Assembly: GCA_024642205.1 (NCBI GenBank)
Contig: JAHEBQ010000011.1
Span: 1-64,000 of the forward strand
Origin: Planctomycetaceae bacterium
GTDB taxonomy: Bacteria; Planctomycetota; Planctomycetia; Pirellulales; Pirellulaceae
Reading direction: 5' to 3'
DNA length: 64,000 nt
Part shown: one piece after another, positions 1-64,000 of the stretch
Numbering within the stretch: position 1 is the first letter of the stretch
Layout: every line of letters starts with the position of its first letter
Translations under genes and position numbers: made by a program
Notes under the pieces: generated by a model
What the model saw: the letters and a program-made list of their open reading frames with translations, nothing else
Told to the model about the DNA's origin: nothing
The model's database searches: none

Positions 1-243
1 AATTTTCATCGCGTGGCTCAATGGGTTGAGGTGTTTTCAAAAGGGATATGATAGCTCAGGAAACCAGATTTGTAATCGTGCATACCTTGGCAGAATGAAA
101 ATCGAGGATTAGCGTATCCACGGCCAATGGTTCATAATGTTGGTTTGGAAAAAAATTACTAACCCTCGGTTCGCAGTATTCCTTCTGCGATCGCGTCGCA
201 GAAATTCTTTCGGCGCAACGGGTACTGTCTCTGGAAAGTTCCT

Positions 244-2652
244 ATGTCCACGCATTGTCCCCTTCGCCCGCTCTGGCTCGTTCTCTGGATCGGTGTGTTT
301 CCGATTTCGATATGCTGTGGAATTGTTGCGGCCCAGGAGCAGACCGCAACACTGGATCAAAACCCCGAAATCCAGGCCCGGTTGGAATTGGCGGGAGACA
401 ACCGACCCGAATTGACGAAAGCAATCGCCGATGTCTCGGCGGACCACCAGGATGCGCTGGAGTTCCTGTTGCTCAACATGCCCGAGTATGACCTGAAAAA
501 CCTTTCCGCCGATTTCTTGCTGACCAACATTCGGCTGGCGTATCGGGCGCGGGCCATTGCCAGTTGGAAAATTCCCGACGATATCTTCTTCAACGACGTT
601 TTGCCCTACGCCAATATCGACGAACCGCGTGACCCCTGGCGGCAGCAGCTTTTCGACCTCTGTCAGCCCATGGTCAAGGATTGTCGGTCGCCGGGCGAAG
701 CGGCGCAGAAACTGAACTCCACAATTTTCAAAGAGCTGGCCGTCAAATACTCGACGGCTCGTAAGCGGGCCAACCAAAGCCCGCGGGAGAGTATCGAACA
801 GGGCCTTGCGTCTTGCACCGGTCTATCGATTGTTCTCGCTGACGCGTGCCGAAGTGTCGGGGTGCCGGCGAGACTGGCCGGAATTCCCAGCTGGAAAAAC
901 AAGCAGGGCAACCACACCTGGGTCGAAGTCTGGGACGACGGTTGGCATTTCACCGGCGCCGCCGAACCCAACCCCGAGGGCCTCAACCATGCGTGGTTTC
1001 AGGGGGATGCGGCTCTCGCCGATCCCGATTCCGAAATGCACTCCATTTACGCTACCAGTTTTCGCAAAACCGAAACGGTATTTCCAATGGTCTGGTCCCC
1101 CGAAAAAAGGGTCTTCGCCGAGAATGTGACGACCCGTTACATCCCGGCGAAGGTACATCCCGACAAAAATGTCGTCAACGTCCTGGTCCGGGTATGGAAT
1201 GCCGACAAAACTGCTCGGGAAGTCGTCGCCGTGGAAGTTATGGATTCGAAGGCAAAACGAATGGCATCGGGTCAGTCCAAAGCCGGAACCGCCGATCTGA
1301 ACGACATGTTGACGTTCGAGCTGGAACCCAATTCGACATACACGCTGCGCTTGACGCGCGGCGCTGAACACCAGGCCCGGCGTCACGAATTCAAAACAGG
1401 ACAGAATGCCAGTCAATTGGTTGAAGTCTTGCTGGACCAGGAGGAAAAAAGCCCGGCGGCAGGTGAAGCCAAGAACCAGGACGATGGGGAAAAACCACTC
1501 CGTCCCTCAGCGCGCGAATTGCTGTCAAAATTTGCAGATGAGTGTTTCTTCGATGCGAACTCGGCGGATGAAATCCTTCGCGAACATCCGATTGCAACAA
1601 GGCAATTGGCATGGGATCGATTTCTGGCTTCGCCAATGGCGCAAAAACGCAAGTCCGACTTCGAAAAAAGCCAGGTCACGTCTGGTAAACACTTGAGCCC
1701 GTACACGATCAAGACGGTGGGCGATCGACCTGAACGCGGTTGGCCGCTGTTCATTGCAATGCATGGTGGCGGGGGCGCTCCACAACAGCTCAACGACAGC
1801 CAATGGAGGCACATGCAGATCTACTACAAGGATCAACCCCAGGTAAAAGGCTACAAATACCTGGCATTGCGGGCTCCCAACAATTCCTGGAACGGATTTT
1901 ATGACGACTACGTTTATCCGTTGATCGAAAACCTGATTCAGCAATCCATTGTTTTCGGCGACGTTGATCCAAACAAGGTATTCATCATGGGCTATTCGCA
2001 CGGTGGTTATGGTGCGTTTGCGATTGGACCCAAGATTCCCTTTCGATTTGCGGCCGTGCACGCCAGCGCCGCGGCACCCACCGACGGGCAGACATCGGCC
2101 AGAACGCTGCGGAACACCCGATTCACGTTCATGGTGGGTGAAAATGATACGGCCTACGGTCGCCGGGAACGTTGCGAGAGGTTTGCAAAACAGATCGACG
2201 AGCTTGGCTACCAAAACGTTGAATTCATGTACAAGCCGGGATTCGGACATGGCGGACTACCTGACCGTGACATGATCAGCCAGATGTACGATTACGTGCG
2301 AAACCCCGTTCCGCGACGTCTGACATGGGAAATGACCGACTCGGTGGTCGATCGATTTTACTGGTTGACCGCCGAAAAACCGCAACGGGGTGAATTGATC
2401 GACGCCGAGATCAGCGGCAACCAGGTCAAAGTGAAGACGGAAAACTGCAAATCATTTTCGATTCTTCTCGACCGACGTTTGATCGATGACCCCGGCAAGC
2501 CAATCGAAATCGTAATGCTGCAAGATGGCGTTGAACGGACATACTCAGTCAATTACCAACCCAGTTTCAAAACGCTTTGTGATTCCATCATGAAGACTGG
2601 CGACATTAACCTGTCATTCGATTTTGAGATCAAGGTCAATGTTGAAGATTAA
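244..2652 (+). CDS. Transglutaminase-like domain protein fused to an alpha/beta hydrolase (esterase/PHB-depolymerase-like)
   Basis: 802-aa ORF; transglutaminase-like core ([25 protein letters not shown]...[15 protein letters not shown]) followed by a hydrolase with GYSHGGYG nucleophile elbow; N-terminal signal-like segment. Confidence 0.8.
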
Positions 2653-2763
2653 ATCCGCGCTATTTGATTTCGTCTTGTGTCGGTGGAATTTCGCTGCGCG
2701 AGACGACGCGCAATCGCGGAGCCAATGGCAACAAAAAAGTTCTCATCCGAATCAGGATCCTGT

Positions 2764-4798
2764 CATGCGTTTTACCACGCCGATACTTCTTCTCCTGGCC
2801 TGTTTGTTTTCAAACATGTCATGTTCCACCGCGCAAGAGCAACCGGCCAGGCCAGCGAGCCCCGGAGAACAGCAAACCGACGGCCCCCAACCCACCGGGC
2901 AAACATCCCTGGCACCAGCACAAGGCAGCAAGACCACGGGGCATCAATCGAAACAGACCAACGCGCTGGCCAAGGAAACCAGCCCCTACTTGCTGATGCA
3001 CGCCCACAATCCGGTGAACTGGTACGCTTGGAACGACGAGACATTGGCCAGGGCGAGTAAGGAAGACAAGCCAATATTTCTGTCGATTGGCTATTCAAGT
3101 TGCCATTGGTGTCACGTGATGGAGCGCGAGTCTTTTTTGGATGCAGAGATCGCCGGATATTTGAACGACAACTTTATCTGTATCAAAGTCGATCGCGAGG
3201 AGCGTCCCGACGTCGATGAGATCTACATGAATGCACTGCAGGCAATTCGTCCTGGAGGCGGCGGATGGCCGCTCTCGATGTTCCTGACACCCGAGGCGAA
3301 ACCTTTTTTCGGTGGGACCTACTGGCCAGCCCGCGATGGAGACCGTGGTGCCAGTATGGGATTTCTCACGATCGTCACGAAAGTCAACGAGGCTTTTCGT
3401 GACCATCGCGCCCAGATTGATCAAGACGCCGAAATCGTAACGCAGCGAACTAAAGACGCACTCGCGGGGCTGAAGCCGGTCTCAGGATTGCCAATCCAGA
3501 AAGCCTGGTCCAGCGAGACCGTTCAGAACCTGTTGTCAAACTTTGACCCGCAGTTCGGAGGGTTCGGATTCAGTTCGACCAATCCGAATCAACCGAAGTT
3601 TCCCGAACCGTCAAACCTGTTTTTCCTGGTAGACCAGGTTCAACGAAGTTCCGACCCCGACAATCCGGAGACGTTGGAGACGAAAAAAATGCTGGTCACG
3701 ACCTGTGATCGGATGATGATGGGCGGAATCCATGACCATCTTGGCGGTGGTTTCCACCGTTACAGCGTCGATCGGTATTGGCAGATTCCGCATTTTGAGA
3801 AAATGCTCTACGACAACGGCCAACTCGCGACAGTTTATGCCGAAGCCTACCGGTTGACGGGGCGCGAAGATTATCGGAACGTCGTCGAGGGAATTCTCTC
3901 GTTTGTCGATCGGGAATTGGTCGCACCGTCGGGTGGCTTTTATGCTTCGCTGGACGCGGAATCAGAAGGTGTCGAAGGAAAATTCTACCGCTGGGAACGG
4001 GATGAAATCAAAGCAGCACTGGAGCCGAAAGAGTATGAGTTGTTTGCGTCGATCTATCGGCTGAACGAGGCCCCAAATTTCGACGACGAATTCTACGCTC
4101 CTCAATTGAACAAATTGATGAGCGACCATGCGGCTCAACGGTCAATGAGTCTGGCCGACCTGGAGGCGATACTGGTGCCAATTCGAAAGAAACTGTTTGA
4201 GGTTCGATCCAAACGGGTTCGTCCGTTGTTGGATCACAAAATCCTGGCCGCATGGAATGGATTGATGATCCGGGGCTTCGCTGACGCCGGTCGGATTTTG
4301 AAGCATGAACAATATACCAAAACGGCTGCCAAAGCCGCAGATTTCGCACTCCATGAAATGATCGACGCCGACGGGCGGTTGTCTCGCACCCATACCGATG
4401 GGCAGGCAAAGCTGAACGCCTATTTGATCGATTATGCCTGTTTGATTGACGGGCTGATCGCGCTTCATCGCGCAACCGGCGATTCAAAATGGTTGGAGGC
4501 AGCTGATCGGTTGCAACAAAAACAGGATGAACTGTTTTGGGATACGGCCGGGGGTTACTTCTACACTTCCCAGGATCATGAGGCCTTGATTGCACGCAGC
4601 AAAAGAGCCAGCGACGGAGCAATGCCTGGCGGAAACAGCGTGTCCGCGGCGAACCTGTTCTACCTGGGCAAAAAATTGAACCGGGGAGCATATCAAACAA
4701 AATCACGACAAACCGTCCTGTCAGCATCTGCGATCTTGACCCGGGCTCCTCAAGCTGCCCCACGAATGGTGATCACGGCTCAAGAGTTTGTCGAATAG
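2764..4798 (+). CDS. Thioredoxin-domain-containing protein of the YyaL/DUF255 (SPATA20-like) family
   Basis: ORF 2624..4798; likely start ATG 2764 (lipoprotein-like [20 protein letters not shown]); [46 protein letters not shown] motif. Confidence 0.85.
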
Positions 4799-4842
4799 CA
4801 ACCGTTTTCGAGGTTCCTGACATCTGCCGATCGCGATCGTTC

Positions 4843-5370
4843 ATGATTACGCCCGTTTGTGAAACCTTTCTTTATTGCCCTGGCTGTGGATCTCCACCCG
4901 ACGCGGTCGGAACCTCTCCATTTCGCTGTCGCCAATGCGCGTTCAGCTTTTACTTCGGCCCTGCGGCGGCAGTAGGAGCAGTCATTGTCAACAGGCGCGG
5001 AGAATTGCTGTTGCTGATTCGGGCTCGCGATCCAGGCCAGGGGAAATACGGATTGCCCGGTGGGTTTGTCGATTCAGGTGAGACGCTGGAAGATTCGTTG
5101 GTTCGGGAAGTGCGGGAAGAAACTGGTCTGCGTGTGACCAAACTCGAATACCTTTGCTCGTTTCCGAACTCGTATACGTATCGCGAGGTCGCCGTTGATG
5201 TTCTGGATGCATTTTTTGTCTGCGAAGTCGAGTCGTTCGAAGACCTCCGTGCTCAACCAGAGGAAGTCGATTCCTTTTACATTGGCGTGCCAACAAAAGA
5301 GGTATTGGGCAGAATGGCATTTGAATCGAACCGTCGCGCCATTGAGTTATTCCTGGCACAGTGGTGTTAA
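4843..5370 (+). CDS. NUDIX hydrolase with N-terminal zinc ribbon
   Basis: CPGCG...CRQC zinc ribbon and Nudix box GGFVDSGETLEDSLVREVREETGL. Confidence 0.9.
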   Translation: MITPVCETFLYCPGCGSPPDAVGTSPFRCRQCAFSFYFGPAAAVGAVIVNRRGELLLLIRARDPGQGKYGLPGGFVDSGETLEDSLVREVREETGLRVTKLEYLCSFPNSYTYREVAVDVLDAFFVCEVESFEDLRAQPEEVDSFYIGVPTKEVLGRMAFESNRRAIELFLAQWC

Positions 5371-5679
5371 AATCGCCCTCGGAATCAACGTTTGTTTTTC
5401 TCCCCATCCAGACGCTCGTCTCAACGCAATACGCTGCCGGGAAAGGGATGGAAGACGCCACCGTCAGTCGCCTGATCCGATCCCTTGTTGATCGTTTACG
5501 GATCAGTCCATGGAGCGTAGTTTCGACTCAAATCGAGTTGGCACAAGGGTTGCAGCTAGCTCGTTTCCATTAGCTGATTACCTTTTGACCACAACTTGGC
5601 GAACGCGGGCCGGTCCGTTGAATTTGACAGATTCCTTCGGATAATAGCCCGTTTTTGCGCCCCGACCAAGGAGTCTTTT

Positions 5680-7131
5680 ATGAAGGCCTTCAAACGCCTT
5701 GCTTTCGCCACCGTTCTGATCATTTGCCTGGCGCAGGAGGGTCACCCTGCCGTAGCGCAGGAATCGACAACCCAGCCGCCGGATATCGTCACTCAAACCA
5801 ACACTGCCGAGTCGGGAGGCATCAAAACCGAAGCAGTCGTGACCGAACCGGAATTCGTGGCTGCGGATATTGCCTGGATGCTCGTTTGCTCCGCATTGGT
5901 GCTGATGATGACGGCACCAGGATTGGCGTTGTTCTATGGCGGTCTGGTTCGCAAAAAAAATATTCTCAGTGTCATGATGCAGTGCATTTTTCTGATGGGT
6001 TTGATGTCAATCATCTGGGCGGTGGTCGGTTACAGCCTGGCCTTCGGGGGGACCAATCCTTACTTCGGCAATCTGGACCACCTGTTCTTGAAGGGAGTCT
6101 CGCCGACGTTTGTCGATGGAGCGGTGACAACCCCGGCAGAGGGCAGCATTCCGGCCACCGTGTTCATGTGCTTTCAAGGCATGTTCTTCATCATTACGCC
6201 GGCGTTAATTTGCGGTGCGTTTGCCGAACGATTCAAATTCTCATCCATGTGCGTGTACATGGTTCTTTGGGGGTTACTGGTTTACTGTCCGATCTGTCAC
6301 TGGGTTTGGAGCGGAAAAGGGTGGTTGTGCGAGGCAAACCCGGACGCATTGTTTCCAGCGCTTGATTTCGCCGGTGGAACGGTGGTGCATATCAGTTCCG
6401 GCGTTTCAGCACTGGTTTGTGTCCTCTTTGTCGGTCAGCGAATGGGCTACGGCAAAGACCCGATGCCACCCCATAATCTGACATACACCTGTATCGGCAC
6501 GGCGCTGTTGTGGGTCGGCTGGTTTGGATTCAACGCCGGAAGCTCACTGTCGGCCGGGACCGGTGCGGTAAATGCATTTGTCTCAACGCATTTGGCTGCC
6601 GCCGGCGGAGTATTGGCCTGGGCGGGAGCCGAGTGGTTGTTTCGGGGGAAGCCGACCGTCTTGGGTGCCTGTTCCGGCGCGGTTGCCGGCTTGGTTTGTA
6701 TCACGCCCGCTTGTGGTTCGGCGACTGCCATGGGGGGAATCGTTCTTGGCATGATCGCGGGGATGGTCTGCTTTTGGGCCTGCACGGCGCTCAAGAAATC
6801 CTTCAAGTATGACGATTCGTTGGATGCGTTTGGCGTCCACGGCGTCGGAGGAACGGTCGGAGCCGTTTTGACGGGTGTTTTTGCAAACAGCTCCATCACC
6901 GGTGGACTGGAAGGCGGCCGCGTCGGGTTGATCGAAGGGGGTTTTACCAACTTTACTCAGGTCATCAATCAGCTCGTCAGCGTGTCCGCCGCAGCCGGCC
7001 TGGCAATTGTGGGCACGATAATTCTGTTGGTGGTTCTCAATGTCACAATCGGACTCCGTGTGACTCCAGAAGAAGAGCAACGTGGTCTCGATGTGGCTCA
7101 ACATGGCGAGGAAGGATACATCTTTCTGTAA
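5680..7131 (+). CDS. amt: Ammonium transporter (Amt family)
   Basis: ORF 5596..7131; start at 5680 preceded by AAGGAG; signal peptide; Amt signatures (DIAWMLVCSALVLMMTAPGLALFYGGLVRKKN, DDSLDAFGVHGVGGTVGAVLTGVFA). Confidence 0.92.
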   Translation: MKAFKRLAFATVLIICLAQEGHPAVAQESTTQPPDIVTQTNTAESGGIKTEAVVTEPEFVAADIAWMLVCSALVLMMTAPGLALFYGGLVRKKNILSVMMQCIFLMGLMSIIWAVVGYSLAFGGTNPYFGNLDHLFLKGVSPTFVDGAVTTPAEGSIPATVFMCFQGMFFIITPALICGAFAERFKFSSMCVYMVLWGLLVYCPICHWVWSGKGWLCEANPDALFPALDFAGGTVVHISSGVSALVCVLFVGQRMGYGKDPMPPHNLTYTCIGTALLWVGWFGFNAGSSLSAGTGAVNAFVSTHLAAAGGVLAWAGAEWLFRGKPTVLGACSGAVAGLVCITPACGSATAMGGIVLGMIAGMVCFWACTALKKSFKYDDSLDAFGVHGVGGTVGAVLTGVFANSSITGGLEGGRVGLIEGGFTNFTQVINQLVSVSAAAGLAIVGTIILLVVLNVTIGLRVTPEEEQRGLDVAQHGEEGYIFL

Positions 7132-7421
7132 CTGATTCGACCGGCATCCTTAACAGCCGACGCGCGCGAGCCTACGGTTTTCCTCAGGACTGGCGGCAAA
7201 CGCGTGTCGGCTGATTTGACACCTTTCCAGGCCTCGATTCCAGGCTGGCAGCCCAGATTCGGGTGATGATTCGCTTCTGCCTGGTGGCAGGCGAACGGTT
7301 CTGCCATGTTTGGCTGGCCTGGCAAAGTGTCTTTGGTTATTTGCATTGGAGCAAGAAGCGATTCGCACTAGAATCGTGAGTTGCCTTTTACCGTGCATTC
7401 CGTCTGGATCCTTGACCCCCG

Positions 7422-9650
7422 ATGACAGCGACTGACAAAACACTTCAAGAACTGCGAACCGGCATCGATGAAGTCGATCAGCGGCTGGTCCGATTGATCA
7501 ACGCCCGCTCAAAACTGGCAGTTGAGCACTCGCGGCTGAAGCGTACCGAGCCAGGGATGCCGGTAGATGACCGAACGCTTGAGAATGAAGCGCTTCGAAA
7601 CGTGGTGGCCAAGAACCGCGGGCCGATTCCCGACTCGGCGATGGAGGGCGCCTACCGCGAAATTCTCAACGGCGCGTTTGTCCTCGGCCGACCGACGCGT
7701 GTCGGTTACCTCGGCCCCCAGGGCACATTCAGCCACCTTGCCGCTTCCCAGTACTTCGGCCCGTCGGTTGACTACGAAAATCTCCGGGCACTCGAAGGCG
7801 TATTCGAAGAAGTCGCACGCGGGCACGTCGATTATGGTCTGGTACCGATCGAAAACAGCACCGGGGGTGCGATCATAGAAACGCTCGATGCGTTTTCGGA
7901 CTATTTTGGTCGACTCACCATCTGCGGTGAGATTCGGTTGGCAATCCAATTCAGCTTGTTGGGCAAATGCCAATCCGAGGATGTGCAAATAATCTATTCG
8001 AAAGCCGAGGCGCTGGCGCAATGCCGCCAATGGCTTTCACAGCGGTATCCGAACGCCCAGCAGATTCCTGCACAAAGCACCGCTGCTGCCGCCGAGCTCG
8101 CTTATCTGGCCAGCCCCTCCGATGGAGTCGCAGCTGTTGGTTCCAGCAAAGCCGGTGAACTGTACGGTCTGAAAACACTGAATGAGGGAATCGAGGACTG
8201 CGCCAACAACGTCACGCGGTTCTTGGTCCTTTCCAGACAAGAAACGGAAATCACCGGCAATGATAAAACTTCACTGATGTTTACCTGTTCCGATCGGCCC
8301 GGGTCACTGGTCGACATCCTCTCGGTATTCAAGCGATACAATATCAACCTCAGCCACATTGAAAAACGCCCCAGCCGCGACATCGGCATCGAATATACTT
8401 TTTTCGTTGACCTCCTGGGTCATGCCCAGGACGGCAAGACCGCGGAGATCCTTGGAGAAGTCCGCGCCCACTGCAAAAGCCTGTTCGTGCTGGGTAGCTT
8501 CCCGGTCTATAACGAAGCCCTACGATACCAGCCCCGCGTCATTTCCAACGATTACGATTCGCTGGACGAGCTTGAACGAGCTATTGATTGGATGGACGAA
8601 CGAGTCGTCGAATTGATCAACGAACGCGCCAATCTCGTCGTCCAGGTAGGCGAATTCAAGCGAAAATCGGACGTTCCGATTTACGCGCCACATCGCGAGC
8701 ATGCGGTCCTGACCAAAATCAAATCGCTGAATGAGGGTCCGCTTTCCGATCGCACGCTGGAATCCATCTATCGTGAATTGATGAGTGGGAGCTTCGCAAT
8801 TGAGAAACCGCTGAGTATCGGGTTTCTTGGTCCGCGCGGTGAGTTTTCACACCTGGCTGCCGTCCGCCACTTCGGATCCAGTGTCAATTTCGTTCCCTCA
8901 CGCGAAATCCGTACCGTATTTCAGCAGGTCGTCGACGGCAAAGTCGACTACGGGTTGGTGCCAGTCGAAAACAGCTCGGTCGGTGGTGTCAACGAAACAC
9001 TTGATGCGTTCATCGATTTTCACGACCAGTTGAATATCTACGGCGAAGTCAAGTTTCAGACGCGGTTTTGCCTGCTGGCCAATTGCAAACCGGAACAGGT
9101 CCGAAAGATCTATTCGAAACCCGACGTGTTCGAGCAATGCCGAAACTGGTTGGGTACACAATACCCGCAGGCCAGCCGGATTCCGACCGAGAGCACTGCT
9201 TTGGCAACGAAGAAAGCAAAATCCGAAATTGATGCCGACCCAAGTTGCGGTGTCGCCGCGATCGGTTCGTCCCTGGCGGGCGAGATTTACGGATTGCGGC
9301 CTCTTTTCGAGGCGATTGAGGATCGCCAAAGCAACATGACTCGGTTCCTGATTCTTTCCAGAAGTCAAACGCAACGATCCGGCAATGACAAGACTTCGAT
9401 CATGTTCACGACGGAGGACCGGTCCGGCGCATTGGTGGATGTGCTCGAGGTTTTCAAACGCAATTCGATTAACTTGACGCATCTCGAAAAACGTCCCAGC
9501 CGTGAAGAAAACTGGGATTACACTTTCTTCCTCGATCTCGAAGGCCACCGCGAGGATCCGAGGATCGCCCAGATTATCGGCGAGGCCCGCGCACATTGTA
9601 AGAACTTGACGGTCCTGGGAAGCTTTCCCGCCAGCCAACGCGTATTGTAG
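7422..9650 (+). CDS. pheA: Tandem-duplicated bifunctional chorismate mutase/prephenate dehydratase (P-protein), CM-PDT-ACT-CM-PDT-ACT
   Basis: 742 aa; two copies each of CM helix (LRTGIDEVDQRLVRLINARSKLA / LERAIDWMDERVVELINERANL), PDT (GYLGPQGTFSHLAA / GFLGPRGEFSHLAA; NNVTRFLVLSR / SNMTRFLILSR) and ACT (NDKTSLMFTCSDRPGSLVDIL / NDKTSIMFTTEDRSGALVDVL). Confidence 0.93.
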   Translation: MTATDKTLQELRTGIDEVDQRLVRLINARSKLAVEHSRLKRTEPGMPVDDRTLENEALRNVVAKNRGPIPDSAMEGAYREILNGAFVLGRPTRVGYLGPQGTFSHLAASQYFGPSVDYENLRALEGVFEEVARGHVDYGLVPIENSTGGAIIETLDAFSDYFGRLTICGEIRLAIQFSLLGKCQSEDVQIIYSKAEALAQCRQWLSQRYPNAQQIPAQSTAAAAELAYLASPSDGVAAVGSSKAGELYGLKTLNEGIEDCANNVTRFLVLSRQETEITGNDKTSLMFTCSDRPGSLVDILSVFKRYNINLSHIEKRPSRDIGIEYTFFVDLLGHAQDGKTAEILGEVRAHCKSLFVLGSFPVYNEALRYQPRVISNDYDSLDELERAIDWMDERVVELINERANLVVQVGEFKRKSDVPIYAPHREHAVLTKIKSLNEGPLSDRTLESIYRELMSGSFAIEKPLSIGFLGPRGEFSHLAAVRHFGSSVNFVPSREIRTVFQQVVDGKVDYGLVPVENSSVGGVNETLDAFIDFHDQLNIYGEVKFQTRFCLLANCKPEQVRKIYSKPDVFEQCRNWLGTQYPQASRIPTESTALATKKAKSEIDADPSCGVAAIGSSLAGEIYGLRPLFEAIEDRQSNMTRFLILSRSQTQRSGNDKTSIMFTTEDRSGALVDVLEVFKRNSINLTHLEKRPSREENWDYTFFLDLEGHREDPRIAQIIGEARAHCKNLTVLGSFPASQRVL

Positions 9651-9676
9651 TCGGCCGAGAGCCGACCGGGCTGGTC

Positions 9677-10423
9677 CTATTCAAACCAGCCAAATCGAAC
9701 GATCGACCACACCGCCTCCCATCCATGATGCCAGCGAATTTTCTTGCCTTCGGCATAAGTCCGCCCGCAATAGCTGATCGGGATTTCGTGGACCCGGACC
9801 TTCTCCCGCGCGACTCGAGCCGTGATTTCCGGTTCAATTGCGAAACCTGGGCTGATCAGTTTCGGCGTAATTGTATCGATGACTTCGCGGGTAAACGCTT
9901 TGTAACCCGTTTCAATATCCGTGAGTTTCAAATTCGTAAACATATTCGAAAGCGTTGTCAGGAACCGGTTGCCGACGTAATTCCAGAAGTAACCCGCTTT
10001 CCGCCCGGTCATTTGGGTATTAACCAAATAACGACTTCCATAAACGACGTCCGCTTGATGTTCGATGATCGGCCGAATCAACCGGGGGATCTCGTTGGGG
10101 TCGTATTCCAGATCCGCATCTTGAACGACGACGATATCGCCGGTGGCCAATGTGAATCCCGTTTTGAGCGCGGTGCCTTTGCCGAGATTGGATGCATGTG
10201 TTTCCACTCGAAACCGGCGATTGTATTCAGCGCCATGATTTTCGTTAAATGCCGCGGCCAGCAATTGGGCGATTGCAGCAGAACGATCGGTACTGCCGTC
10301 GTCGACCAGGATGATTTCTTTTGCGATGGGAATCGCGGCGACCTTGTCGACCACCGTCTTGAGAGTCCGCTGTTCATTAAAAAACGGAATGACAATGGAA
10401 ACCACGATCTCTTCCGGGATCAC
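9677..10423 (-). CDS. Glycosyltransferase family 2 (dolichyl-phosphate-mannosyltransferase-like)
   Basis: VVSIVIPFFNEQRTLKTVVDKV...ILVDDGSTD...VVVQDADLEYDP; likely GTG start at 10423 (the ORF track extends to 10576). Confidence 0.88.
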   Translation of the reverse strand: MIPEEIVVSIVIPFFNEQRTLKTVVDKVAAIPIAKEIILVDDGSTDRSAAIAQLLAAAFNENHGAEYNRRFRVETHASNLGKGTALKTGFTLATGDIVVVQDADLEYDPNEIPRLIRPIIEHQADVVYGSRYLVNTQMTGRKAGYFWNYVGNRFLTTLSNMFTNLKLTDIETGYKAFTREVIDTITPKLISPGFAIEPEITARVAREKVRVHEIPISYCGRTYAEGKKIRWHHGWEAVWSIVRFGWFE

Positions 10424-10700
10424 GTAAAATCCTAATGGACAACGGGCTGATTCGCCGAGCGAGGACGTGTGGTATTCGTACCAGGTTTGGGTCCAGGGCG
10501 TCAGGGAGTTGTCGTGAGAAGACGTCATTTTCTTGGCTGGACAGGACAAAAAGCAAGTACCCGATGCGTGGTTCATTATGGTTGGGAATTCGTGCTGTGA
10601 ACCTCAATATCGAATGAAGAACCTGGATTTTCGAGCGAGGATCGTGGTTTCCCGAACGGTCATCTGGTCAAAACCCGGGCTGGGCATAAAATTGCGGGCT

Positions 10701-11468
10701 ATGAAAGTCGTCTCGCTGCAATCAGGAAGTAACGGCAACTGCTTTTTCGTCGAATCCGGCGCGGTTCGCCTGTTGTTTGATGCTGGAATCAGCGGAAAAC
10801 AGGCAGAAGAGCGATTGGCCCGTCACGGTCGAGACATTCGCAGCGTCGACGGGCTGTTCATCTCCCACGATCACAGCGACCACACTCGATCGGTGGGTGT
10901 TTTTCAGCGCAAATTTGGCATGCCCGTGTACATCACTCGTCCGACGCTGACGGCGGTTCAACGCTATCAGAAGATTGGCAAGCTCGAACGGGTCCGAATA
11001 TTCACCGCCGGCAGCTCACAGTCATTTGGCGACGTAACGGTTCACTCGGTTCCAACGCCCCACGACAGCGTCGATGGAGTCGCTTTTGTCGTCGAAGACA
11101 AACAGCACCGGGTGGGAATTCTGACCGATCTGGGTCATGCGTTCGACGGACTTCGAGAGGTTTTGCGGTCGCTCGATGCGGTGGTCATTGAAAGCAACTA
11201 CGATACCGAGATGCTCCAGACGGGCCCTTACCCGGAACATCTGAAGCGACGAATCAGCGGCGCGGGCGGACATCTTTCCAATGAGGACGCAGCGATGCTG
11301 TTGCAGCAAACCCGGTCGGAGCGGCTCAAGTGGGCTTGTCTCTGTCATTTGTCGGAAGAGAACAACGAGCCTGAACGGGCTCGCGCGACACATCAACGGA
11401 TTCTGGGTGAGGACTTTCCTTTGCATATCGCCAGTCGTTATGACGTCAGTGAGATTTTCGAGCTGTAG
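10701..11468 (+). CDS. MBL-fold metallo-hydrolase (YycJ/WalJ-like)
   Basis: ORF 10533..11468; start at 10701 (MKVVSLQSGSNGNCFFVESG); HDHSDH metal motif. Confidence 0.88.
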   Translation: MKVVSLQSGSNGNCFFVESGAVRLLFDAGISGKQAEERLARHGRDIRSVDGLFISHDHSDHTRSVGVFQRKFGMPVYITRPTLTAVQRYQKIGKLERVRIFTAGSSQSFGDVTVHSVPTPHDSVDGVAFVVEDKQHRVGILTDLGHAFDGLREVLRSLDAVVIESNYDTEMLQTGPYPEHLKRRISGAGGHLSNEDAAMLLQQTRSERLKWACLCHLSEENNEPERARATHQRILGEDFPLHIASRYDVSEIFEL

Positions 11469-11897
11469 CACGTTGCCCAGTCTGAATTTCACGCACTGGC
11501 GGATCGCCTGGGTCACCTGACGGCTGGTTTCGTAGGCTGTTCGCATCAGGTGGACCGTCGTGCAAAGGCCCGTATCCATGCCCAAGACTGGATTTCCCTG
11601 TCTCTGAAAGCGTTTCCATCGCCGCTGGATGGATTCGTACCGTGTGTTGCGATCCACTACGGCGCGACCGGGCAGTTTTTTGGTATCTGTCGTTTCGTCA
11701 AATTGACGGTTAGAAACAAACGGGTTGCCTGACCTTCTGAAAGCCGATCCAGATTGCCTTGATAACGAATCGACAGGATACTCAAAATCGGAAAATGACT
11801 CCCCGGAAGTTTCAGCAAGTGAATTGCCTGACGGGCTGATTCGTTCCGTCTTCAACCTTCACCCGTCCGGCGACTTTCCATCCTGGCAGCAGCATCG

Positions 11898-13091
11898 TTA
11901 TTCTCCAATCACGCGCTGACTGATTTGGCCGGACGTTTTATTCCGAACGATGACCTTCAGGCAGCCGTCGGGCATTCGTTCCTGCTTCACGAGATAGTGG
12001 TCCTGATCAAATTCGCGTCGCACCGAAATGCTTTCGACGTTTTCTCGACCGCGCCAAATGGGCAACGAAATTGGTTCCCAACGTTTTGACAGTACCGATT
12101 GATAAGCCGCGTCCATGATCGCGTTGACCACATAACCATCGTAAAACGTCTCGGCCGGAGACTCGCCCCGCTCCAGAGCGCCAAGCACGTCGGCGAACAT
12201 ATCGACGTATCCCAGCGCACCCGGCTCGTCGCCGACCGGGAATAGCCAGCCCTTTGACGTTTCGGCTTTCTCGGCAACGTAGTCTGAATCGCCATTGGCA
12301 GAGAACATCTCCATTCCCGTTCTCAGCCAGTGGTTCAGCCAAATCGTTCCTTCGGTCCCTGCTACTTCGTCCCGTAGATCCATCCCCCCTCGAAAGGCCC
12401 AACTGACTTCGAATTGTCCAATCGCCCCGTTTTCGTAACGGACCATTCCGATCGCGTGGTCTTCCGTTTCAATGGGATGGACCTGGGTATCGGCCCAACA
12501 AACGACCTCGACCGGCCGAATATCTTTGCCGATAAAGTTGCGCGCGATCTCGATACAGTGACAGCCCATGTCAATGATTGCGCCACCGCCGGACATTTCC
12601 TTGTCCCAAAACCAGTCGCTGTGCGGACCAGGGTGAGTTTCGCGGGAACGTACCCAGGTCACATCACCGATGGCACCATGTCGAACGGAACGAAGTGCCT
12701 TGAGTGTTTTCGGCGTGTAGACCAGGTCTTCGAGGTAACCGGCGAAGACTCCTGCCGATTCAACGGCCTCCAGCATTTCACAGGCTTCTTCGGCCGTCCG
12801 TCCCAGCGGTTTGGTGCACAGAACAGGCTTGCCGGCGCTGACTGCCGCGAGCACTGCTTGCTTGTGCAGATGATTGGGCAGTGCCACGATTACAACGTCA
12901 ACGTCGTCACGCTGGATCGCTGCATCCATGTCGGTAGTGGCATCCGGGATGTTCCACTGGCTGGCAAATTTTTCGGCCGAGTTCTGCGTTCGGGAATACA
13001 CGACCGTGACCTGATCCCGGCTCCGTTTTCCCTGTAACGACATCGTGTAGAACATTCCGATCAAGCCGGAACCCAGCATACAGATTCGCAT
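11898..13091 (-). CDS. Gfo/Idh/MocA family oxidoreductase
   Basis: [20 protein letters not shown] Rossmann start; [32 protein letters not shown]. Confidence 0.9.
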
Positions 13092-13297
13092 TCGTTTCTC
13101 CGGAATAAATTGTCAACGCTCAAAGATTTTCGACTACGGCAAGTCGCAAGCGTCAGCTTCAGGCCGGAATCGCCAGCAAAACTTTCAGACTCGTAAAGCG
13201 GTCCCGGCCCGGACACGCATGGATTCGGCCTGGCGGGCAAGAATTGAGGTTGATCGGGAATACTGGTTGACCACTCGTCCGAGCTAGTGACAGCGAT

Positions 13298-14086
13298 TTA
13301 CAATGGACTGCACTTTTTCATATGTTCCCCAACGCGTTCATCATCCCAAATTTCCAGGGGGTAGTAACTGGGATGTTTGCTTTCAAAGTACGGGTCGTTG
13401 TGCCGCGTGTTGTAACAACAAATCAGTGACCAGCGGGGAAATTCACTTTTGTTTTGATCCGACCGATGTAGCGTATTTCCATGGAAAAAAATTGCGTCGC
13501 CTGGCTCCAGCTCACAGTACACCAGCTCCATCCGGGCAAGCGCCGCGTCGACTCGTTCAAGATCGGCGCCGGTTTGATCGCCCGTTTTGCCGTGTTCAAT
13601 TCTGCCCATCTTGTGTGAACCACGGATTACCTGAAGACAACCATTTTCTCGTGTCGCTCGGTCAATTGCGATCAGACAGCTTCCCATGTCCGGAAACAGA
13701 CATCCGTTGTTGTACCAGTAACCGTAGTCCTGATGCCATTCCCAAGCGCCGCCGACACGCGGTTCCTTGAGCATCATCTTGTGGTGGTAATGATAGACTT
13801 CGTCTCCCAGCAAAGCCTGCATGTTTCCGGCAACTCTCCTGCATCGGACGATTGCTTCATAAGGAGACTCGGTCAAGTCGTTTCGAACAGCCAATCGACT
13901 CTCACCGCCCAGCGAGTCCTTGCGTGCATAGGAATCATGCAGGATCGCCTGATCTGATTTTGCCACGGCCAACAACAACGCCGCCTCATCGACGGACAAC
14001 AACTGAGGCACAATCAGGTAGCCATCAATTGCGAATTGCTGAAGGTGTTCTTCTTCGACCGAGAACGCCATTTTTCGTCCTTTCAT
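13298..14086 (-). CDS. Phytanoyl-CoA dioxygenase family protein
   Basis: FAIDGYLIVPQLLS...WEWHQDYGYW (HxD)...FFHGNTLHRSDQN...RWSLICCYN. Confidence 0.88.
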   Translation of the reverse strand: MKGRKMAFSVEEEHLQQFAIDGYLIVPQLLSVDEAALLLAVAKSDQAILHDSYARKDSLGGESRLAVRNDLTESPYEAIVRCRRVAGNMQALLGDEVYHYHHKMMLKEPRVGGAWEWHQDYGYWYNNGCLFPDMGSCLIAIDRATRENGCLQVIRGSHKMGRIEHGKTGDQTGADLERVDAALARMELVYCELEPGDAIFFHGNTLHRSDQNKSEFPRWSLICCYNTRHNDPYFESKHPSYYPLEIWDDERVGEHMKKCSPL

Positions 14087-14132
14087 GTTTTGCTGCCAGT
14101 AACCGGTCCCGGCGGTTGATTGTACTGCGAAA

Positions 14133-15581
14133 CTAGATCAAACCGAAATACTCGTGAATGAACTGCTTTCGATCTCCTTCGTGCTGGACATATTGCAACA
14201 TTGCCAGGAGTTTCGTTTGATCCCGTTTGAGCTTGGCCGCAAGGTTGGCGGCGTCCCTGAGTTGTCCCGGCAGCGGACCAATGACGGTCAAATTCGATGG
14301 CTGGTTTGCACCGGTGATAACGCCCCAGCGATCCATCATCGAAAGAGCCGTTTCCAGCCTGCGGTCGTGTTTTTCCCTGTGATGCAGCCGTTCTCGCAAC
14401 CACTCCAGTCCGAATGCGTTAATTTGCTCAATTTCGTTCTTCAAGAAATCAAACACTCGCTCGTAGTATTCCGCATCGGGATTGCTCCAATGCAGGAATT
14501 CCATTTGGGTCGCCAAGTCGCGCTGGTCGTACATCAGCAGACACTTGGATGGTTGCCCGTCGCGCCCAGCCCGCCCGATTTCCTGGTAATACGATTCCAA
14601 TGATCCAGGCAGGTCTGCGTGTAGCACGTATCGAATGTCCTCTTTGTCGACTCCCATTCCAAACGCGTTGGTCGCCAGCACCAGATGGCCAGGCTCATTC
14701 ATGAATGACTCCTGCAGTTGGCGGCGGCTGTTGCGAGGCAGGTCTCCATGATAGATCAAATGCGGGATATCATTTTCCCACAGTTGATCACTGAACTCCA
14801 TCAATTTTCGGATCAACGTAAAGTACACGATTCCACTGCCTGGCAACTGCCGTCTCGTTTCGGCAATCAGGTCGTATTTCGCAACATCGTCCCAGACGTG
14901 GGTGACTTCGAGGTTCAGGTTCGGTCGATCGATACCCTCATGAAACAACTCGACGTCTCCTGGATCGAGATTCAGCTGTCGAACGATGTCTGTTTGCACG
15001 TCGGGAGTCGCGGTTGCCGTCAGTGCAATGGTTGTCGGATTGCCCAACGATTCCCGGATTTCACCCACGCGTGTGTAATCTGGTCGAAAGTCGTGGCCCC
15101 ATTCACTGATACAATGGGCTTCGTCGATGGCCAGCAAGACGATCTTGCGTTGACCAATCACATCACGGAAATCTGGCTTACGAAACCGCTCCGGCGTCAC
15201 ATAGACCATATCGAAACCGCCTTGGCCGATCTGCCTGTATCGCAGATCCCGCTCCGAACGTTGCAATGACGAATTGACGAATGTTGCGTTGACTCCTTTG
15301 GCGACAAGCGCATCGACTTGATCTTTCATCAGCGCAATCAACGGAGAAATGACAAGCGTCAACGGCGGCCTGTCGGGTTGCTGCAGGGTGGTGGCGGCCA
15401 GCTGGTTTTGGCGGGAAAGCACGATCGCAGGTATCTGGTAGCAAACGCTTTTTCCCATCCCCGTCGGCATGATCACGAGGCAGTGTCCCCCAGCCAGTAC
15501 TCGCTCAATCACCTCACCCTGGCTTCCTCGGAATTCCTGATGACCGAAGACTTCAAGTAAAATGTCGGCACTAGGATGCAT
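14133..15581 (-). CDS. RecQ-family ATP-dependent DNA helicase (short C-terminus)
   Basis: ORF 14133..16244; homologous part starts at MHPSADILLEVFGHQEFRGSQGEVI (15581); MPTGMGKSVCYQIPA, DEAHC, GRAGRDG motifs. Confidence 0.88.
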   Translation of the reverse strand: MHPSADILLEVFGHQEFRGSQGEVIERVLAGGHCLVIMPTGMGKSVCYQIPAIVLSRQNQLAATTLQQPDRPPLTLVISPLIALMKDQVDALVAKGVNATFVNSSLQRSERDLRYRQIGQGGFDMVYVTPERFRKPDFRDVIGQRKIVLLAIDEAHCISEWGHDFRPDYTRVGEIRESLGNPTTIALTATATPDVQTDIVRQLNLDPGDVELFHEGIDRPNLNLEVTHVWDDVAKYDLIAETRRQLPGSGIVYFTLIRKLMEFSDQLWENDIPHLIYHGDLPRNSRRQLQESFMNEPGHLVLATNAFGMGVDKEDIRYVLHADLPGSLESYYQEIGRAGRDGQPSKCLLMYDQRDLATQMEFLHWSNPDAEYYERVFDFLKNEIEQINAFGLEWLRERLHHREKHDRRLETALSMMDRWGVITGANQPSNLTVIGPLPGQLRDAANLAAKLKRDQTKLLAMLQYVQHEGDRKQFIHEYFGLI

Positions 15582-15773
15582 ATTGGGGACGAAGGCGTAT
15601 AAAAGTGGCGTTTTCAGCTGAAACTCTGATCCGATTGCGGTGTTAAGTATCGTATTGGTTTCTGGTTTCTCTACAATCGGAAACAGGGCCCCGCCTGTTT
15701 TTGAGTCGAAGTTTCTGATTAAGGCGATCCATTGAAATTCGAGAATCCATGCCGTCCGACCGATCGGCTTCTC

Positions 15774-17147
15774 ATGCGGAAGCATGTCATTCTGGCAATG
15801 TTCTTTCTGGGTCTCACTTCGAGTGTGTTGGCCCAGCAGGAAATAGAACTGGCCGATAAATTTACTGGCAAGATTGCCGATCCCGCCCTGCTGAGCGCAC
15901 GCCCTGAGTCGGGAATTGTCCAAGAGCAGGAGTCCTGGAAAAAACTCTGGACTGCCTGGCGCCCGAACGAGCCCATCAAAGACGTCGATTTCAATCATCA
16001 GACCGTGTTGGTTGAAACGGTCCCGGGACCCAATCTGGTTTTTTCCAGCCTTTTGAAACTGGACGGCCAAGGCGATTTGAAATATGAAATTGCCTCGTCG
16101 CGGATCGAAGGTCCGGGATTTGGTTACTTGCTCATGGTTGTTCCAAAAACCGGCATCCGCTCCTTCAATGGAAAAACAATGGATGGAAAACCGGTCGAAA
16201 CCCGTCCGGTCGCCGCGATGGACAAGGCAATTCCAGACTCTCAACCAGGGGTCTCACCTCCCGTGTCGGTGAAACCGGCCCTTGAACCAAACCCAACCGT
16301 TGGGCCACCCGGAGTCGATCTGAAAACCGCTGGCCAGGAGTTCGTCAAAGTCGAAATTGTCGGCCGTGTCCGAGCACAGTTCCAATCGGTCGGCGCGGAA
16401 ACGACCGGGACTCTCGTTGCCGCTGACGGAATCGTTTGGGAGCTTGATCTGCAGCAGGACGAACATCTTTTGAAAGCAGCGAGGTCGCTGGGAGACTCAC
16501 TCGCCCGAATCAACGGCAAACTGGAAATGCAGCGTCAGCGCGGTGGCATCGAGGCCAGGGTTCGTTGGATCGTGCATGTGGAAAGCCTGGAACCGCTGGG
16601 TGTGCCAACCGCATTCCCTCCAGCAGCCTTGCCAACCGAGCGGCCGATTACCCAGCTGCGAAATGCAGAGCCATTGGCAGAAAACCCTCGGCTCTCTCCA
16701 ATCCGAACCGTCCCCGGTGATGCCGGAAAAACCACCCCTCGCCAACCGGACCCATCGACGCCACCACCGGTTCCCGAATCGGGGATGAGAGATGTTCCAA
16801 CCAGTTTTAAGCGACTATCAATCGTCACATCCGATGGGCAAACCCAGTTGATCGACTCTGATGGATCGATTCACTATGAGTCAAAGCCACGAAACCTGAC
16901 GAACGACTGGACCACCGATCCGTCATCCATTGCAAAACTTCATCAATTTGTGGCAGAAACAGCCTGGGATCAGGTACCCAGGAAAACCCGGTCTGAATCC
17001 AATGACCCAAATGAAATCAACTACACGATTTCCATCGAAACATCTCGAGGTGTGACTCGCTTTTTCATCGACCGAACCGCTGTCCCCGATCAACCAACGA
17101 TGAAGCAATTCTTTGAAATTATCGGTGAAATGGCCCGCAACCGATAA
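15774..17147 (+). CDS. Hypothetical secreted protein
   Basis: ORF 15732..17147; likely start MRKHVILAMFFLGLTSSVLAQQ (signal peptide). Confidence 0.65.
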   Translation: MRKHVILAMFFLGLTSSVLAQQEIELADKFTGKIADPALLSARPESGIVQEQESWKKLWTAWRPNEPIKDVDFNHQTVLVETVPGPNLVFSSLLKLDGQGDLKYEIASSRIEGPGFGYLLMVVPKTGIRSFNGKTMDGKPVETRPVAAMDKAIPDSQPGVSPPVSVKPALEPNPTVGPPGVDLKTAGQEFVKVEIVGRVRAQFQSVGAETTGTLVAADGIVWELDLQQDEHLLKAARSLGDSLARINGKLEMQRQRGGIEARVRWIVHVESLEPLGVPTAFPPAALPTERPITQLRNAEPLAENPRLSPIRTVPGDAGKTTPRQPDPSTPPPVPESGMRDVPTSFKRLSIVTSDGQTQLIDSDGSIHYESKPRNLTNDWTTDPSSIAKLHQFVAETAWDQVPRKTRSESNDPNEINYTISIETSRGVTRFFIDRTAVPDQPTMKQFFEIIGEMARNR

Positions 17148-17336
17148 CCAAGACGAACCTCAAGCGTGAGAGTTGCCGGCATGCCCAATCAGGGGCAGGA
17201 AGTTATCTAGTCAGCTTCCCTGAACCTCGGGTTTGTGAAACCGGTAATCTGCCTAGAATGACCGCTGGCCGGCAGACTGTCTGGCCTATCGCTATCGTAA
17301 CATAACCAATTTGTGCCAGCGACGAAGGAGGTCTCG

Positions 17337-17996
17337 ATGTCCCACCAACGGCCTTTGTTCTTGTTCCTAATGATTTCCTTCTGTCTTACCCTTGATTTGT
17401 CGGGCCAGGTCCAAATACCCGGGGATTCAAACATAACCAGCCATCACCGGAAAACGACCAGGTTTGCCAGTCAGTTTTGGACCTACCTGCTTTCCAACAA
17501 TTACAAACACTGGTCACCCAGTCCTGGCGAGACCAGTGATTATTTTGCCAGTCGATTCGAGGACGGGAAGCGTTCTTCCACCGAAAGCCCGCACGGCGTC
17601 TGGTTGAAAACTTACATCAACCGGACCTCGATAAGCAACACGAAGACTTTTTCAAACGGTTCCGTGATCATCCTGGAAAACTATCGCGTTGACAAATCTC
17701 TGCAGTCGATTTCCGTGATGTACCGTACCCCGGGATTCAACCCTGAAGCCAATGACTGGTATTGGATCAATTACGAACCCGACGGATCGGTTTCCGAATC
17801 TGCGGCAGTCATCGGGAATCAACCGATTGCCACCGGCGCAAACGGCGTTCGCCGCACCTTCACTTCGGGGCAACCAATGCCCTCGACTAGACTGATGGGG
17901 CGAGCCAGCTCGTGCATTGAATGCCACCGAAAATCCAGTGGAAACGATTTCGTGTTCTTCAATGATTTGGATGACATTGCATCCGAAACGGAATGA
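17337..17996 (+). CDS. Cytochrome P460-like protein with a CxxCH haem-binding motif
   Basis: Signal peptide; SPHGVWLKTYIN...DWYWINYEPDGSV...SSCIECHRKSSGNDFVFFND. Confidence 0.7.
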   Translation: MSHQRPLFLFLMISFCLTLDLSGQVQIPGDSNITSHHRKTTRFASQFWTYLLSNNYKHWSPSPGETSDYFASRFEDGKRSSTESPHGVWLKTYINRTSISNTKTFSNGSVIILENYRVDKSLQSISVMYRTPGFNPEANDWYWINYEPDGSVSESAAVIGNQPIATGANGVRRTFTSGQPMPSTRLMGRASSCIECHRKSSGNDFVFFNDLDDIASETE

Positions 17997-18095
17997 ACGT
18001 GTATTCCCTGTCGGAAAGGTCACGGCGCGACCAATTGCTTTCAGACCGAAGGACGAAGAATATTCCGGGAGCACCTGGTGAACTACCTGATTGTC

Positions 18096-18626
18096 TCAGG
18101 CTTGGTTTCGCCGGGGGGCAACCGGTGGCAGGTCCCGCTTGATCTCATCGAGTATCCCACAAAGCGCTTCGACTTCGGTTCCGCTGAGCCGCGCCGACTG
18201 AACAAGGTAAGCCAACATCGGAACGGGATGGCCCTTGAACACCGTATGGAGCAGCTGTCCACTGGCGTAATCAATACACTCCGCTTCGCTGATATTCGCC
18301 CGGTAAAGATACCGGTTTCCTTTTCGTTGAAAATCCAACACGCCTTTCTGAACCAGGCGATGCAACAGCGTCTTGATGGTTCCTGGCGTCCATTCCATTG
18401 ATTCGCTCAACCGGGATATGATCCTTCCCGATGTGATCGGCTCGCCAAGCCAAACTTCCTGCATGACATACCATTCTGCGTCGGAGATATTGGGGCGGTG
18501 TTGAATCAAGTCAAACTCCAGGCTGGAAGCCGCAGAAACAGAAAGACGGCGATCAAACGAACCGTGCGACTGAGACGAGTTGCGAACGATCGATTGTTGA
18601 TTAGAGAAAATGGATCCACGCGTCAA
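18096..18626 (-). CDS. BlaI/MecI/CopY-family transcriptional repressor
   Basis: PNISDAEWYVMQEVWLGEPITSGRIISRLSESMEWTPGTIKTLLHRLVQKGVLDFQRKGNRYLY winged helix; exact start uncertain. Confidence 0.85.
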   Translation of the reverse strand: MTRGSIFSNQQSIVRNSSQSHGSFDRRLSVSAASSLEFDLIQHRPNISDAEWYVMQEVWLGEPITSGRIISRLSESMEWTPGTIKTLLHRLVQKGVLDFQRKGNRYLYRANISEAECIDYASGQLLHTVFKGHPVPMLAYLVQSARLSGTEVEALCGILDEIKRDLPPVAPRRNQA

Positions 18627-18641
18627 TGCGTCATCTCCACG

Positions 18642-18671
18642 AAAAAAAGCCGCACCCTATTTGAGTGCGGC
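18642..18671 (-). terminator. Rho-independent terminator for the gene ending at 18722
   Basis: Stem GCCGCAC (18649-18655) / GTGCGGC (18665-18671), followed on the minus strand by 7 T. Confidence 0.8.
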
Positions 18672-18721
18672 TTTGCTGGCTTGACGCCTCCCGACAAACG
18701 TCCGGATCCCCCGGTGCAAGC

Positions 18722-20521
18722 TTAACGCGAAGTCACAGGACTCAGCGATTCACTGACTCGGGCCTCGGCGACTTCATAAACGTAAACCGAGTTTTCTGAG
18801 ATCACGATTCTGTCGGAGCCGGCAGCCTTCAGCGAACACCGGACGACGTGGTCGCCTTTGGAAACTCCGACAGCCGTGAATTTGAAAGCAACTTTTTGAC
18901 CTGGCGCGACCTGCGGCTCGGTGAACAACAAGGCGTGTTCGGGTTGGTCCGCGATCAATTCATCTTTGACAGGCATTAATGACTCGGGTAAAGCAACCTG
19001 AACGTTGACTTCCGTCGCTTCACGACTGCCCAGATTTTCGACTTCCACCAGGAATTCGGCTTTCGCACCCACCTGCACCGGACCGGTCAGGTTCTGAATT
19101 CGCACGTTCAGGTCAGCTCGTGTCGTGACTTCGGTGGCAAGTCGAAACTCTTTTTCAAGTGTTTCGTTGCTGCTGATGAGGATGTTGCAGACCTGTTCGC
19201 CTTCTTTGACTGCAGTTGCTTTCAATTGAATCTGTTCAGTCGACTTGGCAGCCAGTTTGCCAAACGTCCACGACAATGTACCGCGTTCAGCATCGACGTC
19301 GGCTTCACGACTGATCGTCGTCACTTTCATTCCGTCCGGAACGGCCAGAGAAACTCGAACATTGGTCACTTCGACTTCCCCGGTATTCTCGATGTCGAAT
19401 GAATAAATTCCATCACGCTGGACGAAATTCAGCTTCGGTCCAACGGCGGAAAGTCGAAGTTCTGGCTGATGCATGCTGACGTCAAGCGACGTCTCCTGGC
19501 GCTCCATGTATTTGGCCGTGGCGAAGATCTTGAATTGCCCCTGGCCGGAAGCATGCGCGTGAGATTCAAATGGAATCTCCAGCATGGCACCCGGCTGGAT
19601 CGTAGAAATCAGGATTCCCTCGGAAGCATGGGCCGGCCTCAACCCGCTTGGCAAGACGGCTTCCAGCCGAACATCCGTAGCGACACCATCGCCCGCATTG
19701 GTAATCGTCAATACGTGCATTACCGTTTTGCCAGTTGTTGCTTTCGTGGGACCCGAAATTTTCATCTTGAGCTCCGGCTGCTGGACGCCAACAACCGTAT
19801 GTTGATCACTTTTGACCAGGACTTGGGTTTCTATTTCAAGGGGCACCTTTTTTGTCGGGATTACCGTCAAGAGAATCTGTTGGGTGCGTTCACCGATAAT
19901 TCGCGGAACATCGAATTCAATAGTTTGACCTTCGGTCCGCGTCGGGCTCGGAGAAGCCGAAACGAATTTCGAATGCTCAGGAATTCGCGCGATCAATGTG
20001 AGATTGTCGATCATCTCTTTGCTCAAGTTGCTGAGATTGATCTGTAGCTGGGCCGATTGATTGACGTTGACCGTTTGGGGTGCTCTGATTTCTGTCGAAA
20101 CCATGCTTTTTCGAACCGTTACTGCTTGCGTTGGATCGTCCTGTTGAGGCTCAGCATTCGGTTGTTCCCGATTCGACGGTTCGTTTGCGGTTGCCCGCGC
20201 GGTCGACAGGATCGGTTGCTGATTCACTGGTTGGAGAATGGACTTTTGCGGATTTCGGCCAGGGTTTTGTACGATCGGTCGAATCTGCTGGTGCAGCGCG
20301 CGGGGTACCTGGATGTCGTCGAACTGAATCTGATTCGGGTTGGCAACCTGGTTGATTTCCGCCGGTTTTTGCGCTGGCTGAGGTCGTAGTTTGATAACCC
20401 GGTTGACTGCCTGCCCAGCTCCGATGAAATGTTCTTGCGACACAGCAAATTGGCCATGTGTGGATAACACCAGGGCGAACAGGGTGAACGCGGTAACCAG
20501 TTTGGGATAGAAATGACTCAT
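18722..20521 (-). CDS. Secreted repeat protein with CARDB/DUF11-like domains
   Basis: ORF 18722..20629; start at MSHFYPKLVTAFTLFALVLSTHGQ; several ~100-aa beta-rich modules (e.g. PELKMKISGPTKATTGKTVMHVLTITNAGDGVATDVRLEAVLPSGL). Confidence 0.75.
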   Translation of the reverse strand: MSHFYPKLVTAFTLFALVLSTHGQFAVSQEHFIGAGQAVNRVIKLRPQPAQKPAEINQVANPNQIQFDDIQVPRALHQQIRPIVQNPGRNPQKSILQPVNQQPILSTARATANEPSNREQPNAEPQQDDPTQAVTVRKSMVSTEIRAPQTVNVNQSAQLQINLSNLSKEMIDNLTLIARIPEHSKFVSASPSPTRTEGQTIEFDVPRIIGERTQQILLTVIPTKKVPLEIETQVLVKSDQHTVVGVQQPELKMKISGPTKATTGKTVMHVLTITNAGDGVATDVRLEAVLPSGLRPAHASEGILISTIQPGAMLEIPFESHAHASGQGQFKIFATAKYMERQETSLDVSMHQPELRLSAVGPKLNFVQRDGIYSFDIENTGEVEVTNVRVSLAVPDGMKVTTISREADVDAERGTLSWTFGKLAAKSTEQIQLKATAVKEGEQVCNILISSNETLEKEFRLATEVTTRADLNVRIQNLTGPVQVGAKAEFLVEVENLGSREATEVNVQVALPESLMPVKDELIADQPEHALLFTEPQVAPGQKVAFKFTAVGVSKGDHVVRCSLKAAGSDRIVISENSVYVYEVAEARVSESLSPVTSR

Positions 20522-20712
20522 TTGCTGCTCCGACGACGGTCCGACAGAAATTGCTGGGAAATATTTGTGTTCCCAAACTTCATCGACCGGGATAATCGGA
20601 GGTTTCAGCAATATTTCCCCAGGCCGCAATGTCCACGATTGCTGCCCAGCCTGCCAAAACGGGTGTCTGGAGAAGATACAGATGGAAAAGAGTCGTCAAT
20701 CTTGGACGATTA

Positions 20713-21162
20713 TTAATTGCTGACGATTTCCAGAATCACGCCCTGACCAGTGCCGTCGCCTCGAAACTTGATCGCCTCGTTGACCTGCTTTCGATTCAGG
20801 CACTTGATGGTATCGTGAAGCCGACGCTTGGGACAAATTTTGGGATGCTGTTTGAGCGGATCATCAATATGACTTGGCCATCCATTTTCTTCGAATGCAT
20901 CGAGTATAAGTTCTTGATTCTCGGCAGGCCATTTGAACCGTTTTACCACAGTTTCCCCAAGTCGAAGCTCGCGGCGTTCCCGATCCCAAATCGGCCGAAC
21001 GAAGGTTGTCTCATCTACCGACACCGAAGTATCAGATTGGGGATGTATAATGGGGTGGGTGATCGTGTTCGGTTGGCAGTGGCCATCGAACGCTCCAAAT
21101 CCAACGAATGGAACACTATCGTATTGGGGGAGTCGGTTTGACTCATTATGATGCGATGACAT
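20713..21162 (-). CDS. Conserved hypothetical protein
   Basis: ORF 20713..21330; start at 21162 (MSSHHNESN) with AAGGAA upstream; conserved-looking ETVVKRFKWPAENQELILDAFEENGWPSHIDDPL...KRRLHDTIKCLNRKQ. Confidence 0.6.
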   Translation of the reverse strand: MSSHHNESNRLPQYDSVPFVGFGAFDGHCQPNTITHPIIHPQSDTSVSVDETTFVRPIWDRERRELRLGETVVKRFKWPAENQELILDAFEENGWPSHIDDPLKQHPKICPKRRLHDTIKCLNRKQVNEAIKFRGDGTGQGVILEIVSN

Positions 21163-21547
21163 GTAATTCCTTGTTGATAGAGCCCTGCGGGCGGCCGCAG
21201 GGTCGTCGGTATTTGTGAAGATGGCCATCGGCTGAATGTCGCGTTTGAAACAAGCGTTTGTCGCGATGTCCTCTCTGTCAGGTGGGGAAAAATTTCTTTC
21301 CCTACAGGTAAGAACTAAATGGTCTTCCAATTTTCGATCATTTTTTTCTTTCCAATCGCGTTAAGTCCTTATTTGAAAGTGGTTTAAGAATTTTATTTTG
21401 CTTGCATTTGCTTTCCCAATCGCCATCGGCGGGTGAGCCAGGCAGGTTTCAGAATTCGTTAAACTGGGAGTTTTGGCGATCCTGGATGTGAATCGAGAAC
21501 ACGTTATTTGCGTGTTTTTGTCTGACAGCCGAATCGGACAATCCAAT

Positions 21548-23704
21548 ATGTGCCCTAATTACTTAACTACTTCGCCAATCGTTACGTTGGCAGTTCTGTT
21601 CATTATTTCACACGCCATCGCCCAGGAGAAAATGGAATACCCCAAATCAAAACGAGTGGACCAGGTCGACGATTTTTTCGGCATCTCCGTGGCCGATCCC
21701 TTTCGCTGGCTGGAAGACGACGTTCGTTCCTCCGAGGACGTTCGTCAGTGGGTCGAATCTCAAAATCAACTAACGTACTCCCAGCTGGCAAAACTCCCAT
21801 TTCGTGAAGAAATTGAATCGCGATTAACGCAACTATGGGACTACGAGAAATACGGTGCACCATTCAAGCGAGGTAATCGATACTTCTACTTCAGGAACCA
21901 CGGTCTTCAGAATCAAAGCGTGCTTTACAAACTCAATTCGCTCGACTCCACGCCGGAGATTCTGGTTGATCCCAATCTCTGGTCCGAAGACGGAACCGAT
22001 GCGATCGGCGGCATGGCGTTCAGCAACGACGGAAAACTGTTGGCCTACGGCGTGCAGAAAGCCGGTTCCGACTGGCGGACCTGGCACGTCATGGAAGTCG
22101 AAACCGGCAAAACGCTTTCTGATGAACTCAACTGGCTCAAGTTCGGAGGAGTTTCCTGGACCAACGACGCAAAGGGATTTTTTTACAGCCGATATGATGA
22201 GCCAAATTCGCACGAGAAATACCAGGGACTGAACCTCGGCCAGAAAGTCTATTACCACAGGATTGGCGACGATCAAAGCCAGGATAGGATGGTCCATCAG
22301 AATCCGGAAAACCCCAAATGGGGATTCATCCCTGAAGTCAGCGACGACGGCAAGTACCTGATTATTACCGTCTGGCAGGGAACCGACGATCGCTACCGCG
22401 TGCTTTACCGTTCGCTCGACGGTTCCGATCCCGGATTTACGATCTTGATTGATACTTTTGACAACGAATACAGTTTCCTGGGAAATGAAGGCAGCCGATT
22501 CTATTTCAAATCGGATTTCAAAGCCCCCAAAAAGTGTATCCTCGCAATCGATGTCGAAGACCCTGACCACGCAAACCGGCAAACGGTAGTTGCCGAGTCG
22601 GACGACGTGATGGAGAGTGCCGGAATCGTCGGCGACACCCTGATCATTCAATACCTTCAAGACGCCAAGTCAAAAGTCAAGCTGTTTGATTTGGCCGGCA
22701 ATCATGTTCGTGACATCGAGTTTCCGGGCATCGGCTCGGCAAGTGGCTTTGGAGGCCGACGCGATCAGACGGAGACGTTTTACAGTTTCTCCAGTTTTAA
22801 CCGGCCACCATGTGTTTTTCGGTACGATCTGACAACGGGCGAAAGTAAACTGATCCGTGAAGCGCGCGTCGATTTTGATCCTGGGGACTACGAAGTCAAA
22901 CAGGTGTTCTACCGAAGCAAGGATGGAACTCCTGTTCCCATGTTTATCGCGTCCAGAATAGGACTTGAGCTCCATGGCAAAAATCCGACGCTACTCTATG
23001 GATACGGTGGTTTCAACATCTCTTTGACTCCGACTTTTTCGATTGCGCGGCTACAGTGGATGGAAATGGGAGGCGTGTTCGCCATGCCAAATCTGCGGGG
23101 AGGCGGCGAATACGGGAAGCAGTGGCACGAGGCGGGAACGAAAACGAACAAACAAAACGTCTTCGATGACTTTATCGCTGCCGCGGAATACCTGATCGAC
23201 CAGAAATACACTTCGCCGGAAAATCTGGGGATCCAGGGCGGCAGCAATGGTGGCCTGCTCGTGGGTGCTTGCATGACACAGCGACCCGACCTGTTCGGTG
23301 CCTGCCTTCCCGCCGTCGGCGTGATGGACATGCTGCGGTTTCATAAATTCACCGCAGGCCGTTTTTGGATCGACGACTATGGCAGTGCCGAAGCGAGCGA
23401 CGAGGAATTCGAGGCGCTCCGCGCGTATTCGCCCTATCACAACCTGGTCGGTGGCACCGAGTATCCGCCGACAATGGTAACGACGGCGGATACCGATGAT
23501 CGCGTCGTTCCAGGACACAGTTTTAAATTCGCTGCGCGGCTGCAGGAGGCGCAAGCCGGATCGAGTCCAATCTTGATTCGGATCGAAACCAAAACCGGGC
23601 ATGGGGCAGGTAAACCCACGGCAAAAGTCATCGAAGAGTGTGCCGACCAATGGGCTTTCCTGGCCAGGCACCTGGGACTGACCCCACAACTGACCGGCAA
23701 GTAG
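21548..23704 (+). CDS. Prolyl oligopeptidase family serine peptidase (S9A)
   Basis: ORF 21473..23704; DPFRWLEDD, GGSNGGLLVG nucleophile motif, C-terminal catalytic Asp/His region (DTDDRVVPGHSFKF...TKTGHGAGKP). Confidence 0.92.
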   Translation: MCPNYLTTSPIVTLAVLFIISHAIAQEKMEYPKSKRVDQVDDFFGISVADPFRWLEDDVRSSEDVRQWVESQNQLTYSQLAKLPFREEIESRLTQLWDYEKYGAPFKRGNRYFYFRNHGLQNQSVLYKLNSLDSTPEILVDPNLWSEDGTDAIGGMAFSNDGKLLAYGVQKAGSDWRTWHVMEVETGKTLSDELNWLKFGGVSWTNDAKGFFYSRYDEPNSHEKYQGLNLGQKVYYHRIGDDQSQDRMVHQNPENPKWGFIPEVSDDGKYLIITVWQGTDDRYRVLYRSLDGSDPGFTILIDTFDNEYSFLGNEGSRFYFKSDFKAPKKCILAIDVEDPDHANRQTVVAESDDVMESAGIVGDTLIIQYLQDAKSKVKLFDLAGNHVRDIEFPGIGSASGFGGRRDQTETFYSFSSFNRPPCVFRYDLTTGESKLIREARVDFDPGDYEVKQVFYRSKDGTPVPMFIASRIGLELHGKNPTLLYGYGGFNISLTPTFSIARLQWMEMGGVFAMPNLRGGGEYGKQWHEAGTKTNKQNVFDDFIAAAEYLIDQKYTSPENLGIQGGSNGGLLVGACMTQRPDLFGACLPAVGVMDMLRFHKFTAGRFWIDDYGSAEASDEEFEALRAYSPYHNLVGGTEYPPTMVTTADTDDRVVPGHSFKFAARLQEAQAGSSPILIRIETKTGHGAGKPTAKVIEECADQWAFLARHLGLTPQLTGK

Positions 23705-23771
23705 CCGAATTACGTGGCAGCCAATACAAACGCTGGTTAACCACCGACGCTCAGGAGGCGTACCTACGAAA

Positions 23772-24551
23772 ATGAATGACAATCCGAACCCAACTTCGCG
23801 GCCCGCACCGTCGCAGCCAGCAACATCCGAACCGGATGGACACATTGACCTGAGTGAAAATGGCCGCGGGACCGACGGTAAACCGGTTTCCCTGGACCGC
23901 CGGCTGTTCATGCAATTCATGGCATTTCGAAACGGAAATCCAGACACACTTGCGCAACAGTTTGAACAAGTTTCTGCCCAAGCCGTGATCTATCAGGATC
24001 TTCACGACGCGTCCGGCCTGGGTGTGATGACGTACTGCGAAGATCCCGGCTACATCATGGATCGGATTCAACCGATTCTCAGACGCCAAAGCCACATGGA
24101 ATACCGCGAGGAGTACACGATGCTCGGTCGTACCTATACGATCGGTTACGAATCGGACCTGGAAGATGTTCTGATTCACCGACCGGTCCGGCGTGTATGC
24201 GATCCTGCAACTCCCTGGGCAGTCTACTATCCCGTCCGCCGCAATGGCTCGTTCGAACGTCAATCTCGAGACGATCAACGCAAGATGCTGGCCGAGCACG
24301 GCGGTATCGGACACGCCTACGGCAAAGCCGGTTTTGCAACCGATATCCGACTGGCCGGTCATGGCTTGAACAAGAATGACAGCGATTTCATTGTCGGATT
24401 GTTGGGCGAAAAACTGTTCCCGCTCTCGGCGCTGGTTCAACACATGCGTCGAACCAGACAAACGTCCGAATTTATTGAAAAAATGGGCCCGTTCTTTGTC
24501 GGTCAAGCCGTTTGGCAACCGGTCTATGATCCCAATCGCACGGTGTTGTAG
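23772..24551 (+). CDS. Chlorite dismutase/HemQ-like family protein
   Basis: WAVYYPVRRNGSFERQSRDDQRKMLAEHGGIGHAYGKAGFATDIRLAGHGLNKNDSDFIVGLLGEKLFPLSALVQHMRRTRQTSEFIEKMGPFFVG. Confidence 0.78.
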   Translation: MNDNPNPTSRPAPSQPATSEPDGHIDLSENGRGTDGKPVSLDRRLFMQFMAFRNGNPDTLAQQFEQVSAQAVIYQDLHDASGLGVMTYCEDPGYIMDRIQPILRRQSHMEYREEYTMLGRTYTIGYESDLEDVLIHRPVRRVCDPATPWAVYYPVRRNGSFERQSRDDQRKMLAEHGGIGHAYGKAGFATDIRLAGHGLNKNDSDFIVGLLGEKLFPLSALVQHMRRTRQTSEFIEKMGPFFVGQAVWQPVYDPNRTVL

Positions 24552-24826
24552 CACCGCGGTGACCGGCCAATCGCGGGACGGCCAGGAAAATCTGTGCTCC
24601 CTGTCGTCCTGATTGCGCCGACCCTGTCGAAACCTCTTCGAACTGGCTGTCGTTTGATCAGGCCAAGGCGAAAAATAGCGAGCATTCGAACGAGCCAAGG
24701 ATCAAGCAGGGAATGCGATACATGCAAGGCCTTGGGTCGCCTTTGGTACAAAATGGGTGACATCCCTGCCCGGCCCCCGGGGATGCGGTCTTCCTGGACT
24801 AACTCACATGAACACTGCCTTACAGC

Positions 24827-24859
24827 AAAAAAACGCGCCTCCGAATTCGAAGGCGCGTT
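24827..24859 (-). terminator. Rho-independent terminator downstream of the 24927-28314 minus-strand cluster
   Basis: Inverted repeat AACGCGCCT / AGGCGCGTT flanked on the minus strand by a T-tract (plus-strand aaaaaaa). Confidence 0.75.
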
Positions 24860-24926
24860 GAACCACCATCAGCAGTTTGTATCTGGTCGTGGATTGTCCG
24901 ATCCCATTTCTCGAAAAAACCACTCG

Positions 24927-25796
24927 CTAATTTCCGTCCGGTTGGGTTCGAATGCGTGGTCGTGGTCGTCGGATATTCTGGAATCGATCATTCCAGTCAT
25001 TGGTCTGTGGCTCGTACGTGTCGCCGACCAGTTCTTTTAGCTTGGCTTGTTGATCCAGCGTCAGTTCTTTGATCAACTCGTCTTTGGCTTTTTCCTTGAG
25101 CTCCGCCATGTCCTTGGCAAGTTTCTCGTTGATCTCCTGGCTGCGTTTTTTCAAGCGTTCGATTTGTTCACTGGTGATTCCAAGTTCTTCAGCAACTTTG
25201 TCACTTGCCAATGCGGCAGCGGTTCCAGCCTGTTTCATGTGTGTTTGCAAGGCAACCTGTTGCAGTCTCGCGATTTGATGAGGAAGCAACATGCTTTCCA
25301 TTTGTTCCCGCTGTCGGTCACGCAGTTGTTTCATCAAAGCAGGTAGATCTTTCAGTCGGTCCTGATTCAGTCCACCCTGGGAGATGTCGCCGATCTGATC
25401 CTTCATCTGTTGGGCAAAGTCTGCCTGCAGATCTTGAACTTTCTTGAGTTGATCACCGACCAATTCAAGATCCTTTTGAACGCTGGGGTTGCTGAGCATA
25501 CCCCAGGGATCGGGGGCTGCCGCCGACATCATGAAATCGCCTCCTCCGCTATCTGAGAACGCCATGACTCCCGGGCCGCCCGACAGGATCCTCAGTCCCG
25601 ATCTGGATTCCCCGTTGCCGAAACTCTCCGTCGTCGAAAAGATCATTGGTCCACCTTCGTCGCCTGTTCCAATGACCGTCATTTCGACTGCTTCGCCAAC
25701 TGGGGGATCTTCTTCCTGAGCAGCCGCAAAGCCGGCTACGCCCAGCGTCGCGACCCCAAATACGAACCCGCGCATCATTTGTGTCAGTTTCATCAT
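24927..25796 (-). CDS. Secreted Spy/CpxP (LTxxQ)-like hypothetical protein
   Basis: ORF 24927..25838; signal peptide MKLTQMMRGFVFGVATLGVAGFAAAQ; long helical region ending LTLDQQAKLKELVG. Confidence 0.65.
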   Translation of the reverse strand: MMKLTQMMRGFVFGVATLGVAGFAAAQEEDPPVGEAVEMTVIGTGDEGGPMIFSTTESFGNGESRSGLRILSGGPGVMAFSDSGGGDFMMSAAAPDPWGMLSNPSVQKDLELVGDQLKKVQDLQADFAQQMKDQIGDISQGGLNQDRLKDLPALMKQLRDRQREQMESMLLPHQIARLQQVALQTHMKQAGTAAALASDKVAEELGITSEQIERLKKRSQEINEKLAKDMAELKEKAKDELIKELTLDQQAKLKELVGDTYEPQTNDWNDRFQNIRRPRPRIRTQPDGN

Positions 25797-25834
25797 TAAC
25801 TCCTGTTGTTTGATGTTCCGTTTGATTCTTCGTT

Positions 25835-26863
25835 TCATTTATCTTTGCCCCTGTTCACCCGTTCTTCCATCTGCTTTCGCAACGCTTCCATTTGAACTTC
25901 CACCTCTTTCATTTGGGCTTCGACTTGTTTCTGGAAGTCTTCATCCAGGTTTCCACCCATGATCAGGCCCGGTCCCATCTGGCGAAATTGCATATTGAAA
26001 CCGCGTCCGTTTTGATCCGGGAATGCCCGGAAGATACCCGGCATACCGCCAATCTGGGCTGATTCTGGTCGTTCCACCGGCGAGACGTCGATCCCAATTT
26101 CCTTTCCGGCACGAATGACGGTCAATGATATCTTGCCTTTTTCTTTTCCTGCCATCTGAACGGCCTCAACGAGGTCAACTTGCCGGGACAATTGACGGTC
26201 ATCAGCAAACATCAGGATGTCGTGTTTTTGAATCCCCGCTGCCTGTGCAGGCGAATCATCACTGACATTCAGAACCACCAGTCCGGTATCGGCGTCCAGC
26301 TCCAATTGAGCGCTCAAGGCTTCACTAACCGGTTCGCAATGGACTCCGATCATGAAGGTACTATTTACTTGCTCGGCGCTGACGATGCCGCTGAACCCCG
26401 GAAAGTCGAATTGAGTTGCGCCACCAGCCAGTGGATCGCCAAGCTCAATTTCATGGCGTTGTCCATCGGGACCGATGATGATTGCTTTGCCGACTCGTTT
26501 CGTCCTGCTCTCACCATTTTCGTTTACGGATTCGACGGCCTGGTTCACGATAATGCTCTGTGCGCCCTGGATGTCGATTTCCTGTTCGTTGCCCTCGGCA
26601 TCGGTAACCACCCATTTGCCGTTTTCGTTCCGGACGTTTCCCTTGACCTTGATTCCCGAGCCGGCTGTATCCTGGTCACCAGCCGGTTTGGGTTGGACGA
26701 TCTGGATCTCGGCGGCTTTCACTTTTTCGCCGTCCTGATTGACAATAACAATTTCGCTACTTTTTTTACCGTCTTCCTGGGCCGTGGAATTGGCAGTCCA
26801 CGTGACACCGATCGCCAGGCCAATCACAAACATTCCGACAGCTTTTACAGGCTCGTTTCTCAT
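25835..26863 (-). CDS. PDZ-domain-containing secreted protein
   Basis: ORF 25835..26914; signal/TM segment; PDZ-like VVLNVSDDSPAQAAGIQKHDILMFADDRQLS. Confidence 0.78.
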   Translation of the reverse strand: MRNEPVKAVGMFVIGLAIGVTWTANSTAQEDGKKSSEIVIVNQDGEKVKAAEIQIVQPKPAGDQDTAGSGIKVKGNVRNENGKWVVTDAEGNEQEIDIQGAQSIIVNQAVESVNENGESRTKRVGKAIIIGPDGQRHEIELGDPLAGGATQFDFPGFSGIVSAEQVNSTFMIGVHCEPVSEALSAQLELDADTGLVVLNVSDDSPAQAAGIQKHDILMFADDRQLSRQVDLVEAVQMAGKEKGKISLTVIRAGKEIGIDVSPVERPESAQIGGMPGIFRAFPDQNGRGFNMQFRQMGPGLIMGGNLDEDFQKQVEAQMKEVEVQMEALRKQMEERVNRGKDK

Positions 26864-26947
26864 TTTCATTCTCCTGAACTGTTCAACCAAATGAACAAGC
26901 GTTTGACATCCCATTGGAAGAAATTCTCGCCGCCCCTTGGCAGCAAA

Positions 26948-27688
26948 CTACTGTCCTTGAAGAAACCGAATGGTTCGAACGGGGACAACGAACGACCGGC
27001 CGTCACCGAGACGACCGCAAATATAATTAATGTCCTGCTCCATCTGATAGCCTGATCCGGCAAGCCGCTCAAGCATTAGAGGGGAGATCGCAGGTGTTAC
27101 CGGTTGTTGACTGAGTTGGTTCAATTGCTCAACGTTGTCGACGGAAAACAACGGGACGGGGGCAACCGGTCCGACCGATGCCATTTCTCCCAATTGCTCA
27201 GCGGGAACTTCCAGGTGATAGTCCGCTTGTGTCATTCTCGGCTGGTCCACAATGTAACCTTGTTTGGGTTGAGCCTTGGTTGACGAACCGTCGACCAGCA
27301 TTGGACCGGTAGCGGGCAGCTCATGACCTTCGTCCAACGCTACGGGCAAGTTGCGGTTTTGGATTTGACTGGTCATGTACCCCATGGTTGCGGCCGCTAA
27401 CAGGCTTGCCGTCAACACGAACGATGAATACCGCATGGGGCTTCGCTTCGATTCGGATTTGACGCGTCCCGGATCGGAAACCAAAACGACCGAGTCCTGA
27501 CCGGTATTGTGTTTCGTCTCCTGATTTCGGAACGCACGGCTCCAGCTTTGGTTTTCAATAAAGCCGATTGCAATTTCCTGCCAATGTTCCGGTGTTGCGT
27601 TCGCGTCGGCCAGGATCTGATGGATCTGTTTGTCGTCCAGTTCGCTGTCCACCAGACGTTGAAGTTGCAGGGGGTCAATGGGTTTCAT
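26948..27688 (-). CDS. Anti-sigma-factor-like single-TM protein
   Basis: Directly downstream of an ECF sigma gene; N-terminal MKPIDPLQLQRLVDSELDDKQIHQIL and central TM SSFVLTASLLAAATMGYMTS. Confidence 0.6.
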   Translation of the reverse strand: MKPIDPLQLQRLVDSELDDKQIHQILADANATPEHWQEIAIGFIENQSWSRAFRNQETKHNTGQDSVVLVSDPGRVKSESKRSPMRYSSFVLTASLLAAATMGYMTSQIQNRNLPVALDEGHELPATGPMLVDGSSTKAQPKQGYIVDQPRMTQADYHLEVPAEQLGEMASVGPVAPVPLFSVDNVEQLNQLSQQPVTPAISPLMLERLAGSGYQMEQDINYICGRLGDGRSFVVPVRTIRFLQGQ

Positions 27689-27735
27689 TTCACTCTCGGT
27701 TTTGATAGCAATCCCTGTTTTCGGGGTCATCGATT

Positions 27736-28314
27736 TCAATAAGCTGTCGCACTACTTGTCGTACCCAACCGTGTCAAATGCTGGCGCAGTCTTTTCCGGG
27801 CCGTCAAAAGTCGATATTCAATCGTGCGAACCGGCACGCCAAGATGACTGGCCATTTGATCGTAAGTCCAATTTTCGGTGTATTTCAGGGTCAGGATTTC
27901 GCGGTCCGGTGGTCGAAGTTGCCCAAGCGCATGATTCAGGTTCGCCTGTTGTTCCCGGGCCAACAACCAGTCCAAAGGCTGCAAGGCCGGTGAAAATGGG
28001 TCCAACTCGGCACTTGGTTTTGCGTGTGATTTCCGATTGGTTCGGCGGTGAAAATTGACGGCCTGTCGAACTGCCAGCCGGTACAACCACGGCGCTACTT
28101 TCTCCGGATCGCGCGGGACACCTGTCGTTTTCGGCAGGCCGCATTTGTGGGTTGCTGTCTCGGATTGTCGAAACACGGCTAACGCGACTTCCTGGAACAA
28201 ATCATCGACCTCAGGCCGGTCGCCGATGCGGCAGCGCAGCACCTTCTGCAACCAGGGTCGGTGTTGCTCCAACGCGGCGGTCCAGTCAATTGCGTGGGCG
28301 TTTGAGTCGGTCAT
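27736..28314 (-). CDS. ECF-type sigma-70 family RNA polymerase sigma factor
   Basis: Region 2 (DDLFQEVALAVFRQ...APWLYRLAVRQAVNFHRR) and region 4 (LRPPDREILTLKYTENWTYDQMASHLGVPVRTIEYRLLTARKRLRQHL). Confidence 0.9.
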   Translation of the reverse strand: MTDSNAHAIDWTAALEQHRPWLQKVLRCRIGDRPEVDDLFQEVALAVFRQSETATHKCGLPKTTGVPRDPEKVAPWLYRLAVRQAVNFHRRTNRKSHAKPSAELDPFSPALQPLDWLLAREQQANLNHALGQLRPPDREILTLKYTENWTYDQMASHLGVPVRTIEYRLLTARKRLRQHLTRLGTTSSATAY

Positions 28315-28587
28315 TGGTTAACAAGACGCGTGAGGTTCTTTCGTGATTTTCACTCCTGAATCATCCCGATCCAGGTAACCACCTTCATAGTCGCCGTTGG
28401 ATGGATTATCCCAACAAGAAAATGGCAAAAAGTGCGATTCTCGGCGAAAACAGCCGAAAAGCACACAAATTCCGCGACTTTTCTGGTTTTCGGGACTGCC
28501 GACAACCGGGAGAAACGCGACTCGGACAAGACGACCTCAAAAACCGGTACAAGTTGCTTTTGCCGAGCATGTCGTCCTCGTCATGTG

Positions 28588-29691
28588 CTACTGAACCGCG
28601 ATGTGTTTCGTCACGCGGATATCGCCATGGCTGGACCGCAATCTGAGCTTCTGGTGTGAGCCAACTTCAGATCCAAATTCAGATTCCGTTTCGCCATGTT
28701 TTGCCTCCATGTTTATCTCTGGATGGACATTCGCCGGAAGTTCAACCGCAATCGATTCATGCGACGTCTCAAGATCGATTGAATGGAAGTTGCTCGAAGT
28801 CATCGTCAGGTCTATCCGACCATGCTCGGATTGGATAGACACATTTCCTCCGGACGCGCTGATTCTGGTGGCGCCAACACTGTTTCTGGCTTTGACGTCA
28901 CCGATGAGATTGGTTGCCACGATATCGCCGTGGGAGGTCTTGAAGTCGCCAATCGAATCGACTTGATCAACCTTGATGTCCGCATGGCTGGCATCGATGG
29001 ACAACTGTCCAACAATCTGTTCGGCTTCGACGTTTCCGTGCGAACAGGAAATCCTGATATCGCCGGTCGCTGATCGTACTGCGGTGTCGCCATGACTAAC
29101 ATCGATCGTCGCTTCGCCAATGTTGTTCGCGATCAAATCGCCATGTGCGTTCTTGATTTTCAGGATTCCACCGAGTTCGGTCACTTCAATGTTCCCGTGT
29201 GAATTTTCCAATTTGGCGTCGGTGTAAATCTTCGCCACAGTAACATCTCCGTGTGCATTTACCAGATTGACTTTGACATCTGGCGGAAGCATCAACGTCA
29301 GGTTGGACTCGACTCCGTTGAGATCCGGTGTCGGATCGGGAAGAACGACACGCCACGTCTGTGTTTTGCCGACGGTCTGGATGTCCATCGCCAATTCGTT
29401 GATCAACTGATCGGCCAGTTCACGGGAATCGGCCCATACCTTTGAATTCCATTTCCAACCTGGTTCTCCAAGCGACAACTCGAGGTTGATGTTACCGAAC
29501 CTGTTGACGACATCGATCGCAGCGATGCCCTCGCTGAACTTGCCTGCTGCGGTCGATTGGGCCGTCTCTCCGGTATGGGTGAACACGTAACCGTCCACCT
29601 GGTTGAAACCCAGGCTACATCCGGATAATTCGATGGTGAGACAGGCCAGCATCAGCCAAACACCGTTTGAATACGCCAAGACTGGTTTCAT
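28588..29691 (-). CDS. DUF4097-like beta-strand repeat lipoprotein
   Basis: Lipobox LSGCS; repeated (S/A)HG(D/N) beta-repeat turns. Confidence 0.75.
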   Translation of the reverse strand: MKPVLAYSNGVWLMLACLTIELSGCSLGFNQVDGYVFTHTGETAQSTAAGKFSEGIAAIDVVNRFGNINLELSLGEPGWKWNSKVWADSRELADQLINELAMDIQTVGKTQTWRVVLPDPTPDLNGVESNLTLMLPPDVKVNLVNAHGDVTVAKIYTDAKLENSHGNIEVTELGGILKIKNAHGDLIANNIGEATIDVSHGDTAVRSATGDIRISCSHGNVEAEQIVGQLSIDASHADIKVDQVDSIGDFKTSHGDIVATNLIGDVKARNSVGATRISASGGNVSIQSEHGRIDLTMTSSNFHSIDLETSHESIAVELPANVHPEINMEAKHGETESEFGSEVGSHQKLRLRSSHGDIRVTKHIAVQ

Positions 29692-29785
29692 GGTTCTACC
29701 TGAGTCGGAACATGGTTTTTATAACTCACGTATTCGCAGTTCCGCTGAATTGCTTGGAAACCGATTTGAGTTTTTGTCTGGTCGG

Positions 29786-31294
29786 CTATCTCGCGGAGTT
29801 CACGATAGAAACAATGGTGAGAATCGGACCGGCCAATGTTGCGATGATGGACAGGATTTTTCCGAGGCGAGTTAGCCAGTAGCCATTCGGAAAGCGCCGG
29901 CCCTCGCTGATATCCCGCAAATCCTCGTTGGCAGCTCGCCAAGTGAAAAATCCCGTGATGATGCCAATCCCAAACGACATCAGAAAGAATGAAATCAGTC
30001 CCCACAACAAAATGCCGCGACTACGATTGGCCTTGATCCATTTTCTCGCCCGACCGATCCGCCAACGGGGTGGGGCGATATCAGGAATATAAAGCACTTC
30101 TGACTGGTGCCCATATCCACTGGTGACCGAGACAACCGAGTCCGCCGGAAGGATTGGATCGATGGCATCAGGAATAATCGCTTCGGGGAAGGAAGATTGC
30201 TCGTGTCGGTCATCGAACCGTTGAGCGACGGCAGTGTCGGGAACTCGTTCGATGACCGGGGGAACGGATCCGAAACTGGGTGCCTGCCCTTCTTCGATTT
30301 GTCGAATCGCTTCAATCAACATCGTGACGGTTTGAAAACGGTCTCTCGGATTCTTGGCTACCATTTTCTTGAACAGCCGATTCACCGCATCGTCATCCGG
30401 CGATCCGGTTTCGATCCGGGGTATGGCAGCATCGCGATGAGCCAATATCGTTTTGACGACGGTTTCGCGTGAAAAAGGCCCGCGCCCTGTAATCAGGCGA
30501 TACATCGTGCAACCCAGTGAATAAATATCGGACCGAGCATCGGCCTGACGCGTGTCTTCTGCCTGTTCGGGAGACATGTACTCAACGGTTCCCATGACTT
30601 GCCCCGTCGTGGTGAGCTGCGCGGATACGTCCTGATCCAAAGCACTGCCAATTCTTGCCAAACCCATATCCAGGACTTTGATTTGACCTTCATCGTTCAA
30701 CAACAGATTTGAGGGCTTGATATCCCGATGTACGATCCCTTTTCCATGAGCGTATTCGAGCCCACTGGCCGCTTGCGAAATGTAATCCAGCGCCAACGAA
30801 ATCGGTATCAGACCGAGTTGCGAAAGAACCTGGGCCAGGTCATGACCCGGCACGTATTCCATGACGAGATAATGAAACCCGTGATGTTCGCCAGCATCGT
30901 AGGCATGAACAATACTTGGATGAGTCAGCCGCGCCGCTACTTTGACTTCCTGGTAAAACCGGGCCACCGCATCTTTGGACTCAAGCACGGTAACCGGCAA
31001 CACCTTGATTGCGACCTGTCGGTCCATTCGCCGGTGCTTGGCCAGAAAAACGGTTCCCATTCCGCCCTGGCCCAGTTTGTCGATGACGACGTAGTCACCA
31101 AAGTAAATGTCTGACGCCTGGCCGGCTTTGAATTTTTCGGCTTGATACTCCGTGATGTGTCCATCGCTAACGAGCCTGGTCAATAACGCTTCGGCCCCGG
31201 TATCGATTTCTTCGCCGTACTTGGTTACATGATCCGACGACAACAGTCCCGCTGCCGTTAACTCATGAAGTACTTTGTGCGCAGATTCCGCCAT
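29786..31294 (-). CDS. Serine/threonine protein kinase with C-terminal TM segments
   Basis: LGQGGMGTVFLAKH...VAIKVLP, GIVHRDIKPSNLLL, DMGLAR, GTVEYMSPEQ. Confidence 0.95.
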   Translation of the reverse strand: MAESAHKVLHELTAAGLLSSDHVTKYGEEIDTGAEALLTRLVSDGHITEYQAEKFKAGQASDIYFGDYVVIDKLGQGGMGTVFLAKHRRMDRQVAIKVLPVTVLESKDAVARFYQEVKVAARLTHPSIVHAYDAGEHHGFHYLVMEYVPGHDLAQVLSQLGLIPISLALDYISQAASGLEYAHGKGIVHRDIKPSNLLLNDEGQIKVLDMGLARIGSALDQDVSAQLTTTGQVMGTVEYMSPEQAEDTRQADARSDIYSLGCTMYRLITGRGPFSRETVVKTILAHRDAAIPRIETGSPDDDAVNRLFKKMVAKNPRDRFQTVTMLIEAIRQIEEGQAPSFGSVPPVIERVPDTAVAQRFDDRHEQSSFPEAIIPDAIDPILPADSVVSVTSGYGHQSEVLYIPDIAPPRWRIGRARKWIKANRSRGILLWGLISFFLMSFGIGIITGFFTWRAANEDLRDISEGRRFPNGYWLTRLGKILSIIATLAGPILTIVSIVNSAR

Positions 31295-31755
31295 GTTTCA
31301 CCGATCACCTGAAGAGCACCGACCCCTACCACTCTAATCGATTGACGGGAATTCGACAAAGCATTTGCCCAGCATCGGTTGTGAAAACGCGTCCAGCCAG
31401 TCCATTTCCCGGTTTTGCTGCCACGATTCCGGTATTTGGCAAAGTCCGGTATTTGGCAAAGAATTCATGTATCTCGATCTGGTTGACCGATCCTGGTCGG
31501 CCGGACCCGATTCGATTCGGTAGGTGTCCAATCGTCAAACCCGCTGTTTGTGACGCCATCCGTTCTCGCCCGGAGTTGGAAATTCAAAGAATGACCCTGA
31601 CCCTCCAGGACCGATTGTCTTCGGCAATTGATTGGTACGGCCGCAAAGTACGCCAGGGTTATCGGCTTGTTGACGGGCACGGTGAAACAACACGATAATC
31701 CGACAGAGACACAACCAACAAGTCAATTAACTATCGAATAAATTTGGATCTCGTA

Positions 31756-32247
31756 ATGGACACAAAAACCGCAATCAAGACTGCTATTGATACCGCTAAC
31801 ATGATCACGACCTCCTATCTAGGAGATCTTACGGACGAAGAAATGATGCATCGCCCGGCGCCCGGCTGCAATCATATCAAATGGCAGCTTGGACATTTGA
31901 TCGCGTCCGAGCACAGCATGATCAGTCAATGCCTTCCCTCATCGATGCCTGCGCTTCCCGATGGTTTTGCCGAAAAGTACAGCAAGGAAACCGCCGACTC
32001 CGACGATGCCGATGCGTTCGACAGCAAGGAGGTCCTGATGAAGGTTTATGAAGAACAACGAGCCGCGACGTTGGCGGCGCTACAGCAGATTGATCCAGAC
32101 GATTTGGACAAAGAAGGTCCCGAAGCGATTCGAGCTTACTGTCCCACGTTTGGAGCGGCGTTCCTGATGCAAGACGCCCACTGGATGATGCACGCCGGCC
32201 AATGGGCCGTTGTTCGCCGCCAACTCGGCCGCGAGCCGTTGTTTTGA
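31756..32247 (+). CDS. DinB family protein
   Basis: MDTKTAIKTAIDTANMI...CNHIKWQLGHLIASEHSMI...DAHWMMHAGQWAVVRRQLGR. Confidence 0.85.
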   Translation: MDTKTAIKTAIDTANMITTSYLGDLTDEEMMHRPAPGCNHIKWQLGHLIASEHSMISQCLPSSMPALPDGFAEKYSKETADSDDADAFDSKEVLMKVYEEQRAATLAALQQIDPDDLDKEGPEAIRAYCPTFGAAFLMQDAHWMMHAGQWAVVRRQLGREPLF

Positions 32248-32449
32248 TAGGCTAACGGCCATGCGACGGGTCATTTGTTTGCCGTGCCCGCTGGTGTTTT
32301 CCAGTGTGCCGGCAACACCCGGTGTGCTCAGCGATGAAAAGAAGGTTGAAGTTGCTGCCCAGCGAGGTTCGTCCATTACCCCTTTCGACCGTCTGCTTGA
32401 TTTCCCGTCAACGCAAGGCGTGAACCTGTATCCCGACTTGTAAGTCGAG

Positions 32450-34903
<2,454 letters not shown>

Positions 34904-34950
34904 CTATCATTCCGGTTAGCGACGTTTCGAGTGGCACGTCAAATTTCAGT

Positions 34951-35394
34951 TCAGTTGATTTTTCCGACTCGAAAACGCAGATCTTTGAAGTTGTTTTGGG
35001 GGAGCTGAGTTTGCAATTCAGCCAGGATTTTCTTTTTTCTGAATTCAAGCTGTTGGTTAACGCCTGAGTGACTCACTACAATTTCGAGGACGCCCGCCCG
35101 TATCGAGCCGACTTTGGTTTTCGATTGCCATTGAGCCCCCACTATTTTTCTCCAGATGAGTTCCAGTTCGTTTGCAGATTCTGTTTGGGAATAACCTTTG
35201 CGAGCCATCAGTTGAGCAAGGAGGTCGGCGGGTCGCTGTGGTCGACGACGGAATCGCTGTCTGGCCTTCACCAGGTCATTTGCCTGATCAAAATCCTGTT
35301 CGTCGTAGGGTCCAGTCAATGCACTTTCCTTGCTCGCATTTTTTGAATCAGCAACTCGGTTTCCCTCGGTTTCCGTTCTCCGGAGAGAGTTCAT
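34951..35394 (-). CDS. DUF721 (DciA-like) domain protein
   Basis: LLAQLMARKGYSQTESANELELIWRKIVGAQWQSKTKVGSIRAGVLEIVVSHSGVNQQLEFRKKKIL; located between dnaN and gyrB. Confidence 0.8.
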   Translation of the reverse strand: MNSLRRTETEGNRVADSKNASKESALTGPYDEQDFDQANDLVKARQRFRRRPQRPADLLAQLMARKGYSQTESANELELIWRKIVGAQWQSKTKVGSIRAGVLEIVVSHSGVNQQLEFRKKKILAELQTQLPQNNFKDLRFRVGKIN

Positions 35395-35400
35395 GGCTGA

Positions 35401-36516
35401 CTAGCGTCGGTCTTTGGATAGCGGCATGATCACGTAACCGTAATTGTCGTCCGTTTCACAATAGGCTGCTGCTTCTCCATTTTCGACATCCAGCGTGAAC
35501 GTCTTGTCGGGCTGCAGGACTTTCAAAAAATCGGCGACATAGCGATGATCCAGCGTGATGGTCAATTCGGCCCTGTCAAACGGGACGGGCATCTCAATGC
35601 GAGATTGACCAATTTCGGCAGTGCTGTTGCTGAGGACCAGTGAACCGTCTTTGAACGTAAAGTCAATTCCTCGGCTTTCCTCGCTGGCAACAATCGCGGC
35701 TTGACGCAAGGCAGAATACATGGGACCGACCGGGATATCGATCCGGTTGCTTTGGTCTCGTTTCGGCAATACATCCCGCCATTTCGGAAACCGTCCTTCC
35801 ACCAACCGCGTGTAAAAAATACCTCCTGGCTCCTTCATCAGCAAATCGTTGGGTCGGGCCGAAACCTGGACCGGGACTTCGCCATCCGGCAGGATTCGCT
35901 CCATCAAGTGCATCGCTCGAGATGGCACAATCGTCGTGGAACCGGATTGAGGATTCCCTACCTTTTTGAGGACTCCCTGCATCTTGGCCAGTCGCCGACC
36001 ATCGGTCCCGACCGCGGTGATTGTCTTGTCGTCCATTTCCAACAACACCCCACCAAGAGCATAGCGACTGCTTTCCGAGTCTGTAGCGAACAGCGTTCGT
36101 TTGATGAGTTCTTTGAGAATGTTGGCATTGATTTCGTAATAATCAACTTCGTCAAAGTGGGCGACTTCTGGAAACTCGTCCGGATTCTGAGCCTGCAGTT
36201 CAAACCGGCTGTTGAATCCCGTGATCAACGTTTTGTCGGAACTGGCATCGATCACCAGCTCTTCATCGTTGGACTCCCGAAGAATCATGCTTAACCGCGA
36301 AACGGGTACCACTGCCATGCCTGGAGTTATGATTTCCAGGTCTGGAACCGCCATGCGAACCCCTACTTCCGTATCGGTCGCCGTCAGATTTCCAGCGTCT
36401 TTGGAAACATCCAGTTTCACGTTTTGAAGAATCGTTTTGGGGCTACGAGCTGGAGCGACCGCAGCAGCAATCTGAAAGACTCGCAGAAACGATTCTCGAT
36501 TGATTTTAATTTTCAC
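35401..36516 (-). CDS. dnaN: DNA polymerase III subunit beta
   Basis: 371 aa; MKIKINRESFLRVFQIAAAVAPARSPKTILQNVKL; C-terminal VIMPL clamp motif. Confidence 0.96.
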   Translation of the reverse strand: MKIKINRESFLRVFQIAAAVAPARSPKTILQNVKLDVSKDAGNLTATDTEVGVRMAVPDLEIITPGMAVVPVSRLSMILRESNDEELVIDASSDKTLITGFNSRFELQAQNPDEFPEVAHFDEVDYYEINANILKELIKRTLFATDSESSRYALGGVLLEMDDKTITAVGTDGRRLAKMQGVLKKVGNPQSGSTTIVPSRAMHLMERILPDGEVPVQVSARPNDLLMKEPGGIFYTRLVEGRFPKWRDVLPKRDQSNRIDIPVGPMYSALRQAAIVASEESRGIDFTFKDGSLVLSNSTAEIGQSRIEMPVPFDRAELTITLDHRYVADFLKVLQPDKTFTLDVENGEAAAYCETDDNYGYVIMPLSKDRR

Positions 36517-36539
36517 AGTTAGTCCTTTTTCTGGGTCGT

Positions 36540-36815
36540 GACTTGTTCAGGCGATTTGCGTTTAACTAATCTATTTTTCTTTTCAGTATTAGCATTTATA
36601 TGGTGCCAAAAATGTCGGTAACTTTTTGATTCGAGATGTAAACTACTGCATGACAACCATTAACGTCGATCAGGTTGGAGTGGAAAACGTGTTGGTAGAG
36701 CGTTGATGAATGGTTCGTAATCTGGCGACAAAATTGCCAATAAGTCGGATTTGATGGATGACTGTTGATAACGGCTGTTTTTCATGCAAACGACAAACAG
36801 GTTAGAAACACGTTT
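36540..36815. promoter_or_regulatory. Candidate chromosomal replication origin region (dnaA-dnaN intergenic)
   Basis: ~300-bp non-coding gap; TGTTGATAA (36763-36771, reverse of TTATCAACA), AGTGGAAAA (36679-36687), AT-rich tract around 36561-36603. Confidence 0.45.
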
Positions 36816-38030
36816 TCAGACAAAATTAATTTGACTGGCGAACTGTTCAGTAAGCTGTTGTTTCAGTTTGAAAACAACATTTCTTGTCGAACCCGAATCG
36901 ATATTGCTGTCCCCACCAGAGACGAGCTTTTCGATTTTTCGATTCGCATGCATAATCGTGGAATGGTCCCGGTTTCCAAAGTAGGTACCAATTTTTAGAA
37001 AGCTGGTGCCTAACAGAGTTCGATTCAAATAGATCGCGACCCCGCGAGCCATCACGATCGATTGCTTTCGGGAGTCACTCTTGAGTTCGGCTACCTTGAG
37101 GTTGAACTCGGCAGCAACGCTCCTGATGATCAACTGAGACAACGAATCAAGGTCGCCGACCGATTTCTTGAATATCCTAGTGAGCCTTGTCGCATCGATG
37201 GGCTGAATTGGATCTGCTTTTCTTGCACGCAACGACGTCTTGATTTGGGCAAACACGTGATCGAGTTTTGGAACGGTCACATTCAAACGATCGACCAGCA
37301 ATTTCATGGCGTCTTCAGTAAGTTGAATCTGGTTGATTTTGGCGAGGTCCCGAACGATTTCGAGTCGCGCGGTGGGACCCGGCGGATTGACGGGAAGGGT
37401 CAGTCCGCTGGAAAGCCGAGACACCAGTTGGGCAGAGAGGCCACTACAAAGTTGAGGCGACACCCCCATCGTGATCACTATTGCCCTGTTTTTACGACAC
37501 ATTTCTTCCAGTATCAGCAGAAATTCATTTTGAGCTGCCGATTTATCAACCAACCGGTGAAGGTCGTCGACGACCAGTCCGCTGCTCTGGACCAATCGCT
37601 TTCGAAAGTCTTCTACCGAATCAGCCTCCAATGCGGCACGGAATCGACGATCGAAATCCAGCGCAGTCATGAATACCGTTTTGCCAGGATTGGTCCTGGT
37701 CGGTTGGGTGGAGAAAGGAACAACGGAATCCGTTTGAAGAGTTGTTTCATCGCGATCCGAAAGTTCCGAAACAATCGTCAACGCGAGCGATGTCTTGCCG
37801 GTACCCGCGGGACCAAACAAGACGACGGGCCATTGCGAGTCCAGCATCGCCTGACGTACCGAGCGGTTTTTACGGACCAGGTACCTAAGCAATACATTTG
37901 ACTCGTCGCCGACGAAACGCGCAATGCCTAACGGACGGGCATCGGATGCCGATATATCGCCGCTGAAACCGGTACTCCGAAGGTGGCGGAAGGGTACCGA
38001 AAAAACCTGATCAATGGCCGCCGTTGTCAT
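36816..38030 (-). CDS. dnaA: Chromosomal replication initiator protein DnaA
   Basis: 404 aa; Walker A FGPAGTGKTSLA, VDDLHRL, domain IV FLKIGTYFGNRDHSTIMHANRKIEKL. Confidence 0.9.
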   Translation of the reverse strand: MTTAAIDQVFSVPFRHLRSTGFSGDISASDARPLGIARFVGDESNVLLRYLVRKNRSVRQAMLDSQWPVVLFGPAGTGKTSLALTIVSELSDRDETTLQTDSVVPFSTQPTRTNPGKTVFMTALDFDRRFRAALEADSVEDFRKRLVQSSGLVVDDLHRLVDKSAAQNEFLLILEEMCRKNRAIVITMGVSPQLCSGLSAQLVSRLSSGLTLPVNPPGPTARLEIVRDLAKINQIQLTEDAMKLLVDRLNVTVPKLDHVFAQIKTSLRARKADPIQPIDATRLTRIFKKSVGDLDSLSQLIIRSVAAEFNLKVAELKSDSRKQSIVMARGVAIYLNRTLLGTSFLKIGTYFGNRDHSTIMHANRKIEKLVSGGDSNIDSGSTRNVVFKLKQQLTEQFASQINFV

Positions 38031-38157
38031 GCCGGAAAATGCCTAAAAAACTCTAGAAAAACACGGAGTTTGGTAACCCGGAATTCTACCAGTTTTTGCC
38101 TCTCGGCACGAGTTGATTTAGTCGAATTTGGGGCTCATTTTCAACCTTCTCAACGCT

Positions 38158-39345
38158 TTATTTCAAGGCTCGAATATCATGAATTATCTTGATAATCCGG
38201 TGGGTGGTTTCTTGAATTTCGGCGGACGTTGTCGAAACCCCCAAACTGATCCGAATCGAGGCCTCTACGACCTCTTTTTCGATACCCATTGCCAGCAAGA
38301 CCGGCGAAAGTTCGCTGGAACCACTGGCACAAGCCGAACCGGTTGAAATCGCCAGGCCTGCCAAATCTGCAGCCATCAGGAAAGATTGACGATCCACTCC
38401 GGGAAAAGAGAGATTGAGCGTGTGCGGCAGTCGTTTTGCCCCACCGCCATTGATGATCAAATCGCCAAACTCGGCCAGCAGGTCGTTTTCCAGTCGGTCT
38501 CTGAGTTCGAGTATCTTGAGGAATCGTCCACTCGGATTTTCTTCGTACAGCTCCAGCGCCCGACACATTCCTGCCGCCAATGCGACGTCTTCTGTGCCGG
38601 GCCGAATCGCCATCTGCTGAAATCCGCCAAACAAAATCGGCTGAATTGGTATCCCGTGTCGCACAATCAATCCTCCGATGCCCCGGGGACCATTGAATTT
38701 ATGTGCGGTGAACGTCAGCGCGTCGACACCGAGGTCCTGAAAGTCAACCGGGATTTTTCCCACGGCTTGAACCGCATCGGTGTGAAACAGGATTCCACGT
38801 TCGCGACAAAGCGCCGCGGCCTCCGAAACCGGCTGAAGAACTCCCGTTTCGTTGTTGGCCAACATCATGCTGACCAACGTCGTGGGCGATTCAATCAGCA
38901 GCCGAAAATCGTCGACACGGCAGACCCCGTTTTTGTCAACAGGTATCCGGTCGACCAGATAACCCAATCGAGTGAGCTGTTCTGCCGCTCCGACGACGCT
39001 GGGGTGTTCAATCGCCGAAATCAAAACGCGGCCACGCGGGTGATCTGAATCGTTTTCCGTCTCTTGCCGGGTGGCACCGACCAGTCCCAGTAGAGCCAGA
39101 TTGTTGCTTTCGGTTCCGCCACTGGTCATGACAAGCTGATCGGTTTGCATTCCGGAACATTTGGCACCCAGAATCTCCGCCATTCGCCGGCGTAGTTGTT
39201 CCAGTTTTCGCCGTGCAAGTTGACCCATCCGATGTTGACTGGCCGGATTCACGTATCCCTGGAAATAACAGTCACAAATCGTCTGGGCGACGTCAGGGTC
39301 AATTGGCGAAGTCGAATTGTGATCGAGGTAGATGGTGTCGGTCAC
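38158..39345 (-). CDS. Cysteine desulfurase (NifS/IscS-like)
   Basis: YLDHNSTSPIDPDV, MTSGGTESNNLALLG, AHKFNGPRGIGGL, STGSACASGSSELS. Confidence 0.95.
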   Translation of the reverse strand: MTDTIYLDHNSTSPIDPDVAQTICDCYFQGYVNPASQHRMGQLARRKLEQLRRRMAEILGAKCSGMQTDQLVMTSGGTESNNLALLGLVGATRQETENDSDHPRGRVLISAIEHPSVVGAAEQLTRLGYLVDRIPVDKNGVCRVDDFRLLIESPTTLVSMMLANNETGVLQPVSEAAALCRERGILFHTDAVQAVGKIPVDFQDLGVDALTFTAHKFNGPRGIGGLIVRHGIPIQPILFGGFQQMAIRPGTEDVALAAGMCRALELYEENPSGRFLKILELRDRLENDLLAEFGDLIINGGGAKRLPHTLNLSFPGVDRQSFLMAADLAGLAISTGSACASGSSELSPVLLAMGIEKEVVEASIRISLGVSTTSAEIQETTHRIIKIIHDIRALK

Positions 39346-40070
39346 TCGATTCCCTCTTTTTTATTTCCCCTGGCTTTGCAAACTGCCAGCAACTCCTCTG
39401 CATGAGGAGAGGGTTTTATCTCAACAGATTGTTGCAAGCGGATTTCCGCCCGCTCAAATCGCTCCAGTTCCAAATCCAACTTGCCGAGCTCAAGATAGGC
39501 CTGGGCGACCAACTCATCGAGCCTGTCAGCGAACGTACCGACGTCGTCTTTCTCGACCGCCATCGCAAACTGCATCACATCTGGGATTTTCAGGTACATC
39601 TCCTGGCGCGCGAGTTCGGCGACACGGGGCCAGAAGAATTTTGCCGAATCCGGATATTTCTCATTCCATCCCAGCCAGTAATCATGGTCTTTGTCATCGG
39701 TCAAATCGAGGAATTTTGTGAGAAATCGGGCATCACACCCGGCGGACATGAATTCGGGTGTCGAGCCGGAATCCGAAATCAGGTGCCACGTCTGTGGCTT
39801 ATTGACGACCGGCATGATCAAGCCGTCCAGCACGAGGTTTTCTTCCAAAGGAGTCGTTTCATCGAAATAAGTTTTCTTGGCGATGACCCAGTTGAAATAA
39901 GGTGTCTGATTGTATGAGAATCTGCGACGAGAAAAATCGTCGGGCGAAAACTCAACCCCCGTTGTCTGACCAAGTCCGAAAAGGATCACCATTCCAAGCG
40001 ACATGAAAAGCATGCAGACCAGCAGCACGATCAGAAAGAATCTGGATTTCGAGGATCCGGTCTGGGTCAT
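39342..40070 (-). CDS. Hypothetical membrane-anchored protein
   Basis: 242 aa; N-terminal TM (FFLIVLLVCMLFMSLGMVILFGLG); 4-bp overlap with the cysteine desulfurase start. Confidence 0.65.
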   Translation of the reverse strand: MTQTGSSKSRFFLIVLLVCMLFMSLGMVILFGLGQTTGVEFSPDDFSRRRFSYNQTPYFNWVIAKKTYFDETTPLEENLVLDGLIMPVVNKPQTWHLISDSGSTPEFMSAGCDARFLTKFLDLTDDKDHDYWLGWNEKYPDSAKFFWPRVAELARQEMYLKIPDVMQFAMAVEKDDVGTFADRLDELVAQAYLELGKLDLELERFERAEIRLQQSVEIKPSPHAEELLAVCKARGNKKEGIE

Positions 40071-40418
40071 GAATCTGTCAGATCTTGTGGCAAATGTTCC
40101 ATGGCAATTTGGCCGGCCACGGAAATGTATTGGTTAATTGGCTCCAAAATAGAGCGTAGCAACAATATTTATCAAGTTTACTGTATCCTACCGGCAAGTG
40201 ATCCATGACCGCCGATCTAGACTGCGGTTTTTCCCCGGAAAACAGGCTTGCCGAATGAGTTTCGTGTCTTAATAATCTGGGAGCTTTTTTCGTAGACTTT
40301 CTTGCTGGAGTAGGAGCTTTTTGCCGATACTGGCAGAAGAATCCGTTGATTAAGGCGTTGATTAAGGCGTTGGTTTTTTGACGTAAGTGGATCCCGTCAA
40401 GACTCTCACAGACATTAC

Positions 40419-41186
40419 ATGAAATGGTCGTTTCCTTTGTCCCCCAATGACACCGAACCCGAATTGGTCTCCTCGGCGGAAGCCGAATCGGATCGACCAA
40501 AATGGGAGGCCGACGAGCTTTCGCGCCGGCGTCGTTTGGAAGCAGTTTTGTTTATGTCGCGGACCCCCCTACCGAGTCGAAAACTGAGCCAGTTAGCGGA
40601 ACTCGAAGATGGAACACAGGCGCGAACGATGATCAAGGAATTAAACCGGCATTACGACAACATCGGCCGCGCGTTTCACGTCAAGCAAGTCGCTGGCGGC
40701 TTTCAATTGAGAACACGACCGCAATTTGCCGACTGGATCGGTCGGCTGGAACATGTGCCCCGTCCCCAGCGACTCTCCAATCCTGCCATGGAAACGCTCA
40801 CCGTGGTCGCTTATCGGCAACCGATCATCAAAGCCGATATCGAGGCGATTCGGGGAGTTAGTTGCGGCGAAATGCTCCGACAATTGCTCGAAAAGGGGCT
40901 TGTGAAAATCGCCGGACGCAGCGAAAAACTGGGTCGGCCCTTTTTATACGCGACGTCCAAGGAATTTCTGACACAATTCGGGCTGAGCAATCTTTCCGAA
41001 TTGCCCCGAGCCCAACAACTTTGTGGACACGGGTTGCCTGAATGGGCCAGTACTGACGAAAATCGAGATCAGCAAGCGAACATCCCTGAGACCGCCGCGA
41101 ACGAACTACCAGAAGTCCAGCCACTTAAGACCAAGTTGATTAATGTTCGGTCCACCGACTCGCGCATTAAGGAGGAAGAAGAATGA
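40419..41186 (+). CDS. scpB: Segregation and condensation protein B
   Basis: RRRRLEAVLFMSRTPLPSRKLSQLA...AFHVKQVAGGFQLRTRPQFADWI...NPAMETLTVVAYRQPIIKADIEAIRGV. Confidence 0.9.
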   Translation: MKWSFPLSPNDTEPELVSSAEAESDRPKWEADELSRRRRLEAVLFMSRTPLPSRKLSQLAELEDGTQARTMIKELNRHYDNIGRAFHVKQVAGGFQLRTRPQFADWIGRLEHVPRPQRLSNPAMETLTVVAYRQPIIKADIEAIRGVSCGEMLRQLLEKGLVKIAGRSEKLGRPFLYATSKEFLTQFGLSNLSELPRAQQLCGHGLPEWASTDENRDQQANIPETAANELPEVQPLKTKLINVRSTDSRIKEEEE

Positions 41187-41653
41187 GCCTGATAATTGAT
41201 CCACCAGCCGAGCACCATGACGACCAGCGAGAAAATTTTCCGGGCGATGAATTTTTCGACCTGGCCCCGAGCGTTCCAGGACGGCATGTCCTCGCAGAAA
41301 TCGATTTTGACTGGATCGATTTATCTCAGGCCTTTGTGAAAGCCCAAGACGAAGACGAGGACGACGACTTCGACGACGATTCGGACGACGATTCGGACGA
41401 GGATGAAGACGAAGACGATGAGTACGACGACGACGACGATGAGTACGAGGAAGAAGACGAAGATGAGTACGAGTACGTCGACGCCGGCGTCGATGAAGAG
41501 GAAGAAGAAGTCGAATATGAAGACGACGAAGATGACGACGAAGAAGAAGAAGATGACGACGAACTTGAGGAAGACGAATGGGAAGAAGTCGATGACGACG
41601 AAGATGATTTCGACGACGACGACTGGGACGACGAAGACGACGACTGGGATTAA
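41183..41653 (+). CDS. Hyper-acidic Asp/Glu-rich hypothetical protein
   Basis: ATGA overlap with scpB stop; ~55 non-acidic-type residues then a ~100-aa D/E tract. Confidence 0.65.
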   Translation: MSLIIDPPAEHHDDQRENFPGDEFFDLAPSVPGRHVLAEIDFDWIDLSQAFVKAQDEDEDDDFDDDSDDDSDEDEDEDDEYDDDDDEYEEEDEDEYEYVDAGVDEEEEEVEYEDDEDDDEEEEDDDELEEDEWEEVDDDEDDFDDDDWDDEDDDWD

Positions 41654-41706
41654 CGGTTGCGGAATGCCAACTCCAGACTCAACGCCGAAACTCGAACGGC
41701 CGAGTC

Positions 41707-42978
41707 TTACTCTCCCAACTGAAACAGCTTCTTCAATGCATCCAGTAACCCGCTAGATCCATGCGGGGATTCATTTTGAATCGATTTCAGCGGCGGATGC
41801 AGAATCTTGTTTACCAACCGGTTAAACGACTGTTCAATTTCGGCGCGCTGTTCCGGCGGAAGTCCCTCCAACCGGTTCATCAGCCGATTGAACTCCGATT
41901 GCTTGGCGACATCGGCTTGCTGTTTCAGCTGGGCGATCGTCGAACCGTTCGAACGGCGTCGGACGTCGTCAAAAAATTGGTTGGTCTCGTGGCTAATGAT
42001 TTTCAACGCCTTTGGATAGTGGATCTGTCTCGAGAGCCGATTGCGTTCACATTCTTTCTGAACATCATCCAGAGTATACAGGTAGACGTTCAACTGGTCC
42101 CCGATGGATTTGTCAAAATCGCGCGGGATTGCCAGATCAAGTATAAACAGCGGCTTCTGTTTTCGAACCTGACCGACTCGTTCAAACATCTCCAAACTGA
42201 CGATCGGCTCGGTCGCGCCGGTCGTACTGACGATCAAGTCCGCGCTCGCTAGCTCGTCCTCCAGATTGGCCCAGTCACAGATGCGACCGCTGAATTTTCG
42301 CGAGAGCTCTTCGGCTCTGGCGGCTGTGCGGTTGCTGATCGCGATCTGTTTACCACCCTCGGCCAGGATGTAGTTCAACGTTTCTTCTGCCATTTCCCCG
42401 GCTCCGATGACCAGAATCTCCTTGTTGTCCAGTCGTTCAAAAATCTGTTTCGCCAAAACGCCAATCGCGACACTGGGGACACTGACGCGACTGTTGTGGA
42501 TCTCGGTTTCGTTGCTCACACGACGGGCCACACGGATTGCGGATTGAAATACGTGGTGTGTCAGTGGGACCGATGGGTTGGTTTCGACGGCAATTTGATA
42601 GGCCCGTTTGACCTGCGAAAGGATCTGGGCCTCGCCAATGACCATGCTGTCAAGACTGGAAGCGACCGTAAACAAATGCTCAATGGCGTTGCGGTCGCGA
42701 TGAACGAAGATATCAGGATTGATCTGAGATGAGGTCAATCCCCGGTTGAAAGCCAACAACTCCACCATTTCGGCCTGACTGGGAATCGCCTCGAAGCTCG
42801 CTGCCGCTGAATAAAATTCGGTCCGGTTGCACGTCGAAAGCAAGACAGCCTCGGAATCGGGAAACCGATCATAATACAAATCGAGGAACGGTTTGATTTG
42901 CTGTTCGGAAAACGAAAGTTGTTCTCGAATCGCAACACTTGATTGACGATGACTGCAGCCAATGACCTGGAGATTCAT
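41707..42978 (-). CDS. hemA: Glutamyl-tRNA reductase
   Basis: GCSHRQSSVAIREQLSF, LLSTCNRTEFY, GEAQILSQVKRAY, VIGAGEMAEETL. Confidence 0.96.
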   Translation of the reverse strand: MNLQVIGCSHRQSSVAIREQLSFSEQQIKPFLDLYYDRFPDSEAVLLSTCNRTEFYSAAASFEAIPSQAEMVELLAFNRGLTSSQINPDIFVHRDRNAIEHLFTVASSLDSMVIGEAQILSQVKRAYQIAVETNPSVPLTHHVFQSAIRVARRVSNETEIHNSRVSVPSVAIGVLAKQIFERLDNKEILVIGAGEMAEETLNYILAEGGKQIAISNRTAARAEELSRKFSGRICDWANLEDELASADLIVSTTGATEPIVSLEMFERVGQVRKQKPLFILDLAIPRDFDKSIGDQLNVYLYTLDDVQKECERNRLSRQIHYPKALKIISHETNQFFDDVRRRSNGSTIAQLKQQADVAKQSEFNRLMNRLEGLPPEQRAEIEQSFNRLVNKILHPPLKSIQNESPHGSSGLLDALKKLFQLGE

Positions 42979-43913
42979 CTGGAATCCTCCCGGAACACAA
43001 GCATTTCAACGGGCGGTTCATAGTCAGAGAAGCCCGTTCCGGGATTTCCATTCACCGGTCCGGTGGTGGCATGCCCAACCCACCAGACAATGGCCAGTTC
43101 CAAAACCAGAAACACAAAACTGGTCATCACGAGATAAGCGACTTTGCGACCACGGCGGGCCGGTTGGTAACAAAAATTGAAAACGGAAACCGCCAATAAC
43201 CACGAAAACAGGATAAACGATGTCCAAACCACCGGATCGGACCAGGCAATGGTTCCGGCCGAATCGGGTTTCCCCCCACCCTGCCGGATCAGGTTAATCG
43301 CGATTCCCGATACGAGGCCCAGCGCCAACAGAAACGTGGAAACAACAAGCGAAAATTCACTTGAGCGCTGAAGCCATTCAAGGGACGGCAGGCGAAAAAG
43401 ACCAGGTTGCGGAAGCTTGCGCTTCAACCGGCTGGCCTGGGCGACATAGACAATGCCAAACACGAAACCGAGCGCGACTACCGCCGTCCCGAGCAGCAGA
43501 GCGGAACCGTGGACCATGTTCCAGATCGTTTTTGCGCGACCAACGCTAAACTGATTTTCACTGTCAAATTGTGTTCCCACCGCGATCAAGGACAATGCCA
43601 CGGGAATCAGGAATAAACCAATCACGGATTTGGGTTGGCGAATCGATACCCACAGGTAGGCTGCCGCGATCACCCAGGCGGCCGCAAGGCACCAGGCAGT
43701 CCAACTCCCCAACCAGATTCCGGTTGAATCAAGTGCCAATTGGCTTTGAAGAAGCAGGTATACAGAATGGGCAAAAAGCCCGGCAGAGGCCAGCCCGATA
43801 CAAATGAACTTGCGAAATCCCATGTCGAAAAAAACACGTGAGATTTCCAGAACGAATACCACAACGTAGCTCGCGGCAAAGCACGTAATCGTAATGTTTT
43901 GAAGCCTGTCCAC
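42975..43913 (-). CDS. Cytochrome c assembly protein (CcsA/HemX-like)
   Basis: 312-aa multi-TM; WNMVHGSALLLGTAVVALGFVFGIVYVAQASRLKRK; 4-bp overlap with hemA start. Confidence 0.8.
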   Translation of the reverse strand: MDRLQNITITCFAASYVVVFVLEISRVFFDMGFRKFICIGLASAGLFAHSVYLLLQSQLALDSTGIWLGSWTAWCLAAAWVIAAAYLWVSIRQPKSVIGLFLIPVALSLIAVGTQFDSENQFSVGRAKTIWNMVHGSALLLGTAVVALGFVFGIVYVAQASRLKRKLPQPGLFRLPSLEWLQRSSEFSLVVSTFLLALGLVSGIAINLIRQGGGKPDSAGTIAWSDPVVWTSFILFSWLLAVSVFNFCYQPARRGRKVAYLVMTSFVFLVLELAIVWWVGHATTGPVNGNPGTGFSDYEPPVEMLVFREDSR

Positions 43914-44043
43914 TTTTTGATTGGTCCGCAGTAAGGGTCAAGGGCCCGGTTGATTCACTGGGAGGAGAGTCCATCCACCGACGGAAGTTGCCCAGCGAAA
44001 CCGAGTTCGAGCGATTTGCCTGGCTTGCTGGACGAACGCGAAC

Positions 44044-45054
44044 TCAACTCTCAATCGACTCCTCCGATTTCGGTTTCGCCAGGCCAAACTTCGTCAGTTT
44101 TGAGTACAGCGTATTGCGGTTGATTCCCAGCCGGGTCGCCGCTTTGGTTTGTGTGTTGTTGCAGGCCTGCATGACCTGGGTCAGCAGTTCCTTTTCCACC
44201 GGATCAACAATCTCCTTGTACAGGTCCTCAGCATCGTCGTCGGATTTGCTCAACCGATTGTAGACAAACTCCCGAATCAGTGATTGGTCATCGGTTGGAC
44301 GAAAGACTGCGACCTGAGCAGCTTTCGAATCGCCAATCACCGCCGTGGGAAGCAGAGAGGGAACGAGTTGATCTTCCTGCGCCAGCACAACCGCCCGCTC
44401 AATATAGTTCTGAAGTTCCCGAACATTGCCCGGCCACGGATAGTCGATCAGCGCCTTCAGAGCATCCGGGTGGATTCTGGTGATTGTTTTCCGGTTGGCT
44501 TCACTATAAACCGCCAGGAAATGGCGGACCAACAATTCGATATCCCCCTCACGTCGGCGTAGGGGTGGAAGTGCAATCGGAAGTACGTTTAAGCGCCAAA
44601 ACAGGTCTTCACGAAATCGGTTTTCCGTGACTTCGAGATTAAGGTCACAATTACTGGCGGCGATGACCCGTACATCGACTTGAATGGTTCGCGTGTCGCC
44701 AACCCGTTCGAATTCTCGCTCCTGCAAGACGCGCAATAATTTGACCTGCAAGGTTGACGACGTCGAATTAACTTCGTCAAGGAAAATTGTGCCACCATGG
44801 GCGGCTTCGAATCTACCGGTCCGGTCCTTGACCGCGTCCGTGAACGAACCCCGGACGTGACCAAACAATTCACTGTCGAGAAGACTCTCGGTCAGTGCAC
44901 CGCAATTAACCCTCACAAAAGGCCCGCTGGCCCGGTCACTCAATTCATGAAGTGCCGACGCAATCAATTCTTTTCCGGTTCCCGTTTCTCCGAGCAACAA
45001 CACCGAGGAACTGGCGACCGCGGAAAGTCGTGTCATCTGGTATACGCTACGCAT
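44044..45054 (-). CDS. Sigma-54-dependent Fis-family transcriptional activator (AAA+ plus Fis HTH)
   Basis: GETGTGKELIA, ELFGHVRGSFTDA, GGTIFLDEV, ...ATRLGINRNTLYSKL; conserved frame extends upstream past the first ATG (see findings). Confidence 0.88.
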   Translation of the reverse strand: MRSVYQMTRLSAVASSSVLLLGETGTGKELIASALHELSDRASGPFVRVNCGALTESLLDSELFGHVRGSFTDAVKDRTGRFEAAHGGTIFLDEVNSTSSTLQVKLLRVLQEREFERVGDTRTIQVDVRVIAASNCDLNLEVTENRFREDLFWRLNVLPIALPPLRRREGDIELLVRHFLAVYSEANRKTITRIHPDALKALIDYPWPGNVRELQNYIERAVVLAQEDQLVPSLLPTAVIGDSKAAQVAVFRPTDDQSLIREFVYNRLSKSDDDAEDLYKEIVDPVEKELLTQVMQACNNTQTKAATRLGINRNTLYSKLTKFGLAKPKSEESIES

Positions 45055-45330
45055 CGAAGCCGATGTGCCAATCAGGCCCGTTAATGGGGAGTCATCAATG
45101 TTGCCGAAATTGGAAATTTGAGTGCCTATTTAATCTACAAACTGGGAATCAAGGAACCGACTTACTCTATTTCAACGACAAGTCAGATTGGCGCAAAGGC
45201 CATATCTGCGAGTTTGCGCGAATAATTGGCAGACGGTTGCCTCGATGGTTGGCAACAGGAAAAAATCAACCCACAACAGCGTTTTGTGTGAATCGGAAAT
45301 CAGGATGGAATCCGATCACGGCGATACGGC

Positions 45331-45361
45331 AAAAAAACCGGGCTCTGAAACAGAGTCCGGT
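45331..45361 (-). terminator. Rho-independent terminator of rplU
   Basis: ACCGGGCTCTG (45337-) / CAGAGTCCGGT (-45361) stem with AAA loop; minus-strand T7 tract (45331-45337). Confidence 0.8.
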
Positions 45362-45399
45362 ATGGGTATTTTTTTAAGATTGGGCAACGCCTGGCAAAC

Positions 45400-45711
45400 C
45401 TAGCCAGCAATTGAGCCGATTTGAACCTTGACGTACTTTTGGCGATGGCCGGTTCGTCGTTTGCTGTTTTTGCGACGACGAAACTTCTGGATGAAAATTT
45501 TCTCACCTTTGGTTTCGCCAATGACTGTCGCGGTGACGCTCGCCCCAGAAACCGTTGGCTTGCCCAGTTTGAATCCGTCTTCTGACGAAACGGCCAGGAC
45601 GCGTTCGAAGGTGACGGTATCTCCGACATTTACATCCCGGAAGTCAATTTCCAGCATTTGACCTTCTTCGACTTTAAATTGGCGTCCGCTGTCAGCAATA
45701 ATCGCGTACAT
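45400..45711 (-). CDS. rplU: 50S ribosomal protein L21
   Basis: MYAIIADSGRQFKVEEGQMLEIDF...KFRRRKNSKRRTGHRQKYVKVQI. Confidence 0.95.
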   Translation of the reverse strand: MYAIIADSGRQFKVEEGQMLEIDFRDVNVGDTVTFERVLAVSSEDGFKLGKPTVSGASVTATVIGETKGEKIFIQKFRRRKNSKRRTGHRQKYVKVQIGSIAG

Positions 45712-45993
45712 TTTCTTAACCGTTGATCAAAAACGAGATCCAACAAATAAAAATGGACGGCCAGAACCGTCCCTAGGAAGGCAAAATTGTAACGAAACCA
45801 CCGATCAACGTCGAGGGCCAAAATCCCGTATTCTTTGGTGATTTTTCGGCGAAAACGGGCGATTGCCTGGAAATCACTCCGATCACCTCCGGATCGAATT
45901 CGATCCTCAACGGTTGATTCCTGGTGGGGACGTTCGTTCACCCCGGCTTGTTTTCAATCGGGACGAACGTTCGACGAAGCCAGACCAGGGTTC

Positions 45994-47928
45994 CTAGGTG
46001 CTTTCCTCCTGATCACCGCCGGGTTCGCCCATTCCCAATTGCTTCATCTTCCGATACAGATTCGATCGATGGAGTCCCATTTTCTCGGCCGCGTCGGTCA
46101 TGTTGCCATTGGATCGGTCGATGTGGCGGCGGATATAGTCGACCTGGAATTGCCGGGTCGCTTCGGTGAGCGGCAAATCCATGGGAATGGCCGATTCGTT
46201 CGAGGCTGGCGAGTTGACGAAATCAAGATCCTCCGTGTCAATTTTCTGGCCATCGGTCAAATAGGCCACACGTTCCATCATGTTTCGCAATTCACGAATG
46301 TTCCCTGGCCAGGCGTGTCCGAGCAGTCGTTTTTTTGCCGAGGCTGAAATCGTTGGCGTCTCGCGTCGTGCTTTGGCGCAAAACTGGCTGAGAAAGTGCT
46401 CCGCCAACATCAGGATATCGTCACCCCGATCCCGCAACGGGGGTAGTTCGATTGGAACGACATTCAAGCGAAAATAAAGATCCTGACGAAACTTCCGTTC
46501 CGATATCAGATCCGTCAACTCCTGATTGGTCGCCGCAACGACGCGTGCATTGGTGGGTATCGGAATCGAACCCCCGACGCGAACGACAGTTTTTGCTTCC
46601 AACACACGCAACAGTTTCGACTGACCGTCAAGGCTCATGTCACCAATTTCGTCGAGGAACAGTGTTCCGTTGTTGGCCAACTCGAACTTGCCTTCCCGTG
46701 CCTGGTGGGCGTCAGTGAAGGCTCCTTTTTCGTGGCCAAACAACTCACTTTCGAGCAGCGACTGGCTGATCGCAGCGCAGTTTACCGCCACCAAAACCTC
46801 ATCGCGGCGTTGACTCAAGTAATGAATCATCTGGGCGACGACTTCTTTTCCGGTACCGTTCTCACCGGTTATGAGCACGACCAAATCGGTATTGGCGACT
46901 TTCTCGATGGTGTTTTTCAATTTCTCGATCGCCGGGCACTGGCCGATCAGCTGGACTTGTCCAGCTGCTTGGGCTGCTACTTTCCTTTTGGAAGTAACCA
47001 GTTCTTCGACGTGCTGGGTGTTGTCGATTGCGACGGCGGCATGGGCCGCCAGTTCGCACAGCGCGATTTCATCTTCATCGGTGAAATTGCCCTCGATCCG
47101 GTTAATCAGTTCGAAAGCTCCGATCGTTTTGCCGGCCTGGTCCTTCATCGGAACGCACAGAATCGTCCGTGTCTGAAACCCGAGTTGCTGGTCAACATCG
47201 CGGTGGATTTGCTCCTGTTCGGACGTAACGTCGAAATCCACGCGAGCGGGTCGACCGGACACGATGACCTGGCCTACAACACCGGCATTGAAAGGAATCC
47301 GGATCTCGCCACTTTCAACACCGAGTGCCGGTTTGCCAATCAATGAACCCGAGTTGGAATCCGGCAAAAAGATCGTCGCACGTTCGGCTCCCAGCAGGCG
47401 CGTGGCGGCCTGGGCGATCTGCTCCAGTAGTTGATCGGTTTCCCGCGACTGATTCCAGTGAACCGTCATTTCCAATATGGCTTCCAGTCGTTGGACACGT
47501 CGTGCCTGACTGGACCGGCGTTTGAACGATTCGAGTGCCAACCCGATGGCTGCGGTCATCGAGTCGAACCGGGCGGGATCGATCGCGGCATCACAGGCCA
47601 ACAAGCGGCCAGATCGGTTGGGTCGAAACAGTGGAGCTGCCGTCCAGCCATCGGCATGTTGGCAAAACTCCGTATCGAGTGTGTCGGCCAGCAGATCGGC
47701 GGGCAGCCCATTTCCTTCGCCAGCGTGCGCGATTACCCGCCACTGGCCTTTGACGCCCTGAACCAGAACGACCCCATTCGAGCCGACTAAATCCTTGATC
47801 ATTTGCAGCGCGGACGCCAAAAATTCGCTTTCGACCGCCGATTCCAGTGATAGATCGATCAACCGAACCAGCAGGTTTGAGCCGCCAGGCGCGGAATTAA
47901 TTCGCTCCGATTGGACTTCAAGAGACAT
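45994..47928 (-). CDS. Sigma-54-interacting activator with GAF domains
   Basis: ORF 45994..48108; start at MSLEVQSERINSAPGG (47928); GAF-like regions, GENGTGKEVVAQMIH, GAFTDA, C-terminal Fis HTH AAEKMGLHRSNLYRKMKQLG. Confidence 0.9.
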   Translation of the reverse strand: MSLEVQSERINSAPGGSNLLVRLIDLSLESAVESEFLASALQMIKDLVGSNGVVLVQGVKGQWRVIAHAGEGNGLPADLLADTLDTEFCQHADGWTAAPLFRPNRSGRLLACDAAIDPARFDSMTAAIGLALESFKRRSSQARRVQRLEAILEMTVHWNQSRETDQLLEQIAQAATRLLGAERATIFLPDSNSGSLIGKPALGVESGEIRIPFNAGVVGQVIVSGRPARVDFDVTSEQEQIHRDVDQQLGFQTRTILCVPMKDQAGKTIGAFELINRIEGNFTDEDEIALCELAAHAAVAIDNTQHVEELVTSKRKVAAQAAGQVQLIGQCPAIEKLKNTIEKVANTDLVVLITGENGTGKEVVAQMIHYLSQRRDEVLVAVNCAAISQSLLESELFGHEKGAFTDAHQAREGKFELANNGTLFLDEIGDMSLDGQSKLLRVLEAKTVVRVGGSIPIPTNARVVAATNQELTDLISERKFRQDLYFRLNVVPIELPPLRDRGDDILMLAEHFLSQFCAKARRETPTISASAKKRLLGHAWPGNIRELRNMMERVAYLTDGQKIDTEDLDFVNSPASNESAIPMDLPLTEATRQFQVDYIRRHIDRSNGNMTDAAEKMGLHRSNLYRKMKQLGMGEPGGDQEEST

Positions 47929-48062
47929 GGTTTCGCGGGGTGGGAATTGTTGCTGGCGGCTAAAACTGTTATCAAATTGAATCGGAAAGAGATCCTCTCT
48001 CGGAATAAGAGCGTAGTCATTTTGAATCGCTCCAACAATCGTATTGAAAAGGGAACCACTTG

Positions 48063-48887
48063 ATGGGTTTGTTCGAAGGCAAAAAAGGATTGATTCTTGG
48101 CGTCGCAAACGATCGTTCGATTGCTTGGGCGGTCGCGAAAAAAATCATGTCCGAAGGTGGCGTTTGCGGTTTCACGCATCTCCCTGACCGCGAGGACGAC
48201 GAAAGGAAGAAAAACCGCCGTCGCGTCGAAAAGTGCTTCGACAAGCTGGAAGGCGAACACAAGCCGGAGTTTCTCGTTCCGCTGGACGTCCAGTGCGACG
48301 AAAATATTGCGGCAGTCATGGAAACAGCCAAAAACGAATTTGGAACCATTGATTTCCTGCTGCACTCGATTGCGTATGCCGACCGCGCTGATCTGGGAGA
48401 TACCATCGACGCCAGCCGCGAGGGATTCAAGCTGGCGATGGACATCAGTTGTTACAGCTTGATCGCCGTCACGAGAGCCGCACGGCCAATTCTCTCGAAG
48501 AATGCTTCCATCGCCTGTATGACTTACTTCGGGGGTGAAAAAATCGTTGCCGGCTATAACCTGATGGGGATCTGCAAGGCGGCCCTGGAGGCGACGACCC
48601 GCTACCTTGCCTACGATCTCGGCCCGAGCGGTGTTCGCGTCAACGCACTGAGCGCCGGACCGCTGAAAACACTGGCCAGTACCGCCGTGGGTGCAGGTGA
48701 CATGCTGAAGATGTATGAACACGTCGCGCCGTTGGGTCGCAACATCGAACATCACGAAGTTGGCAATACCGGAGCGTTTTTGCTGTCCGATATGTCTGAG
48801 GGCATTACCGGTGAAGTGCTTCACGTCGACGCGGGTTACAACGCAATGGGTTCACCAGGGCGGATGATCGATCTGTTGCCAAAGTGA
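48063..48887 (+). CDS. fabI: Enoyl-[acyl-carrier-protein] reductase
   Basis: MGLFEGKKGLILGVANDRSIAWAVAKKI...HSIAYA...VNALSAGPLKTLA. Confidence 0.94.
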   Translation: MGLFEGKKGLILGVANDRSIAWAVAKKIMSEGGVCGFTHLPDREDDERKKNRRRVEKCFDKLEGEHKPEFLVPLDVQCDENIAAVMETAKNEFGTIDFLLHSIAYADRADLGDTIDASREGFKLAMDISCYSLIAVTRAARPILSKNASIACMTYFGGEKIVAGYNLMGICKAALEATTRYLAYDLGPSGVRVNALSAGPLKTLASTAVGAGDMLKMYEHVAPLGRNIEHHEVGNTGAFLLSDMSEGITGEVLHVDAGYNAMGSPGRMIDLLPK

Positions 48888-49014
48888 GCGGCGACAAGAA
48901 TGGTTGCCGGAATTTACGGCACCAGCGAATTGAGCGGTGCGAGCCTTTTGTCCGGGGTCATCATTTCGCCCCGGAACCAAAATGGGATCGACAACCGGGC
49001 ATCGCGATGGCTCG

Positions 49015-49656
49015 CTAGTTACTCACTCTCAGAGTCGAACGATCGGCGATCTCCTGGCGTTTCTGGGCGTAGTACAGGAGAAAATTGGCTCTTGGATCGA
49101 ACACGCGTATATCCTGGCCCACATCTTCGGGGTGTGGGGTCAGCGTGTATTCCTTGAACAGGCCTTTCGCCTTGCCCGCCGAGAGCGCGCCCCGGGAGCG
49201 ACTTTGAATGAATGCGAGCCACATTCGGTCGGGAAGCGATCCCATGTCGGATTTGGGAACATTTTGAGCGTAGGTGTTTGGTTTCAGTGGCGCCATCTGC
49301 AACGTGAAAAACGAAAAACAGATGAAGACGCACGCGATCCAGATAGAGAGTACGGATCGGCCGACCAGTTCCGTGATAGTGTCGAATTTCAGGCGATAGG
49401 CGCTGGCGACGTCCGTAATACCGCGCAAGATAAAGAAAGCCAGAAGGAATACCGCCCAGACAGCAAGAAAATCGTAAAGCGATCGGTAGGTCCTGTTGAC
49501 GTCGAGTAACCGGTCGGCAACGGGTTCATAAATGCTGCTGGCCAGCATCGCTGCTAACAGCAGATTGACCAGGGTGATCAAGTTACTCCAGAGACCGAAC
49601 CACCAGGTGCTGGCAACGACCAGGACGAATAACATTATGGCGATGAGAGTCAGCAT
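49015..49656 (-). CDS. CvpA-like membrane protein
   Basis: Four predicted TM segments in the N-terminal 140 aa; CvpA-like topology. Confidence 0.55.
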   Translation of the reverse strand: MLTLIAIMLFVLVVASTWWFGLWSNLITLVNLLLAAMLASSIYEPVADRLLDVNRTYRSLYDFLAVWAVFLLAFFILRGITDVASAYRLKFDTITELVGRSVLSIWIACVFICFSFFTLQMAPLKPNTYAQNVPKSDMGSLPDRMWLAFIQSRSRGALSAGKAKGLFKEYTLTPHPEDVGQDIRVFDPRANFLLYYAQKRQEIADRSTLRVSN

Positions 49657-49752
49657 CTTCGGCTTTCGGTTGGTAGGTTAACGCCAGTGGCTCACTAGTT
49701 ATCCCAGGATATTGGCTGGCCTGAGGCGAATGCCTGCGGCTCACGAACTCGA

Positions 49753-51051
49753 CTACGATTTCAAAACGCGCTGCAACTCCTCGACGGATGTCCTTCCGCT
49801 GGCGACCATCACAATTCCTTCCATCTGCATGGAAATATGTCCGTGTCGTTTCGCGATGGCGGACAGCTGACCGGCTTGTGGTTTGTGGACCAAGGCGTTG
49901 CGCAGTTCGGGATTGATTACCAGCATTTCAAACAACCCCGTGCGGCCCCGGTACCCGATCCCCGAGCACTTCGGACACGGCTCAATTTCTTTTTCGTTCT
50001 CGTCGACCATTCCGGGTTGAAAAACAAAGGGCTTGTACAGTTGAGCCACACGACCTGGTGGCAAACCCAGTTTCTGCAGCAACGTCGGGTGCGGTTGGAA
50101 ACCGATTTTGCATGTCTCGCAAAGCAATCGAATCAGCCGCATGGAAACGACGCAGGTTAATATCTCGGCAAACTTCTCGACATCCGGTTTCAGCAACAGG
50201 ACACGCAGCATCGCGTCAATGCAGTGTTTTCCGGGGATCCGGGTAAACATCGGAATCCGCCTTTTGTTCGACAGATCGATGATCTGGTTCAACAGGTCGC
50301 CGTCGCTCAGTTCCGGAAACGCCAGGACATCCGGTTGCTTGAGCAGGAGCTGCGTGATCGGCGACATGGCGTTTTCGCCCTTGGCCGGATCGAACTCGAC
50401 GGGATAAATATTGATGACTTCAGGTTCGAGTTGCCCTTTTTCTTCAATCACGAAATAGTCGCGAGTCAGTCGATCGCAGGCGTCCAGGACACCGCGCCAG
50501 GCAGTGGTGTATCCCTCGCCGGGAACGGCGGAAACCAGCACCATTCCCGTTTTTGGATCATTGAGAATTGGCTGGAGCTGTTTGATCATGCTGGCGCGCA
50601 TGCCCAGCTGTTGGGCCGTGTCGAGGGGCGGTCGCTTATAGTCCAGGTAAAGTGCCACGCGCTCGCCAGATTGAATGCCCTGCGAAACGAGCTTGAATTT
50701 TTGTCGGTTTTTGAGGTACATCGTCCCGAAACTCCCTTCCTGGCGCGCCCGACGTTCGCGGTAGTCGAGTCCGGCCAGCTGTTTGAGAGTCGCCAGGAGG
50801 TAGTCTCCCGTCTCACGATCCATCGGAGTTCCGGAATGCCAAAGTCCATCAATTTGAAAACGGAGCACGACCTGCTGGGGGTTAAAGTCCAGGACGGTAA
50901 CATCGGCGTCTTTGATAATGGCTTCGGCGACCAATTCGGTGGCGGGTTCAAAACCAGGCGATGGCTTGACGATTTTCAAGTTCGTTTTCTGCTCTTGAGG
51001 CGTGGCTCCGGCGGCAGTGAATTCGATCGGCGGTATGAATTCGTCAGGCAT
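49753..51051 (-). CDS. GspE/PilB-like type II/IV secretion ATPase homologue with degenerate catalytic motifs (pseudo-ATPase B)
   Basis: GspE-like N2/C domains and zinc finger CETCKIGF...CPKCSGIGYRGRTGLFEML; Walker A replaced by AVPGEGYTT. Confidence 0.85.
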   Translation of the reverse strand: MPDEFIPPIEFTAAGATPQEQKTNLKIVKPSPGFEPATELVAEAIIKDADVTVLDFNPQQVVLRFQIDGLWHSGTPMDRETGDYLLATLKQLAGLDYRERRARQEGSFGTMYLKNRQKFKLVSQGIQSGERVALYLDYKRPPLDTAQQLGMRASMIKQLQPILNDPKTGMVLVSAVPGEGYTTAWRGVLDACDRLTRDYFVIEEKGQLEPEVINIYPVEFDPAKGENAMSPITQLLLKQPDVLAFPELSDGDLLNQIIDLSNKRRIPMFTRIPGKHCIDAMLRVLLLKPDVEKFAEILTCVVSMRLIRLLCETCKIGFQPHPTLLQKLGLPPGRVAQLYKPFVFQPGMVDENEKEIEPCPKCSGIGYRGRTGLFEMLVINPELRNALVHKPQAGQLSAIAKRHGHISMQMEGIVMVASGRTSVEELQRVLKS

Positions 51052-51111
51052 GAATTAGGTTCGTCGTTTGAGTGAAAAAAAGTGGGTTCGTCGTCTGGAG
51101 AGCGGCTTTGT

Positions 51112-52884
51112 TTAAGGCTGTTCCTTCAGCACTCGCTGGGCTTCCGCCAACGACGTCACGCCCAACAACACGAGCTTGTAGGCCTGGTTGGCAATCGATT
51201 TCTTGCCAAGTTTGACAGCTGCCTGTTCAACGGCTGCGATCTGCGGGTTGTTTTTGATGAAAACACGGAGATTGTCATCTAGCGAAATCATCTCGAATAC
51301 CGCAATCCGGCCGATGTAGCCAATTCCACCACACGTTTCACAGGGGGGAAATTCGATCTCTCGCCCTTTTTCATCGACCCGCTGTTCGGGTGGCGGGAGT
51401 TTCCAGGGATTGTAGATCGTACCCTGTGTTTTTGGGTCACCCCCGAGTTGCTCGATGACTTTGGGTTGGACCCGTACTTCGACGCGGCAGGCTGTACACA
51501 AGCGCCGGAGCAACCGTTGGCAGATAATGTTGTTCATCGCCTGCAGGAATTGCTCCTGATTCCCTGCCAGGGAATACATCCGAAGAAGTGCCTCGGCTGC
51601 CGACTTGGCTTGAGTCCGCAACAACAGTGAACGGTTCTGCTTGACCACCTGGAGTGTCAGGAGATCCATCGCTTCCTTGTTTTCGACCTGTGGAATGGCC
51701 AACATGTCCGGTTGGGTCAACAACATGGTTTTGAGGACATAGACCTGGTTCTTTTCCGTCGATTTCTCATAACGATGGATCACGATGTTTTCCAGCACCG
51801 TTTCGGTCTCTTCCTCCGTGATCACGGCGACACAGTCGCGCGTCAGCCGGTCGGCAGTGACCAGTGCCCCTTGCCACGACGATGTCAGACCGCCTCCGGG
51901 CGGAGCCGAAATGATTGTGCCACCGGGTTTGTCGACGGACTTTTTGAATCGTTCAACCATCTCGGGGAACATGCCCAGTTGCGACAGGGATAGCGCTTCT
52001 TTGGCGGTGATGTCGTATTTGATTTGAACGCGTTCGCCGGTCGGAACACCTTGGGACGTGACGGTGATCACCGCTTTCCCAAGTTCCGATTTGAATGAAA
52101 GTTTGGCTGACTGGCGGGCGCGACGCTCAGCGGGTTTCAGTCCCGCCAGATACTTCAGGCTGGCCAACACCGCGTCGCCGGTTTCGCGATCCCACGAATC
52201 CAGCGGGTGCCACGTACCATCGACGAGAATTCGCATGGACACGGCGTCGCGCGTGAAGTCCATCAATAACTGCTCGGTTCGCTTGAACTGCGTCTCGTGG
52301 AGCAGTGATTTGAGTTCCGTGAAGCCACCGGTCTGCCGGGCGCGAATCAAGTTGGCCTGTTTTTCAGCCGGATCGCTGCCGCCGGGACTGAAATCAATGA
52401 AAGCGCCTTCGTCCTGCGGCAGTGCTTCCGCGGCCGGAACTTCACCTGGTTTGAGCTTGAGGTGCTGTTTGATCGAGGCATCGGCTTTAAACCGGCTCCG
52501 TCGGATGAAAAAGTACGTCAGAAACGGAACGAAGGAAAGGACGAGGTAAACGGGAAAGCCTGCCATGAAAAACGGAACGGAAATCACGACCAGAAACCCA
52601 ATCAGGAAGCAAAAAACAACGATCGGATTCCAGATTTCCGACGGAAGTCTGGTGCGACCGCCGATTTTCATCGTATCGCGATTGATCCAGTCGGCGACAC
52701 GAACCCACAGCAAAAACACAAGCGCGATCAACAACAGCTTCCACCAGGAAAGATAGCCACCGGGACCACGCTCGAAATTCTGTGCGTTGTCGAGGCCCTG
52801 GGCCAACAATTTGTCAGCAAACGGTACGAGCAAAATCGCGACCGTCGCCGCCAGCAAAAATACCAGTCGATAGCGGCGAGCCAT
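51112..52884 (-). CDS. Membrane-anchored GspE/PilB-like homologue with degenerate catalytic motifs (pseudo-ATPase A)
   Basis: N-terminal TM segments, GspE-like C-terminal half with CTACRVEV...CETCGGIGYIGRIAVFEMI; Walker A replaced by APPGGGLTS; TAATG overlap with the upstream pilT stop. Confidence 0.85.
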   Translation of the reverse strand: MARRYRLVFLLAATVAILLVPFADKLLAQGLDNAQNFERGPGGYLSWWKLLLIALVFLLWVRVADWINRDTMKIGGRTRLPSEIWNPIVVFCFLIGFLVVISVPFFMAGFPVYLVLSFVPFLTYFFIRRSRFKADASIKQHLKLKPGEVPAAEALPQDEGAFIDFSPGGSDPAEKQANLIRARQTGGFTELKSLLHETQFKRTEQLLMDFTRDAVSMRILVDGTWHPLDSWDRETGDAVLASLKYLAGLKPAERRARQSAKLSFKSELGKAVITVTSQGVPTGERVQIKYDITAKEALSLSQLGMFPEMVERFKKSVDKPGGTIISAPPGGGLTSSWQGALVTADRLTRDCVAVITEEETETVLENIVIHRYEKSTEKNQVYVLKTMLLTQPDMLAIPQVENKEAMDLLTLQVVKQNRSLLLRTQAKSAAEALLRMYSLAGNQEQFLQAMNNIICQRLLRRLCTACRVEVRVQPKVIEQLGGDPKTQGTIYNPWKLPPPEQRVDEKGREIEFPPCETCGGIGYIGRIAVFEMISLDDNLRVFIKNNPQIAAVEQAAVKLGKKSIANQAYKLVLLGVTSLAEAQRVLKEQP

Positions 52885-54125
52885 TAAATAATTCCAGGTT
52901 GCGAAACGTCGATGCCTTTGAGCTTCATCTTCAGTTCTTCTTTGTTGGGTGCGACCTGGAACGCCGTGGGACGGTCGATGAGTTCGTCATCGATCAGGCC
53001 TTTGAGGCTCATCGTAAAGTCCTGCATGCCTTCCTCCGCACCGATCCGAATTGCGTCACTCAGGTTGTGGTCGCGTTCTTCAAGGATCAACTTCTTGACG
53101 GTCGGGTTGAACGTCATGATTTCACACGTCGGAACCCGTCCGATTTTGGGGTCAATGGCTTTGAGCAGCTTCTGAGCCACAATCGCCTTCATGTTCATGG
53201 CGATGGCACCCCGGATCGCGCCGTGCATTTCTTCGGGGAACAGATCGAGAATACGTCCGATCGTCGACGGCGCGGTCGAGGCGTGAATGGTCCCGAACAC
53301 CAAGTGCCCGGTTTCCGCGGCGTGAATCGCCGTCATGAAGGTCTCTTCGTCTCGCAGTTCGCCGACGAGGATGATGTCCGGGTCTTCACGAACCGCGTGC
53401 TTCATGCCGACACCAAAATCGACGACGTCGATTCCGACTTCACGCTGGTTGATCAGGCACTTGTCATCGGTGAACACGAATTCAATCGGGTCTTCCAGCG
53501 TGAGAATGTGTTTTGAGTAGATGCGATTGATGTAGTTCAACATCGATGCGATCGTGGTACTCTTGCCCGAGCCGGTGACACCTGCGAGCAGGATCATTCC
53601 CTGATCAAAATGACACAGCGTTTCCATTGCCGGAGGCAGGTAGAGGCCTTCGAAGTTCGGAATGAAATTGTTCACACGCCGTGCCACCAGTCCGATTTTT
53701 CCCAGCTGTTGAAGCATGTTGACACGGAATCGCCAATTTACACCGTCGACATCGATTGTGTACGCAAAGTCAGCTCCGCCCTCGTGATCGAAAATATCGC
53801 GAGTCCGCTCGTTCATCATGGGAAACAACAGTCGAGCCATTTCTTCGACTTCGACCGGTGCCCGGTTCAGTTCTTTCAACGTGCCGTTGACGCGGACGAT
53901 CGGCGGTTTGCCTACTTTCATGTGAAGGTCGGAACCTTCGAGCTTGACCAGGGCCCGCAGGTACTTATCAACCGGTTTTTCGGTTTGCTTTTCGACAAAC
54001 CGGCTGACCATTCGCTCAACCGCCTCATCTTCACGCTCTTGCAGCGTCTTGCCGTTAGAAACGCCGTTCGACGCGTCCGAGCTTTTCGTTTGAGAGTTCG
54101 GTGTTTTTTCTTTCGGCTTGGACAT
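52884..54125 (-). CDS. pilT: PilT-like twitching motility/retraction ATPase
   Basis: LLAGVTGSGKSTTIASMLNYIN, LEDPIEFVF, REDPDIILVGELRDEETFMTAIHAAETGHLVFGTIHA. Confidence 0.92.
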   Translation of the reverse strand: MSKPKEKTPNSQTKSSDASNGVSNGKTLQEREDEAVERMVSRFVEKQTEKPVDKYLRALVKLEGSDLHMKVGKPPIVRVNGTLKELNRAPVEVEEMARLLFPMMNERTRDIFDHEGGADFAYTIDVDGVNWRFRVNMLQQLGKIGLVARRVNNFIPNFEGLYLPPAMETLCHFDQGMILLAGVTGSGKSTTIASMLNYINRIYSKHILTLEDPIEFVFTDDKCLINQREVGIDVVDFGVGMKHAVREDPDIILVGELRDEETFMTAIHAAETGHLVFGTIHASTAPSTIGRILDLFPEEMHGAIRGAIAMNMKAIVAQKLLKAIDPKIGRVPTCEIMTFNPTVKKLILEERDHNLSDAIRIGAEEGMQDFTMSLKGLIDDELIDRPTAFQVAPNKEELKMKLKGIDVSQPGII

Positions 54126-54656
54126 CGTGATTCTTCCAATATATGTTGAACTGACGAAACGGTCAGTGATCTGGTCCGTCTATCCACTTTTCAAACGATC
54201 CGTTTGAAGTTTCTCAAAGTTCGGCCAGCCTATCACGGTTCTGGACCTCAGCGTCCATGGCGATCTATTTCGTAAATGCTGGCAGCGGGAGACTTTGTGC
54301 CCCAACGCGGCGGATGTTCGCTGCGTTAATCATAACTTCTGAATAATACCAGTTGGGGCAAATTGAAACCGATCTTTTACTTTAGGCGGGGCCGGGAAAA
54401 CGGTCAACCAATCCACGGTTTTTACCGACAATTCGCCAAAATAATCGTTATCATCCTGCCAGTTGACGTTCGCCGCACCGGTCCGGGTTGCCAGTCGCCG
54501 AAAAGGCCGTGATCGGTCCAATCCACGTTCTCTTCGGACGTTCATACCGGCTCGACCGCTTGACCAGATTCCGCCGGAGTAAACAATCAGATGGTTGAGA
54601 AATCTCAACTGGCAACCAGTAATTTTTCGCCCCAACTAACGGCAAGACACGATTCC

Positions 54657-55758
54657 ATGGATTCCGAACTAACCGACCGATCGCAAGCGATTCTTCAGCG
54701 CATCACGCAACTTCGAGACAGTCTTTGACTACGATGCAAAACGAACGTCCATTGCCGGGATAGAAGCACAGATGGCGGCCCCCAATTTTTGGGATAATCA
54801 GGAGTCTGCCCAGGAAACGGTCGGGCGTCTCAAATCAGTGAAAGCCATTGTGGATCCGATGACCGAGCTCAATGCATCCGGTGAGGATCTTGAAGCCTTG
54901 ATCGAAATGGCGGAAGAAGACCGCTCGATCGAGACCGAAATTCGCCGGGAAATTGAGTCGTTGGAAGAACGACTGGACCGTCTTGAACTCAAGGCACTGC
55001 TCAATGGCCCGTACGACAATTCCGGGGCAATTCTGACGATCCACGCCCGTGATGGCGGCACCGATGCAAATGACTGGGCCGAGATGATGCTTCGCATGTA
55101 TACGTCATGGGCTCAGAAAAACGATTACGAAGTTGTTTTGTTCGATCGCAATGACAATGACGAAGCCGGCATCAATAGCGCTTCGATCGCGATTCGCGGC
55201 CCGATGGCCTACGGCTATCTCAAAAGCGAAACCGGTTTGCATCGCCTGGTCAGAATCAGCCCTTTCAATTCCGAAGGCAAGCGTCAAACGAGTTTCGCAG
55301 CGGTCGATGTCTCCCCGGAGATTTCTGATAACGTCGAGATCGACATCGATGAGAAAGATGTGCGCGTCGATACCTTTCGCGCCAGTGGAGCTGGTGGACA
55401 ACACGTCAATAAAACCGACAGTGCGATTCGGCTGACACATCTTCCCACCGCGACCGTCGTCCAATGTCAAAGCCAACGCAGCCAGCATAAGAATCGGGCC
55501 CAAGCCTGGAAAATGCTGCGCGCACAACTGGCCCGCTTGCAGGACGAGAAGCGGGAGGCCGAAGAAGCTGTCAAATACCAAAACAAATCCCGTGTCGGAT
55601 TCGGATCGCAAATCCGCAACTACTTTCAACACCCCGACCAGCGCGTCAAGGATACGCGAACCGGTTACAGCATGGGCGACTTCCACAAGGTTCTCGATGG
55701 AGAAATCCAGGGCTTCCTCGATGCGTTGCTGAACTGGCGTGCGAAAACAGAACGCTAG
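54657..55758 (+). CDS. prfB: Peptide chain release factor 2 with programmed +1 frameshift (ORF1 54657-54728, ORF2 from 54727)
   Basis: MDSELTDRSQAILQRITQLRDSL-stop at CTT TGA C (54723-54729); +1 frame continues LDYDAKRTSIAGIEAQMAAPNFWDNQESAQ...; GAGGQHVNKTDSAIRLTHLP. Confidence 0.93.
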
Positions 55759-56077
55759 CGCACCTTCAAGATTTTTTTGGGTAGCGGACGAGGTCGCAAG
55801 CCCTTTTGTTCTAGAATACGAGGACTCGTCGCCTCCTCCACTACATCCAACCCTGGTTCCTGGATATCACAGAACCTTAGTTGGTACCGGCCCGGGTGGA
55901 CGGCGGTGGAATCACTTCCCGAAAACGTCTGCAGGCGAGCCGCATTCGCTCGCTTGGGGGTACGAAACATGGTGGCCACTTGATTTGTGAATCTTACCCG
56001 CGATGGTTGCCATCTTTTCAGGCTGCTCATGGCATGCCATGGAACGAAAACATCCACCCGATCTCAATGAAACCGAA

Positions 56078-56698
56078 ATGACAGAACAAATCGAGATCCA
56101 AACCACGCGCCAACGTTCGACGATCAAACTTCGGTTTGATCGCGGCGAGGATCGCTGGCGGCATTGCCTGGTCCTGGCAAGCGGAGATTCGGAATTCGGA
56201 ATCATGTCCAGCGTGGAAGGGACGCCCGAACAGAATTTCCCACCAAGCGCCCCCCTTCAGGACGCAAGCCGGCATCGCCTGGAACAGGGTGAAGCTGTCC
56301 TCTGCGTGGGAATGGCGGGCCAAAGCCATTGGTCTGCGGCTTTTTCGGTGGAACACGAGGGGCCAGCGGAATCGATCAAGTCAGACTTGGCGTGCCTTCA
56401 AAAAACGACCACACCCGGTGCCCACCTGGGTTCAACGTATCAGTTGAATTTGCCGTGTCGGGTTCAATCCTTCAACGAACGCTGTCTCGAGATCCGGCTG
56501 GAGAACCAAAACACTTTTGTTGTCGAGGCGTTGTCAGGTAACGATTTCCAGACAGTTTTTGAATTGAATGATCGGACATTCCGGGTCATGCCGAGCCAGG
56601 TTTCCACCAGCCCGGTCATCGCAACGCGGTGGGGATTCATGGTGACCAACAAGTGCGAGACAAGTCCGGATGACATTTCTGACCTGGAGCAACGTTAA
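56078..56698 (+). CDS. Hypothetical protein
   Basis: ORF 56003..56698; candidate start MTEQIEIQTTRQRSTIKLRF; no family recognised. Confidence 0.5.
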   Translation: MTEQIEIQTTRQRSTIKLRFDRGEDRWRHCLVLASGDSEFGIMSSVEGTPEQNFPPSAPLQDASRHRLEQGEAVLCVGMAGQSHWSAAFSVEHEGPAESIKSDLACLQKTTTPGAHLGSTYQLNLPCRVQSFNERCLEIRLENQNTFVVEALSGNDFQTVFELNDRTFRVMPSQVSTSPVIATRWGFMVTNKCETSPDDISDLEQR

Positions 56699-56821
56699 GT
56701 CGGTTGTTACGTTTGTACGCCTGATGCCGCTGCAACCGATAGCCAGCAAGAACCATCGACACTACCGATCAACGGGTGATTGCCAGTATCGATCGTTCGG
56801 GTGAAACACCGGCCTGCGAGC

Positions 56822-57388
56822 TCACGCCACGGCGGTTGCCAGCACGGCAAATCTCGGGTTTTCGCGAATCGAATCGAAGTCCGATTCCTTGGCCACGTGT
56901 TCGCGAAATTCAGAATTCAAGTCAAGCGCGAATGTCAGATGCATCAGCGCCAGGTCGACTTTTCGACCCAATGCGCAATAGCATGCCAGGTTGTAATGAG
57001 CGATCCCACTTTCCGCATCGAGCTCGACGGCCGACTGCATTGTTTCGATCGCCCGCTCCAGTTGATCCGAGCGTTTATAGCACCAGGCCAGAGCGAGGTA
57101 GGTGTGCAAGTTGTCCGGGTCCAGTTTGTTGGATTGCTCGAAAAAATGAATTGCCCGGAGTGGCTGTTTGGCGGCCCGGTAAGCCTGGCCTTTGAGAAAC
57201 AGGACATAGGGCTTGTGACCCAGCGGATTCTTGATCTTCTCGAGGCACTGCAATGCGCGATTCGTCAACGACTCGCGCAATCCGTTTTCCAGAGGCCAGC
57301 GATCTTCCAGGGCCATAGCCAAATCGAGATAGCCTTCGGCCATTCGGATATTCTGTCGACGTTGGATTTGTTTCAGGGTAGCCATCAT
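56822..57388 (-). CDS. TPR-repeat protein
   Basis: 188 aa; tetratricopeptide-like AIHFFEQSNKLDPDNLHTYLALAWCYKRSDQLERAIETMQSAVELDAESGIAHYNLACYCAL. Confidence 0.75.
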   Translation of the reverse strand: MMATLKQIQRRQNIRMAEGYLDLAMALEDRWPLENGLRESLTNRALQCLEKIKNPLGHKPYVLFLKGQAYRAAKQPLRAIHFFEQSNKLDPDNLHTYLALAWCYKRSDQLERAIETMQSAVELDAESGIAHYNLACYCALGRKVDLALMHLTFALDLNSEFREHVAKESDFDSIRENPRFAVLATAVA

Positions 57389-57813
57389 TCAACAAGACGT
57401 AAAAACTGGCTTGAGGAAGTGATCGAGATCTCCAGCGGAAAGTCCGTAACGCCCCGCCAGATGTGCTCGATGAAAGAATCGCCTTATCTGTTAACAGTTT
57501 AGTAGCGCGTTGGAAAATCGCAGCACGAAAATTGCGAATTAGGCCGTAACTCCTTTGATTCCAGGGCACAAAAACTTCGCCTCCAATCCGCCAGTTTGTA
57601 ACGATAATCCGGGCTTGTCGTTTCGTTCCCATTGATGCATGAAATCAACACCGGGATCACGTGTTGATTTTTTTCCACCTCGCAGAACGTGTTTCAAAGG
57701 CAAATTCCATCATTTTTCAACTCTCAGCGATGGCATGGTGTTTGCGATTGAATACTGATCCTCATGCCGCGGTCCCAGTCGGGATGAACTCCCATCGTTC
57801 TTTTGAGACCCAA

Positions 57814-58182
57814 ATGTCAAAACACGTTCGCAGAGCCACATCATTGGTCGCATTGGTTTGCGCTACCACATTAGCTGCCGTTTGGGTTTTTACGACCTTC
57901 ACGATTGCATCCGGGCGAATGCAGATTGACGGGAGTCGCCCGCGGGGTCTCGCCACGTCGGCCGACATCGATTCGACTTGGCGACATACGAAATTCGGAT
58001 GGCAGGATTCAGCCCGTTGGCCAGTAGCAGATTCCTTTGCGCCCGTCAAAACAATAGAACTGCTTCACCCCTTCGTCTGGGCGGGAATCGTGCTGTTTGC
58101 CGTGATCGGTACGATGATCTGGGCGTCGAGCGAATGGGAGATTGCCCGGCTGTTTGGGAGCGATGAAGCACCTGCCGAGTAG
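57814..58182 (+). CDS. Small hypothetical membrane protein
   Basis: ORF 57661..58182; two TM segments (SLVALVCATTLAAVWVFTTF; PFVWAGIVLFAVIGTMIW). Confidence 0.5.
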   Translation: MSKHVRRATSLVALVCATTLAAVWVFTTFTIASGRMQIDGSRPRGLATSADIDSTWRHTKFGWQDSARWPVADSFAPVKTIELLHPFVWAGIVLFAVIGTMIWASSEWEIARLFGSDEAPAE

Positions 58183-58448
58183 TCGCGTCGACTCAGCCGA
58201 TGGATTGCCTCTTTGACGGAAGCGGATGCATGATCCGTCGCACGCATGCCCGGGACGAACTCATCGAATTGCGTCACCGTCTGTTACACCGGAACTGTAA
58301 CAAGTCATTGATGTCGATGAATTGCTGTCAGTCCCCGCAACCTTGGACCGAGATCGAACCAGACCAGGACGTCACTTTGCATGGTTTGTCGAGGGTGAAA
58401 GATGTCGGGTAGGGGAACGGGTTGCGGGGCTGCAGAACCAACGAACGT

Positions 58449-59453
58449 TTACCGGCCTTTTGCAAACGAAACAATCATTCGTTCGACGGCCCGCAAGATG
58501 GTCTCCATATGGGGAATGGTCGGGTCTGAGTCAGAACGAGTATTGATAAGGATGTTCATATTCGGATTCACTTCGAACAGAATGAGCTCATTGTCTTCGT
58601 TGATATTGCAGTCAACTCCGAAGTAATCCAGTTTCGTCGTGCGATGCAAAGCCGATATCGCGGACTGGAGATTCGAACGTGATGAGTGGTCAAATGAGGC
58701 AAGCCAACTCGCTTCTTCGTTGGCCAATTCCGGGTGTTTCGCCATGGTCTCACGGCTGGCAGCGTGAATCAGCCACGTATCATTGATGATCAGGTGTCTT
58801 GGATAAGCGACCCCGTCGACTACTGCCAAACGGTACTTGCGATAGAATCCATCAGGACTCTTGAAATCGATGAACTCAGTGACATAGAAGTCACGACCAT
58901 CCAGTGGCAACGCGTGCAATGGCTTGATATCGCTTGCCTCTTCAAGGCGTACCAGCGTTTTACCACCGTGTTCCCCAGCCAAACGCACAAGCAACGGATA
59001 ACGAAGGTTGTTTTCAATTGCCAATTCAGAAACCTGCTCCGGTTCCGTCAATTGACATTTCACTGTCTTGGGGACCAGGATACTGTCACAATTAACACTC
59101 TTTGAAACGTAGTCACGCGCGGTACGCGGGATGAATTCGGGTTTGTTGATGACCGGCGTTGCATATCCATCGAAGAATTTTTTTGCTCGAGACAACGCAA
59201 TGCCGTGCGTGTCCGGGTCGCTGATCTCATTGAAGGCGACATCCGATTTTCTCACGGATTCGAGCGGTATCTCGGGTCCCTCTCCCATCAACAGCAGGCC
59301 GCCCGCGACCGTTACTTCGGATGACGGTCGTCTCTTGATTGCCTGCATCACGTTCGAACCGCCCAAAACGGACAGGGAAAGACCGCTTCGAGAATGGACC
59401 GCTGTGGCCGCGTTGTTGTCAGGTAATCCACTAACAAATAATACTCGAACCAT
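58449..59453 (-). CDS. ATP-grasp-like protein
   Basis: NNLRYPLLVRLAGEHGGKTLVRLEEASD...FYVTEFIDFKSPDGFYRKYRLAVVDGVAYPRHLIINDTWLIHA...DYFGVDCNINEDNELILFEVNPNMN. Confidence 0.75.
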   Translation of the reverse strand: MVRVLFVSGLPDNNAATAVHSRSGLSLSVLGGSNVMQAIKRRPSSEVTVAGGLLLMGEGPEIPLESVRKSDVAFNEISDPDTHGIALSRAKKFFDGYATPVINKPEFIPRTARDYVSKSVNCDSILVPKTVKCQLTEPEQVSELAIENNLRYPLLVRLAGEHGGKTLVRLEEASDIKPLHALPLDGRDFYVTEFIDFKSPDGFYRKYRLAVVDGVAYPRHLIINDTWLIHAASRETMAKHPELANEEASWLASFDHSSRSNLQSAISALHRTTKLDYFGVDCNINEDNELILFEVNPNMNILINTRSDSDPTIPHMETILRAVERMIVSFAKGR

Positions 59454-59730
59454 GTCACGAATGTCTCTCTGAAGGATGAACGGTTAGTTCGACTTTCCAG
59501 CTTCAGCCAACGCCAGGCTTCGAGCCGGCATTGTACTGGATCAGTCAACCGAGTTGACAATTCTGGCTTAGAAGCATCGGTAGCCTTTTTTTTGGCAAAA
59601 AATGTCCAAGACTCATGGTTGCCGATTCATGACTGTACCTCGAATTGAGGTTGCTGGCAGGCTTGAATCGGGACACCATGTACGGTCTTGGCGTTCTCAT
59701 ACGAATCCGCGTCTGGTATTCTAACGGGTC

Positions 59731-60480
59731 ATGACGAATTACGAGGACATTTTCCAGCTTCGCGGTCATCTGTACAACAAGGCGACCGCGATGTGCCCGA
59801 CAGCTCGCGAGGCGGAAAGGGCTGCGCTACTCGAACTGCTGCAAGCTCAAGAGGGTCAGGTCATCCTCGATGCCCCAGCCGGAGGTGGGTACGTTGCGGA
59901 CGGATTGAGGGAGCAGTTCGGCGACCGGCTGCATGTCATCTGCGTCGAGCCTTCAAAGCAGTTCGCCGCCGTGATCGACCCGGCCTTTGAAATACGTAAC
60001 GAATCGCTCACCTGTCTCAGCCTGCCGGACGCGAGCATCGATGGCGTTGCGAGTCTGGCAGGACTACATCATTTCGTTGACAAGACGCCGGTCTTTCGCG
60101 AATGGGCCAGGCTCCTCCGCCCCCAGGGTCGTTGCGCTGTCGCAGACGTGGAGATCAATACAGGAGTGGCCGAATTCCTCAATGGATTTGTGGATGCCAA
60201 TACCCCTGGTGGCCATGACGGATTATTTCTGGAACCAGGCAAGCTAAGCTGTTCGCTGAGCGAAGCGGGTTTTGCCTCTGTTGTTGAAGAGACCCGCGCC
60301 GTTCCTTGGGTGTTCCCTGACGAGGCAACGATGGTCCGGTTTTGTCACACTCTATTCGGGATTACCGACGCGACAGAAACTCAGGTGCACGACGCACTAC
60401 GGCGAACATTCACTATCGAAGAATCGGGCGACGGTGTCAGGATGCACTGGGAATTACGGTACGCAATCGCCATTCGGTAA
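59731..60480 (+). CDS. Class I SAM-dependent methyltransferase-like protein
   Basis: VILDAPAGGGYVADGLREQFGDRLHVICVEPS...LPDASIDGVASLAGLHHFVDKTPVFREWARLLRPQGRCAVADVE. Confidence 0.8.
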   Translation: MTNYEDIFQLRGHLYNKATAMCPTAREAERAALLELLQAQEGQVILDAPAGGGYVADGLREQFGDRLHVICVEPSKQFAAVIDPAFEIRNESLTCLSLPDASIDGVASLAGLHHFVDKTPVFREWARLLRPQGRCAVADVEINTGVAEFLNGFVDANTPGGHDGLFLEPGKLSCSLSEAGFASVVEETRAVPWVFPDEATMVRFCHTLFGITDATETQVHDALRRTFTIEESGDGVRMHWELRYAIAIR

Positions 60481-60562
60481 ACAGACTATTGGGACGATTG
60501 AGAGTGCTGGCGGTCTTTTTTCGTGACTCATTCCGGCAATGAGCGAATCGCATCTGAAGCGA

Positions 60563-61813
60563 TCAAACGGTGATTCCGGCAGCCGGCACGGGAAAGTGCT
60601 GACAGAGTTCACTTACTTCGCCACGGAGGCGGCTCAATCGTGACGAATCTTCAGGATGGGAAAGTGCTTCCACGATCCAACGGCCGACCTGTTTCATTTG
60701 ATCGACACCCATGCCGCGCGTTGTCAGTGCGGGCGTCCCGATTCGAATACCGCTCGGATCCATTGGTTTTCGCTCGTCGTAGGGAATCATGTTCTTGTTG
60801 ACAGTAATGCCACAGGCTCCCAGGGCGTTTTCGGCGACCGTTCCACCAATGCCTTTGGGCGTTACATCGACCAGAATCAAATGATTGTCGGTCCCGCCGC
60901 TGACCAGCGAGAGTCCGCCGCTGTGCAATGTTTCAGCCAGGGCCTTGGCGTTTGCTTTGACTTCCTTCGCATAGGATCTGAATGCCGGTTGCATCGCTTC
61001 ACGGAAACAAACCGCTTTGCCAGCCATGACGTGCATCAGGGGTCCGCCCTGCATACCAGGGAAAACGCTGGAGTTGATTTTCTTCGCATATCCTTTTTTG
61101 CACAAAACCAGTCCACCGCGCGGGCCGCGAAGCGTCTTATGAGTCGTCGTGGACACGAAATCCGCCACTGGCACCGGGTCGTCGTGTTCACCTCCGGCGA
61201 CCAGTCCGGCATAGTGAGCCATGTCAACGAACAACATGGCGCCGATTTCGTCCGCGATCTCTTTAAACTTTGCATGCGGGATCTCACGGGGGTAAGCGCT
61301 GGCTCCGGCGACGATCATCTTTGGTTTGTGTTCTTTGGCCAGCGTCGCGATTTGGTCAAAATCGATCAAATGCGAATCACGGCAAACGCCGTAATGCACA
61401 AAGTTGTAAAGTTTACCCGACAGATTCAAATGCATGCCGTGCGTCAGATGGCCGCCGTGAGCCAGGTCGAGACCGAGTACCGTGTCACCGACATCGAGCG
61501 CGGTCAGGTAAACGGCCTGGTTGGCTTGCGACCCCGAGTGGGGTTGCACGTTGGCAAACTCGGCACCGAACAGCGCTTTGGCCCGGTCGCGGGCAATGTT
61601 CTCCGTCGCGTCGACGTGCTCGCAACCGCCGTAATATCTCCGGCCTGGATATCCCTCAGCATACTTGTTCGTCAAAACACTGCCCACGGCTTCCATCACC
61701 GCGGGACTGGTGTAGTTCTCGCTGGCAATCATCTCCAACCCATCCTGCTGCCGGAGGGATTCGTCATGGATGGTTTGCCAGAGTTCCGGGTCTTGCGATG
61801 GAAGGATATTCAT
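60563..61813 (-). CDS. glyA: Serine hydroxymethyltransferase
   Basis: [45 protein letters not shown]...[16 protein letters not shown]. Confidence 0.96.
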
Positions 61814-61880
61814 TGGTTGTCGTGGAAAATAAGGGCTGACGGCTGAATTTATCAATAAACTTGGATCGGGCGGTTAACGA

Positions 61881-63299
61881 CTATTTTAGTTTTTCAATCG
61901 TGACTTCCAAGGCGCCTTGGTTGTCATCCAGCGATGCAGGCGATTCGTTAATTCGCAAACAGAGAACGCCGTCGGATAGGGCCTCGATCTCCGCGTCTGA
62001 TCCGATCGGGAACGGGTCAAACAGACCCCTGACCTGGTCTTTGGCCGTTTTCCCTTCCAGGTCAAGGACCCCTGCGTGCAGCATTCCCAGCGGGCGACCC
62101 TGATAGTATCGAATGGTGATTCCGTTGCTTTGGCAATTCCAGAATTCGTTCAATTGTGCCTTGGCGACGACGAATTCACCGATGCCGGAAATACGAAACC
62201 GATCACCCCGTTTGACTTGTATGTCCGTGATTTGCCAGCTGCGATCGGATATGAGATTGAATCGGGTGCTGGCCGATCCAAACCGGGCCCCGATCGGCTT
62301 GGCACTCGTCAGACAGCCACGTTCAATTTCATAGCCGTACTCCATTTCATTGACAAACAGCTCCCAATCCCGTTCCAGCTCGGCTCGGTTGTCTTGAATC
62401 GAGCGGATAAAATGTTGATTGAATGCGGTTGAGTCCAGTTCGGCGATTTGCGGAAGTTTCTCAAACACGGCCTTTGTTTTCTCGTGTTTGGAAAAAAACT
62501 CACAACCGGCCCAGCTCCAGGCGTAGTAACGGACTTCCAGGAACGCGGTCGGCGGAATGTTCAGAACGTCAGTCAGCGACATGGCGGTTCCGGAAACGCG
62601 TTCGTCCTTGATCTGTTTGATACGGCCCCAGTTTTCCGATTCGCTTCGATCACGCAGTCGATAAAGCAATTGCAGTTTCTGTTCTTTCCAGCGGTGAACA
62701 GCCAGCAATTCGGCCATTCCCTCGCCGAACCAAGGCGAGCCGTAGCCGCGAAGAAACCAGAGCATGAACGCATGCGTGCCTTCGTGAATCAGGAGATGGC
62801 GGGTGTAATAATTGCCCGCTTGAAGGTAGAGCCAGAGGTTGTGACGCCGCTGGAATCCGGCTTTGAACCTGGGCAAATCACCGGGCATCAAACCAGCCTT
62901 CTGAAATCGGGAAGGGTCGTTTACGTCGGCAATCAGGAATGCACGGATTTTCCATTTCCTGGCTTTTTCCAGCCGGATGTTGAAATACGCGCACCATTGA
63001 TCGACCGCCTGGTCAAAGACATCGACCAACTCGTCAACTTTTTCCGGTTCGCGCACGTCGGTGTAGAGATCGAGGTGTTGCCCCGTGATTTTGCGGATGC
63101 CGGCGGTCTGGACCCGATCTTCATCAATCTCGAACGAGGCAGGAATTCCCGGATTGATTTCATGCATTGAGTCCAGCCAGTTTTCCTGGGAGAACGCAGG
63201 AGGGCCAAGCGAAACTCCCATTATTATCAACGCAATGAATCGGCCCCCGAGCATCAAGGGCAGTAGCGGAATTCGGTTTTTGTTTACAACGAGGGCCAT
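61881..63299 (-). CDS. Secreted gluzincin-like (HExxH) metallopeptidase-like protein
   Basis: ORF 61881..63413; signal peptide at 63299; LLIHEGTHAFMLWFLRGYGSPWFGEGMAELLAVH (HEGTH plus downstream E). Confidence 0.65.
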   Translation of the reverse strand: MALVVNKNRIPLLPLMLGGRFIALIIMGVSLGPPAFSQENWLDSMHEINPGIPASFEIDEDRVQTAGIRKITGQHLDLYTDVREPEKVDELVDVFDQAVDQWCAYFNIRLEKARKWKIRAFLIADVNDPSRFQKAGLMPGDLPRFKAGFQRRHNLWLYLQAGNYYTRHLLIHEGTHAFMLWFLRGYGSPWFGEGMAELLAVHRWKEQKLQLLYRLRDRSESENWGRIKQIKDERVSGTAMSLTDVLNIPPTAFLEVRYYAWSWAGCEFFSKHEKTKAVFEKLPQIAELDSTAFNQHFIRSIQDNRAELERDWELFVNEMEYGYEIERGCLTSAKPIGARFGSASTRFNLISDRSWQITDIQVKRGDRFRISGIGEFVVAKAQLNEFWNCQSNGITIRYYQGRPLGMLHAGVLDLEGKTAKDQVRGLFDPFPIGSDAEIEALSDGVLCLRINESPASLDDNQGALEVTIEKLK

Positions 63300-63406
63300 G
63301 GAGACAGTCGGGACTTTGGTTTCAATCCGATCTATAATTCGGATCAGCGTAACATTGAGCTGACAATGACTCCTATTGTAATCTAATGGAGGGACTCTTA
63401 CGTAGC

Positions 63407-64000
63407 ATGTCAAATCTGATCCTTTGGAGACTCAACAGGCGTTCCGTGAAGCAACGTCCTAACGCATTCGAGGCGGGGCGCTGGCGGGTCTTGCCATTGC
63501 TGCTCGTGTCCTGGATTCTCTTCAATACGGGTTGTCTGAAGAGGACCGACAATGAAGTTGTCGTTTACTCGGCGCTGGATCGCGAGTTTTCCGAACCGAT
63601 CCTGACGGACGTTGGCCGTGAACTGGGGTTCCGGGTGTTGCCGAAATTCGACCAGGAATCGAACAAGACGGTTGGACTGGTGTCCGGAATCATTGCAAGC
63701 AAAGATCGACCGCAAGCGGACGTTTTCTGGAACAACGAAATCCTGCACACGATACGCTTGCAGAAAATGGGGTTGCTGGAAGTTTATCGCAGTCCAAAGG
63801 CGGATCCGTTTCCTGGCCAGTTTGTTTCGAGTACAAGCCAGTGGACTGGCTTCGCGGCCCGGGCACGTGTGTTGATTGTCAATACGGACCTGATTCCGGA
63901 TCCAGCTGCACGCCCCAATTCCATCTACGATTTAGCAGATCCCCGATGGAAAGGCCGCTGTGCGATGGCTCGCCCGCTGTTTGGCACCACCGCGACTCAT
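63407..64000 (+). CDS. Iron/thiamine-type ABC transporter substrate-binding lipoprotein (3' end beyond window)
   Basis: Open frame to window end (absent from the ORF track because it has no stop); MSNLILWRLN...LLLVSWILFNTGCLKRTDNEVVVYSALDREFSEPILTDVGRELGFRV...KDRPQADVFWNNEILHTIRLQ...DLADPRWKGRCAMARPLFGTTATH; alternative in-frame ATG at 63386. Confidence 0.82.
   Translation, partial: MSNLILWRLNRRSVKQRPNAFEAGRWRVLPLLLVSWILFNTGCLKRTDNEVVVYSALDREFSEPILTDVGRELGFRVLPKFDQESNKTVGLVSGIIASKDRPQADVFWNNEILHTIRLQKMGLLEVYRSPKADPFPGQFVSSTSQWTGFAARARVLIVNTDLIPDPAARPNSIYDLADPRWKGRCAMARPLFGTTATH

Follow-up and report, generated by a model that had tools for sequence, protein, structure and literature searches.

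Within the window, by which we mean the whole stretch of 64,000 nucleotides of a Planctomycetaceae bacterium that was analysed, there is a gene module made of an intact PilT, a membrane-anchored protein (A) and a CvpA-like protein, to which a second, soluble protein (B) is added in some Pirellulaceae. Both A and B have the known PilB/GspE fold without its defining catalytic features. With a probability of roughly one half, A would be a non-hydrolysing, membrane-anchored ring which docks and regulates the PilT encoded next to it, with CvpA as its partner in the membrane.

Gene content of the module and fold of A and B

The genes follow each other on the minus strand in the order pilT, A, B and CvpA-like gene (Table 1). 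An earlier note, made from the letters alone, had given the coordinates of the open reading frames of A, B and PilT; these were found to be exact, and all three frames lie on the minus strand. The same holds for its description of the adjacent PilT as intact, since the motifs are present and the TIGR01420 cut-off is passed. The CvpA-like gene after B, missing from that note, is the fourth member of the module. In the window, the stop codon of pilT and the start codon of A share one base (TAATG).

Table 1. Positions of the module genes and of their motifs in the window
Feature	Position	Strand	Basis
PilT-family ATPase, first gene of the module	52884..54125	-	TIGR01420, 385.9 bits (cut-off 319.1)
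PilT motifs GVTGSGKST, DPDIILVGELRD and GTIHA, all intact	52884..54125	-	
Protein A, 590 aa, membrane-anchored pseudo-ATPase of PilB/GspE fold	51112..52884	-	PF00437, 115 bits
A, N-terminal membrane domain, helices 2-19, 47-78, 82-102, 106-134	52459..52884	-	prediction
A, Walker A position APPGGGLTSSW, Leu333 in place of Lys	51874..51906	-	alignment
A, Walker B position QPDMLAIPQVEN, Gln399 in place of the catalytic Glu	51679..51714	-	alignment
A, Cys4 zinc-binding segment, C463, C466, C515, C518	51331..51498	-	alignment
Protein B, 432 aa, soluble paralogue of PilB/GspE fold, no membrane domain	49753..51051	-	PF00437, 100 bits
B, Walker A position AVPGEGYTTAW, Tyr181 in place of Lys	50497..50529	-	alignment
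B, Walker B position QPDVLAFPELSD, Glu247 kept at the catalytic Glu position	50302..50337	-	alignment
B, Cys4 zinc-binding segment, C311, C314, C359, C362	49966..50121	-	alignment
CvpA-like (Colicin_V family) polytopic membrane protein, last in the module	49015..49656	-	PF02674, 30.7 bits (cut-off 29.3)

The GspE/PilB-type layout that had been proposed for A and B is borne out. Both proteins match the Pfam family T2SSE (PF00437, cut-off 24.9 bits) far above the threshold, and both can be aligned over the full length of the PilF, PilB and GspE cores in the PDB (E values of 1e-17 to 1e-29). Furthermore, AlphaFold models built from family alignments have a mean pLDDT of 91.4 for A and 93.7 for B, and their best PDB matches are PilB and PilF cores, with target-normalised TM scores of up to 0.84-0.86. 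For these predicted models the TM score is about 0.85 against PilB and about 0.6 against PilT, which places both proteins with the PilB/GspE type and not with the PilT type. On the other hand, the equivalog profiles for PilB and GspE give only some 103-132 bits, below their cut-offs of 617-676. T2SSE is the sole Pfam match of A, and a match of the VirB4/DotO type is absent.

What A and B share with PilB, GspE and PilF is the fold, the order of the N2 and C-terminal domains, the Cys4 zinc domain and the conserved C-terminal residues. They differ in lacking the ATP-site residues and the N-terminal PilB/GspE domain (in A, the membrane domain stands in its place), and in being linked to pilT and cvpA instead of a platform gene. 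A search of an open-access paper library, with few subscription papers and no bioRxiv preprints, gave no report of PilB/GspE pseudo-ATPases.

The ATP site and its conservation

Alignment with canonical PilB and GspE proteins confirms that the Walker A lysine is replaced in A as well as in B (Table 1), and that the histidine of the His box has become Gln425 in A and Pro273 in B. The Asp-box glutamate is Ile355 in A and is kept in B as Glu203. The earlier note had also held Walker B to be destroyed in both proteins. This is correct for A; B, in which both Glu247 and Glu203 are kept, is less damaged than was implied. In this class of ATPases a glycine replaces the usual Mg-coordinating acid of Walker B (PMC5424180). 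All zinc-finger cysteines are present as described, four of four in each protein. A canonical Walker A elsewhere in A and B, which the earlier note had named as a possible refutation, was not seen; the whole fold aligns with PilB, the dead P-loop included.

We then asked whether these replacements are particular to one genome. When 85,462 species genomes were scanned with patterns that favour Pirellulales, 72 loci were obtained, mostly named as Pirellulales or other planctomycetes; all but one of the matched records are labelled planctomycete. The Walker A lysine is absent from every one of the 72 first-position copies of Pirellulales, the window included, and is replaced by Leu (63 copies), Met (8) or Phe (1). 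Among the second, B-type copies, 10 of 11 lack it (Tyr in 7, Leu in 3, Lys in 1). The one B-type copy with the lysine (PGDGKTTLW, in locus L207) has its other ATP-site motifs altered. In the named Pirellulales loci, 61 of 62 linked PilTs have an intact Walker A; the remaining one is truncated where its contig ends. The start of A overlaps the stop of pilT by one or four bases in 43 of the 54 loci with clear starts, and these overlapping codons suggest coupled synthesis of the two proteins.

Strain-specific decay is rejected because the loss is order-wide. Orthologues with an intact GKT motif, which might have pointed to such decay, do occur, in other families.

Pairwise dN/dS values, calculated for close pairs with unsaturated sites, are about 0.04-0.15 for A and B and about 0.01-0.12 for PilT; A and B, although non-catalytic, are under purifying selection. 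It could be argued from the missing catalytic residues that A and B are decaying, non-functional relics. The data refute this, as full-length reading frames occur throughout the order, dN/dS is about 0.04-0.15, the zinc cysteines are nearly invariant and the operon is conserved. Sequencing error is likewise rejected, given the order-wide conservation and the low dN/dS. The proposal that A and B are non-hydrolysing paralogues, kept by selection, is well supported by the loss of lysine in 72/72 and 10/11 copies, by the low dN/dS and by the frequent translational coupling to an intact PilT.

Among the alignment columns that are conserved in intact members, the dead copies have lost, to a varying degree, not only the lysine, but also residues of the Asp box, the Gly-Glu pair and the His box. 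The DG motif, the Cys4 zinc site and a pair of arginines preceding it (R449 and R452) are kept. The C-terminal columns G548, E554 and R557, of the set G..T...E..R, are nearly invariant, and it is the ATP-site columns that vary. Selection thus seems, as far as the columns tell, to act on structure and interfaces and not on the handling of ATP.

Some features of the pocket could be read differently, namely that A and B bind a nucleotide or another ligand in a remodelled site and gate PilT in the manner of a switch. The P-loop glycine before the lost lysine is invariant, and the Ser/Thr of the loop often remains; among the 11 B-type copies, Glu203 and Glu209 never vary, and 6 retain Glu247. We think such a switch quite improbable, in view of the change of lysine to Leu, Met or Phe in all first copies of Pirellulales, of the Arg, Lys or Gln found at the Ser/Thr position in about one third of these copies, and of the drift of the Asp-box and His-box residues.

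The earlier note had also considered a mixed ring with PilT; in it, A, B or both would be non-hydrolysing subunits that tune the stroke of PilT. The genes stand in tandem and are translationally coupled, and inactive subunits are known from otherwise active rings of other ATPase families. This idea is weakened by two observations which make it less likely: A and B are of the PilB/GspE type with a Cys4 zinc domain, PilT belonging to a different branch, and the second arginine of the RxRIDG motif, conserved in intact members, is gone in nearly all dead copies. The motif lies in the domain that is expected to act across the subunit interface; its first arginine remains in most dead copies, both arginines being candidates, from sequence columns, for the two arginine fingers of the PilB/GspE clade. 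Moreover, the membrane anchors of A do not suit a soluble PilT ring. We consider a mixed ring very improbable.

Duplication and relatives in other planctomycete groups

The earlier note had presented A and B as a pair, which is not the basic unit: most Pirellulales loci have one such gene, and the tandem is limited to part of the Pirellulaceae. The pair as basic unit was rejected and the single gene taken as ancestral. About ten further loci have the tandem, most of them under the label Pirellulaceae (L190, L196, L199, L201-L203, L205-L207 and probably L204), of which L190 is closest to the window, with 53% identity in A and 59% in B. In a first tree, A and B of the window lie inside the Pirellulales clade (support 100), beside a single-copy relative (96). 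In a second tree both are again in the Pirellulales clade, yet they are not grouped together; a constraint that joins them was not rejected (p = 0.25). The placement in the trees and the lack of a membrane domain in B indicate that the pair is a Pirellulaceae-specific duplication of an older, already dead gene, after which B would have lost the membrane domain.

Outside the order, the state of the active site differs between groups. In f3, a sister family belonging to the same class, the orthologue of A has a fully intact active site in 14 of 14 copies; its N-terminal domain is the same and so, in most cases, is its CvpA neighbour. The inactivity of A is therefore a feature of certain lineages. 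A second copy in f3, unlinked and soluble, is dead in 19 of 19 cases. The A of f3 is often not linked to PilT; the module PilT is found in every f3 genome tested, with 60-67% identity, even when unlinked. Since A is intact there and often apart from PilT, it may be an engine of its own in this family. One f3 genome (G273, loci L082 and L252) has no A and keeps the module PilT and a dead B-like copy.

The arrangement pilT-A-cvpA is also present in other planctomycete classes, where 18 of 20 copies of A are without the lysine. The tree of the ATPase domain joins all dead copies, even when the motif columns are removed (support 97/99), on long branches; catalysis may have been lost once or repeatedly. 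In this tree, a constraint holding the class together was not rejected (p = 0.10), and one that groups f3 A with Pirellulales to the exclusion of the second f3 copy was rejected (p = 0.004); in the tree of the N-terminal domain, the grouping of f3 A with Pirellulales was not rejected (p = 0.32). A small number of genomes from several planctomycete groups have hisF upstream of pilT (L049, L066, L087-L089 and L091), which suggests that hisF-pilT-A-cvpA is an ancient gene order. We were not able to find a strict co-occurrence of PilT and A, as similar PilTs stand alone in planctomycete genomes without A; these standalone homologues score like the PilTs of the modules in other classes.

Across a phylum, one PilB-like protein with a membrane anchor thus occurs beside PilT in intact, dead and duplicated form, and this amounts to a natural experiment on which parts of such a motor serve structure and which serve power.

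Membrane domain, CvpA and the proposed role

The N-terminal transmembrane helices noticed earlier in A are predicted to be four (Table 1), and the membrane domain is conserved whether A is intact or dead. Of 296 planctomycete genomes, 57 have a match to a profile of this domain; it is nearly always a single match per genome, in a frame long enough for a fused ATPase domain. The cvpA gene follows A in nearly all related loci, in the order as well as in other planctomycete classes. Among 63 scorable Pirellulales loci, 58 are concordant for the membrane domain and cvpA (54 with both, 4 with neither) and 5 are discordant; the p-value of this association, 0.0006, is indicative only, as the loci are related and kinship was not corrected for. 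The concordance is a hint that A's helices function together with CvpA. By its score the last gene of the module belongs to the known CvpA (Colicin_V) family; what sets it apart is its fixed place beside pilT and A. The CvpA proteins of other planctomycete classes carry longer C-terminal extensions.

In five loci (L192, L195, L197, L200 and L092) pilT is followed by a single, soluble dead copy without the membrane domain; the first four of these have a downstream gene for a predicted membrane protein of a different family, and no cvpA was found in them. These few copies mean that the membrane anchor is not strictly needed. Four further loci (L187, L189, L193 and L208), from Thermoguttaceae and an uncultured planctomycete, three of them sampled from ruminant gut, have an A with the membrane domain and no cvpA detected within the flank.

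How could a dead ATPase of this kind serve PilT? An auxiliary partner has a precedent in PilU, a motor that depends on PilT (PMC6762196, PMC6821130). Here too the operon partner of A is a genuine PilT; PilU, on the other hand, is itself an ATPase of the PilT type, and A and B are dead and of the PilB type. A second comparison, as an analogy only, is the Dot/Icm system of the VirB11-VirB4 type, where DotB, which is PilT-like and forms a soluble hexamer, docks to the ring of DotO at the membrane and alters it (PMC7029142). DotO and VirB4 belong to another family and are normally ATPases, whereas the ring in our case would be a dead PilB.

Taking this analogy together with the probable synthesis of A and PilT from one transcript, we propose that A forms a ring (hexameric in all likelihood, as in PilB and GspE), which would be anchored in the inner membrane by the N-terminal helices together with CvpA. 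This ring would be a fixed docking and regulatory platform on which the PilT hexamer made from the same transcript stacks, as DotB does on DotO, and PilT would do all of the ATP-driven work. B, where present, might be an additional soluble layer or an adaptor between A and PilT; docking to PilT, which the earlier note had raised, fits. The target of PilT could be the base of a type IV pilus encoded elsewhere, or the CvpA complex itself.

Genes for a platform, pilins or a secretin were not seen with the module or among its conserved neighbours, in line with what had been noted for the surroundings of A and B. The platform (T2SSF) and secretin genes of this genome are on other contigs, as are several PilB/GspE genes, so one could imagine that A, which keeps the conserved C-terminal region of PilB, competes with a real PilB at the base of a pilus or type II secretion system elsewhere or slows it, with PilT as an additional retraction motor. 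We regard this as unlikely: no linkage to such genes was seen in the loci examined, and a ring anchored in the membrane seems ill-suited to exchange with a soluble PilB. Docking of PilT on A remains our preferred reading, with the intact and often unlinked A of f3, the PilTs that stand alone and the few loci with a soluble single copy as points against it.

A more far-reaching version of it, which we put forward tentatively and with more doubt than confidence, is that the module is an undescribed inner-membrane motor of planctomycetes, in which the PilT hexamer would work against a dead PilB ring and CvpA, without pilins or a platform. If so, a pilus-type motor was put to a task other than a pilus, and the active state of A was lost, or a dead copy fixed, differently between lineages. 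The module also opens a testable way into the planctomycete surface, which is poorly understood; within the phylum, Planctopirus limnophila can be genetically modified. The locus could not be matched to Plim_0401-0410, a secretion operon that is essential in P. limnophila. The surface in question bears crateriform pits and fibres, for which an uptake of polysaccharides has been suggested (PMC8303584, PMC11958385).

Two other genes of the window were noted in passing. The gene prfB for release factor 2 (54660-55758, plus strand) has the classic programmed frameshift site CTTTGAC near position 54723. Directly after scpB there is an open reading frame of 156 amino acids (41183-41653, plus strand), the C-terminal two thirds of which are extremely rich in Asp and Glu.
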